NCBI RefSeq assembly: GCF_900114435.1
Contig: NZ_FOZK01000001.1
Span: forward strand, 62,001 to 126,000
Direction: 5' to 3'
Source of the DNA: Halomicrobium zhouii
GTDB lineage: Archaea; Halobacteriota; Halobacteria; Halobacteriales; Haloarculaceae
Length of the DNA stretch: 64,000 bases
The notes beneath the pieces are model-generated. The model had not been told where the DNA came from and made no database searches. It saw only the letters and a program-made list of their open reading frames with translations. How positions within the stretch are numbered: the stretch's first letter is position 1; the number at the start of each line of letters is the position of its first letter. Shown here one piece after another: positions 1 to 64,000 of this stretch. A program made the translations under genes and the position numbers.

Positions 1-1
1 A

Positions 2-298
2 GAGTTCGCGAACGAGGCCCCGGCCGACCGCGTCGTCATGGGCTACTACGACGCGACGGAGCCAGACGGAGACAGCGGCTACGAGTACCTCGACGCGGCG
101 CTAACCGCGCTCGCGCCCGGCGGAACGATTCACGTCCACGAGGCGACGCCGAACGACCTGGTGTTCGACCGCCCCATCGAGCGACTGCGGGACGCCGCCG
201 CAACGGTCGACCGCGAGGTCGAGGTATTGGAGACGCGCGAGGTCAAGAGCTACAGCGAAGGGGTCGCCCACGTCGTCGTGGACGCCCACGTGGACTGA
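2..298 (+). CDS. C-terminal part of Trm5/Tyw2-like tRNA methyltransferase (partial)
   Basis: The 5' end lies outside the window; about 98 residues are visible before the TGA at 296-298. The segment ADRVVMGYY..., a hydrophobic strand, LAPGGTIHVHEA and a closing HVVVDAHVD match the last strands of the class I SAM-dependent fold in the Trm5/Tyw2 group (tRNA guanosine-37 N1-methylation or wybutosine-type transfer). The nucleotide-binding motifs themselves are not in view, so the assignment rests on the C-terminal pattern only. The downstream gene is convergent, 52 nt away. It could be another class I methyltransferase, but the YLDAALTALAPGG...HE arrangement favours Trm5/Tyw2. Confidence 0.6.
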   Translation, partial: EFANEAPADRVVMGYYDATEPDGDSGYEYLDAALTALAPGGTIHVHEATPNDLVFDRPIERLRDAAATVDREVEVLETREVKSYSEGVAHVVVDAHVD

Positions 299-350
299 CG
301 GCAAAGTACGTGGCCGGTGGGCGAAGTCGGAGAGAGTCGGCGGGGTCGCC

Positions 351-1754
351 CTACGAGATGGTCACGTCCACCGTGTCCGTGCTCGTGGTGCCCTCGTTGT
401 CGGTGGCGGTGAGGGTGACGGTGTAGGTGCCCGCCGAGTCGTAGCGCTCGTCGGTGTACCAGCCCCTGCCCGTCGACCCGTTGCCCAGTTTCCACTGGAG
501 ATCGGTGATCCAGGTGCTGTTGCCCGTCTCGTCGCTGATCCAGAACTGCATCAGGTCGCCGACCGACCCGGACGTCGCTCCCGGATCGATGGAGGCGACG
601 AGGTCACCTGACGGCGGCACCTCCGTCTGGGGCGGCGTCTCCGTCCCGGGCGTTTCCGTGTCGGGCGCCTCCGTCTCCGGCGTGTCGGTCTCTGGTGTGT
701 CCGTCTCTGGTGTGTCCGTCTCTGGTGTGTCCGTCTCTGGTGTGTCCGTCTCTGGCGTCTCGGTGTCTGGTGTGTCCGTCTCCGGCGTTTCGGTATCGGG
801 CGTCTCCGTCCCGCCGCCGTCGCCGAGCTTGTCGTAGACGACGCCGAAGTAGTCGCTCTCGGTGTACGTATCCGCCGAACAGTCGTCGCCCCAGTAGGGG
901 TCAGCCATGTTCATCGGGTCGTCGGAGCCGTCGCCGTTCCAGGCCCAGCCGATCACCGGCCAGCCGAGTTGCTTCGCGTAGTCGATTATCGCCGACCAGT
1001 CGGCGCCGGTACTGTCGGCGTAGTTGCCGAACTCGCCGATCATGCAGGGGTAGCCCGTCTCGTCCATGACGTCGAGGTCCGCGGGAACCAGATTCTGGCC
1101 CGTCGTCGCGTTCCAGGCCGAGGGATAGACGTGGGCGGAGAGGATCAGGTTCTCGTCGTCGATCCCTTCGACGGCGTCGGCCAGCCGGTAGGTCCCCTGG
1201 CCCCAGCCCGGGGCGTCACAGACGATCGGCCCCGAGTAGCTCGTCCCGTCCCGGACCGTGCTGATCGCGTCGTCGTACGCCGACGCGTACTCGTCTGCGG
1301 TGACGTCGTGGTTCCCCCACTCGTTCATCATGTTGACCGTGATATCGGTGTCGGCCGAGAGGGTCTCGTAATGTTCGACCCAGAACTCAGCCGCGTTCTG
1401 GAGCGCCGAGGCCTCGGGCGACCCGTTGTCAGGGTAGTGGTGATACGTCGCGATCACGTTCAGGCCGTTCTGGCCGGCCTCGTCGATCCACCGCTTTGCG
1501 TCCTCGACCGTCGTGGCCACCTCGCCGAAGGAGAACGGCTCGATCTCGATCCGGACAGTCTCGATGTCCGGGTAGTCGGTCAGCAGGTCCCAGCCCAGAT
1601 CCTGGTCCCCGTCGCAGAAGTACGACGGCTGGAGGTTGACGCCGTCGCCGAACGAGGCCCCGTCGGCCGTCGCGTTCGAACTGCTCGCCAGTACGCCTGC
1701 GCCGATGACGGTCCCCGCTGCAGAGGACCGAAGTAGCTCGCGTCGTGTGTACAT
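351..1754 (-). CDS. Secreted GH5 endoglucanase (cellulase) with PKD domain
   Basis: Predicted extracellular beta-1,4-glucan hydrolase, 467 aa. A Tat signal is seen at residues 1-30 (RRELLR at 4-9, then a hydrophobic stretch and an Ala-rich site). The catalytic TIM barrel runs to about residue 312. NMMNEWG contains the likely acid/base Glu145 and MIGEFGN the likely nucleophile Glu241, the usual GH5 pair. A linker of about 65 residues built from TDTPET-type repeats (about 316-380) follows, then a C-terminal PKD-like beta-sandwich ending near the stop. The Thr/Glu/Pro linker repeats are reflected as short tandem DNA repeats around 655-815, a place where repeat number may vary. Monocistronic; convergent with the upstream methyltransferase. 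Confidence 0.88.
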   Translation of the reverse strand: MYTRRELLRSSAAGTVIGAGVLASSSNATADGASFGDGVNLQPSYFCDGDQDLGWDLLTDYPDIETVRIEIEPFSFGEVATTVEDAKRWIDEAGQNGLNVIATYHHYPDNGSPEASALQNAAEFWVEHYETLSADTDITVNMMNEWGNHDVTADEYASAYDDAISTVRDGTSYSGPIVCDAPGWGQGTYRLADAVEGIDDENLILSAHVYPSAWNATTGQNLVPADLDVMDETGYPCMIGEFGNYADSTGADWSAIIDYAKQLGWPVIGWAWNGDGSDDPMNMADPYWGDDCSADTYTESDYFGVVYDKLGDGGGTETPDTETPETDTPDTETPETDTPETDTPETDTPETDTPETDTPETEAPDTETPGTETPPQTEVPPSGDLVASIDPGATSGSVGDLMQFWISDETGNSTWITDLQWKLGNGSTGRGWYTDERYDSAGTYTVTLTATDNEGTTSTDTVDVTIS

Positions 1755-1976
1755 GGGTTCGTACCCGGGACGAATCGTTCACAACAGCTGGTGATAAATA
1801 TCTAGCACCGTTCTGACTTGTTTTATCTACTGCATATGATCGTAGAAATGTCGCGGCTGGTGAACAGACGGTGGCCGTCTCGGCCTGGGGTGGCGATCGG
1901 GAGCTTCGGCGGCGTCGACGGTCGCTGACGGAGCGACGGCGGGAACGGTCGTAACACATACCTTGGTCGCCTCCAA

Positions 1977-2072
1977 ATGCCCGACATGGACAAGCAGCAG
2001 GTCATCGCCATCATCTTCGTCCTCCTGATGATCGGTTCTTCCATCGTCGCCGGTGCCGTCTCGCTGTTCTGA
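1977..2072 (+). CDS. 31-residue single-span membrane microprotein
   Basis: ATG to TGA encodes 31 aa: a short polar head (MPDMDKQQ) followed by one continuous hydrophobic helix and a C-terminal Leu-Phe. The acidic/polar start, clean codon use and position in an otherwise empty gap of about 400 nt support a real gene. Haloarchaeal genomes contain many such single-span microproteins. The function cannot be read from the sequence; a membrane-bound regulatory or assembly peptide is possible. Met4 is an alternative start. Confidence 0.5.
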   Translation: MPDMDKQQVIAIIFVLLMIGSSIVAGAVSLF

Positions 2073-2157
2073 CCGTGGTCGTCGTCGGTGCAACTCCCTA
2101 CCCGATGCCCCACCGGGCGACCAACCCGGCGTCGACACCGACTGGTGAGCACCGCCC

Positions 2158-3267
2158 GTGAGCGAAGCCAGCTACCGCTGTGACGACTGCGGCGCCGAGT
2201 ACCCGGCCGACGGCCCCTGGCGATGTGACTGCGGCCACGCGCTCGACTACGCGGACCGGTCGGTGCCCGACGCCGGCGCGCCGGACCCGCTCTCCCTCGA
2301 CCGGGGTCGCGGCCTCTGGACGTTCGACGCGTTCCTCCCCGTCGAGCGGCGCGTCACACTCGGCGAGGGGTGGACGCCGCTGGTGGACGCCCCCTCCTGG
2401 GACGCCCAGTTCAAACTGGAGTACCTGTTCCCGACGGGGAGTTTCAAAGACAGGGGCGCGGCGACGACCGTCTCCCAGGCGCTGGCGCTGGGCGTCGACC
2501 GCGTCGTTGAGGACTCCTCGGGTAACGCCGGCCTCGCTATCGCGACATACGCCGCCAGGGCCGGCATCGACGCGGAGATCTACGTCCCGGCGGACGCCAA
2601 AGCGGGTAAGCTCCGGGCCATCGAACGCACCGGGGCCGACGTCGTCCGGGTCGAAGGATCCCGGGCAGACGTCACCGACGCCTGTATCGCGGCGGTCGAA
2701 TCCAGTCCGCCGGCGAGCGAGGGCGGCGCCTGGTACGCCAGCCACGCCTGGAACCCGGCGTTCTTCGCGGGCACCGCGACGTGGGCGCTGGAACTGGCCG
2801 CCCAGCGGGAGTGGACGGTCCCCGACGCCGTCGTCACGCCGCTGGGCCACGGAACGCTCTTCCTGGGCGCGTACCGCGGCTTCCGGGCGCTCGAACGCGC
2901 CGGCTGGACCGACGACGTGCCGCGACTGCTGGGCGCGCAGGCGACCGGCTACGCCCCGTTCGAGACGGCAGATGTGACGGGTGGCTCTGAGGAACCGACC
3001 AACGACGAGGCGGCCGGCATCCAGATCCGGGAGCCGGCCAGGGCCGACCAGATCCGGCAGGCCATCGAGGGGACCGACGGCGCGGTCGCGGCCGTCGACG
3101 CCGCGGTGACCGCGGCCGAACGGGACAGGCTGGCCGAAGCGGGCTTCCACGTCGAACCCACCTCGGCCACGGCGACGGCGGCGCTCTCGCGGTTCCGCGA
3201 GGACGGTATTCTCGACGACTCCGACGACGTGGTCGTCGCCCTCACCGGCAGCGGCCTGAAAGGATAG
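2158..3267 (+). CDS. thrC: Threonine synthase (PLP-dependent)
   Basis: 369 aa, GTG start at 2158. Threonine synthase makes L-threonine from O-phosphohomoserine. An N-terminal zinc-ribbon-like segment (C8, C11, C23, C25) is typical of archaeal members. The PLP lysine lies in SFKDRGA (Lys97), the phosphate-binding loop is SSGNAG near 120-125, and the C-terminal TGSGLKG is the threonine-synthase form of the cofactor-facing loop. Haloarchaea often carry two or three thrC paralogues, so this may be a paralogue with a related PLP-lyase role rather than the main enzyme. No operon partner is seen; the next gene is convergent after 9 nt. Confidence 0.82.
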   Translation: MSEASYRCDDCGAEYPADGPWRCDCGHALDYADRSVPDAGAPDPLSLDRGRGLWTFDAFLPVERRVTLGEGWTPLVDAPSWDAQFKLEYLFPTGSFKDRGAATTVSQALALGVDRVVEDSSGNAGLAIATYAARAGIDAEIYVPADAKAGKLRAIERTGADVVRVEGSRADVTDACIAAVESSPPASEGGAWYASHAWNPAFFAGTATWALELAAQREWTVPDAVVTPLGHGTLFLGAYRGFRALERAGWTDDVPRLLGAQATGYAPFETADVTGGSEEPTNDEAAGIQIREPARADQIRQAIEGTDGAVAAVDAAVTAAERDRLAEAGFHVEPTSATATAALSRFREDGILDDSDDVVVALTGSGLKG

Positions 3268-3276
3268 AAACCGCCG

Positions 3277-4200
3277 CTATCGTGCGCTCTCGACCAGGTC
3301 CGCCGCGAGCCGCGCGGCCGCCTCCGCCGTCTCCCCGAGGACGAAGGTGATCGGTTCGATGCCGAACGCGCCCTCGTGATAGAGCACGCGTGGTACCTCC
3401 CCGCCGCGCGCCGCGAACTGTTCGCGGAGTCGTTCCCCGCGGTTCTCGTACTCGGCGTCGAACGCCAGGGGATCGATCCCACGGTCGCGGGCGGCGTCGA
3501 GCAGCGCGTCGTCGGTCGCGAGGTTGACCGCGCCGCGGGTCGCGGGGTCGACGCCCGTCGCCGCCAGCAACAGCGTCGAGACGTGTTTCGAGGCGCCGAA
3601 CTCGGGATTCGCCGGCACCTCGACGCGGCCGCCGATGGCGTAGATGCGGCCCGGAATCGCGGCGACGTCGGTCGGGTCGGCGGCCTCCGGCAGCGCACCG
3701 CCGACGTTCGAGCCGACGTTGGGAACGAACGCGGCCATCCCCGGGCTCGTCGCGAGGACGCGGGCGCCCTTGCGAACGCTCGCGAGCACGTCCCGCTCGG
3801 CGCTGAGCACCTGGTCCTGGCCTCGCACGCACAGGTCACAGCCCAGCCCCTGCAGGGCCGGCATCGCCTCCTCGTGGAGTTCGCAGATCGGCCCGCGGTC
3901 CTCGAAGGCCCGCACGAGGTCCAGCACCTCGGCGAGCGCGTCGTAGGGGTCCATCTCGCCGCCGGCGAGGCCGTCGGCGACGCGCTCGACGGTCTCGGCA
4001 GTCCGCGGGTGGTCGGCGATGCGCGCTTCGACCGGGGGCGCGTCGCCCACGTACTTCGAGACGGCGGCCTGGGTGACGCCGAGGTGGTCGGCGATCTCCT
4101 GCTGGGTGAGCCCGCGGTCGGCGAGTTCCCGTGCCAGCAGCACGCGGAGCGTGGGCAACACCTGCTCGACGACGACCTCGCTCGGCAACCGCAGCGACAT
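3277..4200 (-). CDS. HTH-ThiN transcriptional regulator (ThiR-like)
   Basis: 307 aa. The N-terminal helix-turn-helix (LTQQEIADHLGVTQAAVSKY, about residues 29-48) is followed by a linker with CDLC and then a ThiN-type domain (about 130-307), the fold used as thiamine-phosphate synthase in ThiDN. HTH-ThiN fusions are known in archaea as thiamine-responsive repressors of thiamine genes, so this is probably a regulator and not a biosynthetic enzyme. The start at 4200 was preferred over longer in-frame extensions because a TATA box sits 25-30 nt upstream, giving a leaderless mRNA. No thiamine gene lies beside it here. Confidence 0.72.
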   Translation of the reverse strand: MSLRLPSEVVVEQVLPTLRVLLARELADRGLTQQEIADHLGVTQAAVSKYVGDAPPVEARIADHPRTAETVERVADGLAGGEMDPYDALAEVLDLVRAFEDRGPICELHEEAMPALQGLGCDLCVRGQDQVLSAERDVLASVRKGARVLATSPGMAAFVPNVGSNVGGALPEAADPTDVAAIPGRIYAIGGRVEVPANPEFGASKHVSTLLLAATGVDPATRGAVNLATDDALLDAARDRGIDPLAFDAEYENRGERLREQFAARGGEVPRVLYHEGAFGIEPITFVLGETAEAAARLAADLVESAR

Positions 4201-4224
4201 GCAGCCACGTTGGGCGACGCCCGG

Positions 4225-4231
4225 TATAAAT
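4225..4231 (-). promoter_or_regulatory. TATA box of the HTH-ThiN gene
   Basis: ATTTATA on the minus strand, centred 28 nt upstream of the ATG at 4200. This spacing implies transcription starting at or next to the start codon, as is common in haloarchaea, and decides the start. Confidence 0.6.
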
Positions 4232-4329
4232 CGTGAGTGGTCGACCGTGCACACCCACCCGTGTGGCATGTTGGCACGTATAACCCTACTGAATGAAACT
4301 CTTATTACGCTGAACTGCGCAGTACGAGT

Positions 4330-4989
4330 GTGACTTACGATACCGTCGTCTTCGACAACGACGGTGTCCTCGTCGGTCGAACCAGTTTCGACGTCCTGCG
4401 GGAGGCGACCCAGGACACGTTCGAACAGTTCGGTGTGACCGACCCGGACCCCGACCACGTCGAAGACATGACCATCGGTGCGACCCCCCGACAGGTCAAC
4501 GACATCTGTACCACGTACGATCTGCACCCCGACACGTTCTGGCGCGCACGCGACGACACCATGTCGCGTGCCCAGCAGGAAGAGGCACGCGCCGGCCGGA
4601 AGACGTTCTACGACGACGTCGACACGCTCGCGGACCTCGACGCCGCGATGGGCATCGTCAGCTCGAACCAGCAGGCCACCGTCGACTTCCTGCTCGACCA
4701 CTTCGACGTCGGACACCACTTCGGCGCCGCCTACGGTCGCGAGGCGACCATCGAGAGCCTCGACCGCCGGAAGCCAAACTCCCACTACATCGACCGCGCG
4801 CTCTCGGATCTCGACGCCGACTCCGCGCTGTTCGTCGGCGACAACGAGTCCGACATCCGAGCCGCCGAGAACGCCGGCATCGACTCGGCGTTCATCCGCC
4901 GGCCCCACCGGACGGACTGGGAGCTCAACGTCTGGCCCACCTGGGACATCGACTGCCTGGACGACCTGCACCAGATCTGTAGCGCGTAA
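4330..4989 (+). CDS. HAD-superfamily hydrolase (phosphoglycolate phosphatase-like)
   Basis: 219 aa, GTG start. All HAD motifs are visible: FDNDGV near the N-terminus (nucleophile Asp9 and general acid Asp11), a Ser-Ser-Asn motif II (GIVSSN), the motif III lysine in RKPNSHYI, and GDNESDI as motif IV. An alpha-helical cap lies between motifs I and II. The probable reaction is phosphomonoester hydrolysis, but the substrate is unknown. An A/T-rich TTATTA at 4302-4307 may be its TATA box. It is transcribed divergently from the HTH-ThiN gene, 129 nt away, so shared regulation is possible but not shown. Confidence 0.78.
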   Translation: MTYDTVVFDNDGVLVGRTSFDVLREATQDTFEQFGVTDPDPDHVEDMTIGATPRQVNDICTTYDLHPDTFWRARDDTMSRAQQEEARAGRKTFYDDVDTLADLDAAMGIVSSNQQATVDFLLDHFDVGHHFGAAYGREATIESLDRRKPNSHYIDRALSDLDADSALFVGDNESDIRAAENAGIDSAFIRRPHRTDWELNVWPTWDIDCLDDLHQICSA

Positions 4990-5216
4990 CGCGGCGACGG
5001 GCGCTCACGCGCTCGCAGGCCACACTGGCCGACAGCGACTGCGCCGCTGCTCGTTCCGTCCCTCGCTCCTCCAGACACCTGGCCCGACGAGCGGCCGCTG
5101 AACCAACCGCCTGACCGCCCGGCCTGCCGTCAGTCCGGCCGGGTCGACCGCTCTCCGACGCCGATCGTGTTACCGAAACCGAAGATTTCCGCCGTTCAGA
5201 CGGCCTTTATCGCCAG

Positions 5217-5223
5217 CTTTTAA
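5217..5223 (+). promoter_or_regulatory. TATA box of the NRAMP-like gene
   Basis: CTTTTAA, about 27 nt before the ATG at 5248. A second A/T patch (CTTTAT, 5205-5210) lies just upstream. The spacing favours ATG 5248 over GTG 5236 as start. Confidence 0.5.
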
Positions 5224-5247
5224 CGAAACCCCCCAGTGGTACCACCG

Positions 5248-6588
5248 ATGAGTAACGTGACTTCGGCGGAGGAGTCGGCCGGCGTCAGCGAGACGCTCAC
5301 CGAGTATCTCGGCGAGATGGGGCCCTCCTGGGTGGCGGGAGCCGTCGCCGCCGGCCCGGCGACCATCGGGAGCCTGGTCACCGCCGGCGGGGCGTACGGC
5401 TACAGCATGTTGTGGGTGGTCGTGCTTTCGGCCGGGGCGGGGGCGCTCGCACAGTACCTCGCGATGCGGCTGGGCCTCCTGACGGAGCGGGGCATCGTCG
5501 GCGTCGTCGAGGACACCCTCGGCGAGACGTGGGCGTGGCTGCTGGTCGCCGACGCCGTCGTGGCCTCGGGCGTGGCGCAGCTGGTGATCATGAAGACCGT
5601 CGCAACCGTATCCGCGACCGTAACGGGCGTCGACGCCAGGATCTGGGGCGTCGCCTGGGCCGTGGTGCTCGCCGCCGGCCTCGCCGGCCGGGGGTACCGG
5701 TTCCTCGAAGTCGCGGCGAAAGTACTGGTGCTGGGGGTCGTCGTCGCCTTCGTCGCCAGCCTGTTCGTGGTGCCCATCGACGCCGGCGCGGCCGCCGCGG
5801 GGCTCGTCCCGAGCGTCCCGCCGGGTGGCGCGCTCGTCGCCGCGGGCATCCTCGGCGGCGCCGTCCACATCACGCTGATCACGATGCACTCCTACACGAT
5901 GCGCTCGCGCGGGTGGACCCGCGAGGACTACGGCCTGGCGACGTTCGACGTCGGCGCGTCGATGCTCGTCGCCTTCGGCGTCTACAGCCTCGCCATCTTC
6001 CTCGTGGCGGCGAGTGTCCTCACCTCTGGCGACCTCACCGCCGTCGGCGCCGCACAGGCACTGGGCCCCGTCGCCGGCGACAACGCACAGCTCCTGTTCC
6101 TCGTCGGCCTCTGGGGCGCCGCCGTCTCGACGCTGGGCGCCAACACCATCGTTCCGCCATTCCTGCTTGCGGACAAGTTCGGCTGGGGAACGACGGTCGA
6201 CGACAACAGATACCGCGCGCTGCTGGTCGGCGTCGCGCTGCTGTCGGCGCCGGGCGCGTTCATCGGCGGCGCGGTGCTGGGCCAGCTCGTCCTCGTGCTC
6301 GCGCTCGGGACGGTCGGGACGCCGTTCGCCATCGCGGTCGTCCTCTACCTGTTGAACTCCGACGCGGTGGACGTGCCGAACTCCACCCTCTCGAACGTCG
6401 GCGGACTGGCGCTGGTGACCGTCGCCGGTGCCCTGGCGGCCAACTTCGTCCGCGAGCAGGTCGCGGGCGGCGTCACGCCGCTCTCCGGGTTCGTGCTCGC
6501 CTTCGCGGTCGCGCTCGGCCTGGCCACCGTCGGCCTCCTGGCGAAGTACGTCACCGAGGAACTCGGAACGGGGTCGCAGACGGCGTGA
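5248..6588 (+). CDS. NRAMP-related metal-ion transporter (divergent motifs)
   Basis: 446 aa integral membrane protein with about 11 helices. The overall pattern (GPSWVAGAVAAGPATIGSL in helix 1, a conserved helix 6 with MHSYTM) is that of the NRAMP/SLC11 superfamily of divalent-metal symporters. The helix-1 metal motif DPGN is replaced by GPAT and the helix-6 MPH position reads HIT, so the canonical Mn/Fe ligands are missing. It may carry another ion (Mg2+ as in NRAMP-related Mg transporters) or another substrate. The stop overlaps the GTG of the next gene (GTGA), implying translational coupling with a P-loop protein. Confidence 0.7.
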   Translation: MSNVTSAEESAGVSETLTEYLGEMGPSWVAGAVAAGPATIGSLVTAGGAYGYSMLWVVVLSAGAGALAQYLAMRLGLLTERGIVGVVEDTLGETWAWLLVADAVVASGVAQLVIMKTVATVSATVTGVDARIWGVAWAVVLAAGLAGRGYRFLEVAAKVLVLGVVVAFVASLFVVPIDAGAAAAGLVPSVPPGGALVAAGILGGAVHITLITMHSYTMRSRGWTREDYGLATFDVGASMLVAFGVYSLAIFLVAASVLTSGDLTAVGAAQALGPVAGDNAQLLFLVGLWGAAVSTLGANTIVPPFLLADKFGWGTTVDDNRYRALLVGVALLSAPGAFIGGAVLGQLVLVLALGTVGTPFAIAVVLYLLNSDAVDVPNSTLSNVGGLALVTVAGALAANFVREQVAGGVTPLSGFVLAFAVALGLATVGLLAKYVTEELGTGSQTA

Positions 6589-7160
6589 GCGACCTCCCCT
6601 TCCCGCTGGCCGGGTCGACCCTGATCGTCGGCCCGTCGAACACCGGGAAGACGCGGCTCACGGCACGGGCCCTGGAGACGTGGATCGAACGCGAGGGAAC
6701 CGAGGGTCTGGTCGTCCTGGACTTCGCGCCCGAACTCGAACGCGACGGCCGTCTCCTCGGCGGGCGGCTCGACCGCTTCACGGCGATTCCGGACGACGGC
6801 TGGGTCGGGCGGCTGGAAGCGCACGCGCCGCGCGCGTCGGCCGGCAGTCAGTCTGACGCCGTCGCGCTCGCCGAGGAGAACGCGGAACGAGCGGACCAGC
6901 TTCTCGACGCGGCGCCGGCCGAGCCCCGGGCCGTCTTCGTCAACGACGCCACGATTCCCCGGCAGCACGACGCCGACGCGCCCCACCGCGTCCGCGACTA
7001 CTGCGACCGGGCGGACGTGGCCGTCCTCAACGCGTTAGAGAGCGACGAACTGGGAGCCGACCATCCGGTCTCCCGCGTCGAGCGGGCGACGGTCGCGGCG
7101 CTCCGGGAGTGGGCGACGCGGACTGTTTCGCTGAGCCGTGGCTCACCAGCGGGAGAGTGA
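6585..7160 (+). CDS. P-loop nucleotide-binding protein coupled to the transporter
   Basis: 191 aa, GTG start overlapping the stop of the NRAMP-like gene by 4 nt. A Walker A loop (GPSNTGKT, about residues 16-23) is followed by a strand VVLDFAPE that could supply the Walker B acid, and later FVNDAT and VAVLNALES. It resembles small KAP/RecA-like or kinase-like ATPases without a recognised family. Tight coupling suggests that it modulates the transporter or handles its substrate, which is inference. No membrane segment. Confidence 0.6.
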   Translation: MSDLPFPLAGSTLIVGPSNTGKTRLTARALETWIEREGTEGLVVLDFAPELERDGRLLGGRLDRFTAIPDDGWVGRLEAHAPRASAGSQSDAVALAEENAERADQLLDAAPAEPRAVFVNDATIPRQHDADAPHRVRDYCDRADVAVLNALESDELGADHPVSRVERATVAALREWATRTVSLSRGSPAGE

Positions 7161-7192
7161 CCGAGTAAGAAGAGAGACCGGGCGAGGCGACC

Positions 7193-7429
7193 TCACCGCC
7201 ACTGTGCGATGGAGACGACCAGGTCGTGGTTGGCGGCGAGCCAGCAGGTCTCGGCGGCGGCCTCGTCCGCTTCCTCTTCCGGATAGAAGATGCAGCGACG
7301 TGACCCGTCGGCGCGCGGCTCGACGACGGTCGACAGCGGGTACTTGGGGAACTCGTCCTGGGGCAGCGGCGAGGTCGGTCCGCTCTCCATGAGCGGGTCG
7401 CGTGATTCGGATGGCGGCTCGTGGCTCAT
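7193..7429 (-). CDS. Small conserved haloarchaeal protein (DUF7511-like)
   Basis: 78 aa, soluble and acidic. The N-terminal third is Pro/Ser rich; the C-terminal part (CIFYPEEEADEAAAETCWLAANHDLVVSI) resembles a short haloarchaeal domain often listed as DUF7511, with a C-x-Y-P strand and a W-x-A segment. No catalytic motif is visible. It is convergent with the P-loop gene upstream. The family identification is from memory and tentative; that it is a genuine gene is supported by acidic composition and lack of competing frames. Confidence 0.55.
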   Translation of the reverse strand: MSHEPPSESRDPLMESGPTSPLPQDEFPKYPLSTVVEPRADGSRRCIFYPEEEADEAAAETCWLAANHDLVVSIAQWR

Positions 7430-7590
7430 CGACAGCAGCTTGCAACTACAGAGGCATTGTTATCTGGCGTCTACCACCGTTCACGCGGCGTTATCGTTAC
7501 TGAGTCAATCATTCGATCCGACATATCGAAGTGATAAGGTACCCGGCGACGACCGACACGGCTTTTCGCCTCGCCCCCGCTATCCCACGC

Positions 7591-8010
7591 GTGACCGACC
7601 TCACCGCACACCACGTCGGAACGACCGTCTCAGACCTGGAGCAGGCCGTCGAATTCTATCGCGACGTCCTGGGCTTCGACGTTCTCACGGAGTTCGAGAG
7701 CTCCGGAGAGTCGTTCGCAACCGGCGTCGGCGTCCCGAACGCGACCGGAAAATTCGCCCACCTGGACGCCCAGGGAGTTCGCGTCGAGTTGATCGAGTAC
7801 GACCCCGCGGGCGAACCCTGCACCGCCGAGAGCGTCAACCAGCGCGGGGCCAAGCACCTGGGCTTCGAAGTCGACGACGTCGGCGCCTTCTACGAGTCGC
7901 TGCCGGACGACGTGGAGACCCTGAGCGAGCCACAGACGACGCCCACGGGTGCCCGGATACTGTTCATCCGCGACCCAGAGGACAACCTAATCGAGATAAT
8001 AACTCCCTAA
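7591..8010 (+). CDS. VOC-superfamily (glyoxalase/dioxygenase-like) protein
   Basis: 139 aa from the GTG at 7591, chosen because the domain starts there (VTDLTAHHVG); the longer in-frame extension to 7531 has no domain content. Two beta-alpha-beta-beta-beta modules are visible. Likely metal ligands are His8 (HHVG), the Glu in VELIEYD, the His in KHLGF and the Glu in NLIEI, the classic VOC set. Candidate activities are lactoylglutathione lyase, methylmalonyl-CoA epimerase or ring-cleaving dioxygenase; the sequence alone does not decide. It is convergent with tiaS, with a duplicated fragment lying between them. Confidence 0.75.
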   Translation: MTDLTAHHVGTTVSDLEQAVEFYRDVLGFDVLTEFESSGESFATGVGVPNATGKFAHLDAQGVRVELIEYDPAGEPCTAESVNQRGAKHLGFEVDDVGAFYESLPDDVETLSEPQTTPTGARILFIRDPEDNLIEIITP

Positions 8011-8052
8011 ACGGAAGGGCTCGCGATGTTAGGCGATCGATCATCGCCGCGA

Positions 8053-8106
8053 TCACCGCTCGGGATACGTCGGCGCGTCGAAGCCACCCCGGACCAGCGG
8101 TTTCGC
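8053..8106. repeat. Duplicated fragment of the tiaS 3' end (copy 1)
   Basis: This 54-nt segment matches the last codons of tiaS (8210-8263) with about four mismatches, in the same orientation. It lies in the 200-nt gap between the VOC gene and tiaS and is out of coding context. It looks like a tandem partial duplication that pushed the old tiaS end away. Confidence 0.75.
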
Positions 8107-8108
8107 AA

Positions 8109-8170
8109 CCACCTTTTTCTTCGTCGGGTCGCCTGCGGCGACCACTCCTCGAAAAATCTGGACCAAAAAA
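8109..8170 (+). repeat. Dispersed intergenic repeat, type II (short copy)
   Basis: ACCTTTTTCTTCGTCGGGTC followed by a GC-rich spacer, CCACTCCTCGAAAAA and an A-run. The same boxes in the same order occur at 44570-44646. The A-runs and T-run flank GC-rich pairing sequence, so it may act as a terminator-like structure. Confidence 0.5.
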
Positions 8171-8209
8171 GGCGCGTGCTCGCCACAGGCTCGCACGCGG
8201 TCGAATTAC

Positions 8210-9475
8210 TCACCGCTCGGGATACGTCGGCGCGTCGAAACCACCCCGGACTAGCGGTTTTGCTACGTGCCGGCGCGCACACGGCGGCACCTCGTACCAG
8301 CCGACCTCGAGGTCCCGCTCCAGCCGTCGTTCGGCCTTCTCGGCCTGTGACGTGCCACAGTCCCGGCAGCGATACCCCTGATCCCGCCCGGCGCTCTCCA
8401 TCGACCGGCCGCAGTCGGGACAGGTGGGCGTGACGCGCTCGACTGTCACCAGGTCGCGCACGGCGAACTTCTCCAGTTTGAGGGTCCCGTCGCTCACCTC
8501 GCCGCAGGCGGTGACCCGGTCGCCGACGCGGAGCGCCCGGACCCGGTCGCGGAATCGCTTGGTCGGTTCGAAGGCCGCGCAGGCAAGGGTGTCGGTACCA
8601 TCCCGAATCGCGGTGAAGACGTGGCCGCCAGCGCGGGTCTCCGGCGGTTCGCAGACGGTCCCGTCGACCCGGTAAGCACCGCCTTCCATCGCGTTGGCAA
8701 GCGTTTCGTCCCGGAGGTGGGCGTCGGTCCCCTGGTTGGTCACGAACAGGTGACGACCCGCGACCGGTTCGCTCTCGACCGCGTCGGCGACCGCCCGGAC
8801 CGCCGCCGGGTCGTCGCCGCGGATGCCGTGGAGGATCGGACAGGGCGTCCGCGGGACGGCGACGGCGTACCTCTCGCCGCGGTCGACCGTGTCCCAGGCC
8901 TGCGGGTAATGCTCGTCGGCCGCCGCGAACAGCGACTCGTCGTCGACGTCCCGTTCGGTTCCCCACCGCTCGCGCTCCCGGTAGGAGATGCACTCGCAGG
9001 TCCAGTCGTCGAATGCCCGCCAGGCGCCGACGGCGGCCAGGGCACCGACGAGTCCCCGGCCGTTCCCCTCGGCGACGGCGGCGAACCCAGATTCGTCGAT
9101 CAGGCCGCGTGCGTCGTCGATCGACAGGAGTTCTCGAATGGCTCGGCGGGAGTGGTCGGCGACCGGGTCCGGGACGGCGTCCGGGCCGCAGTCGGCGACG
9201 ACCGCCCCCGGATTGGTCTTCGGGTCGTCGATTTCGGCCATCGCCAGGACGTCCTCGACGAGTCCCAGTGCCGTCGCAGCGTCGAGGTCGCAGTGGACCG
9301 CGAGCGCAGCGTTCCCTCGCGTCTTGTGTTCGACGGCGGGGTTGAGGCGGACGAGGAGCGTTCGCTCGACCGTCCCGCCAGCGGCCGCTACCCGGTCGGC
9401 CAGCGTGGCCGCGGCGTAGGTCGTACACATCCCCGAATCGCGGGAGTCCGTGTCGTCCAGTCCGATGACCGTCAC
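8210..9475 (-). CDS. tiaS: tRNA(Ile2) 2-agmatinylcytidine synthetase TiaS
   Basis: 421 aa, GTG start. TiaS attaches agmatine to C34 of tRNA-Ile2 so that it reads AUA, an archaea-specific essential modification. MTVIGLDDTDSRDSGMCTTY at the N-terminus is the kinase-like catalytic start of the family; the middle holds the FLD domain (GNGRGLVGALAAVGAWR), then an OB-fold segment (GGHVFTAIRDG...GDRVTACGEV) and a zinc ribbon (CPDCG...CRDCG) near the C-terminus. Length and order fit the family. It is transcribed away from the HTH gene at 9751, and the two are often neighbours in haloarchaea. Confidence 0.93.
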   Translation of the reverse strand: MTVIGLDDTDSRDSGMCTTYAAATLADRVAAAGGTVERTLLVRLNPAVEHKTRGNAALAVHCDLDAATALGLVEDVLAMAEIDDPKTNPGAVVADCGPDAVPDPVADHSRRAIRELLSIDDARGLIDESGFAAVAEGNGRGLVGALAAVGAWRAFDDWTCECISYRERERWGTERDVDDESLFAAADEHYPQAWDTVDRGERYAVAVPRTPCPILHGIRGDDPAAVRAVADAVESEPVAGRHLFVTNQGTDAHLRDETLANAMEGGAYRVDGTVCEPPETRAGGHVFTAIRDGTDTLACAAFEPTKRFRDRVRALRVGDRVTACGEVSDGTLKLEKFAVRDLVTVERVTPTCPDCGRSMESAGRDQGYRCRDCGTSQAEKAERRLERDLEVGWYEVPPCARRHVAKPLVRGGFDAPTYPER

Positions 9476-9713
9476 TGGCGAGAGGTTGTGTGTGCCCCGC
9501 CTTCCGGGTTTCGTCTATCGATGGCCGCGAAAGCGGTCGAGAAGATTTCCGCTGGTAGCAGCCCTACCGGCCACCAATAACGATCGAATGGAGCGGCCAG
9601 GCCTCCCCGGACACTTACCTCAGCTAGTTCTCAGACGACACGTCAACGTATAATAACGTATCGTAGGCCGCCAGAAAAACCGCGGTACAGCGCCCATATC
9701 ACCGGCGCAACGC

Positions 9714-9720
9714 ATATATG
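9714..9720 (+). promoter_or_regulatory. Probable TATA box of the 9751 HTH regulator
   Basis: An ATATATG patch about 34 nt before the ATG at 9751; a second A/T stretch (CTTATAC, 9731-9737) is closer to the start. Either could position TBP. Confidence 0.35.
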
Positions 9721-9750
9721 GGGCGAGTTACTTATACTCTCTAGAGGCAC

Positions 9751-10722
9751 ATGTCACGGTCAGCACTGGTGGAGAACGTCACCGCGATGCTCACGGACGC
9801 CGGATTCCTCGTGAGCGACCGGTGTGCGATCCGCCCCAAGAGCTTCGACGTCGCCGCCCGCCGCGGCGAGGACGTCCTGCTCGTGAAGATTCTGGCCAAC
9901 ATCGACGCCTTCGACGCCAGCACGGGCGCCGAGATGCGTCGACTGGGCACCTACCTCAACGCGACGCCCATCGTCATCGGCCTGCGGACCCGCGACGAGG
10001 ACCTGAAGCCGGGCGTGACCTACTTCCGCCACGGCGTGCCGGTCCTCTCGCCGGACACGGCGATGGAGCTGTTCGTCGAGGAGGTGCCGCCGCTCATCTA
10101 CGCCGCGCCGGGCGGCCTGTACGTCAACATCGACAGCGAGGTGCTCGCGGACGCCCGCGAGGACCGCGAGTGGTCGCTGGGCCGCCTGGCCAAGGAGCTG
10201 GGCGTCTCGCGACGGACGGTATCGAAGTACGAGGACGGGATGGACGCCTCCGTCGAGGTGGCGGCCGAACTCGAGGATCTGTTCGAGGAGCCGCTCACCT
10301 CGCCGGTGAGCGTCCTCGACGGCGCCGAGGAGATCCGCGACGAGGAGGAGACGCCGGCGGACCCCGACGTTGCCCCCGAGGACGAGGGCATCGTCACCGT
10401 CTTCACCCGCATCGGCTTCGACGTCCACCCGACGGATCGGGCGCCGTTCAAGACCGTTAGCGAGAACGAGCACCGCCGCGAGCAGATGCTCACCGGCCAC
10501 TCCGAACTCACCAAGACCGCCGAGAAACGCGCCCGGATCATGTCCTCGGTGGGCCACGTCACCCGCACGCGGTCGGTGTACGTCGTCGAACGCGCCAGCC
10601 GCGAGTCCGTCGACGGGACCGCCCTCGTCGAGGAAGAGGAGATCGAGGGCATCGAGGAGGCCGACGAACTGCGGGACCTCATCCTCGACCGGTCGGGCGA
10701 CCCGGCCGAAGAGTCGGCCTGA
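9751..10722 (+). CDS. Haloarchaeal HTH-type transcriptional regulator
   Basis: 323 aa. The N-terminal region (about 1-125) has a nuclease-like alpha/beta pattern ([18 protein letters not shown]) seen in the archaeal putative HTH regulator family. A Xre-type helix-turn-helix follows ([20 protein letters not shown], about residues 145-164), and the acidic C-terminal half contains [20 protein letters not shown] and a second alpha/beta segment. The resemblance to restriction-endonuclease-fold sensors suggests nucleic-acid binding beyond the HTH, but catalytic residues are not evident. The target genes are unknown; it is divergent from tiaS. Confidence 0.75.
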
Positions 10723-10736
10723 GACCGGCGCCGACT

Positions 10737-10767
10737 GATAGTGGTGGTTGTAAGCCCGTACCGAGTA
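10737..10767 (+). repeat. Dispersed repeat, type III (partial copy)
   Basis: AGTGGTGGTTGTAAGCCCGTACC, about 90% identical to the start of the hairpin element at 23066. Only one arm is present here; the matching inverted arm is missing. It lies just after the stop of the HTH regulator. Confidence 0.5.
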
Positions 10768-10948
10768 GGACACGACGCTAAAGGCCAGCGACGAGTTGTT
10801 TCACAGTGATTCGCGTAGCCACCGCTCCCCATCGGTTGCAGGCGGTGATGAAGCGAGTCGGACCGCCGGGAGTAGTTCGAAAGCGCGCTCCGCGAGTCAG
10901 GCCGAGGCGTCCGACTCGCGGGTCGTTCCTCCCCGCTCGTCTGTAAGC

Positions 10949-10973
10949 TGGTTCCGACCGGAGGGACCAGCCT
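10949..10973. terminator. Inverted repeat at the 3' end of the glutaredoxin gene
   Basis: GCTGGT and ACCAGC arms enclose a short GC-rich loop, overlapping the region of the glutaredoxin stop. It could be a weak hairpin terminator; no T-run follows on the minus strand. Confidence 0.3.
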
Positions 10974-11220
10974 AGCTCCCGTACTCTTCTTCCAGATACG
11001 CCACGATGTCGTCGGACTCGGCCATCCCCTCGACGTCGTTCTCGGGGTCGACGAGCACGGGGACGCCGGTCTGGCCCGACACCGCCTCGACCTCGGTCCG
11101 CTCGGAGTGCGAGCGCGGGACCATGTGGGAGTCGTACTCCAGGCCCAGTTCCTCCAGCTTGTTCACGACCTTCGCACAGTACGGGCAGCCGTCGAGTTCG
11201 TAGAGTTCGAGGTTCGCCAT
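10972..11220 (-). CDS. Glutaredoxin-like thiol-disulfide oxidoreductase
   Basis: 82 aa single thioredoxin-fold domain. The redox centre is CPYC (about residues 12-15), followed by GVPVLVDP with the cis-proline and a C-terminal acidic helix (IVAYLEEEYGS). The length is that of a minimal glutaredoxin or the N-terminal domain of a GST. It likely reduces disulfides or low-molecular-weight mixed disulfides (haloarchaea use gamma-glutamylcysteine). Cytosolic; no signal. Divergent from the PAP2 gene at 11336. Confidence 0.85.
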   Translation of the reverse strand: MANLELYELDGCPYCAKVVNKLEELGLEYDSHMVPRSHSERTEVEAVSGQTGVPVLVDPENDVEGMAESDDIVAYLEEEYGS

Positions 11221-11335
11221 CGGCGGTACGTTGGACGCCGAGTCCTATCAGGCCCACGGTGTGTTGCGCGGGCCGTACAGGACCGATCGAGACAGTGCGG
11301 GGATTTAACACTGAGAGAGGCATCCACCTTGCAAC

Positions 11336-12247
11336 GTGGCGCTAAACGGACGCGGCGTCGGCATCACGGAGTTGCTCCACGGCTACGCCGAGTGGCCGGT
11401 GCTCGTCCTCTTCGCGCTGGTGACGCAACTCGGCGACGTCTGGTTCCTCTTCGCCCTCGGCAGCGCGCTCTACGTCGCCGGCGAGCGGCTCCCGCGGTGG
11501 GGGATCGACCGCCGACGCGGGCTGTTCGTGCTGGGGCTCGTGCTGGCCTACGTCGCCCTCATCGGCGTGCTGAAGCACGCGTTCATGCTCCCGCGCCCGC
11601 CCGGTGCCAGTGAAGCGCCCGCGCTGGGGTGGATCCCGGCGGTCCTCCAGCCGGTGTTCGCCGACATCGCGACGGGACACGGCCCCGGCTTCCCGAGCGG
11701 GCACGCGCTGGGCACGACGATGGTCTGGGGCGGCGTCGCGCTGATACTCGACCGGGGAACGCGGCGGAGCCGGCTGGCGGTCGCGGGAACGGTCGTCGCC
11801 CTCGTCTCGCTCTCGCGGCTCGTCCTCGGCGTGCACTACGCCGTCGACGTGGTCGTCGGCGTCGCCCTCGGCCTGCTCGCCCTCGGCGCGCTCTACCGGT
11901 TCTCCGACGGCGGCACCGAGCCCGGTCTGGTGCTGCTGTTCGCCGTCGCGGCCGGGGTGCTCGGGCTGTTCACCGGGTTCACCTTCGACAGCGTGACGGC
12001 GCTCGGCGGGGCGCTCGGCGCCTGGGTCGCGTGGCGCGCCGTCGCCGAGGCGACGGCCGCACACCCCTCCAGCGGGCGGGAAGTGATGGCGGCCGTCGCC
12101 GTGCTCGCCGTCGCCGCCGCGCTCTTCGGCGCCGTCTACGCGCTCACCCCCGGGCTCGTCGTCGCGTTCCTCGGCGCCGTCCTCGCCGGCGGCGGCGCCG
12201 TCGGCGCACCGGCCCTGGGCGACCGCCTCGCCCACACCCGGTCGTGA
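11336..12247 (+). CDS. PAP2-family membrane phosphatase
   Basis: 303 aa, GTG start with TTTAAC about 32 nt upstream. The three acid-phosphatase motifs are intact: KHAFMLPRP, PSGHA and SRLVLGVHYAVD, so the enzyme should be active on lipid phosphates (phosphatidate, polyprenyl or phytanyl diphosphates) at the membrane surface. Eight or nine hydrophobic segments are present; the C-terminal helices after the catalytic core have no assigned role. It is followed after 74 nt by a YdjM-like membrane protein, possibly in one transcript. Confidence 0.85.
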   Translation: MALNGRGVGITELLHGYAEWPVLVLFALVTQLGDVWFLFALGSALYVAGERLPRWGIDRRRGLFVLGLVLAYVALIGVLKHAFMLPRPPGASEAPALGWIPAVLQPVFADIATGHGPGFPSGHALGTTMVWGGVALILDRGTRRSRLAVAGTVVALVSLSRLVLGVHYAVDVVVGVALGLLALGALYRFSDGGTEPGLVLLFAVAAGVLGLFTGFTFDSVTALGGALGAWVAWRAVAEATAAHPSSGREVMAAVAVLAVAAALFGAVYALTPGLVVAFLGAVLAGGGAVGAPALGDRLAHTRS

Positions 12248-12321
12248 ACGCGACACGGTCCCAACCGTGCCAAATGGATTAGGCGTGCGAGCCTTCCGCG
12301 CGAAGCGCGTATTTCGCGGGT

Positions 12322-12888
12322 ATGGTCGACGTCGTTGGCCACCTCGGCATGGCGCTGCTCTGGCTCGCGCCCGTCTGGTACTACGTCGAGCACCGACGGA
12401 CCGCGGCGCTGGTCGTCGCCGTCGGATTCTGGTTCGGGATGTTACCGGACGTCGACCTCGTCCTCTCGGAGTGGGCCGCGGGCATCCACCACCACGGCCT
12501 CCTGCACACCGTCCTGGTCGTCACGGTACTCGCCGCCGCCCTCGGCCCGCTCGTCGGAATGCTCTTCAGACGCATCGGCGACCGCACCGGCTGGGTCTCC
12601 GTGCGAGCGCAGGAGAAGGCCCTCCAGATCGGTTTTCTCACCGTCTGGGTCCCCAGTCTCGCGCACATCTTCGCCGACATGCTCTCGGCGCCCGACGTCT
12701 CGACGCGGATCGAACCCCTCTGGCCCCTCGTGAAGGGCCCGGTGGTCATGATGGACGTCCTCTGGTACCAGTCCTGGTGGGCGACGTGGGGGTTGTTGGT
12801 CCTTGGCGTCTCCGTCAACGTGCTGGCCTGGAACTGGACCGACGGTCGAGAGGAGTCGTCGGACGAGGTCGCTGATGCAACCGGTTGA
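12322..12888 (+). CDS. YdjM-like membrane-bound metal-dependent hydrolase (DUF457)
   Basis: 188 aa with four or five transmembrane helices. LPDVDL, IHHHGLLHTV and a late H-x-x-x-D (AHIFADML) are the conserved His/Asp set of the LexA-binding/YdjM family, annotated as predicted metal-dependent hydrolases. The real substrate is unknown for the whole family. Starts at ATG 12322. Immediately upstream is a hairpin-like GC-rich stretch (CCGCGCGAAGCGCG, about 12297-12310). Confidence 0.7.
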   Translation: MVDVVGHLGMALLWLAPVWYYVEHRRTAALVVAVGFWFGMLPDVDLVLSEWAAGIHHHGLLHTVLVVTVLAAALGPLVGMLFRRIGDRTGWVSVRAQEKALQIGFLTVWVPSLAHIFADMLSAPDVSTRIEPLWPLVKGPVVMMDVLWYQSWWATWGLLVLGVSVNVLAWNWTDGREESSDEVADATG

Positions 12889-13043
12889 CTGTCGACGCGT
12901 GACTGGTCAGCAGGGCGAACCGACAAAGCGCGTCGAGACGATATCGGACGGAATCACCGCACGGGGAGCAGTTGCCCAACCGGATGCCACGTGCTTTTGA
13001 ACGAAAGAGGTCGAATAAAGTATTGACAACCCGTTTTCAGAAT

Positions 13044-13478
13044 ATGCATCACGGTCGATTCAAGCGCGTGCTCGAGTTTTTCGTCGTCGGGCTCGTCTTC
13101 GGCGTGACCGAAGACATTCTCGCAGTCCTGATCGCTACCGATGCGGAACTCACGACCGACATCGTCGGCGTGGTGGTCCTGATCGCGATTCCGTTCGCCG
13201 TCGTCTCGGAGCTCATTGTCGACCACCCGAAGTTCCTGGCTTTCGATAGGCTATCGACGGTAGTGAATTCGTCAGTTTTCGGTCGGGACGACACCCGGCA
13301 CGGGAACGCGCCCGGTGACGTTCAGCGAGAAACGGCACCGCGGCCACGCCAGCAGTATTTCTGTGACATCTGTACCACCGAGTTCGAGACGGGAGCGGTA
13401 CTCCAGGAGCATCTCGACCGCCGCCACGCCGGTGTACAGATCTACTGGTCCGTGCACGCCGACGATGCGGGGTACTAG
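13044..13478 (+). CDS. Membrane protein with C-terminal C2H2 zinc finger
   Basis: 144 aa from ATG 13044; the in-frame extension upstream is basic and lacks hydrophobic or domain content. Two transmembrane helices (about residues 8-28 and 38-60) precede a polar linker and a C2H2 finger (FCDICTTEFETGAVLQEHLDRRH). A membrane-tethered zinc finger could link membrane state to nucleic acid or protein binding. I recognise no named family. It lies in a region of slightly lower GC than its neighbours. Confidence 0.6.
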   Translation: MHHGRFKRVLEFFVVGLVFGVTEDILAVLIATDAELTTDIVGVVVLIAIPFAVVSELIVDHPKFLAFDRLSTVVNSSVFGRDDTRHGNAPGDVQRETAPRPRQQYFCDICTTEFETGAVLQEHLDRRHAGVQIYWSVHADDAGY

Positions 13479-13567
13479 CGCCGTGTGACGTTCACTTCGA
13501 ACCCAGACTGAGCGAACTCTCGCGACGAGCGACCGACCGAAGAGCCCCAGCGAACTCCAGAACCGAA

Positions 13568-15001
13568 CTACCCCAGGACGCCGCCGGTGCGGACGAAGAA
13601 GTAGACGACGAACAGGGCCGCGAGCACCCACTGGCCGGGGCGGACGTCACGCCAGTCGTCCTGGGCAGCCTTGACGATGGGGTAGGAGATGATGCCGGCG
13701 GCGATGCCGTAGGCGATGGAGAACGTGAAGGGCATCACGATGATGGTGAGGCCGGCGGGGATGGCGTAGGTGTAGTCCTGCCAGGCGATCTCGACGACGT
13801 TCTGGAGCATGACGATGCCGATGACGACCAGGACGAGGTGGGAGGCGTAGGTCGGGACCGCCGCTGCGAGGGGGACGACGGCGAGCGATGCGAGGAAGAG
13901 CAGCGAGACGACGAGGGCGGTCAGGCCGGTGCGGCCGCCCTCCTCGACGCCGGTGGCCGACTCGATGTACGTCGTCACGGTGGAGGTGCCGAGCATGCCG
14001 CCGACGGTGGTGCCGACCGCGTCGGCCATCAGGGGCTTGTCCATGTCGGGGAGGTTCCCCTCCTCGTCGAGGAAGCCCGCGATCTGGGAGACGCCGGTGA
14101 GCGTGCCGGCGGTGTCGAAGAAGTCGACGAAGAAGAAGGTGAAGACGATGAGCGCGAAGGAGAACGCCTCGACGTTCCCGAGACCGTCGACGAACGCGCC
14201 GGCAAGCGGCGCGATGTTGTAGCTGGCGGCGTCGTAGACGATGGGGACGTCGGGGGCGAGGGGGATGTTGTCCTTGAGGATGACCCCGCCGGGCACCTCG
14301 TCGGCGGGGAACGCCGAGAAGCCCAGCGCCGAGGCGGCGTAGCCCATGATCGACGTCAGGACGATGCCGAGGACGACCGACCCGCGGACGCCGCGGGCGT
14401 ACAGCGCCAGCGTGACGAACAGGCCGATCACGGAGACGACGGCGACCGGGTCCGAGGCGAAGACGGGACTGAAGGTGAGGAAGGTGGCCGGGTCGCCGGC
14501 GACGACGCGCATCTCTTCGAGACCGATGATGGCGAGGAACAGCCCGATACCCGCGCCGACCGCGAGTTTGACGGGTTCGGGAAAGAGCCGGATGACGTAC
14601 TCGCGCGCGCCGACGGCGGTCAGTGCGATGAAAACGATGCCCTCCACGACGACGGCGGCCAGCGCCGTCTGCCAATCGACCCCGAGCGCGCCGACGACGG
14701 TGAACGCGAAGAAGGCGTTCAGCCCGAGGCCGGGCGCCTGCCCGAACGGTCTGTTGGCGTAGAACGCCATCACCATCGTCGCCACCGCGGCGGCGATGAT
14801 CGTGACGACGGCGATCATCTGGAAGGTCCTGTCGGGGCCGATCCCCGCCGGCTGGATAGCGGTCGAGAGGATAGTCGGGTTGACGACCACGATGTAACTC
14901 ATCGTCAGGAACGTCGTCAACCCGGCGAGCAGTTCAGTCCGGACGTTCGTGTCGTGTTCGTCGAGGTCGAACACGTCGTTCAGCGTGTCTCCCACGGCCA
15001 T
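13568..15001 (-). CDS. NCS2-family purine permease (AzgA type)
   Basis: 477 aa with about 13 membrane helices. The N-terminus (ELLAGLTTFLTMSYIVVVNP) and the repeated seven-helix inverted topology are those of AzgA-type adenine/guanine/hypoxanthine permeases, distinct from the uracil branch. FFFVDFFDTAGTLTGVS holds the helix-8 acidic residue used for substrate binding. It lies 70 nt downstream of pyrE on the same strand, so nucleobase uptake and pyrimidine salvage/synthesis may be co-expressed, though GCGATAAG about 30 nt upstream of its start could be a separate promoter. Confidence 0.87.
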   Translation of the reverse strand: MAVGDTLNDVFDLDEHDTNVRTELLAGLTTFLTMSYIVVVNPTILSTAIQPAGIGPDRTFQMIAVVTIIAAAVATMVMAFYANRPFGQAPGLGLNAFFAFTVVGALGVDWQTALAAVVVEGIVFIALTAVGAREYVIRLFPEPVKLAVGAGIGLFLAIIGLEEMRVVAGDPATFLTFSPVFASDPVAVVSVIGLFVTLALYARGVRGSVVLGIVLTSIMGYAASALGFSAFPADEVPGGVILKDNIPLAPDVPIVYDAASYNIAPLAGAFVDGLGNVEAFSFALIVFTFFFVDFFDTAGTLTGVSQIAGFLDEEGNLPDMDKPLMADAVGTTVGGMLGTSTVTTYIESATGVEEGGRTGLTALVVSLLFLASLAVVPLAAAVPTYASHLVLVVIGIVMLQNVVEIAWQDYTYAIPAGLTIIVMPFTFSIAYGIAAGIISYPIVKAAQDDWRDVRPGQWVLAALFVVYFFVRTGGVLG

Positions 15002-15071
15002 GTTACCGGTACATGCACGGACCCCCTCTTATCGCTACTGGGATGGGCGAGAAATGCTCGGTCCGCCGATA

Positions 15072-15623
15072 CTAGGCCGCGTCGACGTCGTCGGGCGCGT
15101 CGGCCAGCAGCTCGGAGGCGGTGACCAGCGACGCCAGTTCGAGACCGCTGTCGGCGAGGTTCTCGCGGGCGCCCTCCTCCCGGTCCACCACGACGACGAC
15201 GCGGGAGACTTCGGCGCCCGCCTCCCGCAGCGCCTCGGCGGCGTCGACGGCGCTCTGGCCCGTCGTCGCGATGTCTTCCAGGATGACGACCTCCTCGCCC
15301 TCTTCGAGATTCCCTTCGATGAGGTTCGCCGTCCCGTAGTCCTTCTGCTGTTTGCGGGCGATGACGTAGGGCCGCCCCGTCTCGACGCTCGTGACGGCGA
15401 CGAGGGGGACCGCCCCCAGCGCCACGCCGGCGAGCTTCTGGTCGCCCAGCGCCGCCAGCCGCTCGGCGAAGGCCTCGGCGACGAGTTCCAGGCAGTGGGG
15501 ATCCGTCTCGAAGACGTACTTGTCGACGTAGTAGCTGCTCGTGCCCCCGTGGGAGAGCTCGAACTCGCCGTACCTGACGGCGTCCGCGTCGCGAAGGGCC
15601 GCGATGAGTTCGTCGTTGGTCAT
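15072..15623 (-). CDS. pyrE: Orotate phosphoribosyltransferase
   Basis: 183 aa. Converts orotate and PRPP to OMP in pyrimidine synthesis. The PRPP-binding motif is [14 protein letters not shown] (about residues 109-122), and the family's catalytic lysine loop is seen in [10 protein letters not shown]. The length matches archaeal PyrE (PyrE2-type of haloarchaea). The ATG at 15623 is supported by a TATA box 28 nt upstream. It is first in a possible operon with the purine permease. Confidence 0.9.
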
Positions 15624-15646
15624 AGGGTAGCCTGGGGGTGGTGTGA

Positions 15647-15655
15647 GGTAAAAGG
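15647..15655 (-). promoter_or_regulatory. TATA box of pyrE
   Basis: CCTTTTACC on the minus strand, centred 28 nt upstream of the pyrE ATG, implying a leaderless mRNA. Confidence 0.5.
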
Positions 15656-15866
15656 GTGGGAAAGCGGGGCGCCGAGAGCACGGCGCCGCCAGAACCCGAA
15701 CGGCGAGCCCGCCTTCACTTTCGCTCCGGTCCCAACAGGGCTAAACGCCCCGAGTGCAAGCACTCGACAGATGCCGGATTCGAACGCGAACGAGGACCGC
15801 CGGACCGCCCGCTTCCATCGACTTTCGAACGACGCGCGGACCGGGAGCGACCGCTGAGGACCGACG

Positions 15867-16400
15867 ATGTCGAACTCGAACGCGAAAGGCGACAGGCGGG
15901 AACGCGAACTGGTCAACGCGCTGGACGAGGCGGGCTTCGCCGTGATGCGGGCGCCGGCCAGCGGGTCGGCCACCGAGCGCGAGCTCCCGGACGTGCTGGC
16001 GGGCGACGGCGACACCTTCTACGCCATCGAGGCGAAATCCAGCGCCGGCGACCCCATCTACCTCGACGGCGAGGAGATCGACGCGCTGCTCTTCTTCTCG
16101 CGAAACTTCGGCGCCAAACCCCGCGTCGGCGTCCGCTTCGACCGCGAGGACTGGTACTTCTTCCATCCCGGCGACCTCTACATCACCGACGGGGGGAACT
16201 ACCGCGTCAAGAAGGAGACGGCCGTCGCCGAGGGGACGGACTTCCCGGAGTTCGTCGGCGACACGCGCAAGGTGACCCTAGACGAGATCGAGGAACGGCG
16301 GGCGGCCGACGACGAACCCGACCAGGCGACACTGGACGTCCTCTCGGCGCTGGAGCGCGGAGACCTCTCCGTCGAGGACGCCGCGGCGATGTTGCAGTGA
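15867..16400 (+). CDS. hjc: Holliday junction resolvase Hjc
   Basis: 177 aa. Structure-specific endonuclease that cleaves four-way junctions in recombination and fork repair. The nuclease signature is intact: RERELV (Glu), a PDV-type Asp (ELPDVLAG) and EAKSS (E-x-K), as in archaeal Hjc. The C-terminal ~55 residues are acidic and helical, longer than in the minimal archaeal enzymes. A short 28-codon reading frame (15771-15857) lies just upstream and has a similar N-terminus. Other replication/repair genes (priL, pcn, rpa) lie within 30 kb. Confidence 0.9.
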
Positions 16401-16478
16401 CGGTTCTTCGATACGCAGCGGCCAGGCGAACGCTCACGGGAGGCGACTGACGGGAAACTGGTTTGTACGGGCGGCAGA

Positions 16479-17351
16479 ATGTCGTCACAAATGGCTATCG
16501 ACTACGAGGACGCGTTCGGCTATCCGCTCCGTGGGGACGGGACACTGAAGCGATTTCTCGTCGGCGGCGGGGTGCCGTCGCTGTTGACGCTGGCGTTTTT
16601 CGCACTCCTCGTGCTCTCCATCTTTCTCGCACCGGTCGCCATCCTGATCCTGTTGCTGGCGCCCGCCTGGCTGGCGGTCGGCCTCGTCCTCGCCGGGTAC
16701 TACGTCCGCGTCGTCAGGGCGACCTACGCCGGGAACGAGGACCCGCCAGCGTTCGGCGACTGGAAGGAACTGCTCGTCGACGGCGGCTACTCCGTTCTCG
16801 TCGGGCTGGGGTACGCGCTCCCGCTGGTCCTCCTGGGCCTGGTCGTCACCGTCGGCTTCGTTGCCCTGGTCGGTGGCGGCGCGGCGATGGGCGGGTCGGA
16901 CGTGGAGACGACCGTTGCCGCCCTCGGCGTGCTCTCGCTGCTGGTGTTCGTCCTCCTCTCCCTGCTGGCGATGGCGTACTCGCTGGCGGTGAGCTATCTG
17001 TATCCGATATCCGTGTGCATCTACGCCGACACCGGCGACGTCCGGGCGGCGTTCTCGAAAGAGCGCCTGGTGCCGGTCGCGAAGTCGAGCGACTACGCGA
17101 TGGCGTGGCTCGTCCAGGCCGGCGTCCTGTTCGGGATCCAGACGTTCGTCGGCACGCTGACCGTGATACTGATCGGCTACCTCCTCTACCCGTTCCTCCC
17201 GTTCGCGACCTTTTTCGTCACGGTGGCGGCGTTCTACACGTTCGCCAAGGCCTACCAGAACGAGAGCGCAACGATGGGGACGAGTGACACTGCCCGAGAC
17301 GACCCGACGGTTCGAGAAGATAGCCAGCTCGGGAGCGAGACGGGCTACTGA
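16479..17351 (+). CDS. DUF4013-type membrane protein
   Basis: 290 aa with about six helices in three pairs and a polar, acidic tail (about 255-290). The opening (YEDAFGYPLRGDG...RFLVGGGVPSLL) and the RATYAGNEDPPAFGDWKELLVDG loop are characteristic of DUF4013 proteins, which occur widely in haloarchaea; no biochemical function is known. Met5 (16491) is a possible alternative start. The last 7 nt overlap the 3' end of the convergent SWIM-domain gene. Confidence 0.75.
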   Translation: MSSQMAIDYEDAFGYPLRGDGTLKRFLVGGGVPSLLTLAFFALLVLSIFLAPVAILILLLAPAWLAVGLVLAGYYVRVVRATYAGNEDPPAFGDWKELLVDGGYSVLVGLGYALPLVLLGLVVTVGFVALVGGGAAMGGSDVETTVAALGVLSLLVFVLLSLLAMAYSLAVSYLYPISVCIYADTGDVRAAFSKERLVPVAKSSDYAMAWLVQAGVLFGIQTFVGTLTVILIGYLLYPFLPFATFFVTVAAFYTFAKAYQNESATMGTSDTARDDPTVREDSQLGSETGY

Positions 17352-17983
17352 ACGAGCTCGGCGTCGTCAGCCAGTTCCAGGCGCGAGAGCGGGAACGAGT
17401 AGCGCCTGTCCCGGGTCCGCCGGCGCGTGACGTCGCTCAAATAGCTCGCCTCGACCACGAGGTCGTCCGTCGGGTATCCCTCGTTGGTCGGGTAGTCGGC
17501 CACGGTGGTGTCGGCGGCGTCGATGGCGACCTCGTCGGCCCGCCGGTCGGTGACGGCCCGGACGACGAGGCGGTCGCCGGTCTCGCGGTCGAAGACCACG
17601 TCGCCGGGTTCGAGGTTGCACGCGGGACAGAGGTGAGGACCGGGCGCGTCCTCCTCGACGAACGTCTCCGCCTCGCAGGAGTCACAGCGCGCCAGGGTCT
17701 TGCCCGGCGGGGGCACGCGATGGGAGGTTATCTCGATGGCGACGCGGCGCAGGTGCTTGCAGTGCTGGTGTCGGATCCGGTTGTCGGGACACGTACACGA
17801 GCGCTCGGGCAGGTCGACGACGTACGTCGCGCCGCTCTCGGCGTCGACGGCGTAGCGGCCCTCGCCCAGCGGCCGGACCGCCATCCGCTCGGTCCAGGCG
17901 CGCGCGGCCCGGTCGTCGAGCCGGCGAAGGTCCGGTGCGAGTGCGGTCTTCCGGGTGTCCGTGTGGGGTTCGATGAGCGTCAT
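17345..17983 (-). CDS. SWIM zinc-finger protein
   Basis: 212 aa from ATG 17983; the in-frame extension upstream is low in acidic residues and was rejected. The SWIM motif C-x-C...C-x-H is visible (CTCPDNRIRHQHCKH), followed by a C4 ribbon (CDSCEAE...CPAC) and a beta-rich C-terminal part with a Tudor/KOW-like feel (GDRLVVRAVTD). SWIM domains bind DNA or protein partners, often recombination factors. Divergent from the small membrane protein at 18150. Confidence 0.75.
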   Translation of the reverse strand: MTLIEPHTDTRKTALAPDLRRLDDRAARAWTERMAVRPLGEGRYAVDAESGATYVVDLPERSCTCPDNRIRHQHCKHLRRVAIEITSHRVPPPGKTLARCDSCEAETFVEEDAPGPHLCPACNLEPGDVVFDRETGDRLVVRAVTDRRADEVAIDAADTTVADYPTNEGYPTDDLVVEASYLSDVTRRRTRDRRYSFPLSRLELADDAELVQ

Positions 17984-18149
17984 AGCAGTACGGACGCGGC
18001 TGTCTTTGCGTCGGCGTCCAGTCGAAAGATAGGTGCTCGACGAGCCTAAATGTCTCGGTGGAATCGCAAGAGGGCACCGTGATCCGGGGCTGATCGAGGG
18101 ACAGCCACCCTTCGAAGCGCTTTTGGCCAGGCCGGAAAAACGGCAGGGC

Positions 18150-18359
18150 ATGGACGTTGATCGGGAGACGGTCTACCAGCTCCTCCTGGCGGGCGGTGCC
18201 GTGACGCTGTTTATCGCCGGGGCAGTCTACGTCAGTTCTAACTACGGGGCCAACGGCAGCCTCACCGCCGAGGGCGGGACGATGCTCGTCGGCGTGCTCG
18301 GCCTCTTCATCGTGCTGATGCTCGGCGCTGGCCTCTTGCTCGAACGCATGGAGTTCTGA
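18150..18359 (+). CDS. Small two-helix membrane protein
   Basis: 69 aa, with two hydrophobic helices (about residues 11-29 and 42-63) joined by a polar turn with NYGANGSLTAEGG, a short acidic N-terminus and a closing LLERMEF. Composition and a clean ATG support a real gene. The family is conserved in haloarchaea as far as I recall, with no known function. Confidence 0.6.
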   Translation: MDVDRETVYQLLLAGGAVTLFIAGAVYVSSNYGANGSLTAEGGTMLVGVLGLFIVLMLGAGLLLERMEF

Positions 18360-18399
18360 ACGGGTCGTTGCCGCGGTCGGCGCCCCGTCGCTCTCTCCG

Positions 18400-19482
18400 T
18401 CAGTCTGATTCCGACTTCGCTTCCTGGGCGTCGCGCCAGTCTTCGAGTTCGTCGTCCTCGGCGTCGTCGATCTTCTTCTCGTAGTAGGCCATCGGATGCG
18501 AGATGGTGTCACAGAGGTCGTCCGGGTTGATGCAGTCGCCGTAGGACTGCATCGTCGCACACGAGGGCGTCGAGTACTCCGTCGGGCTGGTGTCGCCGCG
18601 GATGTGGTCGACCTGGTAGCGCGTGGCGTCCTCGCCGAAGCCCGGGTTGACCTGGAACAGTTCGACGATCTCGTCGGTCGTCATCCCGATGCTCGTGAGG
18701 AACGTGGCGATGGCAAAGCGCGAGTGGTGTTCGAGGTGTTCGCCCTTCTGGACCTTGTCCAGCAGCGCCTGCATACAGGGCGGGAACAGCTCCGGGACGA
18801 CCGTGTCGATGTCGCGGGTCAGGTCCAGGTCGGCGAGCACCTCCTGGACGCGCTCGACCTCGTCGGTGAGTTCGTCGGCGATGGCGTCGGGCACCGAGAA
18901 CGGCAGGCCGTCGTCGATCCGGTGGCGGATCGCCTGCTTCAGCAGGACGTGGAGCTCCTGCTCGGTGACCGGGACCTGGCCGTCGGTGAGCGGCCGGTTG
19001 ACCAGCCGCCACTCGTCGCCCCACTGGTCCGCGGCCAGGTCGAGGTACGCGCCGACGTCGACGCGGTAGCCGTCGCCGTCCGGGTCCTCGTGGACGGAAC
19101 TCGTCAGGTCGAACTCGGCGAGCAGGTCGGCGAGTCGCAGCCGCTCCGTCCGGGTGCTCTTCAACTCGTCGTCGGCCGCGAACTCCTCGCCGAAGCGCTC
19201 GCGGGCCGACTCGGCCTCGGCCTGGGCGTACTTCCGGGTGCAGACGTGGGCGTCGACGAGCGAGACGAGGACGCGCGCGACGGGATAGGAGAGCAACTCG
19301 ACCCGCGTCCGGCGGTGTGGCTCGCCGACGCTCCCGTCGGTGATCGCCCACTCGACGCGCTCCAGCGCGCGCTCGACGACGTCGTCCTCCGTCGCCACGA
19401 CCTGCGCCAGGTCCACGCCAGCAGCGTCGACGGCCTCCCGGGCCGACTGGAGGAACGGGTAGCGCGCGTGGAGTGGTTGCAT
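18400..19482 (-). CDS. priL: DNA primase large subunit PriL
   Basis: 360 aa. Regulatory subunit of the archaeo-eukaryotic primase; pairs with PriS (not in this window). The C-terminal iron-sulfur domain retains four cysteines: one in FPPCMQALL and three in PSCATMQSYGDCINPDDLC. The N-terminal helical domain (QPLHARYPFLQSAREAV) is typical. The tail after the Fe-S domain is acidic. A TATA box 28 nt upstream supports the ATG at 19482. Same strand as pcn, 2 kb away, but not in one operon. Confidence 0.93.
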   Translation of the reverse strand: MQPLHARYPFLQSAREAVDAAGVDLAQVVATEDDVVERALERVEWAITDGSVGEPHRRTRVELLSYPVARVLVSLVDAHVCTRKYAQAEAESARERFGEEFAADDELKSTRTERLRLADLLAEFDLTSSVHEDPDGDGYRVDVGAYLDLAADQWGDEWRLVNRPLTDGQVPVTEQELHVLLKQAIRHRIDDGLPFSVPDAIADELTDEVERVQEVLADLDLTRDIDTVVPELFPPCMQALLDKVQKGEHLEHHSRFAIATFLTSIGMTTDEIVELFQVNPGFGEDATRYQVDHIRGDTSPTEYSTPSCATMQSYGDCINPDDLCDTISHPMAYYEKKIDDAEDDELEDWRDAQEAKSESD

Positions 19483-19506
19483 CGCTATGTCGTTACGCGT
19501 ACTGAT

Positions 19507-19514
19507 GAATAAAT
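19507..19514 (-). promoter_or_regulatory. TATA box of priL
   Basis: ATTTATTC on the minus strand, centred 28 nt upstream of the ATG at 19482. Confidence 0.55.
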
Positions 19515-19656
19515 GTAGGCACGTCGCCCCCGTCTCACCAATACGTATGACAGACAGGTGAATAGGACGACGACAGACCGGGCGTGAACGGCAAAAGCGT
19601 CTGTGAGACGTCGACGACCGCGACGACGAACCGGAGAGTGCCGGCGGCCCTCTCGA

Positions 19657-20451
19657 TCACGCCACCTGTGACGACTCGCTGAGTAGGCGCTCGAACTGGC
19701 GCCTGCTCTCGGCGGCGTACTCCGGCCGGTAGGGCCACAGCTCGTGCGTACAGGTTCCTTCCCAGTCCGTCTCGACCATCGCCGTCGCGATGGCGTCGAA
19801 GTCGACGAATCCGAGGCCGACGGGCAGGTGCTCGTCCTCCTCGTCCCGCCGGGTCTCGTTGATGTGGACGTGGTCGATGCGGTCGCCGTGCTCGCGGATC
19901 AGGTCCGCCTGCTCTTTGCCCCCTTGCCCGGTCACGTAGGCGTGCCCGGTGTCGAGACAGCCCGCGGCGTCGGTCCGCTCGAAGAGGTCGGGGAAGTCCC
20001 CGGCGCCGAAGTAGGGCGACTTCAGGTTCTCGACGCAGGGCGTGACCCCCAGGTCGTCGGCGTGTCCCGCCACCCGCCGGACGGTGTCGTATATCCACTC
20101 CCGGACGTCGTCGTGGTCCCAGGTGTCCGGGTGGGCCTTCGAGACGCCGTGGAACACCGCCCGGTCCGCGCCCATCGCCGCCGCCGCGTCGAGCGCGGCT
20201 TCCAGTTCCCGGATCGCCCCCTCGCGGACGTGCTCGTGGGGCGACCCGGGGTCCAGTCGATACGGGAGGTGCGCGACCAGGCCGACGCCGTGGTCGACCG
20301 CGGCGTCGCCGACACTTTCGGGATCGATGGTCCGCCGTTCGAACCCGTGTTCCATGTTCACCTCGACGAAGTCGAACTCCCGGTCGTCGGCGAACGCGAG
20401 CGCGTCCTCGTAGTCCGCCCGCTGGCCGACCATGAACCCCTGGCTGATCAT
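19657..20451 (-). CDS. Sugar-phosphate isomerase/epimerase-like TIM-barrel protein
   Basis: 264 aa from ATG 20451 (the longer frame upstream is a shadow). AP-endonuclease-2/xylose-isomerase-like fold: strands ending in VEVNMEHG, VAHLPYRL, AVFHGVSKAHP, PCVENLKSP, GCLDTGHA, HVHINETR and CTHELWP provide the His/Glu/Asp set that binds a divalent metal (notably VENL Glu, DTGHA Asp/His, HVH, HE). Substrate unknown; members include sugar epimerases and inosose-type isomerases. Confidence 0.78.
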   Translation of the reverse strand: MISQGFMVGQRADYEDALAFADDREFDFVEVNMEHGFERRTIDPESVGDAAVDHGVGLVAHLPYRLDPGSPHEHVREGAIRELEAALDAAAAMGADRAVFHGVSKAHPDTWDHDDVREWIYDTVRRVAGHADDLGVTPCVENLKSPYFGAGDFPDLFERTDAAGCLDTGHAYVTGQGGKEQADLIREHGDRIDHVHINETRRDEEDEHLPVGLGFVDFDAIATAMVETDWEGTCTHELWPYRPEYAAESRRQFERLLSESSQVA

Positions 20452-20539
20452 ACAGGCGCGTCGCACGGACGGCAAGTCAGTGTGTCGACGGCGACTCGAG
20501 GTGTCGAGAGAACGCGACAATCGGCCCGTTCGAACCGGC

Positions 20540-21151
20540 TCAGTCGTCGAACCGCGACTCCAGTTCCCGAATAACCTGCTCCGTCTGGCCGCCGTCGCCG
20601 CGGATGGCCTTCCGGTAGTGCTGGTACTCCTGCCGGGACAGCTGGACAGTCTTCGTCTCGCCCTGCCGCTTGAGTTCCAGGCTGACCTCGTCGGTCGGGT
20701 TGTTCCGGACGTGGAACTCGGCGATGGCGGTGAAGACGAACCAGAACGCGAGGCTACCCCCGGCGAAGTAGGTGAGCATCGTCGGGAACGCCATCTGGTT
20801 GGCCCCGTCGGTCCAGCTGTGCGGATAGGACTGCGTGAACAGCCAGACACCACCGAGACAGAGCACGGTCCCGGCGAGGACGCCCAGGCGCTCGCGACGG
20901 CTCGCTGGCAGCACGACGACGACGCCGATCATCAGCGCCGGGATGGCCAGCCCCGCGACGACGCCGGCGATGCCCTGGGCCGCGACGACGCCGTCGGCGC
21001 CGACGAGGCCGTTGACCGACCCGGTCCCGACGACGATGGCCGCGACGATGGCTGCCACGCCGACGGCGACCAGCGCGGCCCCGGCGTAGACGCGTCTCGG
21101 GTCCCGCCCCTCGAAGCGTGAACCGGTGTAGGCGTCGCCGAGACTCTCCAT
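20540..21151 (-). CDS. Four-helix membrane protein, haloarchaeal (DUF7139-like)
   Basis: 203 aa with four transmembrane helices between residues 20 and 150, then a cytoplasmic tail of about 50 polar residues (SLELKRQGETKTVQLSRQEY...) that could form a helix. The conserved loop SYPHSWTDGANQMAFPTMLTYF sits between helices 3 and 4. I associate it with a haloarchaeal family of unknown function (DUF7139); this label is tentative. Upstream of its start lies a type I intergenic element. Confidence 0.6.
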   Translation of the reverse strand: MESLGDAYTGSRFEGRDPRRVYAGAALVAVGVAAIVAAIVVGTGSVNGLVGADGVVAAQGIAGVVAGLAIPALMIGVVVVLPASRRERLGVLAGTVLCLGGVWLFTQSYPHSWTDGANQMAFPTMLTYFAGGSLAFWFVFTAIAEFHVRNNPTDEVSLELKRQGETKTVQLSRQEYQHYRKAIRGDGGQTEQVIRELESRFDD

Positions 21152-21246
21152 AGTGGATCCGTCGTATTCGTTCTACTAAATCATGCGTCAGACGCTCGCA
21201 AGACTAGACGTAGTTGCAGTTGCTGGGACTGGCAGATAAACTATCG

Positions 21247-21372
21247 ACAACAGAGGAAAGCCCCGGCCGGTTCGAGTCCCAGGCCTCGTTGCGCTCCTCG
21301 GCCTTCGGCCTCCGGTGCTTACGTCGGCCGGGTTCCTCGAACCGGCCGCCCCTTTCATTCCCACCCTGGTGG
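21247..21372 (+). repeat. Type I structured intergenic element, copy 1
   Basis: GGAAAGCCCC box at 21255-21264, then stem arm GGCCGGTTCGAG (21265-21276), which is the exact reverse complement of CTCGAACCGGCC at 21336-21347. GTGCTTACG lies at 21315-21323 inside the loop. GCCCCTTTCATTCCCACC closes the element. It lies between the DUF7139-like gene start and the pcn stop. See findings for comparison with the other copies. Confidence 0.8.
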
Positions 21373-21444
21373 TCGGCAAAGACTGCCGTACCGCGCGGCT
21401 GCGGACCGTAGCGATAAGAGAAGATCGGAGAGACGAAGCGGGCG

Positions 21445-22188
21445 TTACTCGCTCTGGATTCTGGGAGCCAGCATGTACGTCACGTTGCCCTGGCCCTCGG
21501 CGAAGTCGAAGTGCATCTTGACGGGGAACTCCTCACCCAGTTCCATCCGGACCTCGGCGTCCTTCGGGATGGCCTTGTTCATGTTCTTCAGGTAGTCGAG
21601 CGAGAACAGGGAGTGTGCGTCGCCGGCGGTCAGGTCGATCAGGTCGCCCTCGTCGAGTTCGAGGTGGACGTCGTCGGTGTCGCCCTCCGCGTCGACGTAG
21701 AACAGTTCGTCGGCCGAATCGACGCCGAGCGCGATGTGGTCCGAGACCATGTCGGCGGCCTTCACCGAGCGGGCGATGTCGCGGCCCTCGATGACGACGT
21801 GGGCCGGCAGGTCGAGATCCGGCAGGTCCGGCTCCTGGCGGATGGAGTCGGGGTCGATGAGCGCGAGGGTGTACTCCAGGCCGTCGATGGCGATGTGGAG
21901 CTTGCGGGTCTCCTCGTCGAGTTCGAGGTGGACGAGCTGGCCGGCGTCGCCCATCCCGGCGATGTCCTCGAGGCGGGCGAGGTTGACGCCGATGAGGCCG
22001 CCGTCGGTCTCGTAGGATTCGAAGGCGCTGGCTTCCAGCGTCATGTCGACCATGCCGACGTTGGCCGGGTCGACGGCACGGATCTCGATGCCGTCCTCGT
22101 CGAGGTGGATCTTGCACTCGTCCACCAGCACGCTCACAGAGTCGAGAGCAGCCTGGAGCGTGTCCGCGCTCACGATAGCGTTGAACAT
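21445..22188 (-). CDS. pcn: DNA polymerase sliding clamp PCNA
   Basis: 247 aa, standard PCNA length. Homotrimeric ring that tethers DNA polymerase, Fen1, ligase and RFC partners. The N-terminus [26 protein letters not shown], the interdomain connector LDLP...AHVVIEG and the C-terminal MLAPRI are diagnostic. Highly acidic surface as in other haloarchaeal clamps. A strong TATA box is 29 nt upstream of the ATG. The 3' side faces a type I intergenic element. Confidence 0.96.
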
Positions 22189-22213
22189 CTTGAAGCGGGC
22201 TACGCCCCCATCC

Positions 22214-22221
22214 GTTAAAAA
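22214..22221 (-). promoter_or_regulatory. TATA box of pcn
   Basis: TTTTTAAC on the minus strand, centred 29 nt upstream of the pcn ATG; implies leaderless transcription. Confidence 0.6.
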
Positions 22222-22332
22222 GTCACTTCATTACGCCCACGCGCGAGCGGGCGGCCCGGTAATTCGATAACGTACCAGTCGGATGCCGTCCGCGGAATTG
22301 CTTTCCCCGTCAGCCGCCAATCTGTGTACGTA

Positions 22333-23064
22333 ATGTCAGATCCCCCACCGAGCAGTCAGTTCGACGACAGCGGGACCGCGTACTCGCGACGAACAGTGCT
22401 TCGCGCCGGCGGAGCGGCAGTCGGGACCGTCGCGGCGAGCGGCGTCGCCGCCGCCCAGAACGAGACGGGGACCGGCGAGGCAGGGACCGACGAGACGACG
22501 GCCGACGGGACGGCGGCCAGCGAGACGCCCTCGCGGGTCACCACCACGGGCGTCACGCTGGAACAGGAGGACATCGAGGGGGACCTGGTCGGGATGTGGA
22601 TCCACGTCGGCCGGCCGGTCGAACCGGTCCAGGCAAGCATCGCCGACCAGTGCGACGCCGTCGACTGGGGGGACGAAGACACGCTCACGTACGACGTCAC
22701 GCTGTTCGACCGCCGGGCCGACCAGTACGAACAGCGAACGCAGCTCTACCTCCCCCGGCGCGCCGAAATCGGCGGTGGCGACCTGTTCATCATCAACGAC
22801 GAGATACCGTGTGAGAGCGGGTACGTCGCCGTCGAGCTCGAACAGATAGGCGCCCGGAACGTCGACGCCGGCACCAAGCCCGGCGAGGGGATCACGGAGA
22901 CCGGTGCAGCTACAGAGGCAGGCGGGGCCGCACAGGGGCCCAGCGGCGGGGCCGGTCCCGGGTTCGGTCTCTTCGCCGCAGCGGGCGGCCTGCTCGGCGG
23001 TGGCTGGCTCCTGAACCGCGCCGGCGAAGAAAACGGAGACGGGAACGGCGGATCAGACAGCTGA
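22333..23064 (+). CDS. Tat-exported protein with PGF-CTERM-like anchor
   Basis: 243 aa from ATG 22333 (GTG 22324 is an alternative). Twin-arginine signal YSRRTVLRAGGAAVG near residues 17-31, cleaved after an Ala-rich stretch. A Thr/Glu/Gly linker is followed by a beta-rich extracellular domain with two cysteines (DQCDAVDW, EIPCESGY) that could form a disulfide. The C-terminus GPGFGLFAAAGGLLGGGWLLNRAG matches the PGF-CTERM pattern (Pro-Gly-Phe, hydrophobic helix, Arg) recognised by archaeosortase A in haloarchaea, implying lipid-anchored surface display. Ligand or enzyme activity unknown. Convergent with nirK. Confidence 0.65.
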   Translation: MSDPPPSSQFDDSGTAYSRRTVLRAGGAAVGTVAASGVAAAQNETGTGEAGTDETTADGTAASETPSRVTTTGVTLEQEDIEGDLVGMWIHVGRPVEPVQASIADQCDAVDWGDEDTLTYDVTLFDRRADQYEQRTQLYLPRRAEIGGGDLFIINDEIPCESGYVAVELEQIGARNVDAGTKPGEGITETGAATEAGGAAQGPSGGAGPGFGLFAAAGGLLGGGWLLNRAGEENGDGNGGSDS

Positions 23065-23065
23065 G

Positions 23066-23144
23066 AGTGGTGGTCGTCAGCCCGTACCGGTGTTCGAGGT
23101 GGCCAGTTACCGGCGAACGCCGGTAAAAAGGGGCAACCACCACT
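23066..23144. repeat. Dispersed repeat, type III (complete hairpin copy)
   Basis: AGTGGTGGT (23066-23074) and its exact complement ACCACCACT (23136-23144) bracket a segment with an inner hairpin (ACCGGCGAACGCCGGT, 23109-23124). The left arm plus GTCAGCCCGTACC also occurs at 10737. It sits between two convergent stops and may also serve as a bidirectional terminator. Confidence 0.6.
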
Positions 23145-23166
23145 GCGAGGCGCCCTCACCGACTGC

Positions 23167-24258
23167 TCAGGCCGGGTCGGCGTCGAATATCTCTGGGTCT
23201 TCCTCGCCCTCGACCGAGACGACGGCCAGCGCGCCCTTCCGGGCGACCCGACTCAGCGCGTGGTCGACCAGCTTGATCGGTCCGGGTACGGGATTGTGCA
23301 TCGTTGCGACGACGGCCGAGCCTGGCATCACCGGCGTCGTCTGGACGTTGACCTGCGGCCGGGACTCGACCGACCCCTGCGGGTACACCTCGTCCCAGAC
23401 CGACCCGATGGGGTGGAGGCTGGACGTGAGATTTGGCCCGCCGTCGGCGAAGAACACCCGGACCGTCTCGTCGGTCCCGACGGTCGGCACGCCGTAGCCG
23501 TCCGGCGTGATGGCGTACTTCTCGCCGTTGACGAGGACGTAGGTCGGGTCCTCCGCACGCTGGGTCTCGAAGTCGAAGTCGTGGTGGCCCTCTTCGCCGG
23601 CCTCACCCGTGGTGTAGAGCTCGTGCTGGCCGAAGTAGAGCTCGTGGTCCACCGCTGGCAGACCCTCCTCTGGCTCGACCAGGATCATCCCGAACATCCC
23701 CGAGGAGATGTGGTAGTCCATGTTCGGCACGGCGCAGTGGTAGACGAACGCGCCCGCGTACGTCGTCTTGAACCGGAACGTCGCGGTCTCGCCGGGAGTG
23801 ACCATCGACGCCTCGGCGCCGCCGCCCGGCCCGCGCACCGCGTGCAGGTCGATGTTGTGGGGCATCGAGTTGCTCTCGTCGTTGGTGACAGTGAGGTTCA
23901 CCGTGTCGCCGACGCGAACGCGGATCATCGGCCCCGGAATCTGCTCGTCGAAGGTCATGTACGTGTACGTGACCCCGGGCTCGACCTCGGCGACGACTTC
24001 CTTCGTCGTCATCTCGATGTCGTGGGTGGTCGGTTCGTCACGGTCGATGGGCGATGGAATGTCGGTCGGGTCCGCGGCGACGCGGTCGACGTCGGTGGCT
24101 TTGGCTGGGTTCATGGATGGCTCCTGGGGCGTGCTCTGGTCGACTTGCGGTTCTTCGATGGTCCCCGGCGTGGAGACGCACCCGGCGACGGCGGTCGCAC
24201 CGCCGACACCGAGGGCTTGCAACACGCGCCGACGCGTCGTGAGCGGGACTGATGACAT
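23167..24258 (-). CDS. nirK: Copper-containing nitrite reductase NirK
   Basis: 363 aa. Reduces nitrite to NO on the outer face of the membrane. A Tat signal with RRR and a lipobox-like AVAGC predict an exported lipoprotein. Two cupredoxin domains: domain 1 has MPHNIDLHAV (type 1 and type 2 His ligands), YHC and H...GMFGM (type 1 Cys, His, Met); domain 2 has SSLHPIGSVWDE with the type 2 His. No nor, nar or nos gene lies nearby, so nitrite reduction is genetically isolated here. GGTATATGC about 42 nt upstream may be the promoter, leaving a short leader. Confidence 0.9.
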   Translation of the reverse strand: MSSVPLTTRRRVLQALGVGGATAVAGCVSTPGTIEEPQVDQSTPQEPSMNPAKATDVDRVAADPTDIPSPIDRDEPTTHDIEMTTKEVVAEVEPGVTYTYMTFDEQIPGPMIRVRVGDTVNLTVTNDESNSMPHNIDLHAVRGPGGGAEASMVTPGETATFRFKTTYAGAFVYHCAVPNMDYHISSGMFGMILVEPEEGLPAVDHELYFGQHELYTTGEAGEEGHHDFDFETQRAEDPTYVLVNGEKYAITPDGYGVPTVGTDETVRVFFADGGPNLTSSLHPIGSVWDEVYPQGSVESRPQVNVQTTPVMPGSAVVATMHNPVPGPIKLVDHALSRVARKGALAVVSVEGEEDPEIFDADPA

Positions 24259-24296
24259 AGGTGATTCCCTCTACCTACTGCTTGTCCGACCACCCG

Positions 24297-24305
24297 CATA
24301 TACCA
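24297..24305 (-). promoter_or_regulatory. Putative TATA box of nirK
   Basis: GGTATATGC on the minus strand, 39-47 nt upstream of the nirK ATG; would give a leader of about 15 nt. Confidence 0.4.
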
Positions 24306-24373
24306 GGTAGCGGCGTCTCAGCGGGCGAGAAGCGGTCTCAGGGATCGAGAACCGACCCGAACGTGTTCGGATC

Positions 24374-24423
24374 CGGGACGACCCCTCCTGTTCGATCCGG
24401 GAACGATTCCCCTGGTCGTCCCG
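24374..24423. promoter_or_regulatory. Inverted repeat between nirK and the Dam gene
   Basis: CGGGACGACC (24374-24383) and its perfect complement GGTCGTCCCG (24414-24423), 30 nt apart, in the divergent intergenic region. It could be a regulator binding site or a hairpin; it is upstream of both promoters. Confidence 0.35.
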
Positions 24424-24470
24424 AGACTCGAACGCGGGCGGGTGCAACGGGACCGGCCACGCTTACGGGG

Positions 24471-24478
24471 ATTTATGG
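24471..24478 (+). promoter_or_regulatory. TATA box of the Dam-type methylase
   Basis: ATTTATGG, centred about 28 nt before ATG 24503; this spacing selects 24503 over GTG 24500. Confidence 0.5.
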
Positions 24479-24502
24479 TGTAGAGCGGTCCACTCGTGAG
24501 TG

Positions 24503-25372
24503 ATGGTCCAGCCGGTGCTGAAGTGGGCGGGCGGGAAGCGCCAGTTACTCTCCGAGATCACTGCTCGCTTCCCCGAGTCCCACGAGCGCTATCACGAGCC
24601 CTTCTTCGGCGGCGGCGCCGTCTTCTTCGACCTCGCGCCCGCGGAGGGCTCGATCAACGACATCAACCGACGCCTGGTGAACCTCTATCGCGTCGTCCAG
24701 CGCCAGCCCGAGCGACTCGTCGAGGAGAACCGGACACACGAACACTCGGACGACTACTACTACGACGCCCGCGACGAGTTCAACCGACTACACGCTATCG
24801 ACGACAAGACGGCGGACGAGCGCGTCCGCGAGGCGAGCCTCTTCATCTACCTCAACCGCACCTGCTTCAACGGCCTCTACCGCGAGAACCAGGACGGCGA
24901 GTTCAACGTCCCCGTCGGCAACTATGTCAACCCCGACTGGGTCCAGGCCGAGCGGGTCCGCGCCGTCAGCGAAGCGCTCCAGGACACCGCCATCCACAAC
25001 GACGACTTCGAGTACGTCCGCGAAGCGGCCAGCGCCGGTGACCTGGTCTACTTCGACCCGCCGTACCAGCCAGTGTCGACGACGGCGGACTTCAACGACT
25101 ACCACGCCGAAGGGTTCGACAGGGACGACCAGCGCCGCCTCCGCGATCTCGCCGTCGACCTGGACGAGGCCGGCGTCCGCGTCGTCCTCTCGAACTCCCC
25201 GCCCGTGGCGGAACTGTACGAAGAGTACGACTCGTTCGAGGTGGAGATCGTCCAGGCGACCAGAGCGATCAATTCGGACGGGGACAACCGCGGTGAGGTC
25301 GCCGAGGTCATCATCACGAACGTACCAGCCGACGAACGCCGGCGGCGAGAGCTGTCGGAGTTCACCGACTGA
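24503..25372 (+). CDS. Dam-type (D12 class) DNA adenine-N6 methyltransferase
   Basis: 289 aa. KWAGGKRQLL (motif X region), EPFFGGGA (SAM binding, motif I) and DPPY (catalytic motif IV) in the order typical of class alpha D12 enzymes such as Dam and M.DpnII. The target is likely a short palindrome such as GATC, by family analogy only. No restriction endonuclease gene flanks it, so it appears to be an orphan methylase with a regulatory or epigenetic role. It precedes rlmE on the same strand by 47 nt. Confidence 0.88.
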   Translation: MVQPVLKWAGGKRQLLSEITARFPESHERYHEPFFGGGAVFFDLAPAEGSINDINRRLVNLYRVVQRQPERLVEENRTHEHSDDYYYDARDEFNRLHAIDDKTADERVREASLFIYLNRTCFNGLYRENQDGEFNVPVGNYVNPDWVQAERVRAVSEALQDTAIHNDDFEYVREAASAGDLVYFDPPYQPVSTTADFNDYHAEGFDRDDQRRLRDLAVDLDEAGVRVVLSNSPPVAELYEEYDSFEVEIVQATRAINSDGDNRGEVAEVIITNVPADERRRRELSEFTD

Positions 25373-25419
25373 GCACCGAGACGACACCCCTAACCCCCTC
25401 CGCCGATTATCGACGCCAA

Positions 25420-26199
25420 ATGAGTGGCAAGGACGACTACTACAACAGGGCCAAGCAGGAGGGGTATCGCGCCCGCTCGGCCTACAAGCTGCAGCAACTC
25501 GACGAGACGGCCGGGTTGCTCGGCGAGGGCGGCACCGTCGTCGACCTGGGCGCCGCCCCCGGTGGGTGGCTCCAGGTCGCGGCCGAACGCGTCGGCGACG
25601 GGGGCACCGTCGTCGGCGTCGACCGCCAGCGCATCGACGAACTGGAGGAGGACCACGGCGCCGACGTCGAACTGGTCCGCGGCGACATGACCGACGCGGA
25701 CACCGTCGACGAGGTCATCGACATCGTCGGCGATGCCGATACCGTCATCTCCGACATGGCACCGAACATGACCGGCGACTACGACCTCGACCACGCGCGC
25801 TCGGTCCACCTGGCGAGCCAGGCGTTCGACGTCGCCCTGCACGTGCTGGGCAGCGGCGGCGACTTCGCGGCGAAGGTGTTCGACGGCCGCGACCTCGACG
25901 ACCTCAAGGAACGCGTCGAGAACGAGTTCGAGTACGTCCGCGAGGTCCGCCCCGAGGCCTCCCGCGACGCCTCCTCCGAACTCTACCTCGTCGGCAAGGG
26001 CTTCCTCACCGCGCCGGTCCGCGAGGGCGACGAACTCGAGGTGACCATCGAGGACGTCGGCAGCGAGGGCGACGGCATCGCCAAGGTGGAGGGGTTCACC
26101 CTCTTCGTCGGCGGGACGGAGCAAGGCGAGACGCTCACCGTGCGCGTCGACGACGTCAAGCCGGACTTCGGCTTCGCACAGCCGCTGGACGGCTACTGA
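25420..26199 (+). CDS. rlmE: 23S rRNA (uridine-2'-O-)-methyltransferase RlmE with TRAM domain
   Basis: 259 aa. FtsJ/RrmJ fold: SAYKLQQLDE (first catalytic Lys), DLGAAPGGWLQVA (SAM motif), ISDMAPNMTG (catalytic Asp) and FAAKVFDG (second Lys), with a later Glu, completing the K-D-K-E tetrad. Residues from about 200 form a TRAM domain (EVTIEDVGSEGDGIAKVEGFTLFVGG), an RNA-binding addition common in haloarchaeal RlmE. Methylates the A-loop uridine of 23S rRNA. Confidence 0.92.
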   Translation: MSGKDDYYNRAKQEGYRARSAYKLQQLDETAGLLGEGGTVVDLGAAPGGWLQVAAERVGDGGTVVGVDRQRIDELEEDHGADVELVRGDMTDADTVDEVIDIVGDADTVISDMAPNMTGDYDLDHARSVHLASQAFDVALHVLGSGGDFAAKVFDGRDLDDLKERVENEFEYVREVRPEASRDASSELYLVGKGFLTAPVREGDELEVTIEDVGSEGDGIAKVEGFTLFVGGTEQGETLTVRVDDVKPDFGFAQPLDGY

Positions 26200-26295
26200 G
26201 GGCGCGGACGACCCAGCGGCTCACCGCGTTTTCCTCGAAAGCGCCGTCGAATCGACCGGCCAATCTTCTTGCCGCCCCGGACCGTTCGGTACCAC

Positions 26296-26886
26296 ATGAC
26301 AAGCGCCGAACCAGCGATGCGACGATTCGAGGTCCCCGACGTCGACGACCTTCCGGACGACCTCCGGGAGCGCATCGAGGAAGAGACGGAGCGAGCGGGC
26401 TTCACACCGAACGTCTTCCGCGCGCTGGCGTACCGCCCCTCGCACTTCCGGGCCTTCTTCGCCTATCACGACGCGCTGGTCGAGTGGACCGAACTCGAGC
26501 GCGAAGAGGTGGAGATGATCGTCGTCGCCGTCAGCGGCGCCAACGACTGCCTCTACTGCGTGGTCGCCCACGGCGCGCTGTGTCGCATCTACGCCGAGGA
26601 TCCCCACCTCGCCGAGCAACTCGCGACGAACCACCGGACGGCGAACGTCGGCGACGCGCACCTGGCGATGCTCGACTTCGCAGTAAAATTGACCGAGCAG
26701 CCCGCCGAGATCGGGGAGGACGATTTCGCCCGCCTGGAGGACCACGGCTTCAGCCGTCGGGCTATCTGGGATATCGGCAGCGTGGCTGCCTTCTTCGCCC
26801 TCTCGAACCGGCTGGCCCACCTCGCGGACATACGCCCGAACGCGGAGTTCTACGATCTGGGACGGGACCAGAACGGAAACGGGTGA
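26296..26886 (+). CDS. AhpD/CMD-family peroxidase-related protein
   Basis: 196 aa from ATG 26296. The carboxymuconolactone-decarboxylase/AhpD fold is indicated by NVFRALAYRPSHFRAFFAYHDA and the redox motif CLYCVVAHGAL (Cys-x-x-Cys with downstream His). Length and wording fit the 'peroxidase-related enzyme' branch. The probable role is alkyl-hydroperoxide detoxification via a disulfide relay; the electron donor is unknown. Met17 is an alternative start. Convergent with the YhhQ gene. Confidence 0.82.
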   Translation: MTSAEPAMRRFEVPDVDDLPDDLRERIEEETERAGFTPNVFRALAYRPSHFRAFFAYHDALVEWTELEREEVEMIVVAVSGANDCLYCVVAHGALCRIYAEDPHLAEQLATNHRTANVGDAHLAMLDFAVKLTEQPAEIGEDDFARLEDHGFSRRAIWDIGSVAAFFALSNRLAHLADIRPNAEFYDLGRDQNGNG

Positions 26887-26937
26887 GCTGCCGGGAGAAG
26901 TGGAGAGGTGGAGAGAAGAGCCCCCGAAGCGCGCCTG

Positions 26938-27669
26938 TCAGTCCGCCCGGACCGGGACGACGTTCGCGTCCGTCCGCTTGGCCAGTTCGACGACGCCGTA
27001 GACGAACGGGGTGTCGGCGACGGCGACGAGGAGCTTGAAGACGTACTGGCCGACGACGAGCGTCAGGGCCTCGGCGAACGGCAGTCCCTGGAGGACGTAG
27101 AAGCCGACGCCGACGAAGATGACGGTGTCGAGCAACTGGCTGGTCGCCGTCGAGCCGATGTTTCGCAGCCAGAGGTGGTCGCCGTCAGTGTACTCGCGGA
27201 GTCGGTGGAAGACGATCACGTCCCAGTTCTGGCTGACGACGTACGCCGAGAGGCTGGCGACGACGATGGCCGTGCTGGAGCCCAGCACGTTCCGGAAGGC
27301 GTCGAGGTCGACGGACTGGGCGGCCTGGGGGAGCGCCGGCGCCTCGATGGTCGACCAGATCAGGAGCAGTAAGACGAAGTTCATCACGAAGCCGACGTTG
27401 ACCACCACCTGGGCGTTCCGCTTGCCGTACAGCTCTGCGATGCAGTCCGACGCGAAGAACGTCAGCGCGTACGCCAGCGCCGCCCCCGGCAGGACGAGCG
27501 CGTCGATGCCGAGCGGCAGCGAGAACGGCAGCCCGAACGCCAGCAGCTTCGACGCCGTCACCTGCGCAGTCACGAGCGCCGTGACGAACAGCGCGACCAG
27601 CCCCACCTGCAGCGGCGCCATCGACGGAGCGCTTGCCGGCGTCGCTGCCGTCGCAGTGCCGTCACTCAT
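26938..27669 (-). CDS. Queuosine-precursor transporter YhhQ/VUT family
   Basis: 243 aa with six or seven helices. ALTFFASDCIAELYGKRNAQ, QNWDVIVFHRLRE and LRNIGSTATSQLLDTVIF are diagnostic for YhhQ (QPTR) transporters, which import 7-deazaguanine precursors. In archaea the product would feed archaeosine synthesis at tRNA position 15. Its 5' end overlaps by 8 nt the stop of an upstream ribbon-helix-helix gene, so the two are co-transcribed and the RHH protein may regulate uptake. Confidence 0.85.
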   Translation of the reverse strand: MSDGTATAATPASAPSMAPLQVGLVALFVTALVTAQVTASKLLAFGLPFSLPLGIDALVLPGAALAYALTFFASDCIAELYGKRNAQVVVNVGFVMNFVLLLLIWSTIEAPALPQAAQSVDLDAFRNVLGSSTAIVVASLSAYVVSQNWDVIVFHRLREYTDGDHLWLRNIGSTATSQLLDTVIFVGVGFYVLQGLPFAEALTLVVGQYVFKLLVAVADTPFVYGVVELAKRTDANVVPVRAD

Positions 27670-27853
27670 CTTCGGACACCTCTTCGTCTGCCAGTCGGCC
27701 GTGTCGGTCGTCTATCTCGTCGAGGATGTCGAGGTTCTTGCGGATCGACGCGCGGATGGCGTCGCTCCGGTTGACGAACTTCCCGTCGTCGCCGACGTGG
27801 CGGTCCAGGTCGTTCAGGAGTTCCCGGGGAATCTCCACGCTAATCTTGGGCAT
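27662..27853 (-). CDS. Ribbon-helix-helix DNA-binding protein
   Basis: 63 aa. MPKISVEIPRELLNDLDRHV forms the DNA-contacting strand and first helix, followed by FVNRSDAIRASIRKNLDIL, the second helix; the short acidic tail is typical of haloarchaeal CopG/Arc proteins. It dimerises to bind DNA in this family. It is the first gene of the YhhQ operon (8-nt overlap). Autoregulation or control of the transporter is an inference. Confidence 0.8.
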   Translation of the reverse strand: MPKISVEIPRELLNDLDRHVGDDGKFVNRSDAIRASIRKNLDILDEIDDRHGRLADEEVSEDE

Positions 27854-27947
27854 GTCTTCTCCAGGTGCACTCTCGGTAATATGGGATGCGATCTGTTGGG
27901 ACGAACTGTAGATGGAGGGGATCGGAAGACTGCGACAGAACCACTAA

Positions 27948-28064
27948 CGACAGAAGAAAGCCCTCGCCGCGCTGAACTCGCGCGGACCACGCTGCGCGCC
28001 TCACTCCGTTCGGTGCTTACGGGTCCGTGCTTCGTTCAGCCCGGCTCGCCCTTTCAGTCCACCA
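27948..28064 (+). repeat. Type I structured intergenic element, copy 2
   Basis: GAAAGCCC at the left end, stem arms GCTGAAC (27971-27977) and GTTCAGC (28034-28040), GTGCTTACG at 28013-28021, and GCCCTTTCAGTCCACC closing at 28048-28063. The loop is nearly identical to copy 7 (56338-56457) while the stem differs. It lies between the RHH gene start and the TatCt stop. Confidence 0.8.
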
Positions 28065-28138
28065 GGAGATCGGCTGGTCCATCGGCTATCGAAGAATGTA
28101 GTTGAGTAAGGTGAATGTGGTCAAACTCCCTCTCGGCC

Positions 28139-30694
28139 TCAGTCCGCGGCCTTCCGGCTGGCCTTGGGCGCGCGTCGGCCGCCCAGGGTGTATAGCCACA
28201 GCAGTCCCAGGCCGACCAGGAAGGCGATGGTGATGGGGATGGCCACGAGGAACATCGTCCAGATTCCCTTCGGGGAGAACAGCGCACCGGCTGCGAACAC
28301 GCCGAGGGTGATGGTGCGCCAGCGCTCCTGGAGCGTCTGGAAGGGGACGATGCCGCCGCGGTGGAACAGCAGCATCGTCACCGGCACCTCGATGAGGAGG
28401 CCGACGCCGACAGTGAACATCAGCACCAGCCACCCGAACTTGGCGACGCGGTAGGAGATGATCATGTCCGCCTGGAGGACGTCGTAGGCGAGCCAGGAGA
28501 TGACCGTGGGCGCGACGTAGAGGAACCCGATGAGACTCCCGCCGATGAGGGTGAGGAAGACGGTGCCGCCCCAGACGCCGAGTACGTTCCGGTCACCACC
28601 GACGAGCCCGCGCTTCTCCATGGCGGGCCAGGCGAAGTACAGCAGGAGCGGCACGACGGAGATGGCCCCCATGATGGTCGAGAACTTCACGATGAAGATG
28701 AGGTGCTCGACGGGGTGGAGCGTGATGAAGCGGACGTCCTCTTGCATCTCCGGCGGGAGGTGGGAGACGAAGGCGTTCTTGATGATGCCGATGCCGGATG
28801 TGGTGTCGACGACGGGTTCTTGCTGGACCAGCACGGTCGCGTTCTCGATCCGGTAGGGGCCGCCGGGCTCCGAGATGTTCTGGCCAGTCACCGTCGCGTT
28901 GTACAGCAGGACGGAATCGTTTTGCAGCACGGCTGTGCTCGGTCTCGCGCCGGAGTCCCCCGTCCCCTCCCGCGTCGTCAGGACGGCGTTACTCGCGACG
29001 GCGTCTGCCCGCCCGCTGGTCTCGTTACGAGCGAGGACAGTGACGCCCTCGTTGAGCACGTCGACGTTCTCGGCGACGACGGTGCCGTTCTCCGCGATGA
29101 CGGTCCCGCCGTCGGCCATCGCCGCGGCGCCGGCGCCGGGGATGCCCGAGTAGAGGAAGACGAAGACGACGCTCGTGACGATCATGAACGTCGCGACGAA
29201 CCAGATGGCCTTCGAGGTGAGCGAGTCGAAGATGAAGGCCAGGTCGTGGTAGTAGCCGCCGATGTCGTCCTCGGTGGTCTCCTCCTCCGTGAAGGCGTTG
29301 AGCATCCCCGCGGAGGTCTCGGTGAAGACGCCCCCGCCCTCTTCGTCCTCGGGTTCGGCGGGGCCTTCGGTCGCGCCCTCGCCGCCTTCGGCGGCCGCCC
29401 CGTCGCTCGCGTGTATCTGGTCGAACCGGTCGAGGATGGCCTGGGCCTTGTCCGTGTCGTCGTCGCTCATGGCCTGGTCGGCCAGCTTGAGCGCCTCGGT
29501 CTCCTCCATCTCCTCGAAGGCCTCGCGCGGCGCAGCGCGGACCGCGTCCGCGGAGAGTGACCCGACGTCGATGGCGGTCGGGTCGCCGAAGTTCCCGGCC
29601 TCGGCGGCGGCGACGCCGAGTTCCTGGATCATGTAGTAGTACAGCACCAGGACGGCCGCGAGCAGGCCGACGGCCGCGCCGATGAGCAGTGCAGTCGTCT
29701 CCGGCGGGAGGCCGAACCAGGCCGGTTGCTGGATGTCGCCAGTGAGTTCGTCCGAGGGGAACCAGGCGGCGAAGCGCTGGACGTAGCCGAACGTAGTGGG
29801 GGAAGCGATGACGTAGGTGACGAGCGCGCCGACGACCAGCGCGGCGGCGGCGAGCTTGTTCCAGCGCGCCCGGGCGACCGACCGGGCGCTGACCTCTTCG
29901 CCCGCCCGCTTCGCCTGGACGAGCATCTTCGAGATGCCGAGGCTGATCGCGTACAGCCCCACGAGCGGCGCGGCCCACATGATCTGGGTGAACGGGTCCG
30001 GCGGCGAGAACAGGGCGCCGAAGCCGAAGATGGCGACGACGGCCCACTTCCAGCGGTCCCGGAACGTCTCGTAGGGGACGATGCCGGAGTAGGAGAGCGC
30101 ACTCATCATCAGCGGCATCTGGGCGGCGAGGCCGAACGACATCCCCAGCAGCGCGATGAACTGGACCCACAGCACGATGGAGTAGTTGGGCTGGAAGTCC
30201 GCGTTCAGCGCGTTCTCGGCCAGGAAGCCGAACATCAGGGGGAAGAACAGTTCGTACGCGTACACGACGCCGCCGACGAACAGCGCGAGGCTGGTGACGG
30301 CGATGGCGCCGATCTTCCAGGTCGCCACCTCGTCGCCGGGCCAGAAGCCCCGTTCGCGCAGCGCGTCGCGGCTGAGGTAGATCAGAATCGGCAGCGCCAC
30401 CAGAATCCCGGCGACGGCGCCGATCTTCACCTGCAGCAGGATGACGTCGAACGGCGTGACCGCGATGACCTTGGAGGCCTGCGACGTCGTCAGGTCCATC
30501 TTCGAGTACAGCAGGTCCCGCTTGAGCTGGTCCCACAGGAAGCTCTGCAGGACCATGATAGTCGCGAGCAGGACGACCACCCAGACGATGAACACCTTCT
30601 GCAGGTGCTTCTGGGCGGTCCGGAGCATGGTCCCGGCGGTCTCCCGACCGCTCTGGACCGTCCGCATCGTGTCCTCGTCGAGCCCACTCGCCAT
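28139..30694 (-). CDS. tatC2: Twin-arginine translocase subunit TatCt (double TatC)
   Basis: 851 aa from ATG 30694, chosen over ATG 30736 because a TATA-like TTGATAA lies 30 nt upstream. Two complete six-helix TatC domains are fused: the first about residues 30-330 (with PPDPFTQIMWAAPL), the second about 490-840 (PVEHLIFIVKFS, SPKGIWTMFLVAIP), joined by extra helices and an acidic linker. This double TatC with 14 helices is specific to haloarchaea and serves their extensive Tat export. It faces tatCo divergently. No tatA gene is in the window. Confidence 0.9.
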   Translation of the reverse strand: MASGLDEDTMRTVQSGRETAGTMLRTAQKHLQKVFIVWVVVLLATIMVLQSFLWDQLKRDLLYSKMDLTTSQASKVIAVTPFDVILLQVKIGAVAGILVALPILIYLSRDALRERGFWPGDEVATWKIGAIAVTSLALFVGGVVYAYELFFPLMFGFLAENALNADFQPNYSIVLWVQFIALLGMSFGLAAQMPLMMSALSYSGIVPYETFRDRWKWAVVAIFGFGALFSPPDPFTQIMWAAPLVGLYAISLGISKMLVQAKRAGEEVSARSVARARWNKLAAAALVVGALVTYVIASPTTFGYVQRFAAWFPSDELTGDIQQPAWFGLPPETTALLIGAAVGLLAAVLVLYYYMIQELGVAAAEAGNFGDPTAIDVGSLSADAVRAAPREAFEEMEETEALKLADQAMSDDDTDKAQAILDRFDQIHASDGAAAEGGEGATEGPAEPEDEEGGGVFTETSAGMLNAFTEEETTEDDIGGYYHDLAFIFDSLTSKAIWFVATFMIVTSVVFVFLYSGIPGAGAAAMADGGTVIAENGTVVAENVDVLNEGVTVLARNETSGRADAVASNAVLTTREGTGDSGARPSTAVLQNDSVLLYNATVTGQNISEPGGPYRIENATVLVQQEPVVDTTSGIGIIKNAFVSHLPPEMQEDVRFITLHPVEHLIFIVKFSTIMGAISVVPLLLYFAWPAMEKRGLVGGDRNVLGVWGGTVFLTLIGGSLIGFLYVAPTVISWLAYDVLQADMIISYRVAKFGWLVLMFTVGVGLLIEVPVTMLLFHRGGIVPFQTLQERWRTITLGVFAAGALFSPKGIWTMFLVAIPITIAFLVGLGLLWLYTLGGRRAPKASRKAAD

Positions 30695-30720
30695 CTTTGC
30701 CGTTGGTAGCCCGCTGCCCG

Positions 30721-30727
30721 TTATCAA
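30721..30727 (-). promoter_or_regulatory. Putative TATA box of tatCt
   Basis: TTGATAA on the minus strand, centred 30 nt from ATG 30694. Confidence 0.4.
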
Positions 30728-30806
30728 TTTGTTCATCAGGACTCCGGTCCGCGCCGGGCCGCGGGAAAAGAAAGTTTACAACAGCGAGTGGCCAAACCCG
30801 GGACAG

Positions 30807-32687
30807 ATGGGCGATCGCCGAGACACCGAGCCGGGCGAGGACGACGGGCCAGCGGGTGCCAGCGGCGGCGATCCCGACGACGATCCCGGGGACGACGCCG
30901 GGATCACGAACGACATCGGTGGAGAGGGCGACGCCGGGAACGAGGACGACACCGGGAACGGTACCGACACCGAGGTCGAAGAAGACACCGAGGAGTCCTC
31001 GGACTCCTACCGGGAGCAGTCCTCCATCGACTTCGACGGCAAGATGGGCGACCCGAGCGACTACACCGAGGGCAGGGAACCGCCCGAGTGGGTCGAGGAG
31101 GTCAAGCGAGAGTCGGGTGACGACGAATCCGAGGGTGACGACGAAACCGAGGGTGACGACGAGAGCGTCGAGGCCGATGAAGGTGCCGACGAGAGCGACG
31201 ACGGTGACGAGAGCGATACCGACGAGGTCACCGGCGACGAGATCACCGCCGCCGACCCGTCCGGTGGCGACGCCGACGACGGGGCCGACGACGACGCGGA
31301 CGACGACGCCTACGAGATCGGTCCCAGCGAGGCGTCGGCGGTCAGGAATGAGGCGGCGCCCGGCGGCCCCGCGGGCCACGACCCGGTCGCCGCCGGCGCC
31401 GGTGGTGGCGGCGGTGGCGGCGGTGGCGCACTCGGCGGCGCGACGGCGCCGGACGACGAGGAGATGCCGCTCACCGAACACGTCGAGGAGATGGCGCTGC
31501 GGTTCATGGCCGTCGGTCTCGTCGTCGTCGGCGTCGGCGCCATCACGCTGTTCTACGCTGACGAACTGATCAACTTCCTCTGGTACTCCTTCCTGGGTCC
31601 CGGCCAGCAGACCTGCCTGGAGGGATCGTTCCTGGGCGGGCGGCTGTCCGTCACCGACGCCTGTCCCGACTCTGTCAGCCCGCGGATCTACCACCCGCTC
31701 GCGCTCGTGCTCGCGCGTCTGAAGGTGGCCTCGCTGGTCGGGATCATCGCCGCGCTCCCGGTCGCCGTCTACCAGACCTACCGGTTCATGCGCCCCGGTC
31801 TCTACCCCCGCGAGCGCCGGTACTACCTCGCCGCGGTCCCGACGAGCCTGGTGCTCGCGGCCGTCGGCGTCGGCTTCGCCTACTTCGCCGTCCTGCCGGC
31901 GATGTTCTCGTACTTCACGAACTACAGCGAGCAGGCCGCCGAGATCGCCTTCGGCCTGACGGAGACGTTCAACCTCATCGTCCTGATGATCGGCTTTTTC
32001 GCCATCGTCTTCCAGATCCCGCTGCTCGTGATGCTCGCCATCATGATGGGCGTCACGACCCGCCGGTGGCTCGAAGACCGCCGACTGTACTTCTGGGGTG
32101 GCTTCGGCGCGCTGGCGTTCGTGTTCAGTCCCGACCCGACCGGGATGGCGCCGCTGATGGTCGCCGTCACGATGATCGGCCTGTTCGAGGGGACGCTGTT
32201 CCTGCTCCGCTGGACCGACAGCGACTCGCCGCTGTTCGACCCGGCGGCCTTCGCCGAACGGCGGCCCTACGCCTGGGCGCTGGCCGTCGCCGCGGGCTAC
32301 CTCGCCAGCGCGGCGCCGCTGCCCGGCAGCTACTACGAGCAGTTCCCCGCCCTCGTCCAGAGCACGCTGGAGTTCAACGACCTGGTCGCGATGACGCCGA
32401 TCATCACCGCAGTCGTCCTGATCGGCCTGTTCGAACTGCTGGCCTATCTGGTCCGCAACTACTCGCGGAACGTCCGTGTCTGGGACGTCGTCAACCGCGC
32501 CCGGGTCCCCTACTGGATCCTCGCGCTGGTCGTCGGCTACTTCGCCAGTCCGAACCCGCCGGGCCTCCAGACCGTCGAGGCGCTCGCGCTGCCCCAGTCC
32601 GAGGCCGTGGCCGTCACCGCGGGCCTCATCGTCGGCTTCGAACTGCTCATCCTGACGCTGCGCTGGCGGAAGCAGCGAATGGAGTGA
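30807..32687 (+). CDS. tatC1: Twin-arginine translocase subunit TatCo with long acidic N-terminus
   Basis: 626 aa from ATG 30807; the frame continues upstream only as a shadow of tatCt. Residues 1-210 are disordered, dominated by Asp/Glu/Gly with repeats such as DDETEGDDES, and a Gly-rich run. The TatC domain follows (PLTEHVEEMALRFMAV to FSPDPTGMAPLMVAV), with additional helices at the C-terminus beyond the six canonical ones. TatCo binds twin-arginine signals; the acidic extension is a salt-adapted feature whose role is unknown. Divergent from tatCt across 112 nt, with GTTTACA at about 30773 as a candidate promoter. Confidence 0.88.
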   Translation: MGDRRDTEPGEDDGPAGASGGDPDDDPGDDAGITNDIGGEGDAGNEDDTGNGTDTEVEEDTEESSDSYREQSSIDFDGKMGDPSDYTEGREPPEWVEEVKRESGDDESEGDDETEGDDESVEADEGADESDDGDESDTDEVTGDEITAADPSGGDADDGADDDADDDAYEIGPSEASAVRNEAAPGGPAGHDPVAAGAGGGGGGGGGALGGATAPDDEEMPLTEHVEEMALRFMAVGLVVVGVGAITLFYADELINFLWYSFLGPGQQTCLEGSFLGGRLSVTDACPDSVSPRIYHPLALVLARLKVASLVGIIAALPVAVYQTYRFMRPGLYPRERRYYLAAVPTSLVLAAVGVGFAYFAVLPAMFSYFTNYSEQAAEIAFGLTETFNLIVLMIGFFAIVFQIPLLVMLAIMMGVTTRRWLEDRRLYFWGGFGALAFVFSPDPTGMAPLMVAVTMIGLFEGTLFLLRWTDSDSPLFDPAAFAERRPYAWALAVAAGYLASAAPLPGSYYEQFPALVQSTLEFNDLVAMTPIITAVVLIGLFELLAYLVRNYSRNVRVWDVVNRARVPYWILALVVGYFASPNPPGLQTVEALALPQSEAVAVTAGLIVGFELLILTLRWRKQRME

Positions 32688-32748
32688 ACAAGTTCTGTCG
32701 ACGGGGGCGGTTTTCGAGGGAGCGGTTCCCCGTTTCTGCAGCGACTCC

Positions 32749-33258
32749 TCAGTTCAGCGCCCAGAAGCGGTAGTTCAGGAGCGTCGCGAACAGGACCCAC
32801 GCCAGGTAGGGCACCAGTAACGCAGCGGCCCGCCGGTCCACCCGGGCGAAGGCCCAGAGAGTCGCCGCGACGAGAACGTCGAGGACGACGATGACACCCA
32901 GGGCAGCGAGGAGGTCCTGGGCGCCGAAGAAGACCGGCGTCCAGGCGAGATTGAACGCGAACTGCAGCGCGAACAGACCGAGCGCAACTCGCACGGCCCG
33001 TGCATCGAGACCGCGCCGCGCCACCAGGTACACCGCGACGCCCAGCAGCGTGAACAGCGCCGTCCAGACGACGCCGAAGAGCCAGCCCGGCGGGTAGATG
33101 GCGGGTTTTTCGAGCGCGGCGAACCACGCCGAGTCGGGGCCGGCGAGAAGCGCGGGCGCCGCCCCGAGCGCGTTGACGGCGACGACGGCGCCAGCTGCCC
33201 ACAGGAGGTCCCGGCGGTCGAATCCGCCGCTGCCCGGCGTCGAACTGGAGTGTGCCAT
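32749..33258 (-). CDS. TspO/MBR family protein
   Basis: 169 aa, five helices. KPAIYPPGWLFGVVWTALF, FALQFAFNLAWTPVFFG and VPYLAWVLFATLLNYRFWALN are the hallmark segments of the tryptophan-rich sensory protein family. Members bind porphyrins and can degrade or transport tetrapyrroles and regulate stress and pigment responses. In haloarchaea the precise role is unknown. Convergent with tatCo after 61 nt. Confidence 0.9.
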   Translation of the reverse strand: MAHSSSTPGSGGFDRRDLLWAAGAVVAVNALGAAPALLAGPDSAWFAALEKPAIYPPGWLFGVVWTALFTLLGVAVYLVARRGLDARAVRVALGLFALQFAFNLAWTPVFFGAQDLLAALGVIVVLDVLVAATLWAFARVDRRAAALLVPYLAWVLFATLLNYRFWALN

Positions 33259-33342
33259 ACGCTCCCTTGGACCGCGGGACGAAAGTGTATTGGGTGGCTG
33301 ACGGCGCGATGCAATAGGGTCCGTCGGCGCGCCGGTCGGCGA

Positions 33343-34221
33343 CTACAGCGCCCGTACGTCCGGCCCCTCGGCGTCCTCGTCCTGTGCCTCGCGCCAGGTG
33401 TGTTCGGGTGTCCAGTCCAGCAGCTCCGTCGCTCGCGCGTTCGACATGCCCGACTCCTCGCCGTCCAGATTCACGTCGTCGGGGACCTCGCCGAACCAGT
33501 CCTCGAACAGGTCGACGGTGGGCTTGCCCCCGTAGTTCTCGTCGGCGGCGACGAGCAGCGGTTCGTGGCCGTCGATATCGGCCGCCAGCGCGGCGCTGAC
33601 GGCGCTGGCGATGTCACGGACGTCGACGTAGCTCCAGAAGTTGCCGACGCCGCCGTCGCTGGGGTCGAAGTTCTTGCACTCGTAGTCGCCGGGGTACTGG
33701 ATCCACGAGGGACGGATGGAGACGACGGAGACGTCGTACTGGCGGACGACCATCTCGGCGACCTCCTCGCCGACGACCTTGGAGGTGCCGTAGGGGTCCT
33801 CGGGCCGCATCGGGTGGGCCTCGTCGACGGGGAGGTAGTCCGGTAGCGGCGTCTCCGCGGCGAAGGGGAAGCCGTAGGCGCTCTCCGAGGAGGCCCAGAC
33901 GACGTCGGCGCCGGCGCGGCCGGCCGCTTCGAGCACGTTGTACGCCGAGACGACGTTGTTCTCGAAGACAGTGCCGCCGGCGTGGCCCTCGGGGTGGGGG
34001 ATGGCGCCCCAGTGGACGACTGCGTCGGGGTCGAACGCCGTTATCAGATCGAAGACCTCGCCGCGGTCGGTCAGGTCGGCCTGGCGGACGTCGACGTTCC
34101 GGTGACCGCTCTCGCCGCGGACCCGGTCGACGCAGACCACCTCCTCGTACTCCGCAGCGAGTCGGTCGACGATCCATCGGCCCGAGCCACCGAGGCCGCC
34201 GGTGACGAGTACGGTAGACAT
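33343..34221 (-). CDS. NAD-dependent epimerase/dehydratase (extended SDR)
   Basis: 292 aa from ATG 34221. VLVTGGLGGSGRW is the Rossmann glycine motif; VVWASSESAYG supplies the Ser and YGTSKVVGEE the catalytic Tyr and Lys (Y-x-x-x-K). SIRPSWIQYPGDYE and the C-terminal domain point to an NAD-dependent nucleotide-sugar or uronate dehydrogenase-type enzyme; haloarchaeal paralogues are annotated loosely. A TATA box about 30 nt upstream supports the start. Divergent from the integrase-CheF gene. Confidence 0.82.
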   Translation of the reverse strand: MSTVLVTGGLGGSGRWIVDRLAAEYEEVVCVDRVRGESGHRNVDVRQADLTDRGEVFDLITAFDPDAVVHWGAIPHPEGHAGGTVFENNVVSAYNVLEAAGRAGADVVWASSESAYGFPFAAETPLPDYLPVDEAHPMRPEDPYGTSKVVGEEVAEMVVRQYDVSVVSIRPSWIQYPGDYECKNFDPSDGGVGNFWSYVDVRDIASAVSAALAADIDGHEPLLVAADENYGGKPTVDLFEDWFGEVPDDVNLDGEESGMSNARATELLDWTPEHTWREAQDEDAEGPDVRAL

Positions 34222-34247
34222 CTGTCCGTGTCCAGGGGACAGACACC

Positions 34248-34254
34248 GATAAAG
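34248..34254 (-). promoter_or_regulatory. TATA box of the epimerase gene
   Basis: CTTTATC on the minus strand about 30 nt before ATG 34221. Confidence 0.45.
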
Positions 34255-34316
34255 GCCAGTATCACTCGTGCGAACAGTCGCCACCATTCATATACTATGA
34301 TCGACGATAGCAGGTG

Positions 34317-36275
34317 ATGGACGACTGGGTGGACCCGGGGGAGACGCTCGAGACGGCGTCGTTCGAGCGGCTGTACAGGGGCGCGCTGGAGCTGGCGTCG
34401 TCGGTCGAACGGACTCGCGCGGCGACGCTGGTCCTGCTGACCGGCCGGCTGGGACTGACCCTCGAGGAGGCGCTGCATTGCAACGAAGGGTGGGTCGACT
34501 GGGAGCGTGCCGAGTTGCAGGTCCCCGAGAAGGATCCCTGTGCCTGTGCCGGGTGCTGGGAACTGGCTCGCCGGCGCCGGGAGCACACGGACCCGATCCG
34601 GGAGGTACTCTACGAGGAGTGCTGGTCGCCGTCGCCCGACAGGGCGCCCCGGACCGTTCCGTTCGGCTGGTCACGGCGGATCAGCGCGGCGCTGCTGGCG
34701 ACGGCCGACCGGTACCTGCTGGATCTGTTGCCCGGGGACGCCCGGGAACTCCTCCGGGCCGCCGGCGAGGCCGCGGACGGTATCGAGCCCGACGACCTCA
34801 CGCCGGGGCTGCTCGCCGCCACGACCGTCGACTTTCTGTCCGACCTGGGGCTGGAAGCCGACGGCACCGCGGCCGTCCTCGGCGTCGGCGAGGCGCGGGT
34901 CGAACCCTACGCCGCCGCCGGCGAGTCCGACGTGACGACCCGGATGGCCCGCCTGGCGGGCGTCGACGGCAGCGCCGACCCCGAATCGGCGTTCCCGGTC
35001 GCCTGCGGAACCGAGGCCTTCGAGTCGGAACCGTTCGACGTCGGGGCGGCCGACGCCGACGCACTGGCCGAGCGAGCAACCGCGACCGACGCCCCCGAGC
35101 GGGTCCCGCGGCCGACCGACCTGCCGGCGTCCGTGGACTACGACCCGGCCGACCACGCCGCGGCGGGCGGCCCGAACAGGCGGACCGACGCCGGATCGTG
35201 GGCGGAGGGTCCGAGTGCTGCCGACGGGAACGAAAACGCGCTCCGCGCGGACGGGGCGTCGGCGGTCACGGGTGCCGACCGCGGTCGCGCCGGCCTACCC
35301 GACGATCCGTCCACAGCGAGCGGCAGCCAGGCGACGGCGCCCGACGTGACCTGCGCCCGCGACGTCGTCACCCAGCCGGTCGTCGCGGACTTCTCGACCC
35401 GCGCCGCCGCCGACGGGCTCTGTGGCGGCCGCGAGATTCCCGGCCGGGTCATCCTCGGGCAGGAAGAGCTGTTCGTCCTCTGGAGCGAGGAGAAGGGCGC
35501 CGAGGACGCCGACGCGCCGCACCTGCTGGTCCCCCTCGAGGACGTCTGGGACGTCCGCATCGACGACGTCCCCGGTCGCCTGAGCGCCTCGTTCCCCCAC
35601 GCAGTCACCGTCGGCCACCGGCCGTCGGGCCGCGACGAACTCGCCGTCAGCATCCAGCTCCCGCCCGCCCAGCGCCGGGACATGGCGTCGGCGCTGTACC
35701 GCATCCTCCTCAACGTCACGCCGATGACGGTCGTCGACCCGGCCCGGGAGGGCGGACGCGTCACCGACGCCGACCCGGAGGAGATGGTGCTGTACGTCCG
35801 ACCCCACGGCGTCGCGTTCACCGACGAGGCCGGGGACGCGGCGCGCCTCGCCTTCGACCTCTCGGACGTGGTCGACGTCGAACGCATCGAACGGAGTTTC
35901 GACGGCGAGAGCCGACCGGCCGTCCAGCTCCGCAGGGTCACGGACAATCGACCGGTGACGACGGTCGTCACCGCCGCGGACGACCGCCTGCGCCGCCTGG
36001 TCTGGCGCTACGTGCGCCGGGAGTACCACCAGACGCTGGCGACGGTCCGCGGGATCCGGCTCTCCGACGCCGAGAAGATGGTGATGGTCGCGCTGTACTC
36101 CACCGACGGCACGCCGGATCTGGGCTCGCTGCTGGACCTGACCGAACAGGAGCTTTCGGCGGCGCTGCAGTCCCTGGCCGCCAAGGAGCTCGTTCGCTCG
36201 GCCGAGGCGGCCACGGACCTCACCGGAACGGGCCAGCTCGCCGTGAGCGACCGCCTCGAGAGCGTGAACCACTAA
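34317..36275 (+). CDS. Degenerate tyrosine-recombinase domain fused to CheF-like domain
   Basis: 652 aa. Residues 30-205 follow the haloarchaeal integrase layout: VLLTGRLGLTLEEALH (box I, where the catalytic Arg position reads Thr48), DWERAELQVPEKDPCACAGC (Cys cluster 75/77/80), RTVPFGWSRR, LTPGLLAATTVDFLSDLGL (box II, H-x-L-R lost) and VEPYAAAG (Tyr198). A disordered linker (205-340) leads to residues 342-650, which match CheF (adaptor between Che proteins and the archaellum): VADF, PGRVILGQEELFVLWS, VDPAREGGRVTDADPEEM, VDVERIER, LVWRYVRREYHQTL, MVMVALYSTDG. Probably a non-catalytic, domesticated regulator. No che or arl gene is adjacent. ATG 34317 chosen; GTG 34314 possible. Confidence 0.7.
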   Translation: MDDWVDPGETLETASFERLYRGALELASSVERTRAATLVLLTGRLGLTLEEALHCNEGWVDWERAELQVPEKDPCACAGCWELARRRREHTDPIREVLYEECWSPSPDRAPRTVPFGWSRRISAALLATADRYLLDLLPGDARELLRAAGEAADGIEPDDLTPGLLAATTVDFLSDLGLEADGTAAVLGVGEARVEPYAAAGESDVTTRMARLAGVDGSADPESAFPVACGTEAFESEPFDVGAADADALAERATATDAPERVPRPTDLPASVDYDPADHAAAGGPNRRTDAGSWAEGPSAADGNENALRADGASAVTGADRGRAGLPDDPSTASGSQATAPDVTCARDVVTQPVVADFSTRAAADGLCGGREIPGRVILGQEELFVLWSEEKGAEDADAPHLLVPLEDVWDVRIDDVPGRLSASFPHAVTVGHRPSGRDELAVSIQLPPAQRRDMASALYRILLNVTPMTVVDPAREGGRVTDADPEEMVLYVRPHGVAFTDEAGDAARLAFDLSDVVDVERIERSFDGESRPAVQLRRVTDNRPVTTVVTAADDRLRRLVWRYVRREYHQTLATVRGIRLSDAEKMVMVALYSTDGTPDLGSLLDLTEQELSAALQSLAAKELVRSAEAATDLTGTGQLAVSDRLESVNH

Positions 36276-36313
36276 CGAACGCCTTTACCCGTTTCAGTAC
36301 GTACGGCCCCCAT

Positions 36314-37183
36314 ATGCAGTGGAAAACCGACTGGGGACTCCGCGCCCGGATGGTGCTGACGATGTTCCTGCTGTTCGCCCTCTACATCGTCTTCGTCGGC
36401 GTCCTCGTGGAGTTTTCGTACTTCTGGATGCTCCCGCTGATGGGAGTGTTCCTGTTCGCGCAGTTCTTCTTCAGCGACAAGCTGGCGTTGCGCTCGATGG
36501 GCGCCAGGACCGTCGACGAGGACGAGTATCCGGAACTCCACCGGATGGTCGAGCGGCTCTCCCAGCAGGCCGACCTGCCCAAGCCGAAGATCGCTGTCGC
36601 CGACTCGCGCGTACCCAACGCCTTCGCCACGGGCCGCTCGAAGAAGAGCAGCGCCGTCGCCGTGACGACGGGCATCATGGACACGCTCGACCAGGACGAA
36701 CTCGAAGGGGTGCTCGCCCACGAACTCGCCCACATCAAGAACCGCGACGTGATGGTGATGACCATCGCCTCGTTCCTCTCGACCATCGCGTTCATGGTCG
36801 TCCGCTGGGGCACCTTCTTCGGCGGCGGCAACCGCCGGAACGGGGGCGGGGGCGTCATCGTCGCCATCCTCGCCTCGCTCGTGGTGTGGATCATCTCCTT
36901 CCTCCTCATCCGGGCGCTCTCCCGGTACCGGGAGTTCGCCGCCGACCGCGGCGGTGCGACCATCACCGGCAAGCCCGCCGCGCTGGCCTCGGCGCTCATG
37001 AAGATATCCGGCCGGATGGACAAAGTCCCCAAGGAGGACATGCGCGACCAGGCGGAGATGAACGCGTTCTTCATCATCCCCATCAAGTCCGGCTTCGTCG
37101 GGAAGGTGTTCAGCACCCACCCCTCGACGGAGAAGCGCGTGGAACGCCTCCGTGACCTGGAGCGGGAACTCGAAGGGTTCTGA
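36314..37183 (+). CDS. htpX: Zinc metalloprotease HtpX
   Basis: 289 aa, M48 family. Two N-terminal helices, then the catalytic HELAHIKNRD (HExxH) and the third ligand Glu in REFAADRGG. Membrane-bound quality-control protease that degrades misfolded membrane proteins. A further two helices follow the active site. It opens a three-gene run with pspAB (88 nt later) and a membrane protein, linking it to membrane-stress response. The ATG at 36314 gives the full family start. Confidence 0.92.
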   Translation: MQWKTDWGLRARMVLTMFLLFALYIVFVGVLVEFSYFWMLPLMGVFLFAQFFFSDKLALRSMGARTVDEDEYPELHRMVERLSQQADLPKPKIAVADSRVPNAFATGRSKKSSAVAVTTGIMDTLDQDELEGVLAHELAHIKNRDVMVMTIASFLSTIAFMVVRWGTFFGGGNRRNGGGGVIVAILASLVVWIISFLLIRALSRYREFAADRGGATITGKPAALASALMKISGRMDKVPKEDMRDQAEMNAFFIIPIKSGFVGKVFSTHPSTEKRVERLRDLERELEGF

Positions 37184-37271
37184 GTCGGACGGTCTCTCAC
37201 CGCCGTCCGTCGCTCGACCTCGTCGGTCCCGGACGGAAACCACCTTATCGCAGGCACCCCACAGTCGACCC

Positions 37272-37889
37272 ATGGGACTGTTCGACGGCCTCAAGAGCGT
37301 CCTCGGCATCAAGGCCGAGGCCGACGCCACCCGCGACGCCGACCCCGACGACCTGTTCGGGATGTCGACGGCCTACCTGACGATGGAGGCCGAACTCGGT
37401 TACGCGCCGACCGGCGACGCAGCGCTGTGTTTCGCCGACGTGGACAACACCGACTTCCGTGACGCCATGGACGAGGTGGAGGCCATCCTCGACGCCGGCG
37501 AGGTCGAGACCGGCACGACCGCGGAGTTCACCAGCGACGACCACGGCTACCAGTGGATCGTCCTCCACGACGAGGAGTTCGAGGACCTCGTGACGTCCAT
37601 CCACTTCGCCGCCGACACGCTGATCGAGGCGCGCTACGGCTCGCGGCTGCTCGCCGCCGTCTTCGCCTTCGAGCGCGACCACGACGGCCTGCTCGCCTAC
37701 TGGATCTACTCGTTCCGGCGCGGCGCCTACTACCCGTTCGTCCCCGAACCCCACGACGACCACGAGCGCGACTCCGGCGCCGAGTTCAAACTGGAGAGTA
37801 ACCTGGACGGCGAGTTGAGCATCGAGAACGACAAGAAGTACTGGTACGCACTGTGGCCCGACCGGCGCGGGTTCCACCCCTGGGAGTGA
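37272..37889 (+). CDS. pspAB: PspA-associated protein PspAB
   Basis: 205 aa soluble protein beginning MGLFDGLKSVLGIK. The sequence pattern (AYLTMEAELGY, SDDHGYQWIVLHDEEFEDLVTSIH, RRGAYYPFVP, KYWYALWPDR) is that of the haloarchaeal PspAB family, which accompanies PspA/HtpX in envelope-stress loci. Position immediately after htpX supports this. Biochemical activity is unknown. Confidence 0.82.
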   Translation: MGLFDGLKSVLGIKAEADATRDADPDDLFGMSTAYLTMEAELGYAPTGDAALCFADVDNTDFRDAMDEVEAILDAGEVETGTTAEFTSDDHGYQWIVLHDEEFEDLVTSIHFAADTLIEARYGSRLLAAVFAFERDHDGLLAYWIYSFRRGAYYPFVPEPHDDHERDSGAEFKLESNLDGELSIENDKKYWYALWPDRRGFHPWE

Positions 37890-37891
37890 GG

Positions 37892-38374
37892 ATGGCCGCG
37901 AACGCCGACGCATCCGGGGACGACGTCGCCGTCTCCGACCACTTTCGGCTGTCCGGGGACGGACCGGTCGACGCCGACCTCCCACCGGGCGTCTATCGCG
38001 TCGTCGGAACCCCCGAGGACAGTGTCACGGTCCTTCGGGTCGTCGACGCCGACGGCCGGCGGGTCCACACCGGCCAGATCCACCGCGTTCCGCGAACCGA
38101 CCTCGACCGGTTCGAACCGGCCACGAACCCGGACGAGAACCGATCACTGGCCGCGGCCGTCGCCGGGCAACTCGACGGCCTCGCCTGGCAGGGGCGGCTA
38201 ATCGGCCGGGCTGTGGCCGCTCGGCCGATACCGGGGGCGATCGCGCTCGCACTCGTCGCCGCCGGCCTGTTCGGCGACCCGTACCTGCCGATTCCCGAGC
38301 TGTTCGACGTGTTGCTGTTCCTCGCCGGCGTGGGCCTGCTCGTCTCGCTGACGCGCACCACGACCCGCCGGTAG
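37892..38374 (+). CDS. Membrane-anchored haloarchaeal protein, htpX-pspAB operon
   Basis: 160 aa, starting 2 nt after the pspAB stop, so co-transcribed. The N-terminal ~110 residues are a soluble beta-rich domain (PPGVYRVVGTPEDSVTVLRVVDADGRR); two transmembrane helices lie near residues 112-130 and 137-153, ending in TRTTTRR, so the soluble domain is probably cytoplasmic. I do not recognise a family. Genetic context suggests a role in membrane stress. Confidence 0.6.
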   Translation: MAANADASGDDVAVSDHFRLSGDGPVDADLPPGVYRVVGTPEDSVTVLRVVDADGRRVHTGQIHRVPRTDLDRFEPATNPDENRSLAAAVAGQLDGLAWQGRLIGRAVAARPIPGAIALALVAAGLFGDPYLPIPELFDVLLFLAGVGLLVSLTRTTTRR

Positions 38375-38432
38375 CGTCGGCCGTCCGTCACGACTGGAAA
38401 GCCCCTTGAGGCACCCCACCGTAGCACCGCCG

Positions 38433-39212
38433 ATGCCTTCCGTCGACCGCAACGGCACGCGGCTCCACTACGACGTCGACGGCACCGGCCCGACGGTCGC
38501 GTTTATCGGCGACGTCGGCGCCGGCGCCTGGCTCTGGGGCTGGCAACAGCCCGCGCTCGCCGGTCCCTACGAGACCCTGGTCTGGGACCTCCGCGGGACT
38601 GGCCGCTCCGACGCACCGCCGGGTCCCTACGACGTCGCGACGCTGGTCAACGACCTGGAGGCGGTGCTGTCCGACCACTCGGTCGCCGACGTCCACCTCG
38701 TCGGCGCCGGCTTGGGCGGGATGGTCGCGCTCGCCTACGCCCATCGATACAATCGAGCGAACTCGCTGACGCTCCTCGGAACGGCCGCCAACGGCGACGC
38801 CGTCACCGACCGGCTCAGTACCCTGCGGGCCGCGCCCGACGATCCCGAGGCGTTGCGGGCCTCGCTCGACGCCGCCTTCGCGGCGGACCTGGCGGACTAT
38901 CCCGACGTCGTCGATCAGATCACCGAGTGGCGGGCGGAAGACGACGCCGCTCTCGACGGCTGGGACGCCCAGGCCGCCGCCATGCGCGAGTTCGAGGCGC
39001 CGCCGCTGTACGAGGTGACGCTGCCGTCGCTCGTCATGCACGGCGTCGAGGACGTGATCGTTCCGGCGAGCGCCGGCGAGTCGCTGGCCGAGGACCTCCC
39101 CCGCGGCGACTACCAGGCCGTGGAAGGTGGTCACTGGTGTTTTATCGAGGAGTCGGCCGCCGTCAGCGACGCACTGGTGCGATGGCTGGACGAGCAGACG
39201 GACGACCGGTAG
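38433..39212 (+). CDS. Alpha/beta-hydrolase-fold protein lacking the nucleophile serine
   Basis: 259 aa from ATG 38433. The fold is clear: TRLHYDVDGTGPTVAFIGDVG, VWDLRGTGRSDAP, LVMHGVEDVIVP (acid Asp) and EGGHWCFIEE (His). The nucleophile elbow reads GAGLGG (residues 91-96), with Gly93 where Ser, Cys or Asp is normally found, so classical esterase catalysis should be absent. It could be a cofactor-independent enzyme using another mechanism, or a binding protein. Confidence 0.78.
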   Translation: MPSVDRNGTRLHYDVDGTGPTVAFIGDVGAGAWLWGWQQPALAGPYETLVWDLRGTGRSDAPPGPYDVATLVNDLEAVLSDHSVADVHLVGAGLGGMVALAYAHRYNRANSLTLLGTAANGDAVTDRLSTLRAAPDDPEALRASLDAAFAADLADYPDVVDQITEWRAEDDAALDGWDAQAAAMREFEAPPLYEVTLPSLVMHGVEDVIVPASAGESLAEDLPRGDYQAVEGGHWCFIEESAAVSDALVRWLDEQTDDR

Positions 39213-39299
39213 GGCCTCGCCACGGCGCGTCAGAGAAAGTGACAGATTTATCCACGAATGTGCACCCTTTTCAGCCTCGAGGCCGTCAGCTACTACCGA

Positions 39300-40091
39300 A
39301 TGAGTCCCAGGATCGCGCTGCTGAACGCCGCCCACGATGGGTCGGACAACCGGCGGAACTTCCGCCGGGAACTGGCCGCCGACCTCGTCGAGTACGACGT
39401 CGTCGACCGCGACCTCCCCGAGCACTTCGCGTTCGACGGCTGCGTCGTCACCGGGTCGCGCGCCTCCGTCTACTGGGAGGAACCGTGGATCGCGGAGCTA
39501 CGCGAGTGGGTCCGCGAGGCGGTGGAACGCGATATCCCGTTCCTGGGCGTCTGTTTCGGCCACCAGCTGCTCGCCGACGCGCTGGGCGGGACCGTCGAGG
39601 CGATGGACGACTACGAGATCGGCTATCGCAGCGTCAGCCACGACGGCGAGTCGCCGCTGCTCGACGGCGTCGACGAGGAGTTCACCGTCTTCACGACCCA
39701 CTCCGACCGCGTCGTCGAACTCCCGCCCGGCGCCGAGCGCTTCGCCGAGAACGAGTACGGCGTCCACGGCTTCCGGGCCGACGACGTCTTCTCGGTCCAG
39801 TTCCACCCCGAGTACGACCCCGAGACAGCCGAGATGGTGACGAGGGGCAAGGACGGCCAGCTCTCCGCCGAGCGCATCGAGCAGGTGCTCGACGGCATCA
39901 CGCCGTCGAACTACCAGGCCGCCTGCGAGGCCAAACAGCTGTTCGACAACTTCGTCGACTACGTCGAGGCGCGAGCGGGGACCGGTTCCGCCGACGCCGC
40001 GGTGGACGCCGAATCTGGCGACGTCACGTCGGACGACGAGACGCCGACTGGGACTGGCGACGGCGGCGACTCGGCCGCTGCCGACGACTGA
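39300..40091 (+). CDS. Class I glutamine amidotransferase-like protein
   Basis: 263 aa from ATG 39300. GATase fold with the catalytic Cys in FLGVCFGHQLLADALGG and the His/Glu pair in VQFHPEYDPE. It is a free-standing GATase1 (GuaA-subunit or gamma-glutamyl hydrolase-like); no synthetase partner lies next to it. The C-terminal ~35 residues are an acidic disordered tail typical of haloarchaea. TTTATC near 39246-39251 could be its promoter with a leader of about 25 nt. Confidence 0.82.
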   Translation: MSPRIALLNAAHDGSDNRRNFRRELAADLVEYDVVDRDLPEHFAFDGCVVTGSRASVYWEEPWIAELREWVREAVERDIPFLGVCFGHQLLADALGGTVEAMDDYEIGYRSVSHDGESPLLDGVDEEFTVFTTHSDRVVELPPGAERFAENEYGVHGFRADDVFSVQFHPEYDPETAEMVTRGKDGQLSAERIEQVLDGITPSNYQAACEAKQLFDNFVDYVEARAGTGSADAAVDAESGDVTSDDETPTGTGDGGDSAAADD

Positions 40092-40117
40092 CAGCTACTT
40101 CTTCGACGGCCCAGTCC

Positions 40118-40609
40118 TCACGGAAGCCGGAGCAACAGTTCGTGTTCGACGAGGAGAGCGACCACCGCGAGGACGATGATCGCTCCCTCCAGCGGCGAGG
40201 AGAGGATGCCGAGCGAGACGATGAGCGTCGTCGCACACGCGGGCGCGTGCCCGGTGTCGGTCGCCAGCATCCCGACCGTCGTCAGTCCGACGGCGACGAC
40301 GCCGCTGACGGCCAGCCGGAGCGACGCGAGGGTGCCCGGTCCAGTCGCGGCGGTCAGGGTCACGTCGCCGGCGACGAGGTGGTACGCCACCAGGCCGGCA
40401 GCGACGCCGAGAGCGTGGCCACCGACCACGCGACGCGGCGCCGACTCCGGGCCGTCGGGGTCGGTGGCGAACAGGTAGGCCGTCGGGCCGAGGCTGGGGA
40501 AGACGAACGGTAACCCGCTCGCCCACACGACCCCGCCGAGGCCGGCCAGCAGCGCGCCGGCGCGGCCGGCCTGTCGGAGCCACTCCCGCAACGTGTGTCG
40601 ATCCGGCAC
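40118..40609 (-). CDS. HPP-family membrane protein
   Basis: 163 aa with four or five helices. FVFPSLGPTAYLFATDPDGP and GHALGVAAGL are the family-defining segments of HPP proteins; TGHAPACATTLIVSLG is the second conserved block. HPP proteins were linked to nitrite transport in cyanobacteria and chloroplasts; here there is no direct evidence for the substrate. Convergent with the amidotransferase after 26 nt. Confidence 0.78.
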   Translation of the reverse strand: MPDRHTLREWLRQAGRAGALLAGLGGVVWASGLPFVFPSLGPTAYLFATDPDGPESAPRRVVGGHALGVAAGLVAYHLVAGDVTLTAATGPGTLASLRLAVSGVVAVGLTTVGMLATDTGHAPACATTLIVSLGILSSPLEGAIIVLAVVALLVEHELLLRLP

Positions 40610-40673
40610 AGGGCAACGGTCCGTCTGCCCGGAGATAACGGTGACGTTACACGGTGATCGGGCACCGGGGCGT

Positions 40674-40814
40674 TCACCGTTTGCAGGTCAGGATCGCCAT
40701 CGGGATCGCGAAGAACAGACCGATGACGCCGGCTATCGGAAAGAAGAGGAAGGCGACGAGTTCGAGGAACGCGAGCATGGCCACCGCGACCAGCTTCTGG
40801 CCGAGCGAAAGCAT
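40674..40814 (-). CDS. 46-residue membrane microprotein
   Basis: ATG 40814 to TGA 40674 encodes 46 aa with two short hydrophobic segments (LVAVAMLAFLELVAFLFFP and GVIGLFFAIPMAILT) and a C-terminal CKR. It fills an otherwise empty interval between the HPP gene and the acyl-CoA dehydrogenase. No family known to me; its hydrophobicity and the good fit to the gap support a real small gene. Confidence 0.5.
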   Translation of the reverse strand: MLSLGQKLVAVAMLAFLELVAFLFFPIAGVIGLFFAIPMAILTCKR

Positions 40815-40923
40815 GATTGCCGGAGTGTCGTGAAAGGGCGTAATAAAGGTTGTGCGGTCCGTTCAGCCGGGGGACGCCGCGCACCGCCGGACGCTTTTTC
40901 ACGCCAGCGACCCCATCTCCGGC

Positions 40924-42114
40924 ATGCTCGATTACCTCGCGCTCGACGACGACTACACTGCTGAGGAGCGCCAGGTCCGCGACGCGGCCCGCAGGTTCGT
41001 CGACCGCGAGGTCGCCCCGGACGTCGGCGACTGGTTCGAGGACGGCCGGTTCCCCGAGCGCCTCGTCGGCGAGATGGGCGACCTCGACTTCTACGCGCCC
41101 ACCCTCTCGTGGGGCGACCTGCCAGGCCTCTCGGAGACGGCCTACGGCCTCCTGATGCGGGAACTGGAGGCCGGCGACTCGGCAGTCAGGTCGATGGCCA
41201 GCGTCCAGGGCGCGCTCGTGATGTGGCCCATCGCGGAGTACGGCAGCGACGCCCAGCGCGAGCGCTGGCTCCCCGGCCTGGCAAGCGGCGACCTCGTCGG
41301 CTGTTTCGGCCTCACGGAACCCGAACACGGTTCCGACCCGGCGAGCATGGAGACGCGCGCCGAGTCGGTCGGGGACGGCGACGGGTATCGACTGTTCGGA
41401 ACGAAGACCTGGATCACTAACGCCCCCATCGCCGACGTCGCGCTCGTGTGGGCGAAACTGGATAGCGGAACGGACGGTGAGGCCGACGATGGAGACGGAC
41501 CGGTCAGGGGATTCCTCGTCGAGACGGACGCCGACGGGGTGGAGACGCCCGAGATCGGCGGCAAGCTCTCGATGCGAGCCTCTTCGACCGGCCAGGTCGT
41601 GCTGGACGACGTCCGGGTCCCCGAGGACGCCGTCCTCCCCGGCGTCGAGGGGATGAAGGGGCCGCTCTCCTGTCTCACGCAGGCCCGCTACGGCATCGCC
41701 TGGGGCGCCGTCGGCGCCGCCCGGGACTGCTTCGAGGTCGCCCGCGAGTACGCCACCGACCGGGACCAGTTCGGCGGCCCCATCGGACGCTTCCAGCTCC
41801 AGCAGGAGAAACTCGCCGAGATGGCCACCCAGATCACCACGGCGCAACTGCTTGCCGACCGGCTGGCCGAACTGAAAGAACGCGGCGAGTTACGCCCCCA
41901 GCAGGTGTCGATGGCCAAGCGCAACAACGTCCGCACGGCCCGCGACGTCGCCCGGACCGCCCGCGAGATGCTCGGCGCCAACGGCATCACGACTGACTAC
42001 TCGCCGATGCGCCACGCGGCGAACATGGAGACCGTCTACACCTACGAGGGCACCCACGACATCCACACGCTGATCCTGGGTGAGGACCTGACTGGAATAT
42101 CGGCGTTCGAGTGA
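40924..42114 (+). CDS. Acyl-CoA dehydrogenase (glutaryl-CoA dehydrogenase-like)
   Basis: 396 aa from ATG 40924. FAD flavoprotein that oxidises acyl-CoA to enoyl-CoA. CFGLTEPEHGSDPASMETRA and FGTKTWITNAPIADVALVWAK are the mid-domain FAD/substrate signatures; the catalytic base is the Glu in YTYEGTHDIHTLILG, and ARDQFGGPIGRFQ-type sequence (DRDQFGGPIGRFQLQQ) closes the C-terminal domain. The layout is closest to the glutaryl-CoA/crotonobetainyl subgroup; the electron acceptor ETF is not nearby. Confidence 0.87.
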   Translation: MLDYLALDDDYTAEERQVRDAARRFVDREVAPDVGDWFEDGRFPERLVGEMGDLDFYAPTLSWGDLPGLSETAYGLLMRELEAGDSAVRSMASVQGALVMWPIAEYGSDAQRERWLPGLASGDLVGCFGLTEPEHGSDPASMETRAESVGDGDGYRLFGTKTWITNAPIADVALVWAKLDSGTDGEADDGDGPVRGFLVETDADGVETPEIGGKLSMRASSTGQVVLDDVRVPEDAVLPGVEGMKGPLSCLTQARYGIAWGAVGAARDCFEVAREYATDRDQFGGPIGRFQLQQEKLAEMATQITTAQLLADRLAELKERGELRPQQVSMAKRNNVRTARDVARTAREMLGANGITTDYSPMRHAANMETVYTYEGTHDIHTLILGEDLTGISAFE

Positions 42115-42170
42115 CTAGCAGAACTACTGTGTTGATCGGTCGGTGTGGACGGAACTGCTCACCCTTCCGC

Positions 42171-42293
42171 CAACAGAGGAAAGCCCCGGCGTGCTGCGGT
42201 CCCGCGGCTCGCTGCGCCCTTCACTCGCTACGCTCGCTCCAGTGCTTACGTCGCCGGGGTTCCCGCAGCACGCCGCCCCTTTCAGTCCCACCC
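42171..42293 (+). repeat. Type I structured intergenic element, copy 3
   Basis: CAACAGAGGAAAGCCCC at the left, 13-bp perfect stem CGGCGTGCTGCGG (42187-42199) / CCGCAGCACGCCG (42263-42275), GTGCTTACG at 42242-42250, and CCCCTTTCAGTCCCACCC at 42276-42293. It is in the convergent gap after the acyl-CoA dehydrogenase and faces copy 4. Confidence 0.85.
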
Positions 42294-42319
42294 GAGTCAG
42301 CTAATCGGCCTGGAGAAAC

Positions 42320-42438
42320 GGGTGGGACTGAAAGGGGCCGACCGCTCGGGGAAGGTGGGCGCAGTAAGCACCGCAGCGAAGCGAGGAGCGCAGCAAGCCC
42401 CCCGACCCGAGCGGGAGGGGGCTTTCCTTTGTTGTTGG
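42320..42438 (-). repeat. Type I structured intergenic element, copy 4 (inverted)
   Basis: Read on the minus strand: CCAACAACAAAGGAAAGCCCC, stem arms CCGCTCGG / CCGAGCGG, GGTGCTTAC (complement of 42364-42372), GGCCCCTTTCAGTCCCACCC. Head-to-head with copy 3 across 26 nt, so the pair forms a larger interrupted palindrome in the gap before rpap3. Confidence 0.8.
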
Positions 42439-42543
42439 TAGCGCCGTCAGTAGTTTAGTCGCGAACTGATCAACTCAGTCGCTCTCTCGCCCAGAAACCA
42501 CCAGTCACCGACGCCAAAAGAAAAGCCGCGGCGGAGAAGCCTT

Positions 42544-43146
42544 CTAGACCGTCGCTTCGCTCTCGTCGCGCTGCTCCTCCTCTAAGCTTTCTAGCGCGCC
42601 GACCACGGTTCGCCGGTAGTTCTCCACGGGGAGGTCGTACTCCTCGCGGGCCATCTCGGCGTACTCGTTGGTCTCGTCGCCCTCGTAGCGCTGGATGCGC
42701 TCGGTCGTGCGCTCGGCCGTCTCGACGACCCAGCGGTCGCGCGTGGCCTCGTCGACCTGCGAGATGGACTCGGGGCGCAGCGAGACGTTGACCTCGCCGT
42801 CGTCCGTCTCGTAGGTGCGGGGTTTGCCGACGACGGAGACGTACGCCGGCGGTTCCAGTTCGCGGAGCATCGACGCGGCGTCGGGCTGGTACTGCCCGGC
42901 GTACATGAAGAACGTGTCGCCGTTCGGGTCGACGACGCGTCCCTGCCAGTACTCGCTGTCCTCGCCGACGTCCTCCGTCTCGGTGAGCGTGCCGACCACG
43001 AAGATGCGGTTGGCTCGCTCCCCGGTCGGGAGGAGGACGTAGACGGGCGCGCGCTCGTCGTCGGACTCTTTGAACGTGTAACTCGCGTCGTTGAACTCGT
43101 CTGCGAAGACGCGGCGGGCGACTTCGCGGGTAGGTGCGCCGGACAT
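42544..43146 (-). CDS. rpap3: RPA-associated protein Rpap
   Basis: 200 aa. Begins directly after the rpa stop with no spacing, so translation is coupled. OB-fold-like COG3390 domain: REVARRVFADEFNDASYTF, RIFVVGTLTETEDVG, QGRVVDPNGDTFFMYAGQY, PAYVSVVGKPRTYE. In Haloferax the Rpap partners bind their cognate RPA and are needed for its function. Helical C-terminal part (TERIQRYEGDETNEYAEMAREEY). The '3' in the name rests on the partner's type. Confidence 0.82.
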   Translation of the reverse strand: MSGAPTREVARRVFADEFNDASYTFKESDDERAPVYVLLPTGERANRIFVVGTLTETEDVGEDSEYWQGRVVDPNGDTFFMYAGQYQPDAASMLRELEPPAYVSVVGKPRTYETDDGEVNVSLRPESISQVDEATRDRWVVETAERTTERIQRYEGDETNEYAEMAREEYDLPVENYRRTVVGALESLEEEQRDESEATV

Positions 43147-44082
43147 CTAGATCGACCTCGCTTTGATCAGCGCCGCTTCACCGTCGACCGGGTCGGTCAG
43201 GCGCTCCTGGTCGTTGACCAGGACGTAGCGGCCGAACGTCGGTCCGGTGACGCGGTAGTAGTAGCCCAGTATCCCCTCGCTCATCTCGTCGGCGACGACC
43301 TCGGTGTCGAGGGCGTCCATGGCCATCTCCTTGGCCTCCTCGAGCGTGATACCGGTCAGTTCCTCGGTGGCGTCCTGGTCGAAGATGACCTCGGTCACCT
43401 CGTCGCCGTCGTCGAGCACGCCCTTGATGCGGAGGTCGAACTCCCCCTCACCCTCGCCGTGCTCGCTGCAGCGGCCGTTCTGGAGGACGCGTGTGCAGTC
43501 CTCCTCGGGGCAGCGCTTGATGAGGCCGCTCCCGGACTGGATGTCCACGAGCGCTCCCTCGACGGTGACGTCGTCGTTGCCGACCTCGAGGTCCTCGTCG
43601 AGCTCCTCGATGGTCGTCGTGGAGTTGAGCTTCACCGAGTAGCGGCCCTCGTACTCGTCGGTGACGACGTTGCCCAGATCGTAGACCTTGCCCTCTTCCA
43701 GTTCCTGGAGGTCTGACTTGGCCCACTTGGTGAACTTGATGGTCCCGCTCTCGTCACCGAGCAGGCCCACCTGGCCGACGGAGTCCGAACGGGGCTCCCA
43801 CAGTTCGGTGACCTTCGCGGTGATGTCGATCCACTGTTCGGGCTCGTCGACCTCGGCGACCTGGACGTGCTCGTTCCCGCCGCCACCGCCGCCGAGCTGG
43901 TCGCGCTCCATCCCGGCCTCGTCGAGGTAGTTGCTGACGACGCTCCGGCGCGCCTCGTTCAGCGGCACCTGGTAGTCGTTCACCAGGGTTTCGAGGCGTT
44001 CGACGACGTCGTCGACGTCGATGTCGAGCTGGTCGGAAAACTGCTCCTGTATCTCTTCGGCGTGTGTACGCAAATCTGTCAT
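43147..44082 (-). CDS. rpa3: Replication protein A (RPA3-type) single-strand DNA-binding protein
   Basis: 311 aa. N-terminal helical segment, then an OB fold (about 75-165: QWIDITAKVTELWEPRSDSVGQVGLLGDESGTIKFTKW), a second OB-like region (170-250) containing a zinc finger (CPEEDC...C...H, about 190-210), and a C-terminal domain with YYYRVTGPTFGRYVLVNDQ. The size and the immediately downstream Rpap gene match the haloarchaeal rpa3-rpap3 pair more than the larger RPA1. Protects ssDNA in replication and repair. Confidence 0.85.
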   Translation of the reverse strand: MTDLRTHAEEIQEQFSDQLDIDVDDVVERLETLVNDYQVPLNEARRSVVSNYLDEAGMERDQLGGGGGGNEHVQVAEVDEPEQWIDITAKVTELWEPRSDSVGQVGLLGDESGTIKFTKWAKSDLQELEEGKVYDLGNVVTDEYEGRYSVKLNSTTTIEELDEDLEVGNDDVTVEGALVDIQSGSGLIKRCPEEDCTRVLQNGRCSEHGEGEGEFDLRIKGVLDDGDEVTEVIFDQDATEELTGITLEEAKEMAMDALDTEVVADEMSEGILGYYYRVTGPTFGRYVLVNDQERLTDPVDGEAALIKARSI

Positions 44083-44275
44083 GGTTGCTGTCTCCGCGTG
44101 ATTTCAATGGGAGACAGGTGGAGATTGGCCGTGCTCCCCTATAAAGTCACGGAGAGTGCGCAGTGGAAGTGAAAGTGAACGGGAACGAGGCGCTGTCCTG
44201 TGGTTCCGACCAGTACCCGGGAGCGATTTTCCGCCCTTCGAGAAGATTGATTTGTCCCGGTGTACAACCCCGTGT

Positions 44276-44563
44276 ATGGTCGACGACGGCGGGAGCATCC
44301 AGCGCTTCATCCAGTCCACGCTCCGCTCGGCGGGCCGCCAGCTCCAGGAGGCCAAGACGGCCTACGCCGACGCGAAGCGAAGCGCACTCGCGGACCTCCC
44401 GCAGACCGACGACGGCAAGGCCCGCATCGTCTGCCGTCGCTACGCCGAACGCCGGGCCGTCGCCCTCGACGACGAGGGCCGGCCCGCCTGTTTCGACCCC
44501 GATCATCCGGACTGCCAGGGCTGTGCGGAGGACGTCCAGGACGGGACTGTCGAGACCTGGTAG
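44276..44563 (+). CDS. Small Cys-cluster haloarchaeal protein (DUF7091-like)
   Basis: 95 aa. N-terminal amphipathic helix (IQRFIQSTLRSAGRQLQEAKTAY), then KARIVCRRYAERRAVALDDEGRPACF and DPDHPDCQGCAEDVQDG, giving four cysteines (C, C, C-x-x-C) that probably bind zinc. I associate it with the haloarchaeal family DUF7091; function unknown. Divergent from rpa3. Confidence 0.68.
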   Translation: MVDDGGSIQRFIQSTLRSAGRQLQEAKTAYADAKRSALADLPQTDDGKARIVCRRYAERRAVALDDEGRPACFDPDHPDCQGCAEDVQDGTVETW

Positions 44564-44565
44564 GA

Positions 44566-44720
44566 ACGACCTTTTTCTGCGTCGGGTCTCCTCGCTCCCT
44601 CCGGTCGCTGCGGGAACCACTCCTTGAAAAACGTCGGGGAAAAACACCGCGGGAGCAAAGCTCCCGCGAGCCCTCACTCGCTTCGCTCGTGAGGATGCCG
44701 CTCGCTCCCTCCGGTCGCTC
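44566..44720 (+). repeat. Dispersed intergenic repeat, type II (long copy) with hairpins
   Basis: ACCTTTTTCTGCGTCGGGTC, a GC-rich spacer, CCACTCCTTGAAAAA, then hairpins GCGGGAGCAAAGCTCCCGC (44649-44667) and CTCACTCGCTTCGCTCGTGAG (21 nt core at about 44673-44693). It shares its boxes with 8109-8170. The T-run just after the stop of the 44276 gene may terminate that transcript. Confidence 0.55.
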
Positions 44721-44740
44721 GCGGTACAATTGCTAGTGCC

Positions 44741-44784
44741 AGCCTGCCCTTCCCCTGGTCGCGCGATAAAACGCACTCCCGGCC
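44741..44784 (+). repeat. 45-nt dispersed repeat, type IV (copy 1)
   Basis: AGCCTGCCCTTCCCCTGGTC followed by GCGCGATAAAACGCACTCCCGGCC. About 85-90% identical to 56469-56513. It lies just outside type I element copy 5. Confidence 0.6.
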
Positions 44785-44814
44785 ACCGCTATGGCCGAGG
44801 AGAGTAATCAGGCA

Positions 44815-44991
44815 GGGTGGGAATGAAAGGGGCAGCGTGCTCGATGTCTTCGTGAACGGAGTGAGCGAAGGCTCGAAAGACGAGCGAAGCGAGTCTTTCG
44901 GTGAGCGAGACGAAGTAAGGACCGGAGCCGTAGGCGAGGACCGCAGCGAGTCGCAGCCATCGAGCACGCCGGGGCTTTCCTCTCTCATTGG
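44815..44991 (-). repeat. Type I structured intergenic element, copy 5 (inverted, long loop)
   Basis: GGGTGGGAATGAAAGGGG at the left, perfect 11-bp stem CGTGCTCGATG (44836-44846) / CATCGAGCACG (44958-44968), and CCGGGGCTTTCC to the right end. The loop is longer than in other copies and contains extra short hairpins (CGAAAGACGAGCGAAGCGAG region). It lies upstream of the guanylyltransferase gene. Confidence 0.8.
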
Positions 44992-45060
44992 TTTCGTCGT
45001 ACTCACCACAACGTTCTCCTAGCCAAACCTTCACAGCGAGTACGCGACTACGAACATCTG

Positions 45061-46077
45061 ATGGACAGGCCACTCGTCGCGCTGATACTCGCCGGCGGCA
45101 CGGGCACACGGCTCTACCCCGCGAGCCGGTCGAACCGCCCGAAGCAGTTCCTCTCCTTCGGCGGGGACGACTCCCTCCTCACGCAGACCGTCGACCGCGC
45201 CGCCTTCGCCGACGAGACGTACGTCCTCACGCGCGAGGCGTACGCGGACGAGATCCACGAGCACGCCCCCGACGCGGCGGTGTTGACCGAGCCCGAACCG
45301 AAGGACACCGGGCCGGCGCTGGTCTACGCCGCCCACCGAGTCCGGGAGCAGGTAGGGGACTGTGCGATGCTCGTGCTGCCGAGCGACCACCACGTCGCCG
45401 GCGACTTTCGGGGCGTCGCCGAGCGCGCGGCGCGAGTTGCAGTGGAAACGGGAGGGGTCGCCACCGTCGGCGTCGAGCCGACGCGGCCGGATCCCGGGTA
45501 CGGCTACATCGAGCCCGGCGACCCGCAGGACGGCTATTTCGCGGTGAAGCAGTTCCGCGAGAAACCCGATCGCGAGACGGCAGCGGGGTACGTCGACCGC
45601 GGCTTCTACTGGAACGCCGGGATGTTCGCGTGGACGCCGGAGGCGTTCCTGCAGGAGGCGAGGGAATCGCCACTCGAACCGCTGGTCGACGCGCTCGACG
45701 ACGGCGATTCGAGTCGGGGTTTCGACGCCGTCGACCCCGTTAGCGTCGATTACGCCGTGCTCGAACGGTCGGATTCGGTGTTCGTCGTCCCCGCCGACTT
45801 CGAGTGGGACGACCTGGGGGCGTGGGACGCCATCGAGCGGCTGGTCGACGGTGGGAGTGGCGAGGGCGAGGACGACAACGACAACGCGGTCCTCGGCGAC
45901 GCCCTCGCCGTCGACGCCGCGGACAACGTCGTCGCCACCGACGGCCACGTCAGCCTCGTCGGCGTCGAGGACCTGATCGTCGCCAGTTTCGACGACCGGA
46001 CGCTCGTCGTTCCGAAAGACGACGCCCAGCGAGTGCGTGACGTCGTCGCCGAACTCCGGGAACGGGGGCTGTTCTAG
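45061..46077 (+). CDS. manC: Mannose-1-phosphate guanylyltransferase
   Basis: 338 aa. Makes GDP-mannose from mannose-1-phosphate and GTP for glycosylation. LAGGTGTRLYPASRSNRPKQF is the nucleotidyltransferase signature with the catalytic Arg and Lys; VLPSDHHV supplies the metal Asp, and KQFREKPDRETA and FYWNAGMFAWTPEAF are typical of the ManC/AlgA core. The C-terminal beta-helix (LGDALAVDAADNVVATDG) is present but there is no fused isomerase domain. The ATG at 45061 is preceded by about 70 nt free of repeats. Confidence 0.88.
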   Translation: MDRPLVALILAGGTGTRLYPASRSNRPKQFLSFGGDDSLLTQTVDRAAFADETYVLTREAYADEIHEHAPDAAVLTEPEPKDTGPALVYAAHRVREQVGDCAMLVLPSDHHVAGDFRGVAERAARVAVETGGVATVGVEPTRPDPGYGYIEPGDPQDGYFAVKQFREKPDRETAAGYVDRGFYWNAGMFAWTPEAFLQEARESPLEPLVDALDDGDSSRGFDAVDPVSVDYAVLERSDSVFVVPADFEWDDLGAWDAIERLVDGGSGEGEDDNDNAVLGDALAVDAADNVVATDGHVSLVGVEDLIVASFDDRTLVVPKDDAQRVRDVVAELRERGLF

Positions 46078-46104
46078 GCTCGTCCCGTCAGCGACAGTGG
46101 TCGG

Positions 46105-46890
46105 TCACGTGCTCCGCATCGACCCGCCGTCGACGGCCAGCGCCGCGCCGGTGACGTACGACGAGCGGGCACTGGAGAGGAAGGCGACGACGTCGCCGAG
46201 TTCCCGCGGGTCGCCGACCCGGCCCAGCGGCGCGTCGGACCAGTTCTCGATCCCCTCCTCGTAGCTGTCGTAGTCGCCGCGCTCGACGGCGTCCTCGACG
46301 AGTTCCTGGATGCGCGGGGTCTCGTGGGCGCCCGGGAGGACGGCGTTGACGCGGACCTCGGGGCCGAACTCGCGAGACTGGGTCTTCATCAACCCGATGA
46401 CGGCCCGCCGGACCGAGTTCGAGAGCACCAGGTCGTCGATGACCTCCCGGACCGACCCGGAGGTGATGTTGACGATCGTGCCGGCGTCCGATTCCTTCAG
46501 GTACGGGTAGGCCAGTCTGGTCGTCCAGACGGCGCTCATCACCAGCAGGTCGTAGGCCTGGTACCAGTCGCGCTCCGTGGAGTCGAGGAACGAGCCGCTG
46601 GGCGGCCCGCCGGCGCTCGTCACGACGTGGTCGAGCGCGCCGAGTTCCTCGACGGTCTGCTCGACGAACGCCTCTATCTGGTCCCGGTCGGTGATGTCGG
46701 CCTGGACCGCCAGGACGTCGCCGTCGCCGGCGTCCGCCAGCTGTTCGCGGGCGTCGTGGAGGTGCGACTCGGTGCGGCCACAGATGGCGACGTCGGCGCC
46801 CTCCTGGGCCAGTGCGGTCGCGCTTGCGAGGCCGAGACCGCTGGTCGCTGCGGTACACAGTGCGACGTTGCCGTCGAGTTCCAGATCCAT
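46105..46890 (-). CDS. Atypical short-chain dehydrogenase/reductase
   Basis: 261 aa from ATG 46890. Rossmann motif TAATSGLGLASA (TGxxxGxG equivalent), CGRTESHL cofactor loop, and TSAGGPPSGSF. The usual Y-x-x-x-K is replaced: the aligned segment reads SNSVRRAVIGLMKT, with neither Tyr nor Lys in place; Ser of NITSGSV remains. The same change occurs in a branch of SDR proteins annotated as 3-oxoacyl-ACP reductases whose activity is doubtful. C-terminal GAALAVDGGS is normal. Confidence 0.8.
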   Translation of the reverse strand: MDLELDGNVALCTAATSGLGLASATALAQEGADVAICGRTESHLHDAREQLADAGDGDVLAVQADITDRDQIEAFVEQTVEELGALDHVVTSAGGPPSGSFLDSTERDWYQAYDLLVMSAVWTTRLAYPYLKESDAGTIVNITSGSVREVIDDLVLSNSVRRAVIGLMKTQSREFGPEVRVNAVLPGAHETPRIQELVEDAVERGDYDSYEEGIENWSDAPLGRVGDPRELGDVVAFLSSARSSYVTGAALAVDGGSMRST

Positions 46891-47009
46891 GTGTGAGCGC
46901 TCGCGTGGCACCCTCAAATGTCCACGGGCTTCGGAGTCGGTGTGTGAGTGACGGTGCTTCTGTAACGGGTAGTTCTGGGACCTGAGTGCTGGACGGCACT
47001 GTAGGGACA

Positions 47010-47215
47010 ACAACACCCGGAAAGCTCTCGGCGCGCTGAACTCGCGCGAGCAACGCTGCCCCTGGAGTCCTCGTGAGCGAAGCGAACGAGGGCTCGTCAG
47101 AGTGGTTCGAGAGACCGAAGGTCTCTCGTCATCACGAAAGGCGCGGAGCGCCTTTCGAACGACTTGCTCTGACGGTGGACTGAAAGGGCGAGGCCCGGTC
47201 GGGGGCTTTCGAGGC
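47010..47215. repeat. Type I structured intergenic element, copy 6 (composite)
   Basis: The left end reads like the forward boundary (CCGGAAAGCTCTCGGCGCGCTGAACTCG region, close to copy 2), while the right part holds reverse-type boundaries (GTGGACTGAAAGGGCG at 47175-47190 and GGGGGCTTTC near 47200-47210). Nested hairpins (AGAGACCGAAGGTCTCT; AAAGGCGCGGAGCGCCTTT) fill the centre. It looks like two oppositely oriented copies recombined. Confidence 0.6.
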
Positions 47216-47355
47216 GTCTGCGTCGGTACTGTGCCAGTGCTCACTGAGTCACGAAATCGTCACACCCACTCCGAAACAGAGCAGCAGACGTCGGAAAAAT
47301 GCACCAGAGAGACGGCGTCGAGACTGTCCACGTCGGGCGCGCCGTCGGTCCGGGG

Positions 47356-47826
47356 CTAGCTGCCCCAGAAGTTGTCGCGGCTGCCGAGTCGTTCGCGGTC
47401 GGGGCCGCGGCTGCTCTCCTCTTCCTCGTCGTCCTCGCCCTCCGCGTCGGCCGCGTCGGCCTCGTCGTCGTCCGCGTCCTCGCCTTCGTCGTCGAGTTCG
47501 AGTCGTTCAATCTCCTCGGCGCGGGCGTGGTTCGAGCGGACCTTGGTCACCTTCACCTTGGACTTCGCCGGCGGGAGCACGCCGTCGACCATGATGATGA
47601 AGCCGTCGTCGGTGCGGCCGACGCCGGCGCCGCTCTCGTGGATGTCCTCGACCTCGACGGCGACTTCCTCGCCGGGCTGGACGGGCTGGGTCTTGAGTTC
47701 CGAGATGGGCTGGTTGTAGTGGTTACACCACTCGGCGCCACCGCGGTCGCCGTAGTGAGTACACCCCATGCCTTTCATTCGCTCGGAGAAACTGGGGCAG
47801 TCGTCCGCGAGTGGACAGTCAGACAT
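47356..47826 (-). CDS. TRAM-domain RNA-binding protein with N-terminal Cys motif
   Basis: 156 aa from ATG 47826. The N-terminus carries cysteines and His (CPLADDCPSF...MGCTHYGDRGGAEWCNHYNQP) that could form a zinc or Fe-S site. A TRAM domain follows (EVAVEVEDIHESGAGVGRTDDGFIIMVDGVLPPAKSKVKVTKVR). The C-terminal 50 residues are a run of Asp/Glu, then a basic end. TRAM proteins bind tRNA or other RNA and act as cold-shock-like chaperones in archaea. Confidence 0.8.
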   Translation of the reverse strand: MSDCPLADDCPSFSERMKGMGCTHYGDRGGAEWCNHYNQPISELKTQPVQPGEEVAVEVEDIHESGAGVGRTDDGFIIMVDGVLPPAKSKVKVTKVRSNHARAEEIERLELDDEGEDADDDEADAADAEGEDDEEEESSRGPDRERLGSRDNFWGS

Positions 47827-47926
47827 GGAGCGAAGTAGTTGGCGCGTCTCCAAAACAGTTGCGTCACGCGAGCGGCGCCGCCGGATCCCGGGGTCGCGGC
47901 CGGACCGAACCGCCAGGGGACGGGCC

Positions 47927-48769
47927 CTACGCGAACGCGCCGTCGGTCGTCACCACGACCGTCGGCCGGTCGGCCCTCTCGGGACACGACGCCCGCCGTT
48001 CGACGGCGAACGAGACCGGTTCCGTCGCGTTGACCGACACCGGGACGTCGGCGACGACGGGGACCGAGATCGAGTCGCCGCCGCCGATGGCGCTCGGCCA
48101 GTCGGTGCTGTAGTCGTAGCTCACGTAGCCGTACCGGTCGTCGGGGGCGTCGATCCCGACGACGCAGCCGGAGAGCTCTGGGAGGGCGACCAACCGCCGA
48201 AAGACGAACTCGTTGGTCGCCGTCACCGTTCCGACGCGGACCTCGGCGGCGGTGTAGCCCTGTTCGTCGGGGTAGTCCCGGTCCGCTGGCGGGTCGACAG
48301 ACACCGAGTCGTTCGTCTGGAGGTCGTAGGTCACCCCACCGCCGGCCGCGTCAACGGCGACCAGCGCCACGCTGACGAGAACGACGGCGAGGACGACTGC
48401 CCCGGCAGTCCGCCAGGGAAGGACCGGCGCACGGCGATCGTACAGCCGTCCGAGCGCGATGAAGAGCGCCGAAGAGACGACGAGTCCGAGAAAGATCCCC
48501 GCCTCACCGACGTCGTAGCGGAGCACGACGTATCCGAGACCGACGAGATACGCCCCCGAGGACAGCGCGAGCGCCACGCCGTGGAGCGGCGTCCGTTCGA
48601 GGGCCGTCGCCACGGCGAGGAACGCGACGAACGCCAGAAAGAGCAGGACCGCCTTGACCGTGATCGAGAGCCCGAAGACCAGGTCCTGCACGAAGTACAG
48701 GAACGCGGCGACCGCGAGGACCACGCCGATCGTGTACAGGAACCGTTCGCTGTCGACGTCGAGTTTCAT
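47927..48769 (-). CDS. Haloarchaeal membrane protein with C-terminal extracytoplasmic domain (paralogue A)
   Basis: 280 aa. Five to six transmembrane helices in the first ~135 residues, followed by a soluble beta-rich domain (GGGVTYDLQTNDSVSVDPP ... GTVTATNEFVFRR ... ELSGCVVGID ... RRASCPERADRP) with two cysteines. The same architecture is found in the next gene upstream (48888-49705), so this is a tandem duplication. No named family is recognised. Confidence 0.62.
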   Translation of the reverse strand: MKLDVDSERFLYTIGVVLAVAAFLYFVQDLVFGLSITVKAVLLFLAFVAFLAVATALERTPLHGVALALSSGAYLVGLGYVVLRYDVGEAGIFLGLVVSSALFIALGRLYDRRAPVLPWRTAGAVVLAVVLVSVALVAVDAAGGGVTYDLQTNDSVSVDPPADRDYPDEQGYTAAEVRVGTVTATNEFVFRRLVALPELSGCVVGIDAPDDRYGYVSYDYSTDWPSAIGGGDSISVPVVADVPVSVNATEPVSFAVERRASCPERADRPTVVVTTDGAFA

Positions 48770-48887
48770 GGCGGGTTCTACGGAGCCAGTGTCAGGAGAG
48801 CGTTATGAGCTTTTTCGTCCCATCGGTCGGGACAGAACGCGTAACGGCCCGGGCGGTCCAGTCGTCCGGGCGGTCGATCGAATCGTC

Positions 48888-49705
48888 TCACTCACCCATC
48901 GCCTGCGGCGCGACGACCACCAGGCCCGGTTCCTCCCGCTCACTGGGACACGATTCGGCCCGTTCGACCGGGAGCGTCCCCCTCAGGACGGTCGCTTCCT
49001 CGCCGGAGAGACCGATCGTCACGTTCGTCGTCAGGGTCCCGTACCCGCCGACGCTTCGATGAAACGGCGACGACCCGTCGTCGTAGAACACGCCCCGGTC
49101 GGCCATCCGTCCGGGCGAGTACACGCAGACGCGCAGGTCGGGGAACGCGACCGGTTCGCGGAAGGCGAAGGTGTTCGTCGCCGTCGCTGTCCCCAGCACC
49201 ACTTGCTGTCCCAGCGGATCGTCCTCCTGCGTCGCGACCGTCACAGTGACCTCGTCACGCAGTTCGACGTCGTAGGTGACCTCGCCGTACTGCAGGTCGG
49301 CGCCGACGAACGACACGGCGACGAGGAGGACCATAAGGAGCGCGTATCGCCCCCACGCGGCGACAACCAGAGCCACCCCTCGTGCAGGAAGTACGCGAGC
49401 CCGATCGCGACCCACATCGAACCGAACAGCAACATTGCAATCGTCCCCCTCCCGAGGTCATACGCGAGAAAAGTATACCCCACCGAGAAGAACAAGGTAG
49501 CCACCGCGACCAGCCCGAAGCCCTCCTGCCAGGGATGGACAGCGGCGCCGACGAGGAATGCGACAGACATCAGCACGAGCAGGACCGCCCGGACGGTGAG
49601 CGACAGGTCGAAGAACACGGTCCGGACGAACCACGCGAGAACGGCCAGCCCCGCCAGACCGCCGACGGCATACAGGGCGGCCGTTCGGTCGAACGAGGGG
49701 CGCAT
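48888..49705 (-). pseudogene. Frameshifted paralogue B of the 47927 membrane protein
   Basis: The first ~115 residues (from ATG 49705: RPSFDRTAALYAVGGLAGL..., helices 1-4) and the remainder (GRYALLMVLLVAVSFVGADLQYGEVTYDVEL... to TGA 48888) are in adjacent frames. Joined, they align end to end with paralogue A, including GEVTYDVEL / GGVTYDLQT and GTATATNTFAFREP / GTVTATNEFVFRR. One base is missing, most likely in the run of five C at 49350-49354 or four C at 49376-49379 (+ strand). It may be a true pseudogene, a phase-variable tract, a slippage site or a sequencing error. Confidence 0.72.
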
Positions 49706-49858
49706 TACGGGCGCCTCCGACGACGGCGGCGGCCTCTCCAGGACATGCCTGCTCCAAGACGGAAACGGAGCATAAATTTTCGGCTAGATGACTGGCGAAC
49801 GTATCGGCGTGGACCCGGACCCACGCCGGTGTGCGCGAACGCGAGAATCCCGATTGCC

Positions 49859-50104
49859 TCAGCAGGTCGGCGGGTACGTGCCGTACGGACTCGTATCGAG
49901 GCCCCAGTCACAGTCGTCGGAGCCACCGGAATCGCCTCCGGAGTCGTCCGAGCAGTCCGCCGGCGGGTACGTGCCGGACGGACTCGTGTCGAGTCCGTAG
50001 TCACAGTCCCCGTCCGCCGCGGCTGCGGACCCAGTCATGAAACTACCTGCTACCAGTACGACCAAACCGAGGGCGACGATCGCCCTGCGTGTCCTGTGTG
50101 ACAT
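49859..50104 (-). CDS. Secreted cysteine-repeat peptide (two CDxGLDTSPxGTYPP repeats)
   Basis: 81 aa. A Sec-type signal peptide (basic RTRR, hydrophobic helix, GSAAAA site, residues 1-30) precedes a mature peptide of about 50 residues. The mature part holds two near-identical units: DCDYGLDTSPSGTYPPADC and DCDWGLDTSPYGTYPPTC, separated by an Asp/Ser/Gly spacer. Six cysteines could form disulfides. A clear TATA box 29 nt upstream supports expression. No family known; possible roles include a secreted antimicrobial (halocin-like), a signalling peptide or a surface ligand. Confidence 0.65.
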   Translation of the reverse strand: MSHRTRRAIVALGLVVLVAGSFMTGSAAAADGDCDYGLDTSPSGTYPPADCSDDSGGDSGGSDDCDWGLDTSPYGTYPPTC

Positions 50105-50458
50105 GCACGCGAAAATTGATGTTGTTCCAATATAAATTTAATTCTTCAAGAACTATTGATAGGTGTTGTCGGGTCGAAATTGTGTTCTTCAGGGCGGTGC
50201 GTCCGGTGACGGGCGTACCACCAGGGCGCGCATCGCCGTCGCGGTCGCGTTCCCAGCGGGCCACTCGAAGGCGGGAAATTACACCTGAATTCCGGTAAGA
50301 ACGCCTTATACGGCCGAACTATCGGCAGTACCTTACTCCCAGTTGTCAATTGTTCACACGGGTGCCGAAGCCGGTCCATCCTCACACTCCGCCGTAGCGT
50401 TCCCGACTACCGCTCGCTCGCGGCGGAGTTCGTCGAGTGGCCACGGCCCCGTACATCC
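50105..50458. other. 354-nt intergenic region with promoters
   Basis: A/T-rich on its left side, where the promoter of the peptide gene lies. CGCCTTATACGG near 50304-50315 could be a forward promoter for the LGFP gene with a long (about 120 nt) leader. The remaining reading frames are Arg-rich shadows; no RNA gene is seen. Confidence 0.4.
50131..50136 (-). promoter_or_regulatory. TATA box of the cysteine-repeat peptide gene
   Basis: TTTATA on the minus strand within an A/T-rich patch, centred 29 nt upstream of ATG 50104. Confidence 0.6.
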
Positions 50459-52018
50459 ATGAGCAACCAGAATCTACGGACAGAGCACGGAGAACAGTCC
50501 CAGCACGGCGAACAATCCCAGCACGGAGAACAGTCCCAATCGGACCAGCAATCCGGCGAACAGATACGACAACGAGTCTCCCCGGAGCAGCTAGCACCGC
50601 AGCAAGCGCCGGCGCAGCCTTCCCTGCACCCCCCGACGCAGCCCCAGCGAGGAGAGCAGTCACTCCAGCCACCTCCGGCGCGTCCGCAGTTTCGGCCGGC
50701 GGGAGGACAGGGACAGCAACTCCTGCAACCCCTGGAATCGAGCGCTATCGACGCCAAGTACGCGGAACTTGGGGGTTCCGACGGCTTCCTGGGCCAGCCG
50801 GTGACCGACGAGCGAGTCACTCCCGACGGCGTCGGCCGCTACCGACACTACGAGAACGGCTCCATCCACTGGCATCCCGACGCGGGCGCCCACGAGACCC
50901 ACGGCTGGATCCGCGAGAAGTGGTCCGAACTCGGCTGGGAACAGAGCTTCCTCGGCTATCCGGTCATCGACGAGAAGAACACGCCTGACGGTGACGGCGA
51001 CTTCCAGCACTTCCAGGGCGGCTCCATCTACTCTCACTCCGGCGGCGCCTTCGAGGTCCACGGGGCGATTCGCGCCAAGTGGGCGAGCTTCGGGTGGGAA
51101 CGGAGCTTCCTCGGCTATCCAGTCACGGACGAGCGAACGACCCCGGACGGTGAGGGACGATACAATCACTTCCAGAACGGGTCGATCTACTGGCACCCGG
51201 ACACCGGCGCCCACGAACTCCACGGCTGGATCCGACAGAAGTGGGCGAGTCTCGGCTGGGAACGAAGCGTCCTCGGCTACCCACTGACGGACGAGAAGAA
51301 CACCCCCGACGGCGAGGGCGACTTTCAGCAGTTCCAGTGGGGCCACATCCACTCCCACGCGTTCACTGGCGCCCACGAGACCCACGGCGCGATCAGGCGA
51401 TTCTGGGCTCAGCAGGGCTGGGAACAGGGGCCACTGGGGTACCCGATGAGCGACGAACTGAGCACGCCCGGTGGCGGCCGGTACTCGATATTCGAGGGCG
51501 GCGTCGTCTACTGGCACCCCGAGAAAGGCGCGCAGATGGCGAACTACCTGCCCGTTCGCGGTTCCAGCATCGTCCAGCAGGTCGACGACGAGGTGGCGAA
51601 GCTCATCGAGGGAACGGCGCTGTTCTACGCGGGCGCCACCGAGATAACCGCGGTCCACCACTGGTACGAGTACGGGGGCACCCGCTACTACCGGGTGCTG
51701 GAGCTAGACTTCGACCTGGAAGCGGCGGTCACGGGCTTCAATCCCAGCGTCGACCTCGACCTGTTCCTCGCGTTCGAGGTGGACGGAGAGGACGTGGTCG
51801 TCACCATCGTCCGGGAGCGCCACCACGTGGACTCGGCGTGGTGGCAGGAGTTGCTCACCCTCGGCTTCCAGGAAATCGTCGACCACACCGTGAGTGAGCG
51901 CTTCGAGAAGAAGATCCAGCGCCAGATCGGCCAGGAGATCTCGATTCCAGCGGGGGTGAATTTGCTGGCCGCCCAGCTACAGGACGACGGTGAGTTGCGA
52001 CTCTACCTGGGTGCCTGA
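50459..52018 (+). CDS. LGFP-repeat protein with Gln-rich N-terminus
   Basis: 519 aa. Residues 1-90 are Gln/Pro/Ser rich with HGEQSQ repeats. Five LGFP repeats of about 53 residues follow (about 97-362), each with a core such as FLGYPVTDE, a TPDG turn, and a GSI-x-WHP segment. Repeats 1/3 and 2/4 resemble each other most, implying duplication of a two-repeat unit. The C-terminal ~150 residues form a distinct domain (VDDEVAKLIEG...). LGFP repeats are typical of actinobacterial cell-wall proteins and are rare in archaea, so transfer is suspected. No signal peptide is visible, which is odd for a surface-type repeat. Confidence 0.8.
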   Translation: MSNQNLRTEHGEQSQHGEQSQHGEQSQSDQQSGEQIRQRVSPEQLAPQQAPAQPSLHPPTQPQRGEQSLQPPPARPQFRPAGGQGQQLLQPLESSAIDAKYAELGGSDGFLGQPVTDERVTPDGVGRYRHYENGSIHWHPDAGAHETHGWIREKWSELGWEQSFLGYPVIDEKNTPDGDGDFQHFQGGSIYSHSGGAFEVHGAIRAKWASFGWERSFLGYPVTDERTTPDGEGRYNHFQNGSIYWHPDTGAHELHGWIRQKWASLGWERSVLGYPLTDEKNTPDGEGDFQQFQWGHIHSHAFTGAHETHGAIRRFWAQQGWEQGPLGYPMSDELSTPGGGRYSIFEGGVVYWHPEKGAQMANYLPVRGSSIVQQVDDEVAKLIEGTALFYAGATEITAVHHWYEYGGTRYYRVLELDFDLEAAVTGFNPSVDLDLFLAFEVDGEDVVVTIVRERHHVDSAWWQELLTLGFQEIVDHTVSERFEKKIQRQIGQEISIPAGVNLLAAQLQDDGELRLYLGA

Positions 52019-52085
52019 GGCCGTCCCTGATCGACCTTTTTCGACGGAGTTCCTCGCTCGCTTCGCTCGCGTTCGGGACGACTGC

Positions 52086-53120
52086 TCAGTCGTCGGCCGG
52101 CGAGCGGCCGCCGCTCGCGCTCGCACCGCCGGACAGCGGCGTTCGCTCGACTACTGTGCCGTCGTACGTCGGGTACTGCTCGACGATTTCGCCCTTGGGC
52201 ACGTCACCGTCCTCGACCATCTCTTCGAGGAGCCACCAGGCCAACTCGACGTGGTCGGACTTGACGGCGTAGAACTCCTCGGGGACGCCCAGGTCGCGGA
52301 GGTGGGCCTCGCCGACCCAGGCCTTGCCGTAGACGAGCGTGCCGTCGTCGGTGACGTCGTCGAACTCCCGGCGGATGTTGCGGGCCATCCGCTTGAGCCG
52401 GGAGCGGTGCTGGGCGGCGTCCTTGAAGACGCTCGTACAGAAGTACACCCGCTCGTGGTCGCCCATCGTCTCCAGGATGTCGTGGCTCCCCTCGACGGCG
52501 CTCATGTGGTCTTCCTTGAGTTCGAAGCCCTCCTCCTGCATCCGGCGGTAGTTGCCGTCGGACATCTCGAACTCGTTGATGTTGCAGAAGTCCGCGGCGC
52601 CCTCGTCGAGGAACTCCAGGAACTCCTCCTCGGCGCGGATGCCGGGAATCTCGAAGGCGGGGGTGAGGCCCTCCTCGCGGGCGATGTAGAGAATCTCCTC
52701 CCACTCGGTGCCGTGCATGTCGCCCCACAGTTCCAGGGGTGGGTGGAAGCGAATCTCGTCGAGGCCGGCTTCCGACAGGCGGCGCATGTTCTCGCGCCCG
52801 CCCGTGATGCCGGTGTAGAGGTGCGTGTGGTGGTCCTCGCCGAACTCGTCCTTGAGGAGGGAGAGGTAGTGACAGGTCCGGTCGAGGGCCTCCTGCGGTT
52901 CGCCGCCGGTGATGGAGGTGCCCAGCGCCGACATACGCTTTGCCTCCTCGATGACGTCCTCGTCGGACTCGACGGGCCGCTCGTTGGCGTACACCTGATC
53001 GACGTTCTTGCGGTTCTCGCCGAGGGGGCAGTAGAAACAGTCCCGCTGGTCACAGTAGCCGTAGACGAACATGACCATCTTCCCGCCTTTCGCGCACTGC
53101 TCGCAGCCCTCGGAGATCAT
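52086..53120 (-). CDS. Radical SAM protein
   Basis: 344 aa from ATG 53120. The cluster motif reads CDQRDCFYC, a C-x4-C-x2-C spacing instead of the usual C-x3-C-x2-C, following GKMVMFVYGY. The second SAM-binding feature TGGEPQEAL (GGE motif) and the later IRFHPPLELW and FEIPGIRAEEE strands support a radical SAM TIM barrel. An additional Cys pair (CEQC) lies at the extreme N-terminus. The product is unknown; haloarchaeal relatives are annotated only as radical SAM. The C-terminus is a short Ser/Gly-rich tail. Confidence 0.82.
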   Translation of the reverse strand: MISEGCEQCAKGGKMVMFVYGYCDQRDCFYCPLGENRKNVDQVYANERPVESDEDVIEEAKRMSALGTSITGGEPQEALDRTCHYLSLLKDEFGEDHHTHLYTGITGGRENMRRLSEAGLDEIRFHPPLELWGDMHGTEWEEILYIAREEGLTPAFEIPGIRAEEEFLEFLDEGAADFCNINEFEMSDGNYRRMQEEGFELKEDHMSAVEGSHDILETMGDHERVYFCTSVFKDAAQHRSRLKRMARNIRREFDDVTDDGTLVYGKAWVGEAHLRDLGVPEEFYAVKSDHVELAWWLLEEMVEDGDVPKGEIVEQYPTYDGTVVERTPLSGGASASGGRSPADD

Positions 53121-53291
53121 TCGGTACCTTCTATTTTCACCCGAGCGGGAAAAAGCGTGCGAAACGGCCGCTGAATCCTGGGATGGGGTCCCACGCGTCG
53201 CGCTCGCTGGCGCGGTCGCCTCTCGTCCATGGGTACAAGCGCCGTTTGAGCGAACGTCGTCTATTACTGACATTGCGTCGAACCGGAGCGT

Positions 53292-55100
53292 ATGGTGGAA
53301 AGCAACCCCCGCAGACGATACCTCCAACTCCTGGCCGCCGGTGCCGGGACCGCGCTGGCGGGCTGTTCCTCGCTCGCGGTGCCGGGAACACGGCCCGAAA
53401 CTGAGGAGCCAGCGAAGATCGACGACTGGCAGTACGACCCGGACGAACACGGGGACGGCGGTGGCGGCCTGTTCTCTCTCGGGAACGGCGGCGGTGGCGC
53501 GTCGTTCCAGTCGGCGAGTGCCGACGGGGGCAACGGCGGCAGCGTCGGTCTCTCGACCGGCGGGGCCAAGCGCATCGCCGCCTTCCGGCGCAACGTCGAG
53601 GAGGGGTACCTCCCCCAGCCAGAGAGCCTGGCCTACGAGGGACTCTTCTACAACTACTACTTCGATACGGGGCACCAGGAGAGCTGTTCGTCGCTGTTCT
53701 GTCCCAGCTACTCCCCGGCGATAACCGCCGACCCCCTCTCCGGCGAGACGGAGCGGTACCTGACGGTGGGGCTGAACTCCGGGCTCGACGCGAGCCAGTT
53801 CGAGCGCAAGCGGCTGAACCTGGTGGTGGTTCTGGACATCTCGGGGTCGATGGGTTCGCCGTTTTCCGACTACTACTACGACCAGTACGGCAACGAACGG
53901 ACCCCCGAGGGCGACACCGACCGGCCGAAGATCGAGGTCGCCCGCGACGCGCTGGTCGCCCTGACCGAACAGCTCCGGGAGGGCGACCGTCTCGGCGTCG
54001 TCCTCTACGACGACGAGTCGGCCGTCGCCAAGCCGCTCCGGCCCGTCGAGGCGACCGACATGGACGCCATCCGCGACCACATCCAGGAGGACGTCCGGGC
54101 CGACGGCGGGACCAACCTCGACGCCGGCCTCGCCGACGCGACGGAACTGCTCTCGGAGTACGAGGACGTCGACCAGACCGAGTACGAGAACCGGATGGTC
54201 GTCGTCACCGACGCGATGCCGAACCTGGGGGACACGGACGACGAGAGCCTGCGGGACAAACTGGCCGACAACGCCGAGCGGAACCTCCACGCAACCTTCG
54301 TCGGCGTCGGCGTCGACTTCAACGCCGAACTCGTCGACGAACTCACCGCCGTCCGTGGGGCGAACTACTACGCCGTCCACTCCGCCGACGAGTTCGAGCG
54401 GAAGATGAGCGAGGAGTTCGAATACATGGTGACGCCGCTGGCGTTCAACGTCTCGCTCCAGGTGGATGCCGGGGGGTACGACATAAAGCAGGTGTACGGG
54501 TCGACTGCGGCCGAGGACGCCACCGACGAGTTGCTGGGGGTGAACACGCTGTTCGCCTCGCCGACGAAGGACGGCAAGACCCGCGGCGGCGTCGTCCTCC
54601 TGCAGGTCGAACGCCAGTCTGACGACGCGACCATGCGACTCTCGGCCAGCTGGGAGGACCGACAGGGCAACCGGAGCGAAACCGAGACGACCATCTCGTT
54701 CCCCGACGCCGAGCCCGAGCAGTTCGCCAACACCGGGGTTCGCAAGGCCGTCCTCCTCTCGCGATACGCCGACCTCCTGAAGAACTGGATGGTGGCCGAA
54801 CGGGCGGACGACGAGGCCGTCACTCCCGACGGGAGCGAGGGAGACGGGGAAGCGGACGGAGACGGGGAAGCGGACGGAGACGGGGAAGCGGACAGAGAGA
54901 CGACGGGCATCACAGTTCCACCCGAAGGGAAGGGGTTGGGCGAGTGGGAACAGCAGTCGGTGCCGCTCACCGTCTCCGAACGCTACACCGAGCGCATCGG
55001 CGCGTTCGCCGACTACTTCGAGCAAGAGGCCGCGGCCATCGGCGACGACTCGCTCGACCGCGAACTGGCGACGATGGAATCGATCCTCGAACAGGGATGA
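53292..55100 (+). CDS. Tat-exported von Willebrand factor A domain lipoprotein
   Basis: 602 aa. RRRYLQLLAAGAGTALAGCSS is a Tat signal with lipobox (AGC), so membrane-anchored outside. A Gly-rich stretch and an N-terminal YfbK-type domain (residues ~95-170) precede the vWA domain (about 175-380) with an intact MIDAS: DISGSMG (D-x-S-x-S), the Thr in DGGTNLDAGL, and VVTDAMPNLG (Asp). The C-terminal part resembles YfbK-like DUF3520. A GDGEADGDGEADGDGEAD tandem repeat near residue 515-535 is visible as DNA repeats at about 54840-54895. Probably a metal-dependent adhesion or protein-assembly scaffold. Confidence 0.83.
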   Translation: MVESNPRRRYLQLLAAGAGTALAGCSSLAVPGTRPETEEPAKIDDWQYDPDEHGDGGGGLFSLGNGGGGASFQSASADGGNGGSVGLSTGGAKRIAAFRRNVEEGYLPQPESLAYEGLFYNYYFDTGHQESCSSLFCPSYSPAITADPLSGETERYLTVGLNSGLDASQFERKRLNLVVVLDISGSMGSPFSDYYYDQYGNERTPEGDTDRPKIEVARDALVALTEQLREGDRLGVVLYDDESAVAKPLRPVEATDMDAIRDHIQEDVRADGGTNLDAGLADATELLSEYEDVDQTEYENRMVVVTDAMPNLGDTDDESLRDKLADNAERNLHATFVGVGVDFNAELVDELTAVRGANYYAVHSADEFERKMSEEFEYMVTPLAFNVSLQVDAGGYDIKQVYGSTAAEDATDELLGVNTLFASPTKDGKTRGGVVLLQVERQSDDATMRLSASWEDRQGNRSETETTISFPDAEPEQFANTGVRKAVLLSRYADLLKNWMVAERADDEAVTPDGSEGDGEADGDGEADGDGEADRETTGITVPPEGKGLGEWEQQSVPLTVSERYTERIGAFADYFEQEAAAIGDDSLDRELATMESILEQG

Positions 55101-55222
55101 GCCGGGAGACGGTGGTTTCGTCGGGAGTCGATAGTGTGTCGGGAGACGATGGTCGCACCGGGAGACGGTGGGCGCCCGGGACTCCCGAAAGAAGTTAAAC
55201 ACCGGTAGCATACCCACACCTA

Positions 55223-56293
55223 ATGCTGCTAGTGCTCTGTGTCGACCTCGACGACGACCTCGGCCGGAAGACGGGCGTGGAGACGCCGGTCATCGGCCGG
55301 GACGCCGTCGAGTCGGCCGCCGTCGCACTGGCGGAGACCGACCCGGAGGACTCCGACGTCAACGTCCTCTTCGAGGGCATCCACATCTACGACGAGGTCG
55401 ACGACGAGGCCGTGGAGGTGGCCGCCGTCACCGGCGTCGACGGCAACGACGTCGCGGCCAACCGCGCGGTCGGCGAAGAGGTCGACCAGGTGCTCGCGTC
55501 GCTGTCCTCCGGCGAGGACGTCCGCGCCCTGCTCGTCACCGACGGCGCCCAGGACGAGTCCGTCGTCCCCGTCATCCGCTCGCGCATCCACATCGACGGC
55601 GTCCGCCGCGTCGTCGTCCGCCAGTCCCAGGACCTGGAGTCGATGTACTACACCATCAAACAGGTGCTCGACGACCCCGAGACCCGCGGGACGATTCTGG
55701 TTCCCCTCGGTATCCTCCTGCTGATCTATCCCCTCGCGATCGTCGCCGACAGCCTCGAACTCCCCGGGTCGTCGCTCGGTATCATCTCCGGCCTGCTCGG
55801 CCTCTACATCCTCGCCCGCGGCCTGGGCGCCGAACAGACCCTCGACGCCGCCGTCGAGCGCGTCCGCTCGGGCCTCTTCGGGGGCCGCGTCACGCTCATC
55901 ACCTACGTCGTCGCCGCGGCGCTACTCGTGATCGGCGGCGTCAGCGGCGTCCAGACCCTCGAACAGGCCAACAGGTCCTCGGTGCTGGACGTGCTGGCCG
56001 CGCTCGTCTACGGCTCCATCCAGTGGTTCGCCGCCGCCGGCGTCACCAGCAGCCTCGGCCACGTCACCGACGAGTACCTCGACGGCCGCTTCGAGTGGCG
56101 CTTCCTCAACGCCCCCTTCTACGTCCTCGCCATCGCCGTCGTCCTGCACGGCGTCAGCGCCTACTTCCTGTTCGAGGGAGTGGGCATCTCGTATTTGGCG
56201 ATTACGCTGACCGGCGGGACGTTACTTGGACTGGGAAGTACGCTCGCGTTTGCCGTGGCGGAGACCAGATTTGGGCGTGCCGAGCCTGCTTAG
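55223..56293 (+). CDS. DUF373 family membrane protein
   Basis: 356 aa. The N-terminal ~140 residues are a soluble alpha/beta domain (LLVLCVDLDDDLGRKTGVETPVIGRDA ... ALLVTDGAQDESVVPVIRSR ... VVVRQSQDLESMYYTI) with a Toprim/nucleotide-like feel, followed by seven or so membrane helices (from about 155). This matches archaeal DUF373 proteins, of unknown function, widely conserved. Its stop lies 44 nt upstream of a large palindromic repeat. Confidence 0.82.
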   Translation: MLLVLCVDLDDDLGRKTGVETPVIGRDAVESAAVALAETDPEDSDVNVLFEGIHIYDEVDDEAVEVAAVTGVDGNDVAANRAVGEEVDQVLASLSSGEDVRALLVTDGAQDESVVPVIRSRIHIDGVRRVVVRQSQDLESMYYTIKQVLDDPETRGTILVPLGILLLIYPLAIVADSLELPGSSLGIISGLLGLYILARGLGAEQTLDAAVERVRSGLFGGRVTLITYVVAAALLVIGGVSGVQTLEQANRSSVLDVLAALVYGSIQWFAAAGVTSSLGHVTDEYLDGRFEWRFLNAPFYVLAIAVVLHGVSAYFLFEGVGISYLAITLTGGTLLGLGSTLAFAVAETRFGRAEPA

Positions 56294-56337
56294 AGGAGTT
56301 TTTCCGGTTTGCTCGCTAGCAGTGTTCGGCGACGTCA

Positions 56338-56457
56338 CCAACAAAGGAAAGCCCTCGGCCCGCTCGACTCGCGCGGACCACGCTGCGCGCCTCACTCCGT
56401 TCGGTGCTTGCGGGTCCGTGCTTCGTCGACCGGACATCGCCCTTTCATTCCTCCAGG
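56338..56457 (+). repeat. Type I structured intergenic element, copy 7
   Basis: CCAACAAAGGAAAGCCC at the left; the loop (CGCGCGGACCACGCTGCGCG onward) is almost identical to copy 2, GGTGCTTGCGGG contains the variant internal box, and GCCCTTTCATTCCTCCAGG closes. Stem core CGAC / GTCG differs from copy 2 but remains complementary. Left arm of a ~570 nt palindrome. Confidence 0.75.
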
Positions 56458-56468
56458 TACGGCACCGC

Positions 56469-56513
56469 AGCCCTGCCCTCCCCCTGGTCGCGCGATGAAA
56501 CGCGCTCTCGGCC
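56469..56513 (+). repeat. 45-nt dispersed repeat, type IV (copy 2)
   Basis: AGCCCTGCCCTCCCCCTGGTC-type sequence ending CGCGCGATGAAACGCGCTC; the last 19 nt are perfectly inverted at 56756-56774. First copy at 44741. Confidence 0.6.
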
Positions 56514-56786
56514 GATCGGTTGCGGAGCGGTCACGAAGCGTGTCGCGCCGCGAGGGTGGCGCGTCAGCGCCACCTCACCGCGAACGGCGCCAGCCGTGAG
56601 CAAGGCGCGACCGGGGAGGAGTGGTGTCTTAGCGAGCGGAGCGAGCCAAGGCTCGTCAGAGCTTGCTCTGACGGTGGTCACAATCGCGAGCGCAGGGAGG
56701 CGCCGACCGGAGGGAGGGGCCTCCGAACGAGCGAACGGGGAGCGTAGCGACCCGTGAGCGCGTTTCATCGCGCGAGCGAGGCGGAA

Positions 56787-56909
56787 CCTGGAGGAATGAA
56801 AGGGCGAGGCGGGCTCGTCGGCCCCCCGAGGAAGTAAGCACCGAACGGAGTGAGGCGCGCAGCGACTCGCGGGGTCACGAGCCCGCCGAGGGCTTTCCGC
56901 TGTTGACGG
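56787..56909 (-). repeat. Type I structured intergenic element, copy 8 (inverted)
   Basis: Perfect 11-bp stem GGCGGGCTCGT (56808-56818) / ACGAGCCCGCC (56877-56887), GTAAGCACC (56834-56842) as the inverted internal box, GAGGAATGAAAGGGC at the left and GAGGGCTTTCCGC at the right end. Confidence 0.8.
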
Positions 56910-57045
56910 TCCCGGTTTCGACTGCAGCTTCGACTCCAGCGAACACACAGGTTCTGCTTGAGATACTGACGACTCCAGAAAACGAAATCCATCCGCATAC
57001 TCCAGAGTCGCCACAGTCAAAGCGGGTCGACCAGTAGCCTCGCGC

Positions 57046-57345
57046 ATGCACGTCTCCAGAGCCGTCGCGACGATACGCGACGACCCCGTCCCTGGCGAGG
57101 AGATCGACCTCGTGTTCGAGACCGACCCCGACGCCGACCTGGAGTCGGTCGTCACCCACCTCGAAGCCGCCGGTGCGACCATCGACCGCCACCTCCAGTT
57201 CGACGACTTGCTGGCGACGGTCCGTCACGAGGACGTCGAGGCCGTCTGCCACGTCAGGGGCGTCGACGCGGTCCAGACCGCCGACGCCATCGGGATCCAC
57301 CCCGACGAAGCGGAGGAGGACTTCGAACCGGCCGAGGAGGGATGA
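57046..57345 (+). CDS. Small protein with I9-propeptide-like (ferredoxin-like) fold
   Basis: 99 aa. The central part (ESVVTHLEAAGATIDRHLQFDDLLATVRHEDVEAVCHVRGVDAVQTADA) follows the beta-alpha-beta pattern of subtilisin propeptides/I9 inhibitors, including the final V-x-x-V-x strand; N-terminal strand VSRAVATIRDDP and acidic C-terminus. A free-standing inhibitor or chaperone-like role is conceivable, but the match is by eye only. No protease gene is adjacent. Confidence 0.55.
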   Translation: MHVSRAVATIRDDPVPGEEIDLVFETDPDADLESVVTHLEAAGATIDRHLQFDDLLATVRHEDVEAVCHVRGVDAVQTADAIGIHPDEAEEDFEPAEEG

Positions 57346-57429
57346 GAGGGCGACGCGGCGGACGGGAGACCGGTGCGTCGCGAGCGCTTCCACCGAAGGT
57401 TACGTACCAGCGGCGAGTCACGTGGGATC

Positions 57430-58488
57430 ATGGACCGATCGAGCGACGACGGACTGGACGGCTTCGAATCGGACGATGGCAGACCGGCAGACTCCGGTGA
57501 CGTCCGCGTCCACGAGGGCATCACCTACGCCGAGCGCGACGTCGGCGACCTGCAACTCGACCTGTTCGTCCCCGAGCGCGAGGACCCGCCGCTGGTCGTC
57601 TACTTCCACGGCGGCGCCTGGGTGATGGAGACGCGCGACAACGTCCCGCACCCGGCGCGCTACGCCGCGGAGCTGGGCTACGCCATCGCGAGCGTGGACT
57701 ACCGGCTCTCCGCGGTGCCCGACGGCGTGGAGCTGGAGTTCCCTCCCGACCCGGACAACACCGTGCCCCGCGGCGTCTTCCCGGACCACTTCGTCGACGC
57801 GAAGGCGTCGATCCGGTGGCTCCGCGCCAACGCCGACGAGTTCGGCTACGACGCCGAGCGGGTCGCCGCCTGGGGCGCCTCGGCCGGCGGCCACCTCGCC
57901 GCGCTCGCCGGCGTCGTCGACGACGTGACCGACCTTGCGGGCGAGGCGTACGCTGAGTCGGAGTTGGCCAAAGACGTCGCGCCGGAGGCGTCCGGCGCGG
58001 TGCAAGCGGTGATCGACTGGTACGGCGTCAACGACCTCTCGCTGACGGTGGGCGAGCCCGGTACGCCCGAGGCGCTCCTCATCGGCGGGTCGAAGGCCGA
58101 GAACGAAGCGAAGTACGAAGCGGCGAGCCCGGTGACCCACGTCACGCCGGACGACCCGCCCTTCCTCCTGATGCACGGCCGGGCCGACGAGGTGGTCTCG
58201 GTCGACCACAGCCGCGTCCTGGCCGACGCGCTGGCCGACGCCGGCGTCGACGCAGCGCTGTACGAACTCCACGGCCTCAACCACGTCTTCGCCCACGGCG
58301 ACGCCGAGTCCATCGAGTCCGAACGCGTCGCGATGGAACTGCTGACCGACGAGCCCACGCCCGCCCAGTCCGTCTCCGAGACCGTTCACGTCGATGAGGG
58401 CGAGGCCCCGCGGTCGCTTATCGAGGGGACGCCGCGGGCCGGTCCAGTGGCTATCAAGCGGTTCCTCGACGCCACTATCGGGGTCTAG
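57430..58488 (+). CDS. Alpha/beta-hydrolase esterase (HSL/carboxylesterase-like)
   Basis: 352 aa from ATG 57430. Oxyanion-hole motif YFHGGAWV, nucleophile GASAGG (Ser), acid Asp in HGRADEVVSVDH and His in GLNHVF make a complete triad. This arrangement is that of the hormone-sensitive-lipase/BD-FAE-like esterases. The first ~30 residues are acidic and disordered and there is no signal peptide, so it is probably cytosolic. The C-terminal ~45 residues extend beyond the core domain. Confidence 0.85.
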   Translation: MDRSSDDGLDGFESDDGRPADSGDVRVHEGITYAERDVGDLQLDLFVPEREDPPLVVYFHGGAWVMETRDNVPHPARYAAELGYAIASVDYRLSAVPDGVELEFPPDPDNTVPRGVFPDHFVDAKASIRWLRANADEFGYDAERVAAWGASAGGHLAALAGVVDDVTDLAGEAYAESELAKDVAPEASGAVQAVIDWYGVNDLSLTVGEPGTPEALLIGGSKAENEAKYEAASPVTHVTPDDPPFLLMHGRADEVVSVDHSRVLADALADAGVDAALYELHGLNHVFAHGDAESIESERVAMELLTDEPTPAQSVSETVHVDEGEAPRSLIEGTPRAGPVAIKRFLDATIGV

Positions 58489-58554
58489 ACTTTCCGAGGG
58501 AGCCACCGACGGATCCACACTGCTTTTTGCGCGGGCCCGGGTAGCAACCGGCGA

Positions 58555-58629
58555 GGGCACGTAGCTCAGTCTGGACAGAGCGTCGGACTTCTAATCCGAC
58601 GGCCGTGGGTTCGAATCCCATCGTGCCCG
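58555..58629 (+). tRNA. tRNA-Arg (anticodon TCT)
   Basis: 75 nt. Acceptor arms GGGCACG (58555-58561) and CGTGCCC (58622-58628), D-arm GCTCAGTCTGGACAGAGC, anticodon loop CTTCTAA with TCT, T-arm GTGGGTTCGAATCCCAT, discriminator G; CCA is not encoded and no intron is visible. Its 3' end is the left border of the mobile element that follows. Confidence 0.93.
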
Positions 58630-58817
58630 TGCGAAAACCGTCGGTTTAGGCCCTGTATCCGGAAGTCTCGGTAAGCAGGGGCTTAGCCGATATGCGCCCG
58701 GTTCTGAGATTTCTGCTGAAACTCGAAATCTGGAGTTCGTTCATCACCTGAGCGGCCCCCGACGCTGTCTGTCGAAACTAGTTCTCGTCGACTCGACTGG
58801 AAACGGAGGGGGTTGCC

Positions 58818-58964
58818 GTGTCTGACGGGTTCGCCGATGAACTCACGCCCCCAGATAACTGGGAATATCCGGTTGACCGCTTCGTCACGGCCCTCGACCT
58901 TGCAGAGCGCGGCGCATCCGACCAAGAGGTACGCAAAGCGGTTCGCGAGGTGGAGGACGAATGA
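58818..58964 (+). CDS. Element-encoded small acidic protein
   Basis: 48 aa, GTG start. Polar and helical in its second half (RFVTALDLAERGASDQEVRKAV), acidic end. The stop overlaps the next ATG (ATGA), marking the start of a translationally coupled cluster. No family recognised; small proteins of this kind are common at the left end of haloarchaeal proviruses. Confidence 0.6.
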   Translation: MSDGFADELTPPDNWEYPVDRFVTALDLAERGASDQEVRKAVREVEDE

Positions 58965-59074
58965 ACGTCTGTTCCGCCTGCGGTTGGACGGACTCGGACC
59001 TCTGCATCGTCGAGGACGATAGCGAGCTGCGTCTTCTCTGCAGTGACTGTGAAACGGTGGTGTCGGCCGCATGA
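58961..59074 (+). CDS. Element-encoded zinc-ribbon microprotein
   Basis: 37 aa with CSACG ... CSDCE, a typical C-x2-C / C-x2-C zinc ribbon. Overlaps both neighbours by 4 nt (ATGA at each side), so it is part of an operon with the gene before and after. Probably a nucleic-acid or protein-binding adaptor of the element. Confidence 0.65.
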   Translation: MNVCSACGWTDSDLCIVEDDSELRLLCSDCETVVSAA

Positions 59075-59403
59075 CGGAGTGGTCGCACTACTGCCGATAC
59101 TTCTGCCACGTTTGCGGCGAGGAGTGCATCAATCACGTCGACCAGTCGCGCACCCAGGCGTCTGAGTGTCGCGCGTGTCATCGAGTCCCCGATCTCCGGA
59201 CCGCACCAAACACTACGAGCGAGCGGCCGGAGGGAGCGACCCCCTCACATGGGGGTCCGACCTCCAACGTGAGCGCACGCCCCCAAGCGGAGCGCAGGGG
59301 GCATTCCTCAGCGCGAAAGCCCGGGGGCGGTTCCCCGGAACGTGCGCACGGTGGCGGTGCTGGTGGCCAGTCCGAGAGTGGTGCGGATTTCTGGGACATC
59401 TAA
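59071..59403 (+). CDS. Element-encoded Cys/His-rich protein
   Basis: 110 aa. The first ~45 residues contain CRYFCHVCGEECINH and CRACH, plausible for two zinc-binding sites; the remaining ~65 residues are low-complexity, Pro/Gly/Arg rich and poor in acidic residues, which is unlike neighbouring genes. The shared stop-start overlap with the previous gene supports the start; the C-terminal half may be an accidental read-through of a GC-rich palindromic tract (59220-59345). The Rep gene starts 1 nt after the stop. Confidence 0.5.
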   Translation: MTEWSHYCRYFCHVCGEECINHVDQSRTQASECRACHRVPDLRTAPNTTSERPEGATPSHGGPTSNVSARPQAERRGHSSARKPGGGSPERAHGGGAGGQSESGADFWDI

Positions 59404-59404
59404 C

Positions 59405-61564
59405 GTGGCTACGGAGGAACCCAACACCGCCGACCCCTCTCGGCAAACCAATCTGAATAAGTGTGAAACCGCCGGCTCAGAGGGAGACACAGCCGAACCC
59501 GATTCGGGCGATCCAGAACTGCCGTCGATCGATGACGCGTTCTGGTCGTTCGTCGAGGAGTGTTACGACCTCGCTGATCTGCCAGTGGCTACGGAGGAAG
59601 GGACGAAAATCAGAGAGGACTACGTCGACGAGACTCTGGAAAACTGGGAGTCCGATCCGCTGTACTACTGCGGTCGGTGTGAAACCACCTGGGCCCCCCG
59701 TAGTCGGTCGAAAATCGACCACGTAACGCTGGAGCATGGAGACGTCTTAGCGAATTCGAGCCTGTCCCCAGCTGACGCCGCGGACGCATGGATCCGGGAG
59801 AAGCGAGTGACCGGCCAGCGAGTCAAAGACGTCGATGCCGTCCCCTGGGTGATCGCCGTCCAGAGGCTCCTCGAATCTCACGAGAGGACGCTTCAAACGA
59901 CGATTAACCTCCGATACGGATGGCCCCGCGACCCGGAGTTTGACGAATTCAGTTTTAGTGCAACGGATCGCTGGAGTCCGGATTACCAGCGAGAGATGTA
60001 CGGCCAGTGCAACGGTTGGCTCCGAGAACTAACGGGCGGTACGAGACCGTCCGGCGGTGAAACAGAGGCGAGTTTTGATAACCCACACGTCGCGCTGATT
60101 ACCCGATCGGCGTCATCTGTGCCAGATGGCGAGCGGATCGGTCCCGTTGATCATGCGGCAAACCTCCGAGACCCTTGGCGAGAGGTGTATCAAAAGCTGC
60201 GGTACACCCTCGAATCCTGCGGTTTTTCGAAAGACGATTACCAGTACTGGCGTGTCCTCGAACCGCATCCCGGCGACGGCCTGAACCGGGGCTACGCGCA
60301 CGAGCATATTATCCTCGTCGTCGATGGCGAACTCTCTCAGTCCGATTTAGCTCCCGTGATGGAAACCCACGTTTCAGCTACTGAGGGCGCTGGACTGGAC
60401 GCCCACACGAATACACCCTGCCCTGAACACGCTGGCGGTAACCCGTGGGATGCAGCTGTTGGCGAGTGCGACGACTGCGACTCCCCGATCTCGGTGACCG
60501 ACCCGGAAAACGTCGAGAATCTGGCTGCCTACGTTGCTGACTACGCATCGATCGACCCGCTCGACCTCTTCGAACGGGAGCCGTCCTATATCGCCTGGGC
60601 TGCGGCCATGACCGCCGGGAACGTCCGGTCGGTGAGTCGGTCTGACCCAGCTCGCTGGGCCGCCATCGCTGACCGCTGCAAACAGCGCCACGAGTCTGGA
60701 AAATCGGACCTCGAAGGGCAGCACGGCGACCGTCTCACCGTCTCGGACAAGGGGACGAATACCCTGGAATGCGCTGTCTGTGGTAGTCCCCATGGAATAG
60801 ACCAGGACCAAACGCTGACTGAACACCGGCTTGACCGTGCCGACCAGGGCGACGAAGCCGTAATCGCCGACGGAGGCGATACCGAACTCTGGATGGATTG
60901 GGTAGCCGCATGGCGAGCTGGCAGAAAACGAACCGTAGTGAAAGAGTGTACCCATCCTGATGCCAGCAATCAGTGTCCGCTCTGCGACGAGTACCGACAT
61001 ATCGAGGATAAACACGCGGTAGACGCCTCAGTCCCGATTGATCCAGACGCGTACGTCCCCGATGACGCGTTCAAAAACGAGATGGAAGCCCACGTACAGA
61101 CGATAGAACAGAAACTTCAGCGGAATCCGGAAATCTCGACCGCCGGACTGAAAGGAATGCTCTACGGTCAGCTGCCTGACCGTCACGCAGATGCGTTAAT
61201 CGGTGGTGTCCTGGCCGGCTACGAACGACCCGATTTAGACGATCTCGATGACGACGATCTCCCAGACTGGCGGAATCGAGAGCGGATTCCTGAATGGTAT
61301 GTTCATTCAATCACCGTCGACGGCGAGGAGTTCGCTGCCTCAGTCGGCAACGGCGTGACGATGACCGAGGTAAAGACTGCGTCAGACTCCTGGGATACGA
61401 CCCGCGAACCAGTTGATCCCGAGTGGCGAAAGGATCCATGGGATGATCCATGTTGTAACGAATGTAATTCCGGAGTCTACGACCTTGTTGAGCAATTCGA
61501 ACAGCGAGGTGCGTTGGTTGGCCGGTTCGTCTGTGACTCTTGCAATGATACCGTGGTTTCGTAA
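59405..61564 (+). CDS. HUH-like replication initiator of the element
   Basis: 719 aa from GTG 59405, just after the previous stop. Domains: an acidic start; a C2H2 finger (CGRC...H...H, residues 89-111); a central region with YAHEHIILVVDGEL (His299, His301, HUH-like pair) and LAAYVADYASID (Tyr376, Tyr380), matching the motif-2 / motif-3 order of rolling-circle Rep proteins although Lys is replaced by Asp; ECAVCG and CTHPDASNQCPLC clusters; and a C-terminal C4 site (CCNEC...CDSC). Presumed function: nicking and initiation of element replication. Codon use has more A/T than the chromosome. Confidence 0.68.
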   Translation: MATEEPNTADPSRQTNLNKCETAGSEGDTAEPDSGDPELPSIDDAFWSFVEECYDLADLPVATEEGTKIREDYVDETLENWESDPLYYCGRCETTWAPRSRSKIDHVTLEHGDVLANSSLSPADAADAWIREKRVTGQRVKDVDAVPWVIAVQRLLESHERTLQTTINLRYGWPRDPEFDEFSFSATDRWSPDYQREMYGQCNGWLRELTGGTRPSGGETEASFDNPHVALITRSASSVPDGERIGPVDHAANLRDPWREVYQKLRYTLESCGFSKDDYQYWRVLEPHPGDGLNRGYAHEHIILVVDGELSQSDLAPVMETHVSATEGAGLDAHTNTPCPEHAGGNPWDAAVGECDDCDSPISVTDPENVENLAAYVADYASIDPLDLFEREPSYIAWAAAMTAGNVRSVSRSDPARWAAIADRCKQRHESGKSDLEGQHGDRLTVSDKGTNTLECAVCGSPHGIDQDQTLTEHRLDRADQGDEAVIADGGDTELWMDWVAAWRAGRKRTVVKECTHPDASNQCPLCDEYRHIEDKHAVDASVPIDPDAYVPDDAFKNEMEAHVQTIEQKLQRNPEISTAGLKGMLYGQLPDRHADALIGGVLAGYERPDLDDLDDDDLPDWRNRERIPEWYVHSITVDGEEFAASVGNGVTMTEVKTASDSWDTTREPVDPEWRKDPWDDPCCNECNSGVYDLVEQFEQRGALVGRFVCDSCNDTVVS

Positions 61565-61627
61565 GCTCTGGATTTCTACTCACTCAGATACCGAAAATTA
61601 GTTGAGGTGTTGACAGGGGAACTGTAT

Positions 61628-62002
61628 ATGGAACGTCGATCATTTTTACGTCTAATAGGACTTGGTACTTCAATGACGGTAGGCGGTTGTTCCAGTCTCA
61701 TCTCGCAACCGGGAGGCTTCGTCAAAATCCGTAATTACTCGGCCGTCGAGCGATCAGTATCTGTCAAAATTTCAAAGAAAGATGACGGAGAGATAGTTTT
61801 TCAAGAGGATGTTAGCATTGATGGCGAGGAGAGAATAGAATATCAAAATGCGTTCAATGGAGGTGAATACAGCGCGAACGTTGAAATAGAGGAGTTTGGG
61901 AAGAAGAGCTTTGATTTGTCGGTGGGTAATTGCTCTGATATTCCTTTCCAAGTATTGATTGACTCAGATCGTTTTGGACTGAGCCAAGGATATTGTGGCT
62001 GA
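61628..62002 (+). CDS. Element-encoded Tat lipoprotein
   Basis: 124 aa from ATG 61628. MERRSFLRLIGLGTSMTVGGCSS is a twin-arginine signal with lipobox GGC, followed by a small beta-sandwich (FVKIRNYSAVERSVSVKISKK, VSIDGEERIEYQNAFNGGEYSANVEIEEFG). The composition is notably A/T rich relative to the chromosome. A surface lipoprotein of the provirus, perhaps for superinfection exclusion or decoration; function not shown. Confidence 0.68.
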   Translation: MERRSFLRLIGLGTSMTVGGCSSLISQPGGFVKIRNYSAVERSVSVKISKKDDGEIVFQEDVSIDGEERIEYQNAFNGGEYSANVEIEEFGKKSFDLSVGNCSDIPFQVLIDSDRFGLSQGYCG

Positions 62003-62064
62003 CGTATTCCCGGACTAGCAGCTTTCTAAGAGCCATCTTCACTTTCACCTGACCACTTTCCCCG

Positions 62065-62070
62065 TTTTAT
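62065..62070 (+). promoter_or_regulatory. TATA box of the structural gene cluster
   Basis: TTTTAT, about 34 nt before ATG 62101, in an A/T-rich gap after the lipoprotein gene. It probably drives the overlapping genes 62101-64000. Confidence 0.4.
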
Positions 62071-62100
62071 GTCTAGTCGCTAGTAACTTTCTAACGTAGT

Positions 62101-62469
62101 ATGGCAGCAAACGATACCCCCGATTTCGACGACCTCGAACCCGTCGAAATCAACGAACAGGAAGACGATAGTGACGCCGAGTGGCTCGACCTCGAACCCG
62201 GCGAGTCGGTCGTCGGTGAAGTCCGTGCAGTGCGTCCGAACTGCGGGCAGTACGACAACACAGTCATCGAACTCGCGCGCGGCCTCGGAGACGTCGTGGT
62301 GATGTGGTCCAACGGGCAGATCGACCGGGCGTTCCGTGTGAACGACATCGGCGAGGGCGACGTAGTCGGCATCAAGCACACCGAAGACACTGCGACCGCG
62401 GAGAACGAGGACGGCGAAGAGTACGAGTTCGATATCTGGGAGGTCCGCGCACTGGGTGGTGACGACTGA
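62101..62469 (+). CDS. Element-encoded small OB-fold-like protein
   Basis: 122 aa, very acidic. The core (SVVGEVRAVRPNCGQYDNTVIELARGLGDVVVMWSNGQIDRAFRVNDIGEGDVVGIKH) has the five-strand pattern of an OB fold, so ssDNA binding is possible. No known family. Stop overlaps the next start (TGATG), coupling it to the membrane protein. Confidence 0.6.
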   Translation: MAANDTPDFDDLEPVEINEQEDDSDAEWLDLEPGESVVGEVRAVRPNCGQYDNTVIELARGLGDVVVMWSNGQIDRAFRVNDIGEGDVVGIKHTEDTATAENEDGEEYEFDIWEVRALGGDD

Positions 62470-62852
62470 TGGCGTACCGGAACAACAGCTCGGTGCTGGA
62501 GCCGTTCCAGCGCATGAACATCCTGACCACGCTCGCGTTCGCGGTGTTCGCCGTCTGTGGCCTCATCATGATGGGCATCGCCGGCGATGTGATCACCTTC
62601 CTGGAGCAACATCAGTTCCTCCCGCTGGCGGCCTCGATGGGCTCGATGGCGATGATCTTCGCGTCGAGCGGCACGCGGAACCCGCAGTACTACCATCCCG
62701 TGGAGTGGGCGATCGTCGTCCTGACCGCAGTGGCGATGATCGCCCATGCGTTCCTCGTCGAGTTCCAGGACCTGATCGCGCAGTACCAGCCGTTCGGCGC
62801 AGTCGCGATGTTCCTCCTGATGGCAATCGCGTCCGCCGTGCTCGCGAGGTGA
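62469..62852 (+). CDS. Element-encoded four-helix membrane protein
   Basis: 127 aa with four transmembrane helices (about 18-42, 50-68, 78-95, 103-125). The first ~15 residues are polar. It resembles the small multi-pass membrane proteins of pleolipoviruses and plasmid vesicles in position and size, not in specific sequence. Next gene starts 2 nt after the stop. Confidence 0.65.
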   Translation: MAYRNNSSVLEPFQRMNILTTLAFAVFAVCGLIMMGIAGDVITFLEQHQFLPLAASMGSMAMIFASSGTRNPQYYHPVEWAIVVLTAVAMIAHAFLVEFQDLIAQYQPFGAVAMFLLMAIASAVLAR

Positions 62853-62854
62853 CC

Positions 62855-63082
62855 ATGCAGCGAACACCGTTCGCTGTCGGTCTGTACTGCACGCTCGGGG
62901 TTGGCTTCTCGACCCTGCTGGACGTGTTGACCGGCTTCAACAACTTCAGCGGGAGTGCGGAGTTCGTCGTACTGACCCCGGCAGTTACTGCGTTGATGCT
63001 GTCCGCTCTCCTCCTGCTCCAGGAGCGCAAGGCCAACGTCGAGGACACCGGCGACACTACCCGTCGGGAGGCTCCGCAATGA
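62855..63082 (+). CDS. Element-encoded two-helix membrane protein
   Basis: 75 aa, two helices (about 7-25 and 36-53) and an acidic tail. Its stop overlaps the ATG of the envelope-like gene (ATGA). Small membrane partner of the structural cluster; function unknown. Confidence 0.6.
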   Translation: MQRTPFAVGLYCTLGVGFSTLLDVLTGFNNFSGSAEFVVLTPAVTALMLSALLLLQERKANVEDTGDTTRREAPQ

Positions 63083-64000
63083 GCAGGAGCTTCTCCAGCG
63101 TGCTCGTCGTCGTGCTCCTCCTGACAACGGCGATCGTGCCGGGTGGCCCGACCGGGACGGCCGCGGCGGCGGAGACCGGCGAGTGCGACCGCGTTGACGA
63201 CTTCGTGATGTTCGTGACGCTCGGTCTCGTGAACTCGGATAGCTGCTCCCGGCAGGCGTACGTGAACGACGCCATCAAGGAGATGCAGCAGTCCGACGCC
63301 AACCAGACGAAGGTAGATATCTACTCGGCCGCAGTCGGCCAGCAGGCCGACGGAGAGGCGTACACGGCGACGTACGATAACTACCTGAACGACACCGAGT
63401 CCGTCGCCTGGATGAAGGCCGAGACGGCCATCGCCCAGGCGTACGAGAACGGCAGCACGAAGTCGCAGGCGAAGGTTGCCGCGCGTCAGGCGATTGCGGA
63501 CTACTACAGCGTCAAGGCGGTCAACCTCATCGAGCAGCAGAACGCCACGCTGCACCAGTACGGATACCTCGCTGAACAGGCCCAGCAGGAGACCAACATC
63601 AGTGCCGACTTCGTACGGTACGCCGGTTACAACGGCTACGACAACCACGACATCTACGACTCGCCGGTGACGACCGACCCGGGAACGACACAGGTGACGT
63701 TGCCGAACGGCTCGACGTACCAGGCCCCGACGATGACCGTTTCCAGTGGTAACGGCGATGGCAAGATTTCCATCGTTGACCCGGCTGCTGCTCGGTACTC
63801 AGACCAGCCTGACACGCATAGCGGTTGGTGGGCTCTCCAAGTCCAGGCCCCGAATTCGAACTATCAGGACACCCACGTCTACGACTTCCGCGACGACCAC
63901 CGGCGCTGGAACCGGATTCAGTCGATGAACGATCAGCTCCAAGCGGAGGCCAACAACTACGTGAACGCCACGTGGCAGGACTTCGATTCGGGACAGATCA
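63079..64000 (+). CDS. Envelope-like secreted protein (partial, runs off the window)
   Basis: 307 residues are visible and the frame is open to 64000. A signal peptide (VVVLLLTTAIVPGG...AAAA, residues 1-31) and a mature N-terminal CDRVDDF...DSCS with a Cys pair are followed by a long helical region (DAIKEMQQSDANQTKVDIYSAAVGQQ, NDTESVAWMKAETAIAQAYENGSTKSQAKVAARQAIADYY) with many N-glycosylation sequons (N-x-S/T). This pattern resembles the N-terminal domain of envelope proteins encoded by haloarchaeal provirus elements, from my memory of that family; a homology search is needed to confirm. Confidence 0.65.
   Translation, partial: MSRSFSSVLVVVLLLTTAIVPGGPTGTAAAAETGECDRVDDFVMFVTLGLVNSDSCSRQAYVNDAIKEMQQSDANQTKVDIYSAAVGQQADGEAYTATYDNYLNDTESVAWMKAETAIAQAYENGSTKSQAKVAARQAIADYYSVKAVNLIEQQNATLHQYGYLAEQAQQETNISADFVRYAGYNGYDNHDIYDSPVTTDPGTTQVTLPNGSTYQAPTMTVSSGNGDGKISIVDPAAARYSDQPDTHSGWWALQVQAPNSNYQDTHVYDFRDDHRRWNRIQSMNDQLQAEANNYVNATWQDFDSGQI

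Follow-up and report, generated by a model that had tools for sequence, protein, structure and literature searches.

A haloarchaeal protein joining an apparently inactive tyrosine-recombinase fold to the taxis adaptor CheF

In archaea, CheF links chemotaxis of the bacterial type to the archaellum. One gene in the 64,000-nucleotide stretch of Halomicrobium zhouii DNA analysed here (the window) encodes a CheF protein headed by a tyrosine-recombinase fold. An open reading frame of 652 amino acids was confirmed at 34317-36275 on the forward strand; its third-position GC is 0.91, as coding frames here would show, and it has orthologues in 14 other genomes. The start codon is ATG 34317, with GTG 34314 as a possible alternative, and a TATA-like CATATACTA (34289-34297, forward strand), about 20-28 nt upstream of the ATG, could give the gene its own leaderless promoter. 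The anatomy of both halves is supported alike by profiles, AlphaFold models and PDB comparison. On the same strand, the gene encodes an apparently inactive tyrosine-recombinase catalytic domain of the Int1 type (residues 9-212; 34341-34952), whose fold extends over residues 6-216, a middle region (residues 213-280; 34953-35156), a variable linker (35157-35351) that is disordered in the model (pLDDT <50 over residues 282-344), two CheF PH-like domains (residues 355-571; 35379-36029) and a CheF C-terminal tail domain (residues 572-652; 36030-36272) that the model and PDB comparison show to be winged-helix-like. The AlphaFold model of the full protein, built from 41 aligned sequences, had a mean pLDDT of 82 and was confident at residues 1-200, 221-260 and 351-640. 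Structural comparison of the two parts thus recovered the tyrosine-recombinase and CheF folds that the first-pass annotation had proposed. We found no description of a CheF-integrase fusion in the open-access literature, and the architecture appears to be undescribed so far; it is a new one made from known families, its anatomy being well supported and its function predicted. Archaeal fam30-04 recombinases with BAT and HTH_10 domains also have a recombinase domain joined to regulatory domains, but their partner domains are others than CheF (PMC8371274).

A direct Pfam search of the fusion protein gave nothing significant for the N-terminal part, and searches of that part against Pfam, NCBIfam and, by phmmer, the PDB gave none or only chance matches (HigA, 0.0067), so that profiles of its relatives were required. 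BLAST relatives were stand-alone proteins of about 220-320 residues from many haloarchaea. All 13 that were sampled matched PF00589 (Phage_integrase), with R, K, H-x-x-R, W and Y invariant. The profile built from these 13 recombinases matched residues 10-192 of the fusion with 82.5 bits, and when run against the entire genome it found the fusion as the only gene (3.7e-24). Profile-profile comparison of the stand-alone relatives with the fusion N-parts gave a probability of 100% and an E value of 6e-42 over 206 columns. To be independent of the stand-alone relatives, residues 1-290 were also modelled in AlphaFold with no sequences other than the fusions as input (pTM 0.84). Tyrosine recombinases and protelomerases filled the first 35 places among the PDB matches of this model (Z 14.0 to 7.2), the best being the archaeal Xer 4a8e (Z 14.0, 157 residues, rmsd 3.0), and the first unrelated entry followed at Z 2.7. 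The likeness to the integrase catalytic domain noted earlier therefore stands on both profiles and fold, though the domain begins near residue 6 and not at residue 30. A core-binding (SAM-like) domain is absent from the fusion, there being no room for it ahead of residue 6; the stand-alone Int1-type relatives likewise begin at the catalytic domain.

The fusion-only profile scored Int1 of the virus phiH at 110 bits, and sequence places the recombinase part in the haloviral Int1 family, that of the phiH tail-fibre invertase. Int1 (PhiH1_175 of phiH, ORF35 of phiCh1) is the recombinase of an invertible tail-fibre segment, inside which the phiH gene sits (PMC6210493). Like the fusions, it is a catalytic-domain-only tyrosine recombinase with a Cys motif. 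The motif reads Cys75-x-Cys77-xx-Cys80 in the window copy (34539-34556, forward strand), is invariant in 15/15 fusions and may form a metal knuckle. Unlike the fusions, Int1 retains the Lys, H-x-x-R, Trp, Tyr and box I Arg. Judging by the architecture of the fusion, what was once a viral enzyme seems now to serve in the taxis pathway.

Five of the six catalytic residues (R-K-H-R-H/W-Y) are replaced in the window copy. As first read, the box I Arg position is a Thr (Thr48; 34458-34460, forward strand) and box II H-x-x-R has become Gly164-Leu-Leu-Ala167 (34806-34817, forward strand); the catalytic Lys position is Ser106 (34632-34634, forward strand) and the Trp position Val190. Tyr198 at the nucleophile position (34908-34910, forward strand) is indeed the one residue remaining here, as it is in the close relative from a second Halomicrobium genome (G063). 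As a functional sign it fails, because the position varies within the fusion clade and is Phe in most orthologues, which leaves Tyr198 without functional weight. Of the 15 fusions, none retains the Lys or the Trp, 14 have lost the His and 12 the Tyr (mostly to Phe), a pattern from which we conclude that the domain is dead family-wide as far as sequence can tell: a homologous domain and not an active recombinase. An active enzyme working through Tyr198 was considered and ruled out, since Tyr occurs in only 3/15 fusions and Lys in none. The Arg is lost less often (box I in 6/15, box II in 3/15), and the differing replacements at each catalytic site indicate that decay continued separately in each lineage. 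In the G094 member (L009) R, H and R are still in place, with Phe at the Tyr position. The stand-alone relatives have the full catalytic set. Loss of catalysis with retention of the fold in an apparent cellular signalling protein, as seen in this family, is rare among tyrosine recombinases.

The dead fold is nevertheless more strictly conserved than its CheF partner and is thus most likely still functional. Among the seven genera, residues 9-120 are the best-conserved stretch, with 47% mean identity, as compared with 32% in the second half of the recombinase domain, 32% in PH1, 26% in PH2 and 36% in the tail. The N-part has 20 invariant positions, including the three cysteines. Comparison of the window gene with its G063 orthologue (94% identical) gave an overall dN/dS of 0.19 (recombinase 0.23, middle region 0.085, CheF about 0.15), values from which the fusion is judged to be under purifying selection.

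The C-terminal half matched Pfam PF04283 (CheF-arch) at residues 356-571 (E 4.3e-22; 79.4 bits vs a gathering threshold of 25), and its top PDB match was the CheF crystal structure 7ovp (Z 16.9, 261 residues aligned). CheF had been placed at residues 342-650; Pfam and 7ovp bear out the identity, with a start near residue 355. The PDB comparison matched the tail to MarR-type winged helices (Z 12), and a profile search matched it to the tail of Methanococcus CheF in its crystal structure with CheY (7od9; 1.5e-5). The half thus shows the CheF architecture of two PH-like domains and an elongated tail. In studied CheF, the tail dimerises and binds CheY-P, and it is probably the PH-like domains that are turned towards ArlCDE (PMC9126983).

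In a tree of 67 CheF domains, CheF1-type and CheF2-type copies separated, the CheF2 type being assigned by the locus arrangement (HEAT protein, CheF1, CheF2) and the C-terminal ending, with OE2404R not in the tree. All fusion CheF domains fell into a single 100/100 branch within the CheF2-type half, together with one non-fusion member. That member (L062:10324-11283, genome G098) is a very divergent second stand-alone CheF-like gene on a long branch, lying in tandem with the G098 fusion, 323 bases upstream. It alone keeps the fusion CheF domains from forming a strict clade, and their monophyly was not rejected (p-AU 0.12). On contig 2 of the window genome, its own CheF1 and CheF2 genes adjoin one for a HEAT-repeat protein, an arrangement known from Halobacterium (PMC2666748), and these canonical copies score 200-229 bits vs 83 for the fusion. 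The fusion resembles haloarchaeal CheF2 (OE2404R type; PF04283) in its PH-PH-tail layout, CheF2-type branch and C-terminal ...LE-VN- ending; it differs in its divergent CheF part, its location outside the che gene regions and about 350 extra N-terminal residues with the recombinase fold. Halobacterium CheF2 binds CheY, CheD, CheC2, FlaCE and FlaD, and its deletion has a weak phenotype only (PMC2666748). By relationship, these five would be the likeliest partners of the fusion.

We consider it probable that the protein is a CheF2-type taxis adaptor in which an inactive recombinase fold has been exapted as a module for binding. A binding scaffold in motility or taxis, as also suggested in the first-pass annotation, is the best-supported functional reading that we infer. 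A dead Int1-type domain would be joined by the conserved middle region and the loose linker to a CheF2-type CheF, which would dimerise through its tail, take CheY-P there and use its PH-like domains to contact CheD or the archaellum switch (ArlCDE). The retained fold would bind, most likely, a protein partner, and would thereby place or modulate the fusion adaptor alongside canonical CheF1 and CheF2. The N-domain of the window copy has a charge of -7.4 per 100 residues vs about -2 in the stand-alone relatives; this acidity, together with the loss of the Lys and Args that touch DNA in active enzymes, favours a protein partner for the window copy. Such a family would offer a genetic handle on the role of the second haloarchaeal CheF.

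Several findings count against this adaptor reading. Ordinary CheF genes lie in che regions as a rule, to which two exceptions in H. marismortui have been noted (PMC2666748); the fusion genes, in contrast, lie outside the che and arl clusters. No conserved neighbours were found across genera, sharing being mostly within genera. One protein is common to five fusion loci, some kilobases off, and at one of them (L063) it is a response-regulator/GAF/BAT/HTH_10 regulator. The patchy distribution, the weak phenotype of CheF2 deletion and the Args retained in part of the family are further points against. ArlD/E were present in 15/15 genomes carrying the fusion gene, and canonical CheFs wherever the fusion was intact; however, the background of ArlD/E in Halobacteria is 78% and the genomes are related, so that the co-occurrence is not significant, and we dropped it as proof of a role. 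With genome G137 (81% complete), which has a remnant of the gene, no ArlD/E and a broken CheF, the pattern is at most suggestive of a taxis role.

The retained Args point to a different use of the fold, which we regard as possible but unlikely: the dead domain may still bind a DNA site to which the CheF part brings CheY-P or a motor adaptor, for transcription control of motility genes or positioning of the complex. The inactivated tyrosine recombinase TnsF of Tn6022 is a precedent for a dead recombinase serving as a binding module, there a DNA-site selector, although it has core-binding domains and zinc fingers and selects transposon targets, with no taxis link (PMC10293859). The Arg is kept in 9/15 (box I) and 12/15 (box II) fusions, so DNA binding may persist in some of them; the strong conservation of the first half of the recombinase domain and the MarR-type match of the winged-helix-like tail also fit a DNA-binding effector. 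Set against these are the acidic window copy, which has lost the Lys and both Args, the absence of the core-binding domain and a DNA neighbourhood that is not conserved. It seems rather unlikely to us that the fusion puts a former viral DNA invertase, exapted for site-specific DNA binding, on a chemotaxis output adaptor, through which CheY-P would reach both DNA and motor; if it does, taxis signalling would act directly on gene control or on motility-complex placement.

The distribution of the gene bears on a further reading. The fusion was found in 11/391 genomes of a class-wide sample, and this sample together with a family-wide search yielded 15 genomes in seven genera and two families; in the window's own genus it occurs in 2/7 genomes (the window genome and G063). 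In a congener (G064:C1:1469343-1471276; L140) the epimerase and HtpX genes lie 165 bases apart and the fusion is absent, an empty site indicating gain or loss as a single gene. In G202 a frameshift, either genuine or due to a sequencing error, breaks the gene in two (L101:8504-10635), and the G137 remnant (L065:8988-9425) encodes 146 amino acids, with the start of the recombinase domain joined straight to the CheF tail. This frameshift, remnant and empty site, with the patchy occurrence, would suit an accessory gene on its way out, an old fusion drifting without a taxis role. We consider that improbable in view of the low dN/dS, frames open in 14/15 genomes from seven genera and the invariant N-part positions. 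In the recombinase tree, the N-parts of the fusions come together as one clade (99/99), so that the fusion is traced to a single origin; it is essentially one clade on both halves, as judged from the two trees. In both, the copy from G035, a genome of family f1, clusters with those from family f4, a placement suggestive of lateral transfer.

Around the window fusion gene lie two TatC genes, TspO, epimerase, HtpX (named from sequence) and PspAB, and no mobile-element genes are evident there. This chromosomal setting, together with clade-wide catalytic loss, single origin and purifying selection, upholds the description of the recombinase as domesticated. The TatC genes (28139-32687) are divergent, and one encodes 865 amino acids with two tandem TatC stretches. 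Downstream of the G111 fusion is a dCTP deaminase gene with an intein (L061:5563-7857; Intein_splicing and LAGLIDADG matches).

Its homology to the tail-fibre invertase Int1 and its retained fold might also suit a dominant-negative subunit that regulates an active Int1-type recombinase through mixed oligomers. We think this very improbable: at E<=1e-15, a search for further Int1-type relatives came up empty in 11/15 fusion genomes, among them that of the window, so that a cognate partner in the same genome was rejected for these, and the CheF part would be left unexplained. That two genes were run together by annotation or assembly has a negligible chance, as nothing beyond the unusual pairing speaks for such an artefact and it is refuted by the recurrence of the fusion in 15 genomes, as a single clade by either half.

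A related Int1-type group comprises seven proteins (L103:7991-9460, L104:8342-9811, L105:8203-9672, L106:8335-9774, L099:3904-5556, L066:8268-9935 and L111:7480-8847) that share the middle region with the fusions, lack CheF and end in a C-terminal hydrophobic helix, probably a transmembrane anchor. Their catalytic residues are largely intact, the full set being present except for His to Arg in two. Three of them (L103, L104 and L105) are 88-89% identical although they come from two families, which makes mobility probable. Membrane anchoring would be unusual for a recombinase.

Follow-up and report, generated by a model that had tools for sequence, protein, structure and literature searches.

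The question raised by this locus is what a nested palindrome of ~570 bp, lying between two genes of a haloarchaeal chromosome, represents. The window (the 64,000-nucleotide stretch analysed) comes from the genome of Halomicrobium zhouii (G000; 4.25 Mb in 6 contigs), and a preliminary description had treated the palindrome as a single odd island. The island is real, but it is one copy among dozens per genome, and belongs to a dispersed, intergenic haloarchaeal repeat family rather than being a gene. For comparison, the genome of the sister species, Halobacteria archaeon HArc-gm2 (G006), and that of a congener (G004) were used.

The island and its repeat family

The intergenic interval that holds the element (56294–57045) is flanked by ORFs at 55223–56293 and 57046–57345, both on the forward strand, and the island itself (56338–56909) takes up most of the gap between them, in agreement with the earlier statement that it contains no plausible gene. 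Its plan is that of an arm, a core and an inverted arm (class L). The left arm (56347–56458, forward strand) is a hairpin module of ~112 nt running from an outer motif E (GAAAGCCCTC; 56347–56356, forward) to an inner motif M (56437–56458, forward). The right arm (56786–56897, reverse strand) is the same module inverted, with its E at 56888–56897 and its M, the complement of the left M, at 56786–56807, both on the reverse strand. Covariance model R1 detected the left arm in the window with 118.8 bits (E 5.7e-28) and the right arm with 99.8 bits (E 3.3e-23); what had been called two inverted type I elements are these arms of one family. The core (56459–56785, forward) is hairpin-rich, is inverted relative to the flanks in the sister species, and carries the orientation motif GCAGCCCTGCCCTCCCCCTGGTCG (56467–56490, forward) with one mismatch to the family motif.

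A repeat search of the island returned an outer inverted pair (56339–56366/56878–56905; 28 nt, 86%), the best pair (56381–56409/56836–56864; 29 nt, 100%), a pair at 56424–56468/56776–56820 (45 nt, 78%) and an innermost pair (56488–56511/56752–56775; 24 nt, 96%). A perfect inverted pair does exist within the core, as first described, but its length is 20 nt (56488–56507, forward, with 56756–56775) and not 19 bp. The stretch 56330–56915 folds as DNA at −217.6 kcal/mol, against −151.3 ± 5.0 for shuffled sequences (z −13.2), and as RNA at −377.8 against −285.3 ± 7.0 (z −13.2); none of 100 shuffles was equally stable with either set of energies. The four inverted pairs and the shuffling check, which had been proposed at the outset, bear out the nested palindrome. 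At the gathering score the island had no Rfam match, and the window gave tRNA only. Small GC-rich hairpins, repeated between copies, were seen at 56626–56690 and in other loci (L005, L006, L010 and others), where they sit in the loops of arms or cores as if a hairpin had been inserted into a hairpin. Elsewhere in the window, 15-nt tandem repeats (619–828) and repeats spaced ~162 nt apart (50784–51520) both lie inside ORFs.

Searching G000 with the island sequence gave 153 matches in dozens of places. A common plan was found in 30 compared loci: E (GAAAGCCCTCGG...), ~96 nt, M (CTCGCCCTTTCAKTCC), a variable middle, and then M and E inverted. The arm was accordingly defined as the E-to-M unit, with ends GAAAG...CTTTC and a length of ~112 nt, and a covariance model was built from 53 sequences and 112 positions. 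This model had at least 150 matches in G000 and at least 150 in G006. Among the G000 arms listed, 54 neighbouring pairs lay within 6 kb of each other, and these were arranged head to head (+−) in 48 cases, −+ in four and ++ in two; 42 of the 150 arms listed were unpaired. The inverted doublet is the main arrangement of the arms. The gap between head-to-head arms was 20–44 nt in four pairs (class S) and 151–338 nt in 44 pairs (class L), and 57 distinct class L cores, of 153–329 nt, were collected. Motif E was identical between the two halves in 52 of 65 elements. No earlier description of the arm family was found in the PMC literature, which mostly excludes subscription papers, and the family is apparently described here for the first time.

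The window holds further copies: a class S copy with two inverted arms and a 20-nt gap (42179–42426), single arms at 21256–21369 and 27956–28067 (both forward), and what a deletion has left of a class L copy (47019–47211). A degenerate copy (44740–44979) consists of a core motif and a right arm only, and it accounts for the 45-nt sequence noted earlier beside 'copy 5', which is the core motif near 44740–44785 adjoining the degenerate arm at 44866–44979.

Many class L copies (L010, L014, L022, L026, L027 and others) have extra tandem 51-nt units outside E, each made of E and ~33 nt of flanking sequence. They occur on one side of the element or on both, and are inverted between the sides. Some class S copies (window 42116–42490; G006 C11 near 405200–405800) have longer ends with inverted AACTACTGTGTTGATC-like sequence, which are possibly true terminal repeats. 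The motif CCTGTACTGACC was considered as a cassette or recombination site and rejected, as only 6 and 4 of its 13 and 8 matches are near elements; it is only part of some right ends. It is also repeated at C2:715400–716950 of G000, beside a class L copy, where the two species differ in a small ORF.

The arm as a conserved hairpin on chromosomes and plasmids

Across 148 distinct arms, 93.6% of helix cells could pair, compared with 69.4% after shuffling, a percentage biased upward because the arms had been aligned to the model itself. The covariation score was 0.545, compared with 0.146 for shuffled alignments, and was not reached in any of 500 shuffles or with slid partners (at most 0.106). The arms have therefore diverged in a manner that preserves their pairs. 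In the class L cores, of which 37 of the 57 collected were aligned, hairpins are likewise kept while the sequence changes. The nested inverted pairs of the long dyad do align, but left and right arms are on average only 71% alike (mean identity 0.713 over 65 elements), and a left arm is as similar to right arms taken from other elements (0.733). Because the halves are no more alike than the arms of different elements, the constrained unit is the single arm and not the 570-bp dyad, and the continuous dyad is a by-product of two hairpin modules being placed inverted.

Arms were present in 86 of 116 relatives, 34 of which were arm-rich (at least 15 matches); no more than 32 matches were counted for any one genome. 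In species of one genus (g2) the matches numbered at least 30, 22, 16, 3 and 0, and such wide variation among congeners fits the expectation for a proliferating element. Phage records had no arm match, and no exact motif match was found in viral contigs.

A single arm also occurs on 122 haloarchaeal plasmid records, and in 94 of these its identity with the query arm (L148:6001–6117) reaches 90% or more. In eight plasmids from several genera this arm forms one end of a noncoding region of ~560 nt with long invariant blocks, flanked by a HalOD1 or other gene and by a gene for a protein of ~290 aa; parts of the region were matched by 168 plasmid records, and at least 80% of it was covered in 78. 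Its RNA fold has a z of −5.6, and the five plasmid loci scanned against Rfam had no match. The ~290-aa protein is more variable, with 86, 61 and 51% identity to P0001 in L146, L150 and L147, and weak OB-fold/RPA-like matches turned up, in one library or more, for the four such proteins scanned. Two genes of this OB-fold type occur in G000, at C2:808891 and C2:339479, each with an arm ~470 nt upstream (C2:810168 and C2:340735, respectively). The arm is all that the plasmid region and the chromosomal palindromes have in common. The conserved region was observed in plasmid loci L146–L156, for example at L152:2565–3150 (pJ7-1), and in plasmid PHS2 (L147:6002–8642) it is split by a histidine-kinase gene, with both halves staying conserved. 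The RPA-like protein was rejected as a required partner of the arms, being absent from three arm-rich genomes (G005, G018 and G041), albeit ones that are 81–89% complete. The high identity of the plasmid arm suggests that it may have a conserved function and would not be merely a selfish repeat, which counts against the REPIN-like reading favoured below.

Inheritance, loss and inversion

The context of the elements was determined from gene calls made with a custom ORF scorer. Elements lay outside predicted genes in 72 of 77 cases, and their neighbours were in tandem, convergent or divergent orientation in 38, 20 and 14 cases, respectively. In 902 kb of G000 there were 58 elements, of which 22 had syntenic context in 688 kb of G006, 20 being shared and two absent; conversely, 24 of 48 G006 elements had syntenic context in G000, with 20 shared and four absent. 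These counts overestimate sharing, as many stretches were chosen around elements, a bias that weighs less on the comparison of the complete C5 replicon with C18, which is nearly complete. As 20 syntenic sites are shared and six are one-sided, the copies are mostly vertically inherited at fixed intergenic sites.

At the window site the element is also present in the sister species, and in the congener G004 both flanking genes are there but nearly adjoin. One class S copy found only in the sister is a clean presence/absence difference of 404 bp; no target-site duplication was seen at this one site, and the difference could be a loss and not an insertion. One G000 site retains only the E/E' ends, as a deletion remnant, and two sites lack one arm from the hairpin base. 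Hairpins are thus lost by deletion at their bases.

The elements also invert in situ. At the window site the arms are colinear with those of G006 and the core is reversed, a conclusion that rests on the core motif and the aligned neighbourhood, as whole-core alignment scores (96 vs 87) do not decide the orientation. At 13 class L sites the core could be delimited in both species; its motif had the same direction at 10 of them and the opposite one at three (C2:546834, C5:217266 and the window site). The two class S sites that have both arms and could be compared were each turned round, C5:107765 by alignment and C2:823294 by score (114 vs 227 bits), giving an inverted element or core at five of 15 comparable shared sites. 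The palindrome is an inversion-prone repeat, and the suggestion that it could be a recombination hotspot agrees well with these sites. Since the arms at the window site are colinear while the core is turned, the exchange is placed at M/M'; at C5:107765, where the arms turn too, it is placed at E/E'. These two pairs of repeats would mediate the inversions.

Nature of the element

The element is probably a non-autonomous hairpin repeat similar to REPINs or BIMEs, which has been inherited for a long time and is prone to inversion and deletion. Two inverted hairpin modules, the arms, flank a spacer or core in a high-copy, intergenic repeat. The arms are predicted to fold as DNA hairpins, either in single strands at forks or as cruciforms, and a trans-acting enzyme may once have spread them. 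Inversion would occur by recombination or strand switching, across E/E' for the whole element and across M/M' for the core only, presumably not by a dedicated invertase.

REPIN-like biology is known from bacteria with RAYT transposases. According to PMC3116915, REPINs are high-copy and extragenic, occur mainly as inverted doublets with singlets as remnants, and probably form hairpins in single-stranded DNA, and the arms resemble them in copy number, extragenic position, the occurrence of doublets with singlets and, probably, a hairpin in single-stranded DNA. They differ in their length of ~112 nt, against ~20 bp for the REPIN module, and in their GAAAG/CTTTC ends; the REP module is given in PMC3733652 as ~20–40 bp with a GTAG/CGTC-type foot. 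The family is, moreover, archaeal and has a long structured core, and a RAYT gene (Y1, PF01797) flanked by the repeats was not found in G000. Because no RAYT was found and the arm exceeds the REP module several-fold in length, the element was not filed as a REPIN. No mobilising protein could be tied to the arms, and 12 of the 34 arm-rich genomes lacked any Y1 transposase match. Y1/RAYT was rejected as the mobilising factor, as Y1 was present in 22 of 34 arm-rich and 41 of 82 other genomes (Fisher p 0.16). The Y1 matches of G000 each adjoin a TnpB-like gene (C4:83430, C2:788048 and C2:344621).

Two other groups of elements share some of these features. MITEs and foldback elements are likewise non-coding, dispersed and built of inverted repeats, whereas for the arms the single clean site lacked a target-site duplication, no parental transposon was found, and the conserved feature of the family is the hairpin internal to each arm. 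The attC sites of integrons are imperfect hairpins that retain their structure as their sequence diverges; this holds for the arms too, but they are scattered over the genome and not gathered in cassette arrays.

Whether the arms function as RNA was considered from the strand bias of their non-Watson–Crick cells. Read from E to M, arms mostly of G000 and G006 had 146 A.C and 11 G.U cells, the former being G.U on the outward strand. Counted as pairs, this outward bias was 17 vs 1; it was alike in left (65 vs 3) and right arms (66 vs 3), and after clustering at 80% identity it stood at 63 vs 11 cells. A control with 18 tRNAs gave 382 Watson–Crick and 22 G.U, and is weak as only paired positions were marked. 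Such a bias is what would be given by RNA, or by DNA if just one of its strands folded. The core, however, had 15 G.U and 22 A.C cells, and neither the arms of other genomes (19 vs 25, n = 45) nor the plasmid-type arms (3 vs 5, n = 14) showed a bias, which is confined to the pair G000/G006; the main reading was therefore not built on it. RNA as the main reading, which the bias had suggested, was dropped after these counts, and an RNA role for the element is less likely. The proposal of a long double-stranded RNA is not supported, given that no strand preference holds throughout and that the halves are not kept complementary. It is also doubtful that each arm is a gene for a structured RNA, read from the centre of the element towards the outside and under selection at the RNA level, with the palindrome being two divergent genes; this would explain the outward G.U of left and right arms alike, and a related arm is ultraconserved on plasmids, but the bias is limited as described, Rfam gave nothing but a tRNA for the window, island and plasmid loci, and no promoter was noticed by eye upstream of two solo arms in the window.

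The nearest archaeal description is that of SMR-A (HqIRS42/43/55) and PATE of Haloquadratum walsbyi, compared here by description only. According to PMC3119063, SMR-A measures ~110 bp, its termini are inverted and it makes no target duplication; it targets near-terminal palindromes of PATEs and IS605-type elements, and copies of one SMR type are commonly >95% identical. Both are haloarchaeal, transposase-free, high-copy and palindromic, and the arms, alone or in inverted pairs, fit SMR-A in size and in their ends; the single clean 404-bp site, which may be an insertion or a deletion, has no clear duplication. An SMR-A inserted into both halves of a PATE or IS605-type palindrome, as in Haloquadratum, is nevertheless distinctly improbable, as the arms are far more divergent (~72% identical) and had no visible TnpB/IS605 link: none of the eight TnpB-like genes of G000 lies within 2 kb of the arms listed. 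On this count a TnpB guide RNA or IS605 end was also rejected. Less probable still is a structure that serves the adjacent genes in cis, for example as a terminator working in both directions or as a regulatory cruciform. It would suit very stable hairpins that are near genes and mostly intergenic, but convergent, tandem and divergent settings are all used without clear preference, the element is absent between the same two flanking genes in G004, and the core flips while the flanks stay.

For the REPIN/BIME-like repeat favoured here, the plasmid arm offers a further, tentative reading, which is possible but has the odds against it: the arm may be a structured nucleic-acid module that is used throughout the haloarchaea and has a genuine function. 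On plasmids it would form one end of the ~560-nt region beside the OB-fold (RPA-like) ssDNA-binding protein, a region that may serve as an origin, as a transfer site or as a large RNA, and the chromosomal palindromes would be spread, inverting copies of that module. If this were true, recognition of single-stranded hairpins would link plasmid biology with a chromosome-wide invertible repeat. In any case, as the arm also occurs on conserved plasmid DNA, a recognising protein or RNA can be sought at a definite locus. An archaeal counterpart of REPINs without RAYT would mean that another mobilising system exists. A family with at least 150 hairpin modules per genome and members across Halobacteria appears to be undescribed, and with it the persistence of long palindromes in chromosomes, their loss of hairpins and their inversion can be compared in natural examples.
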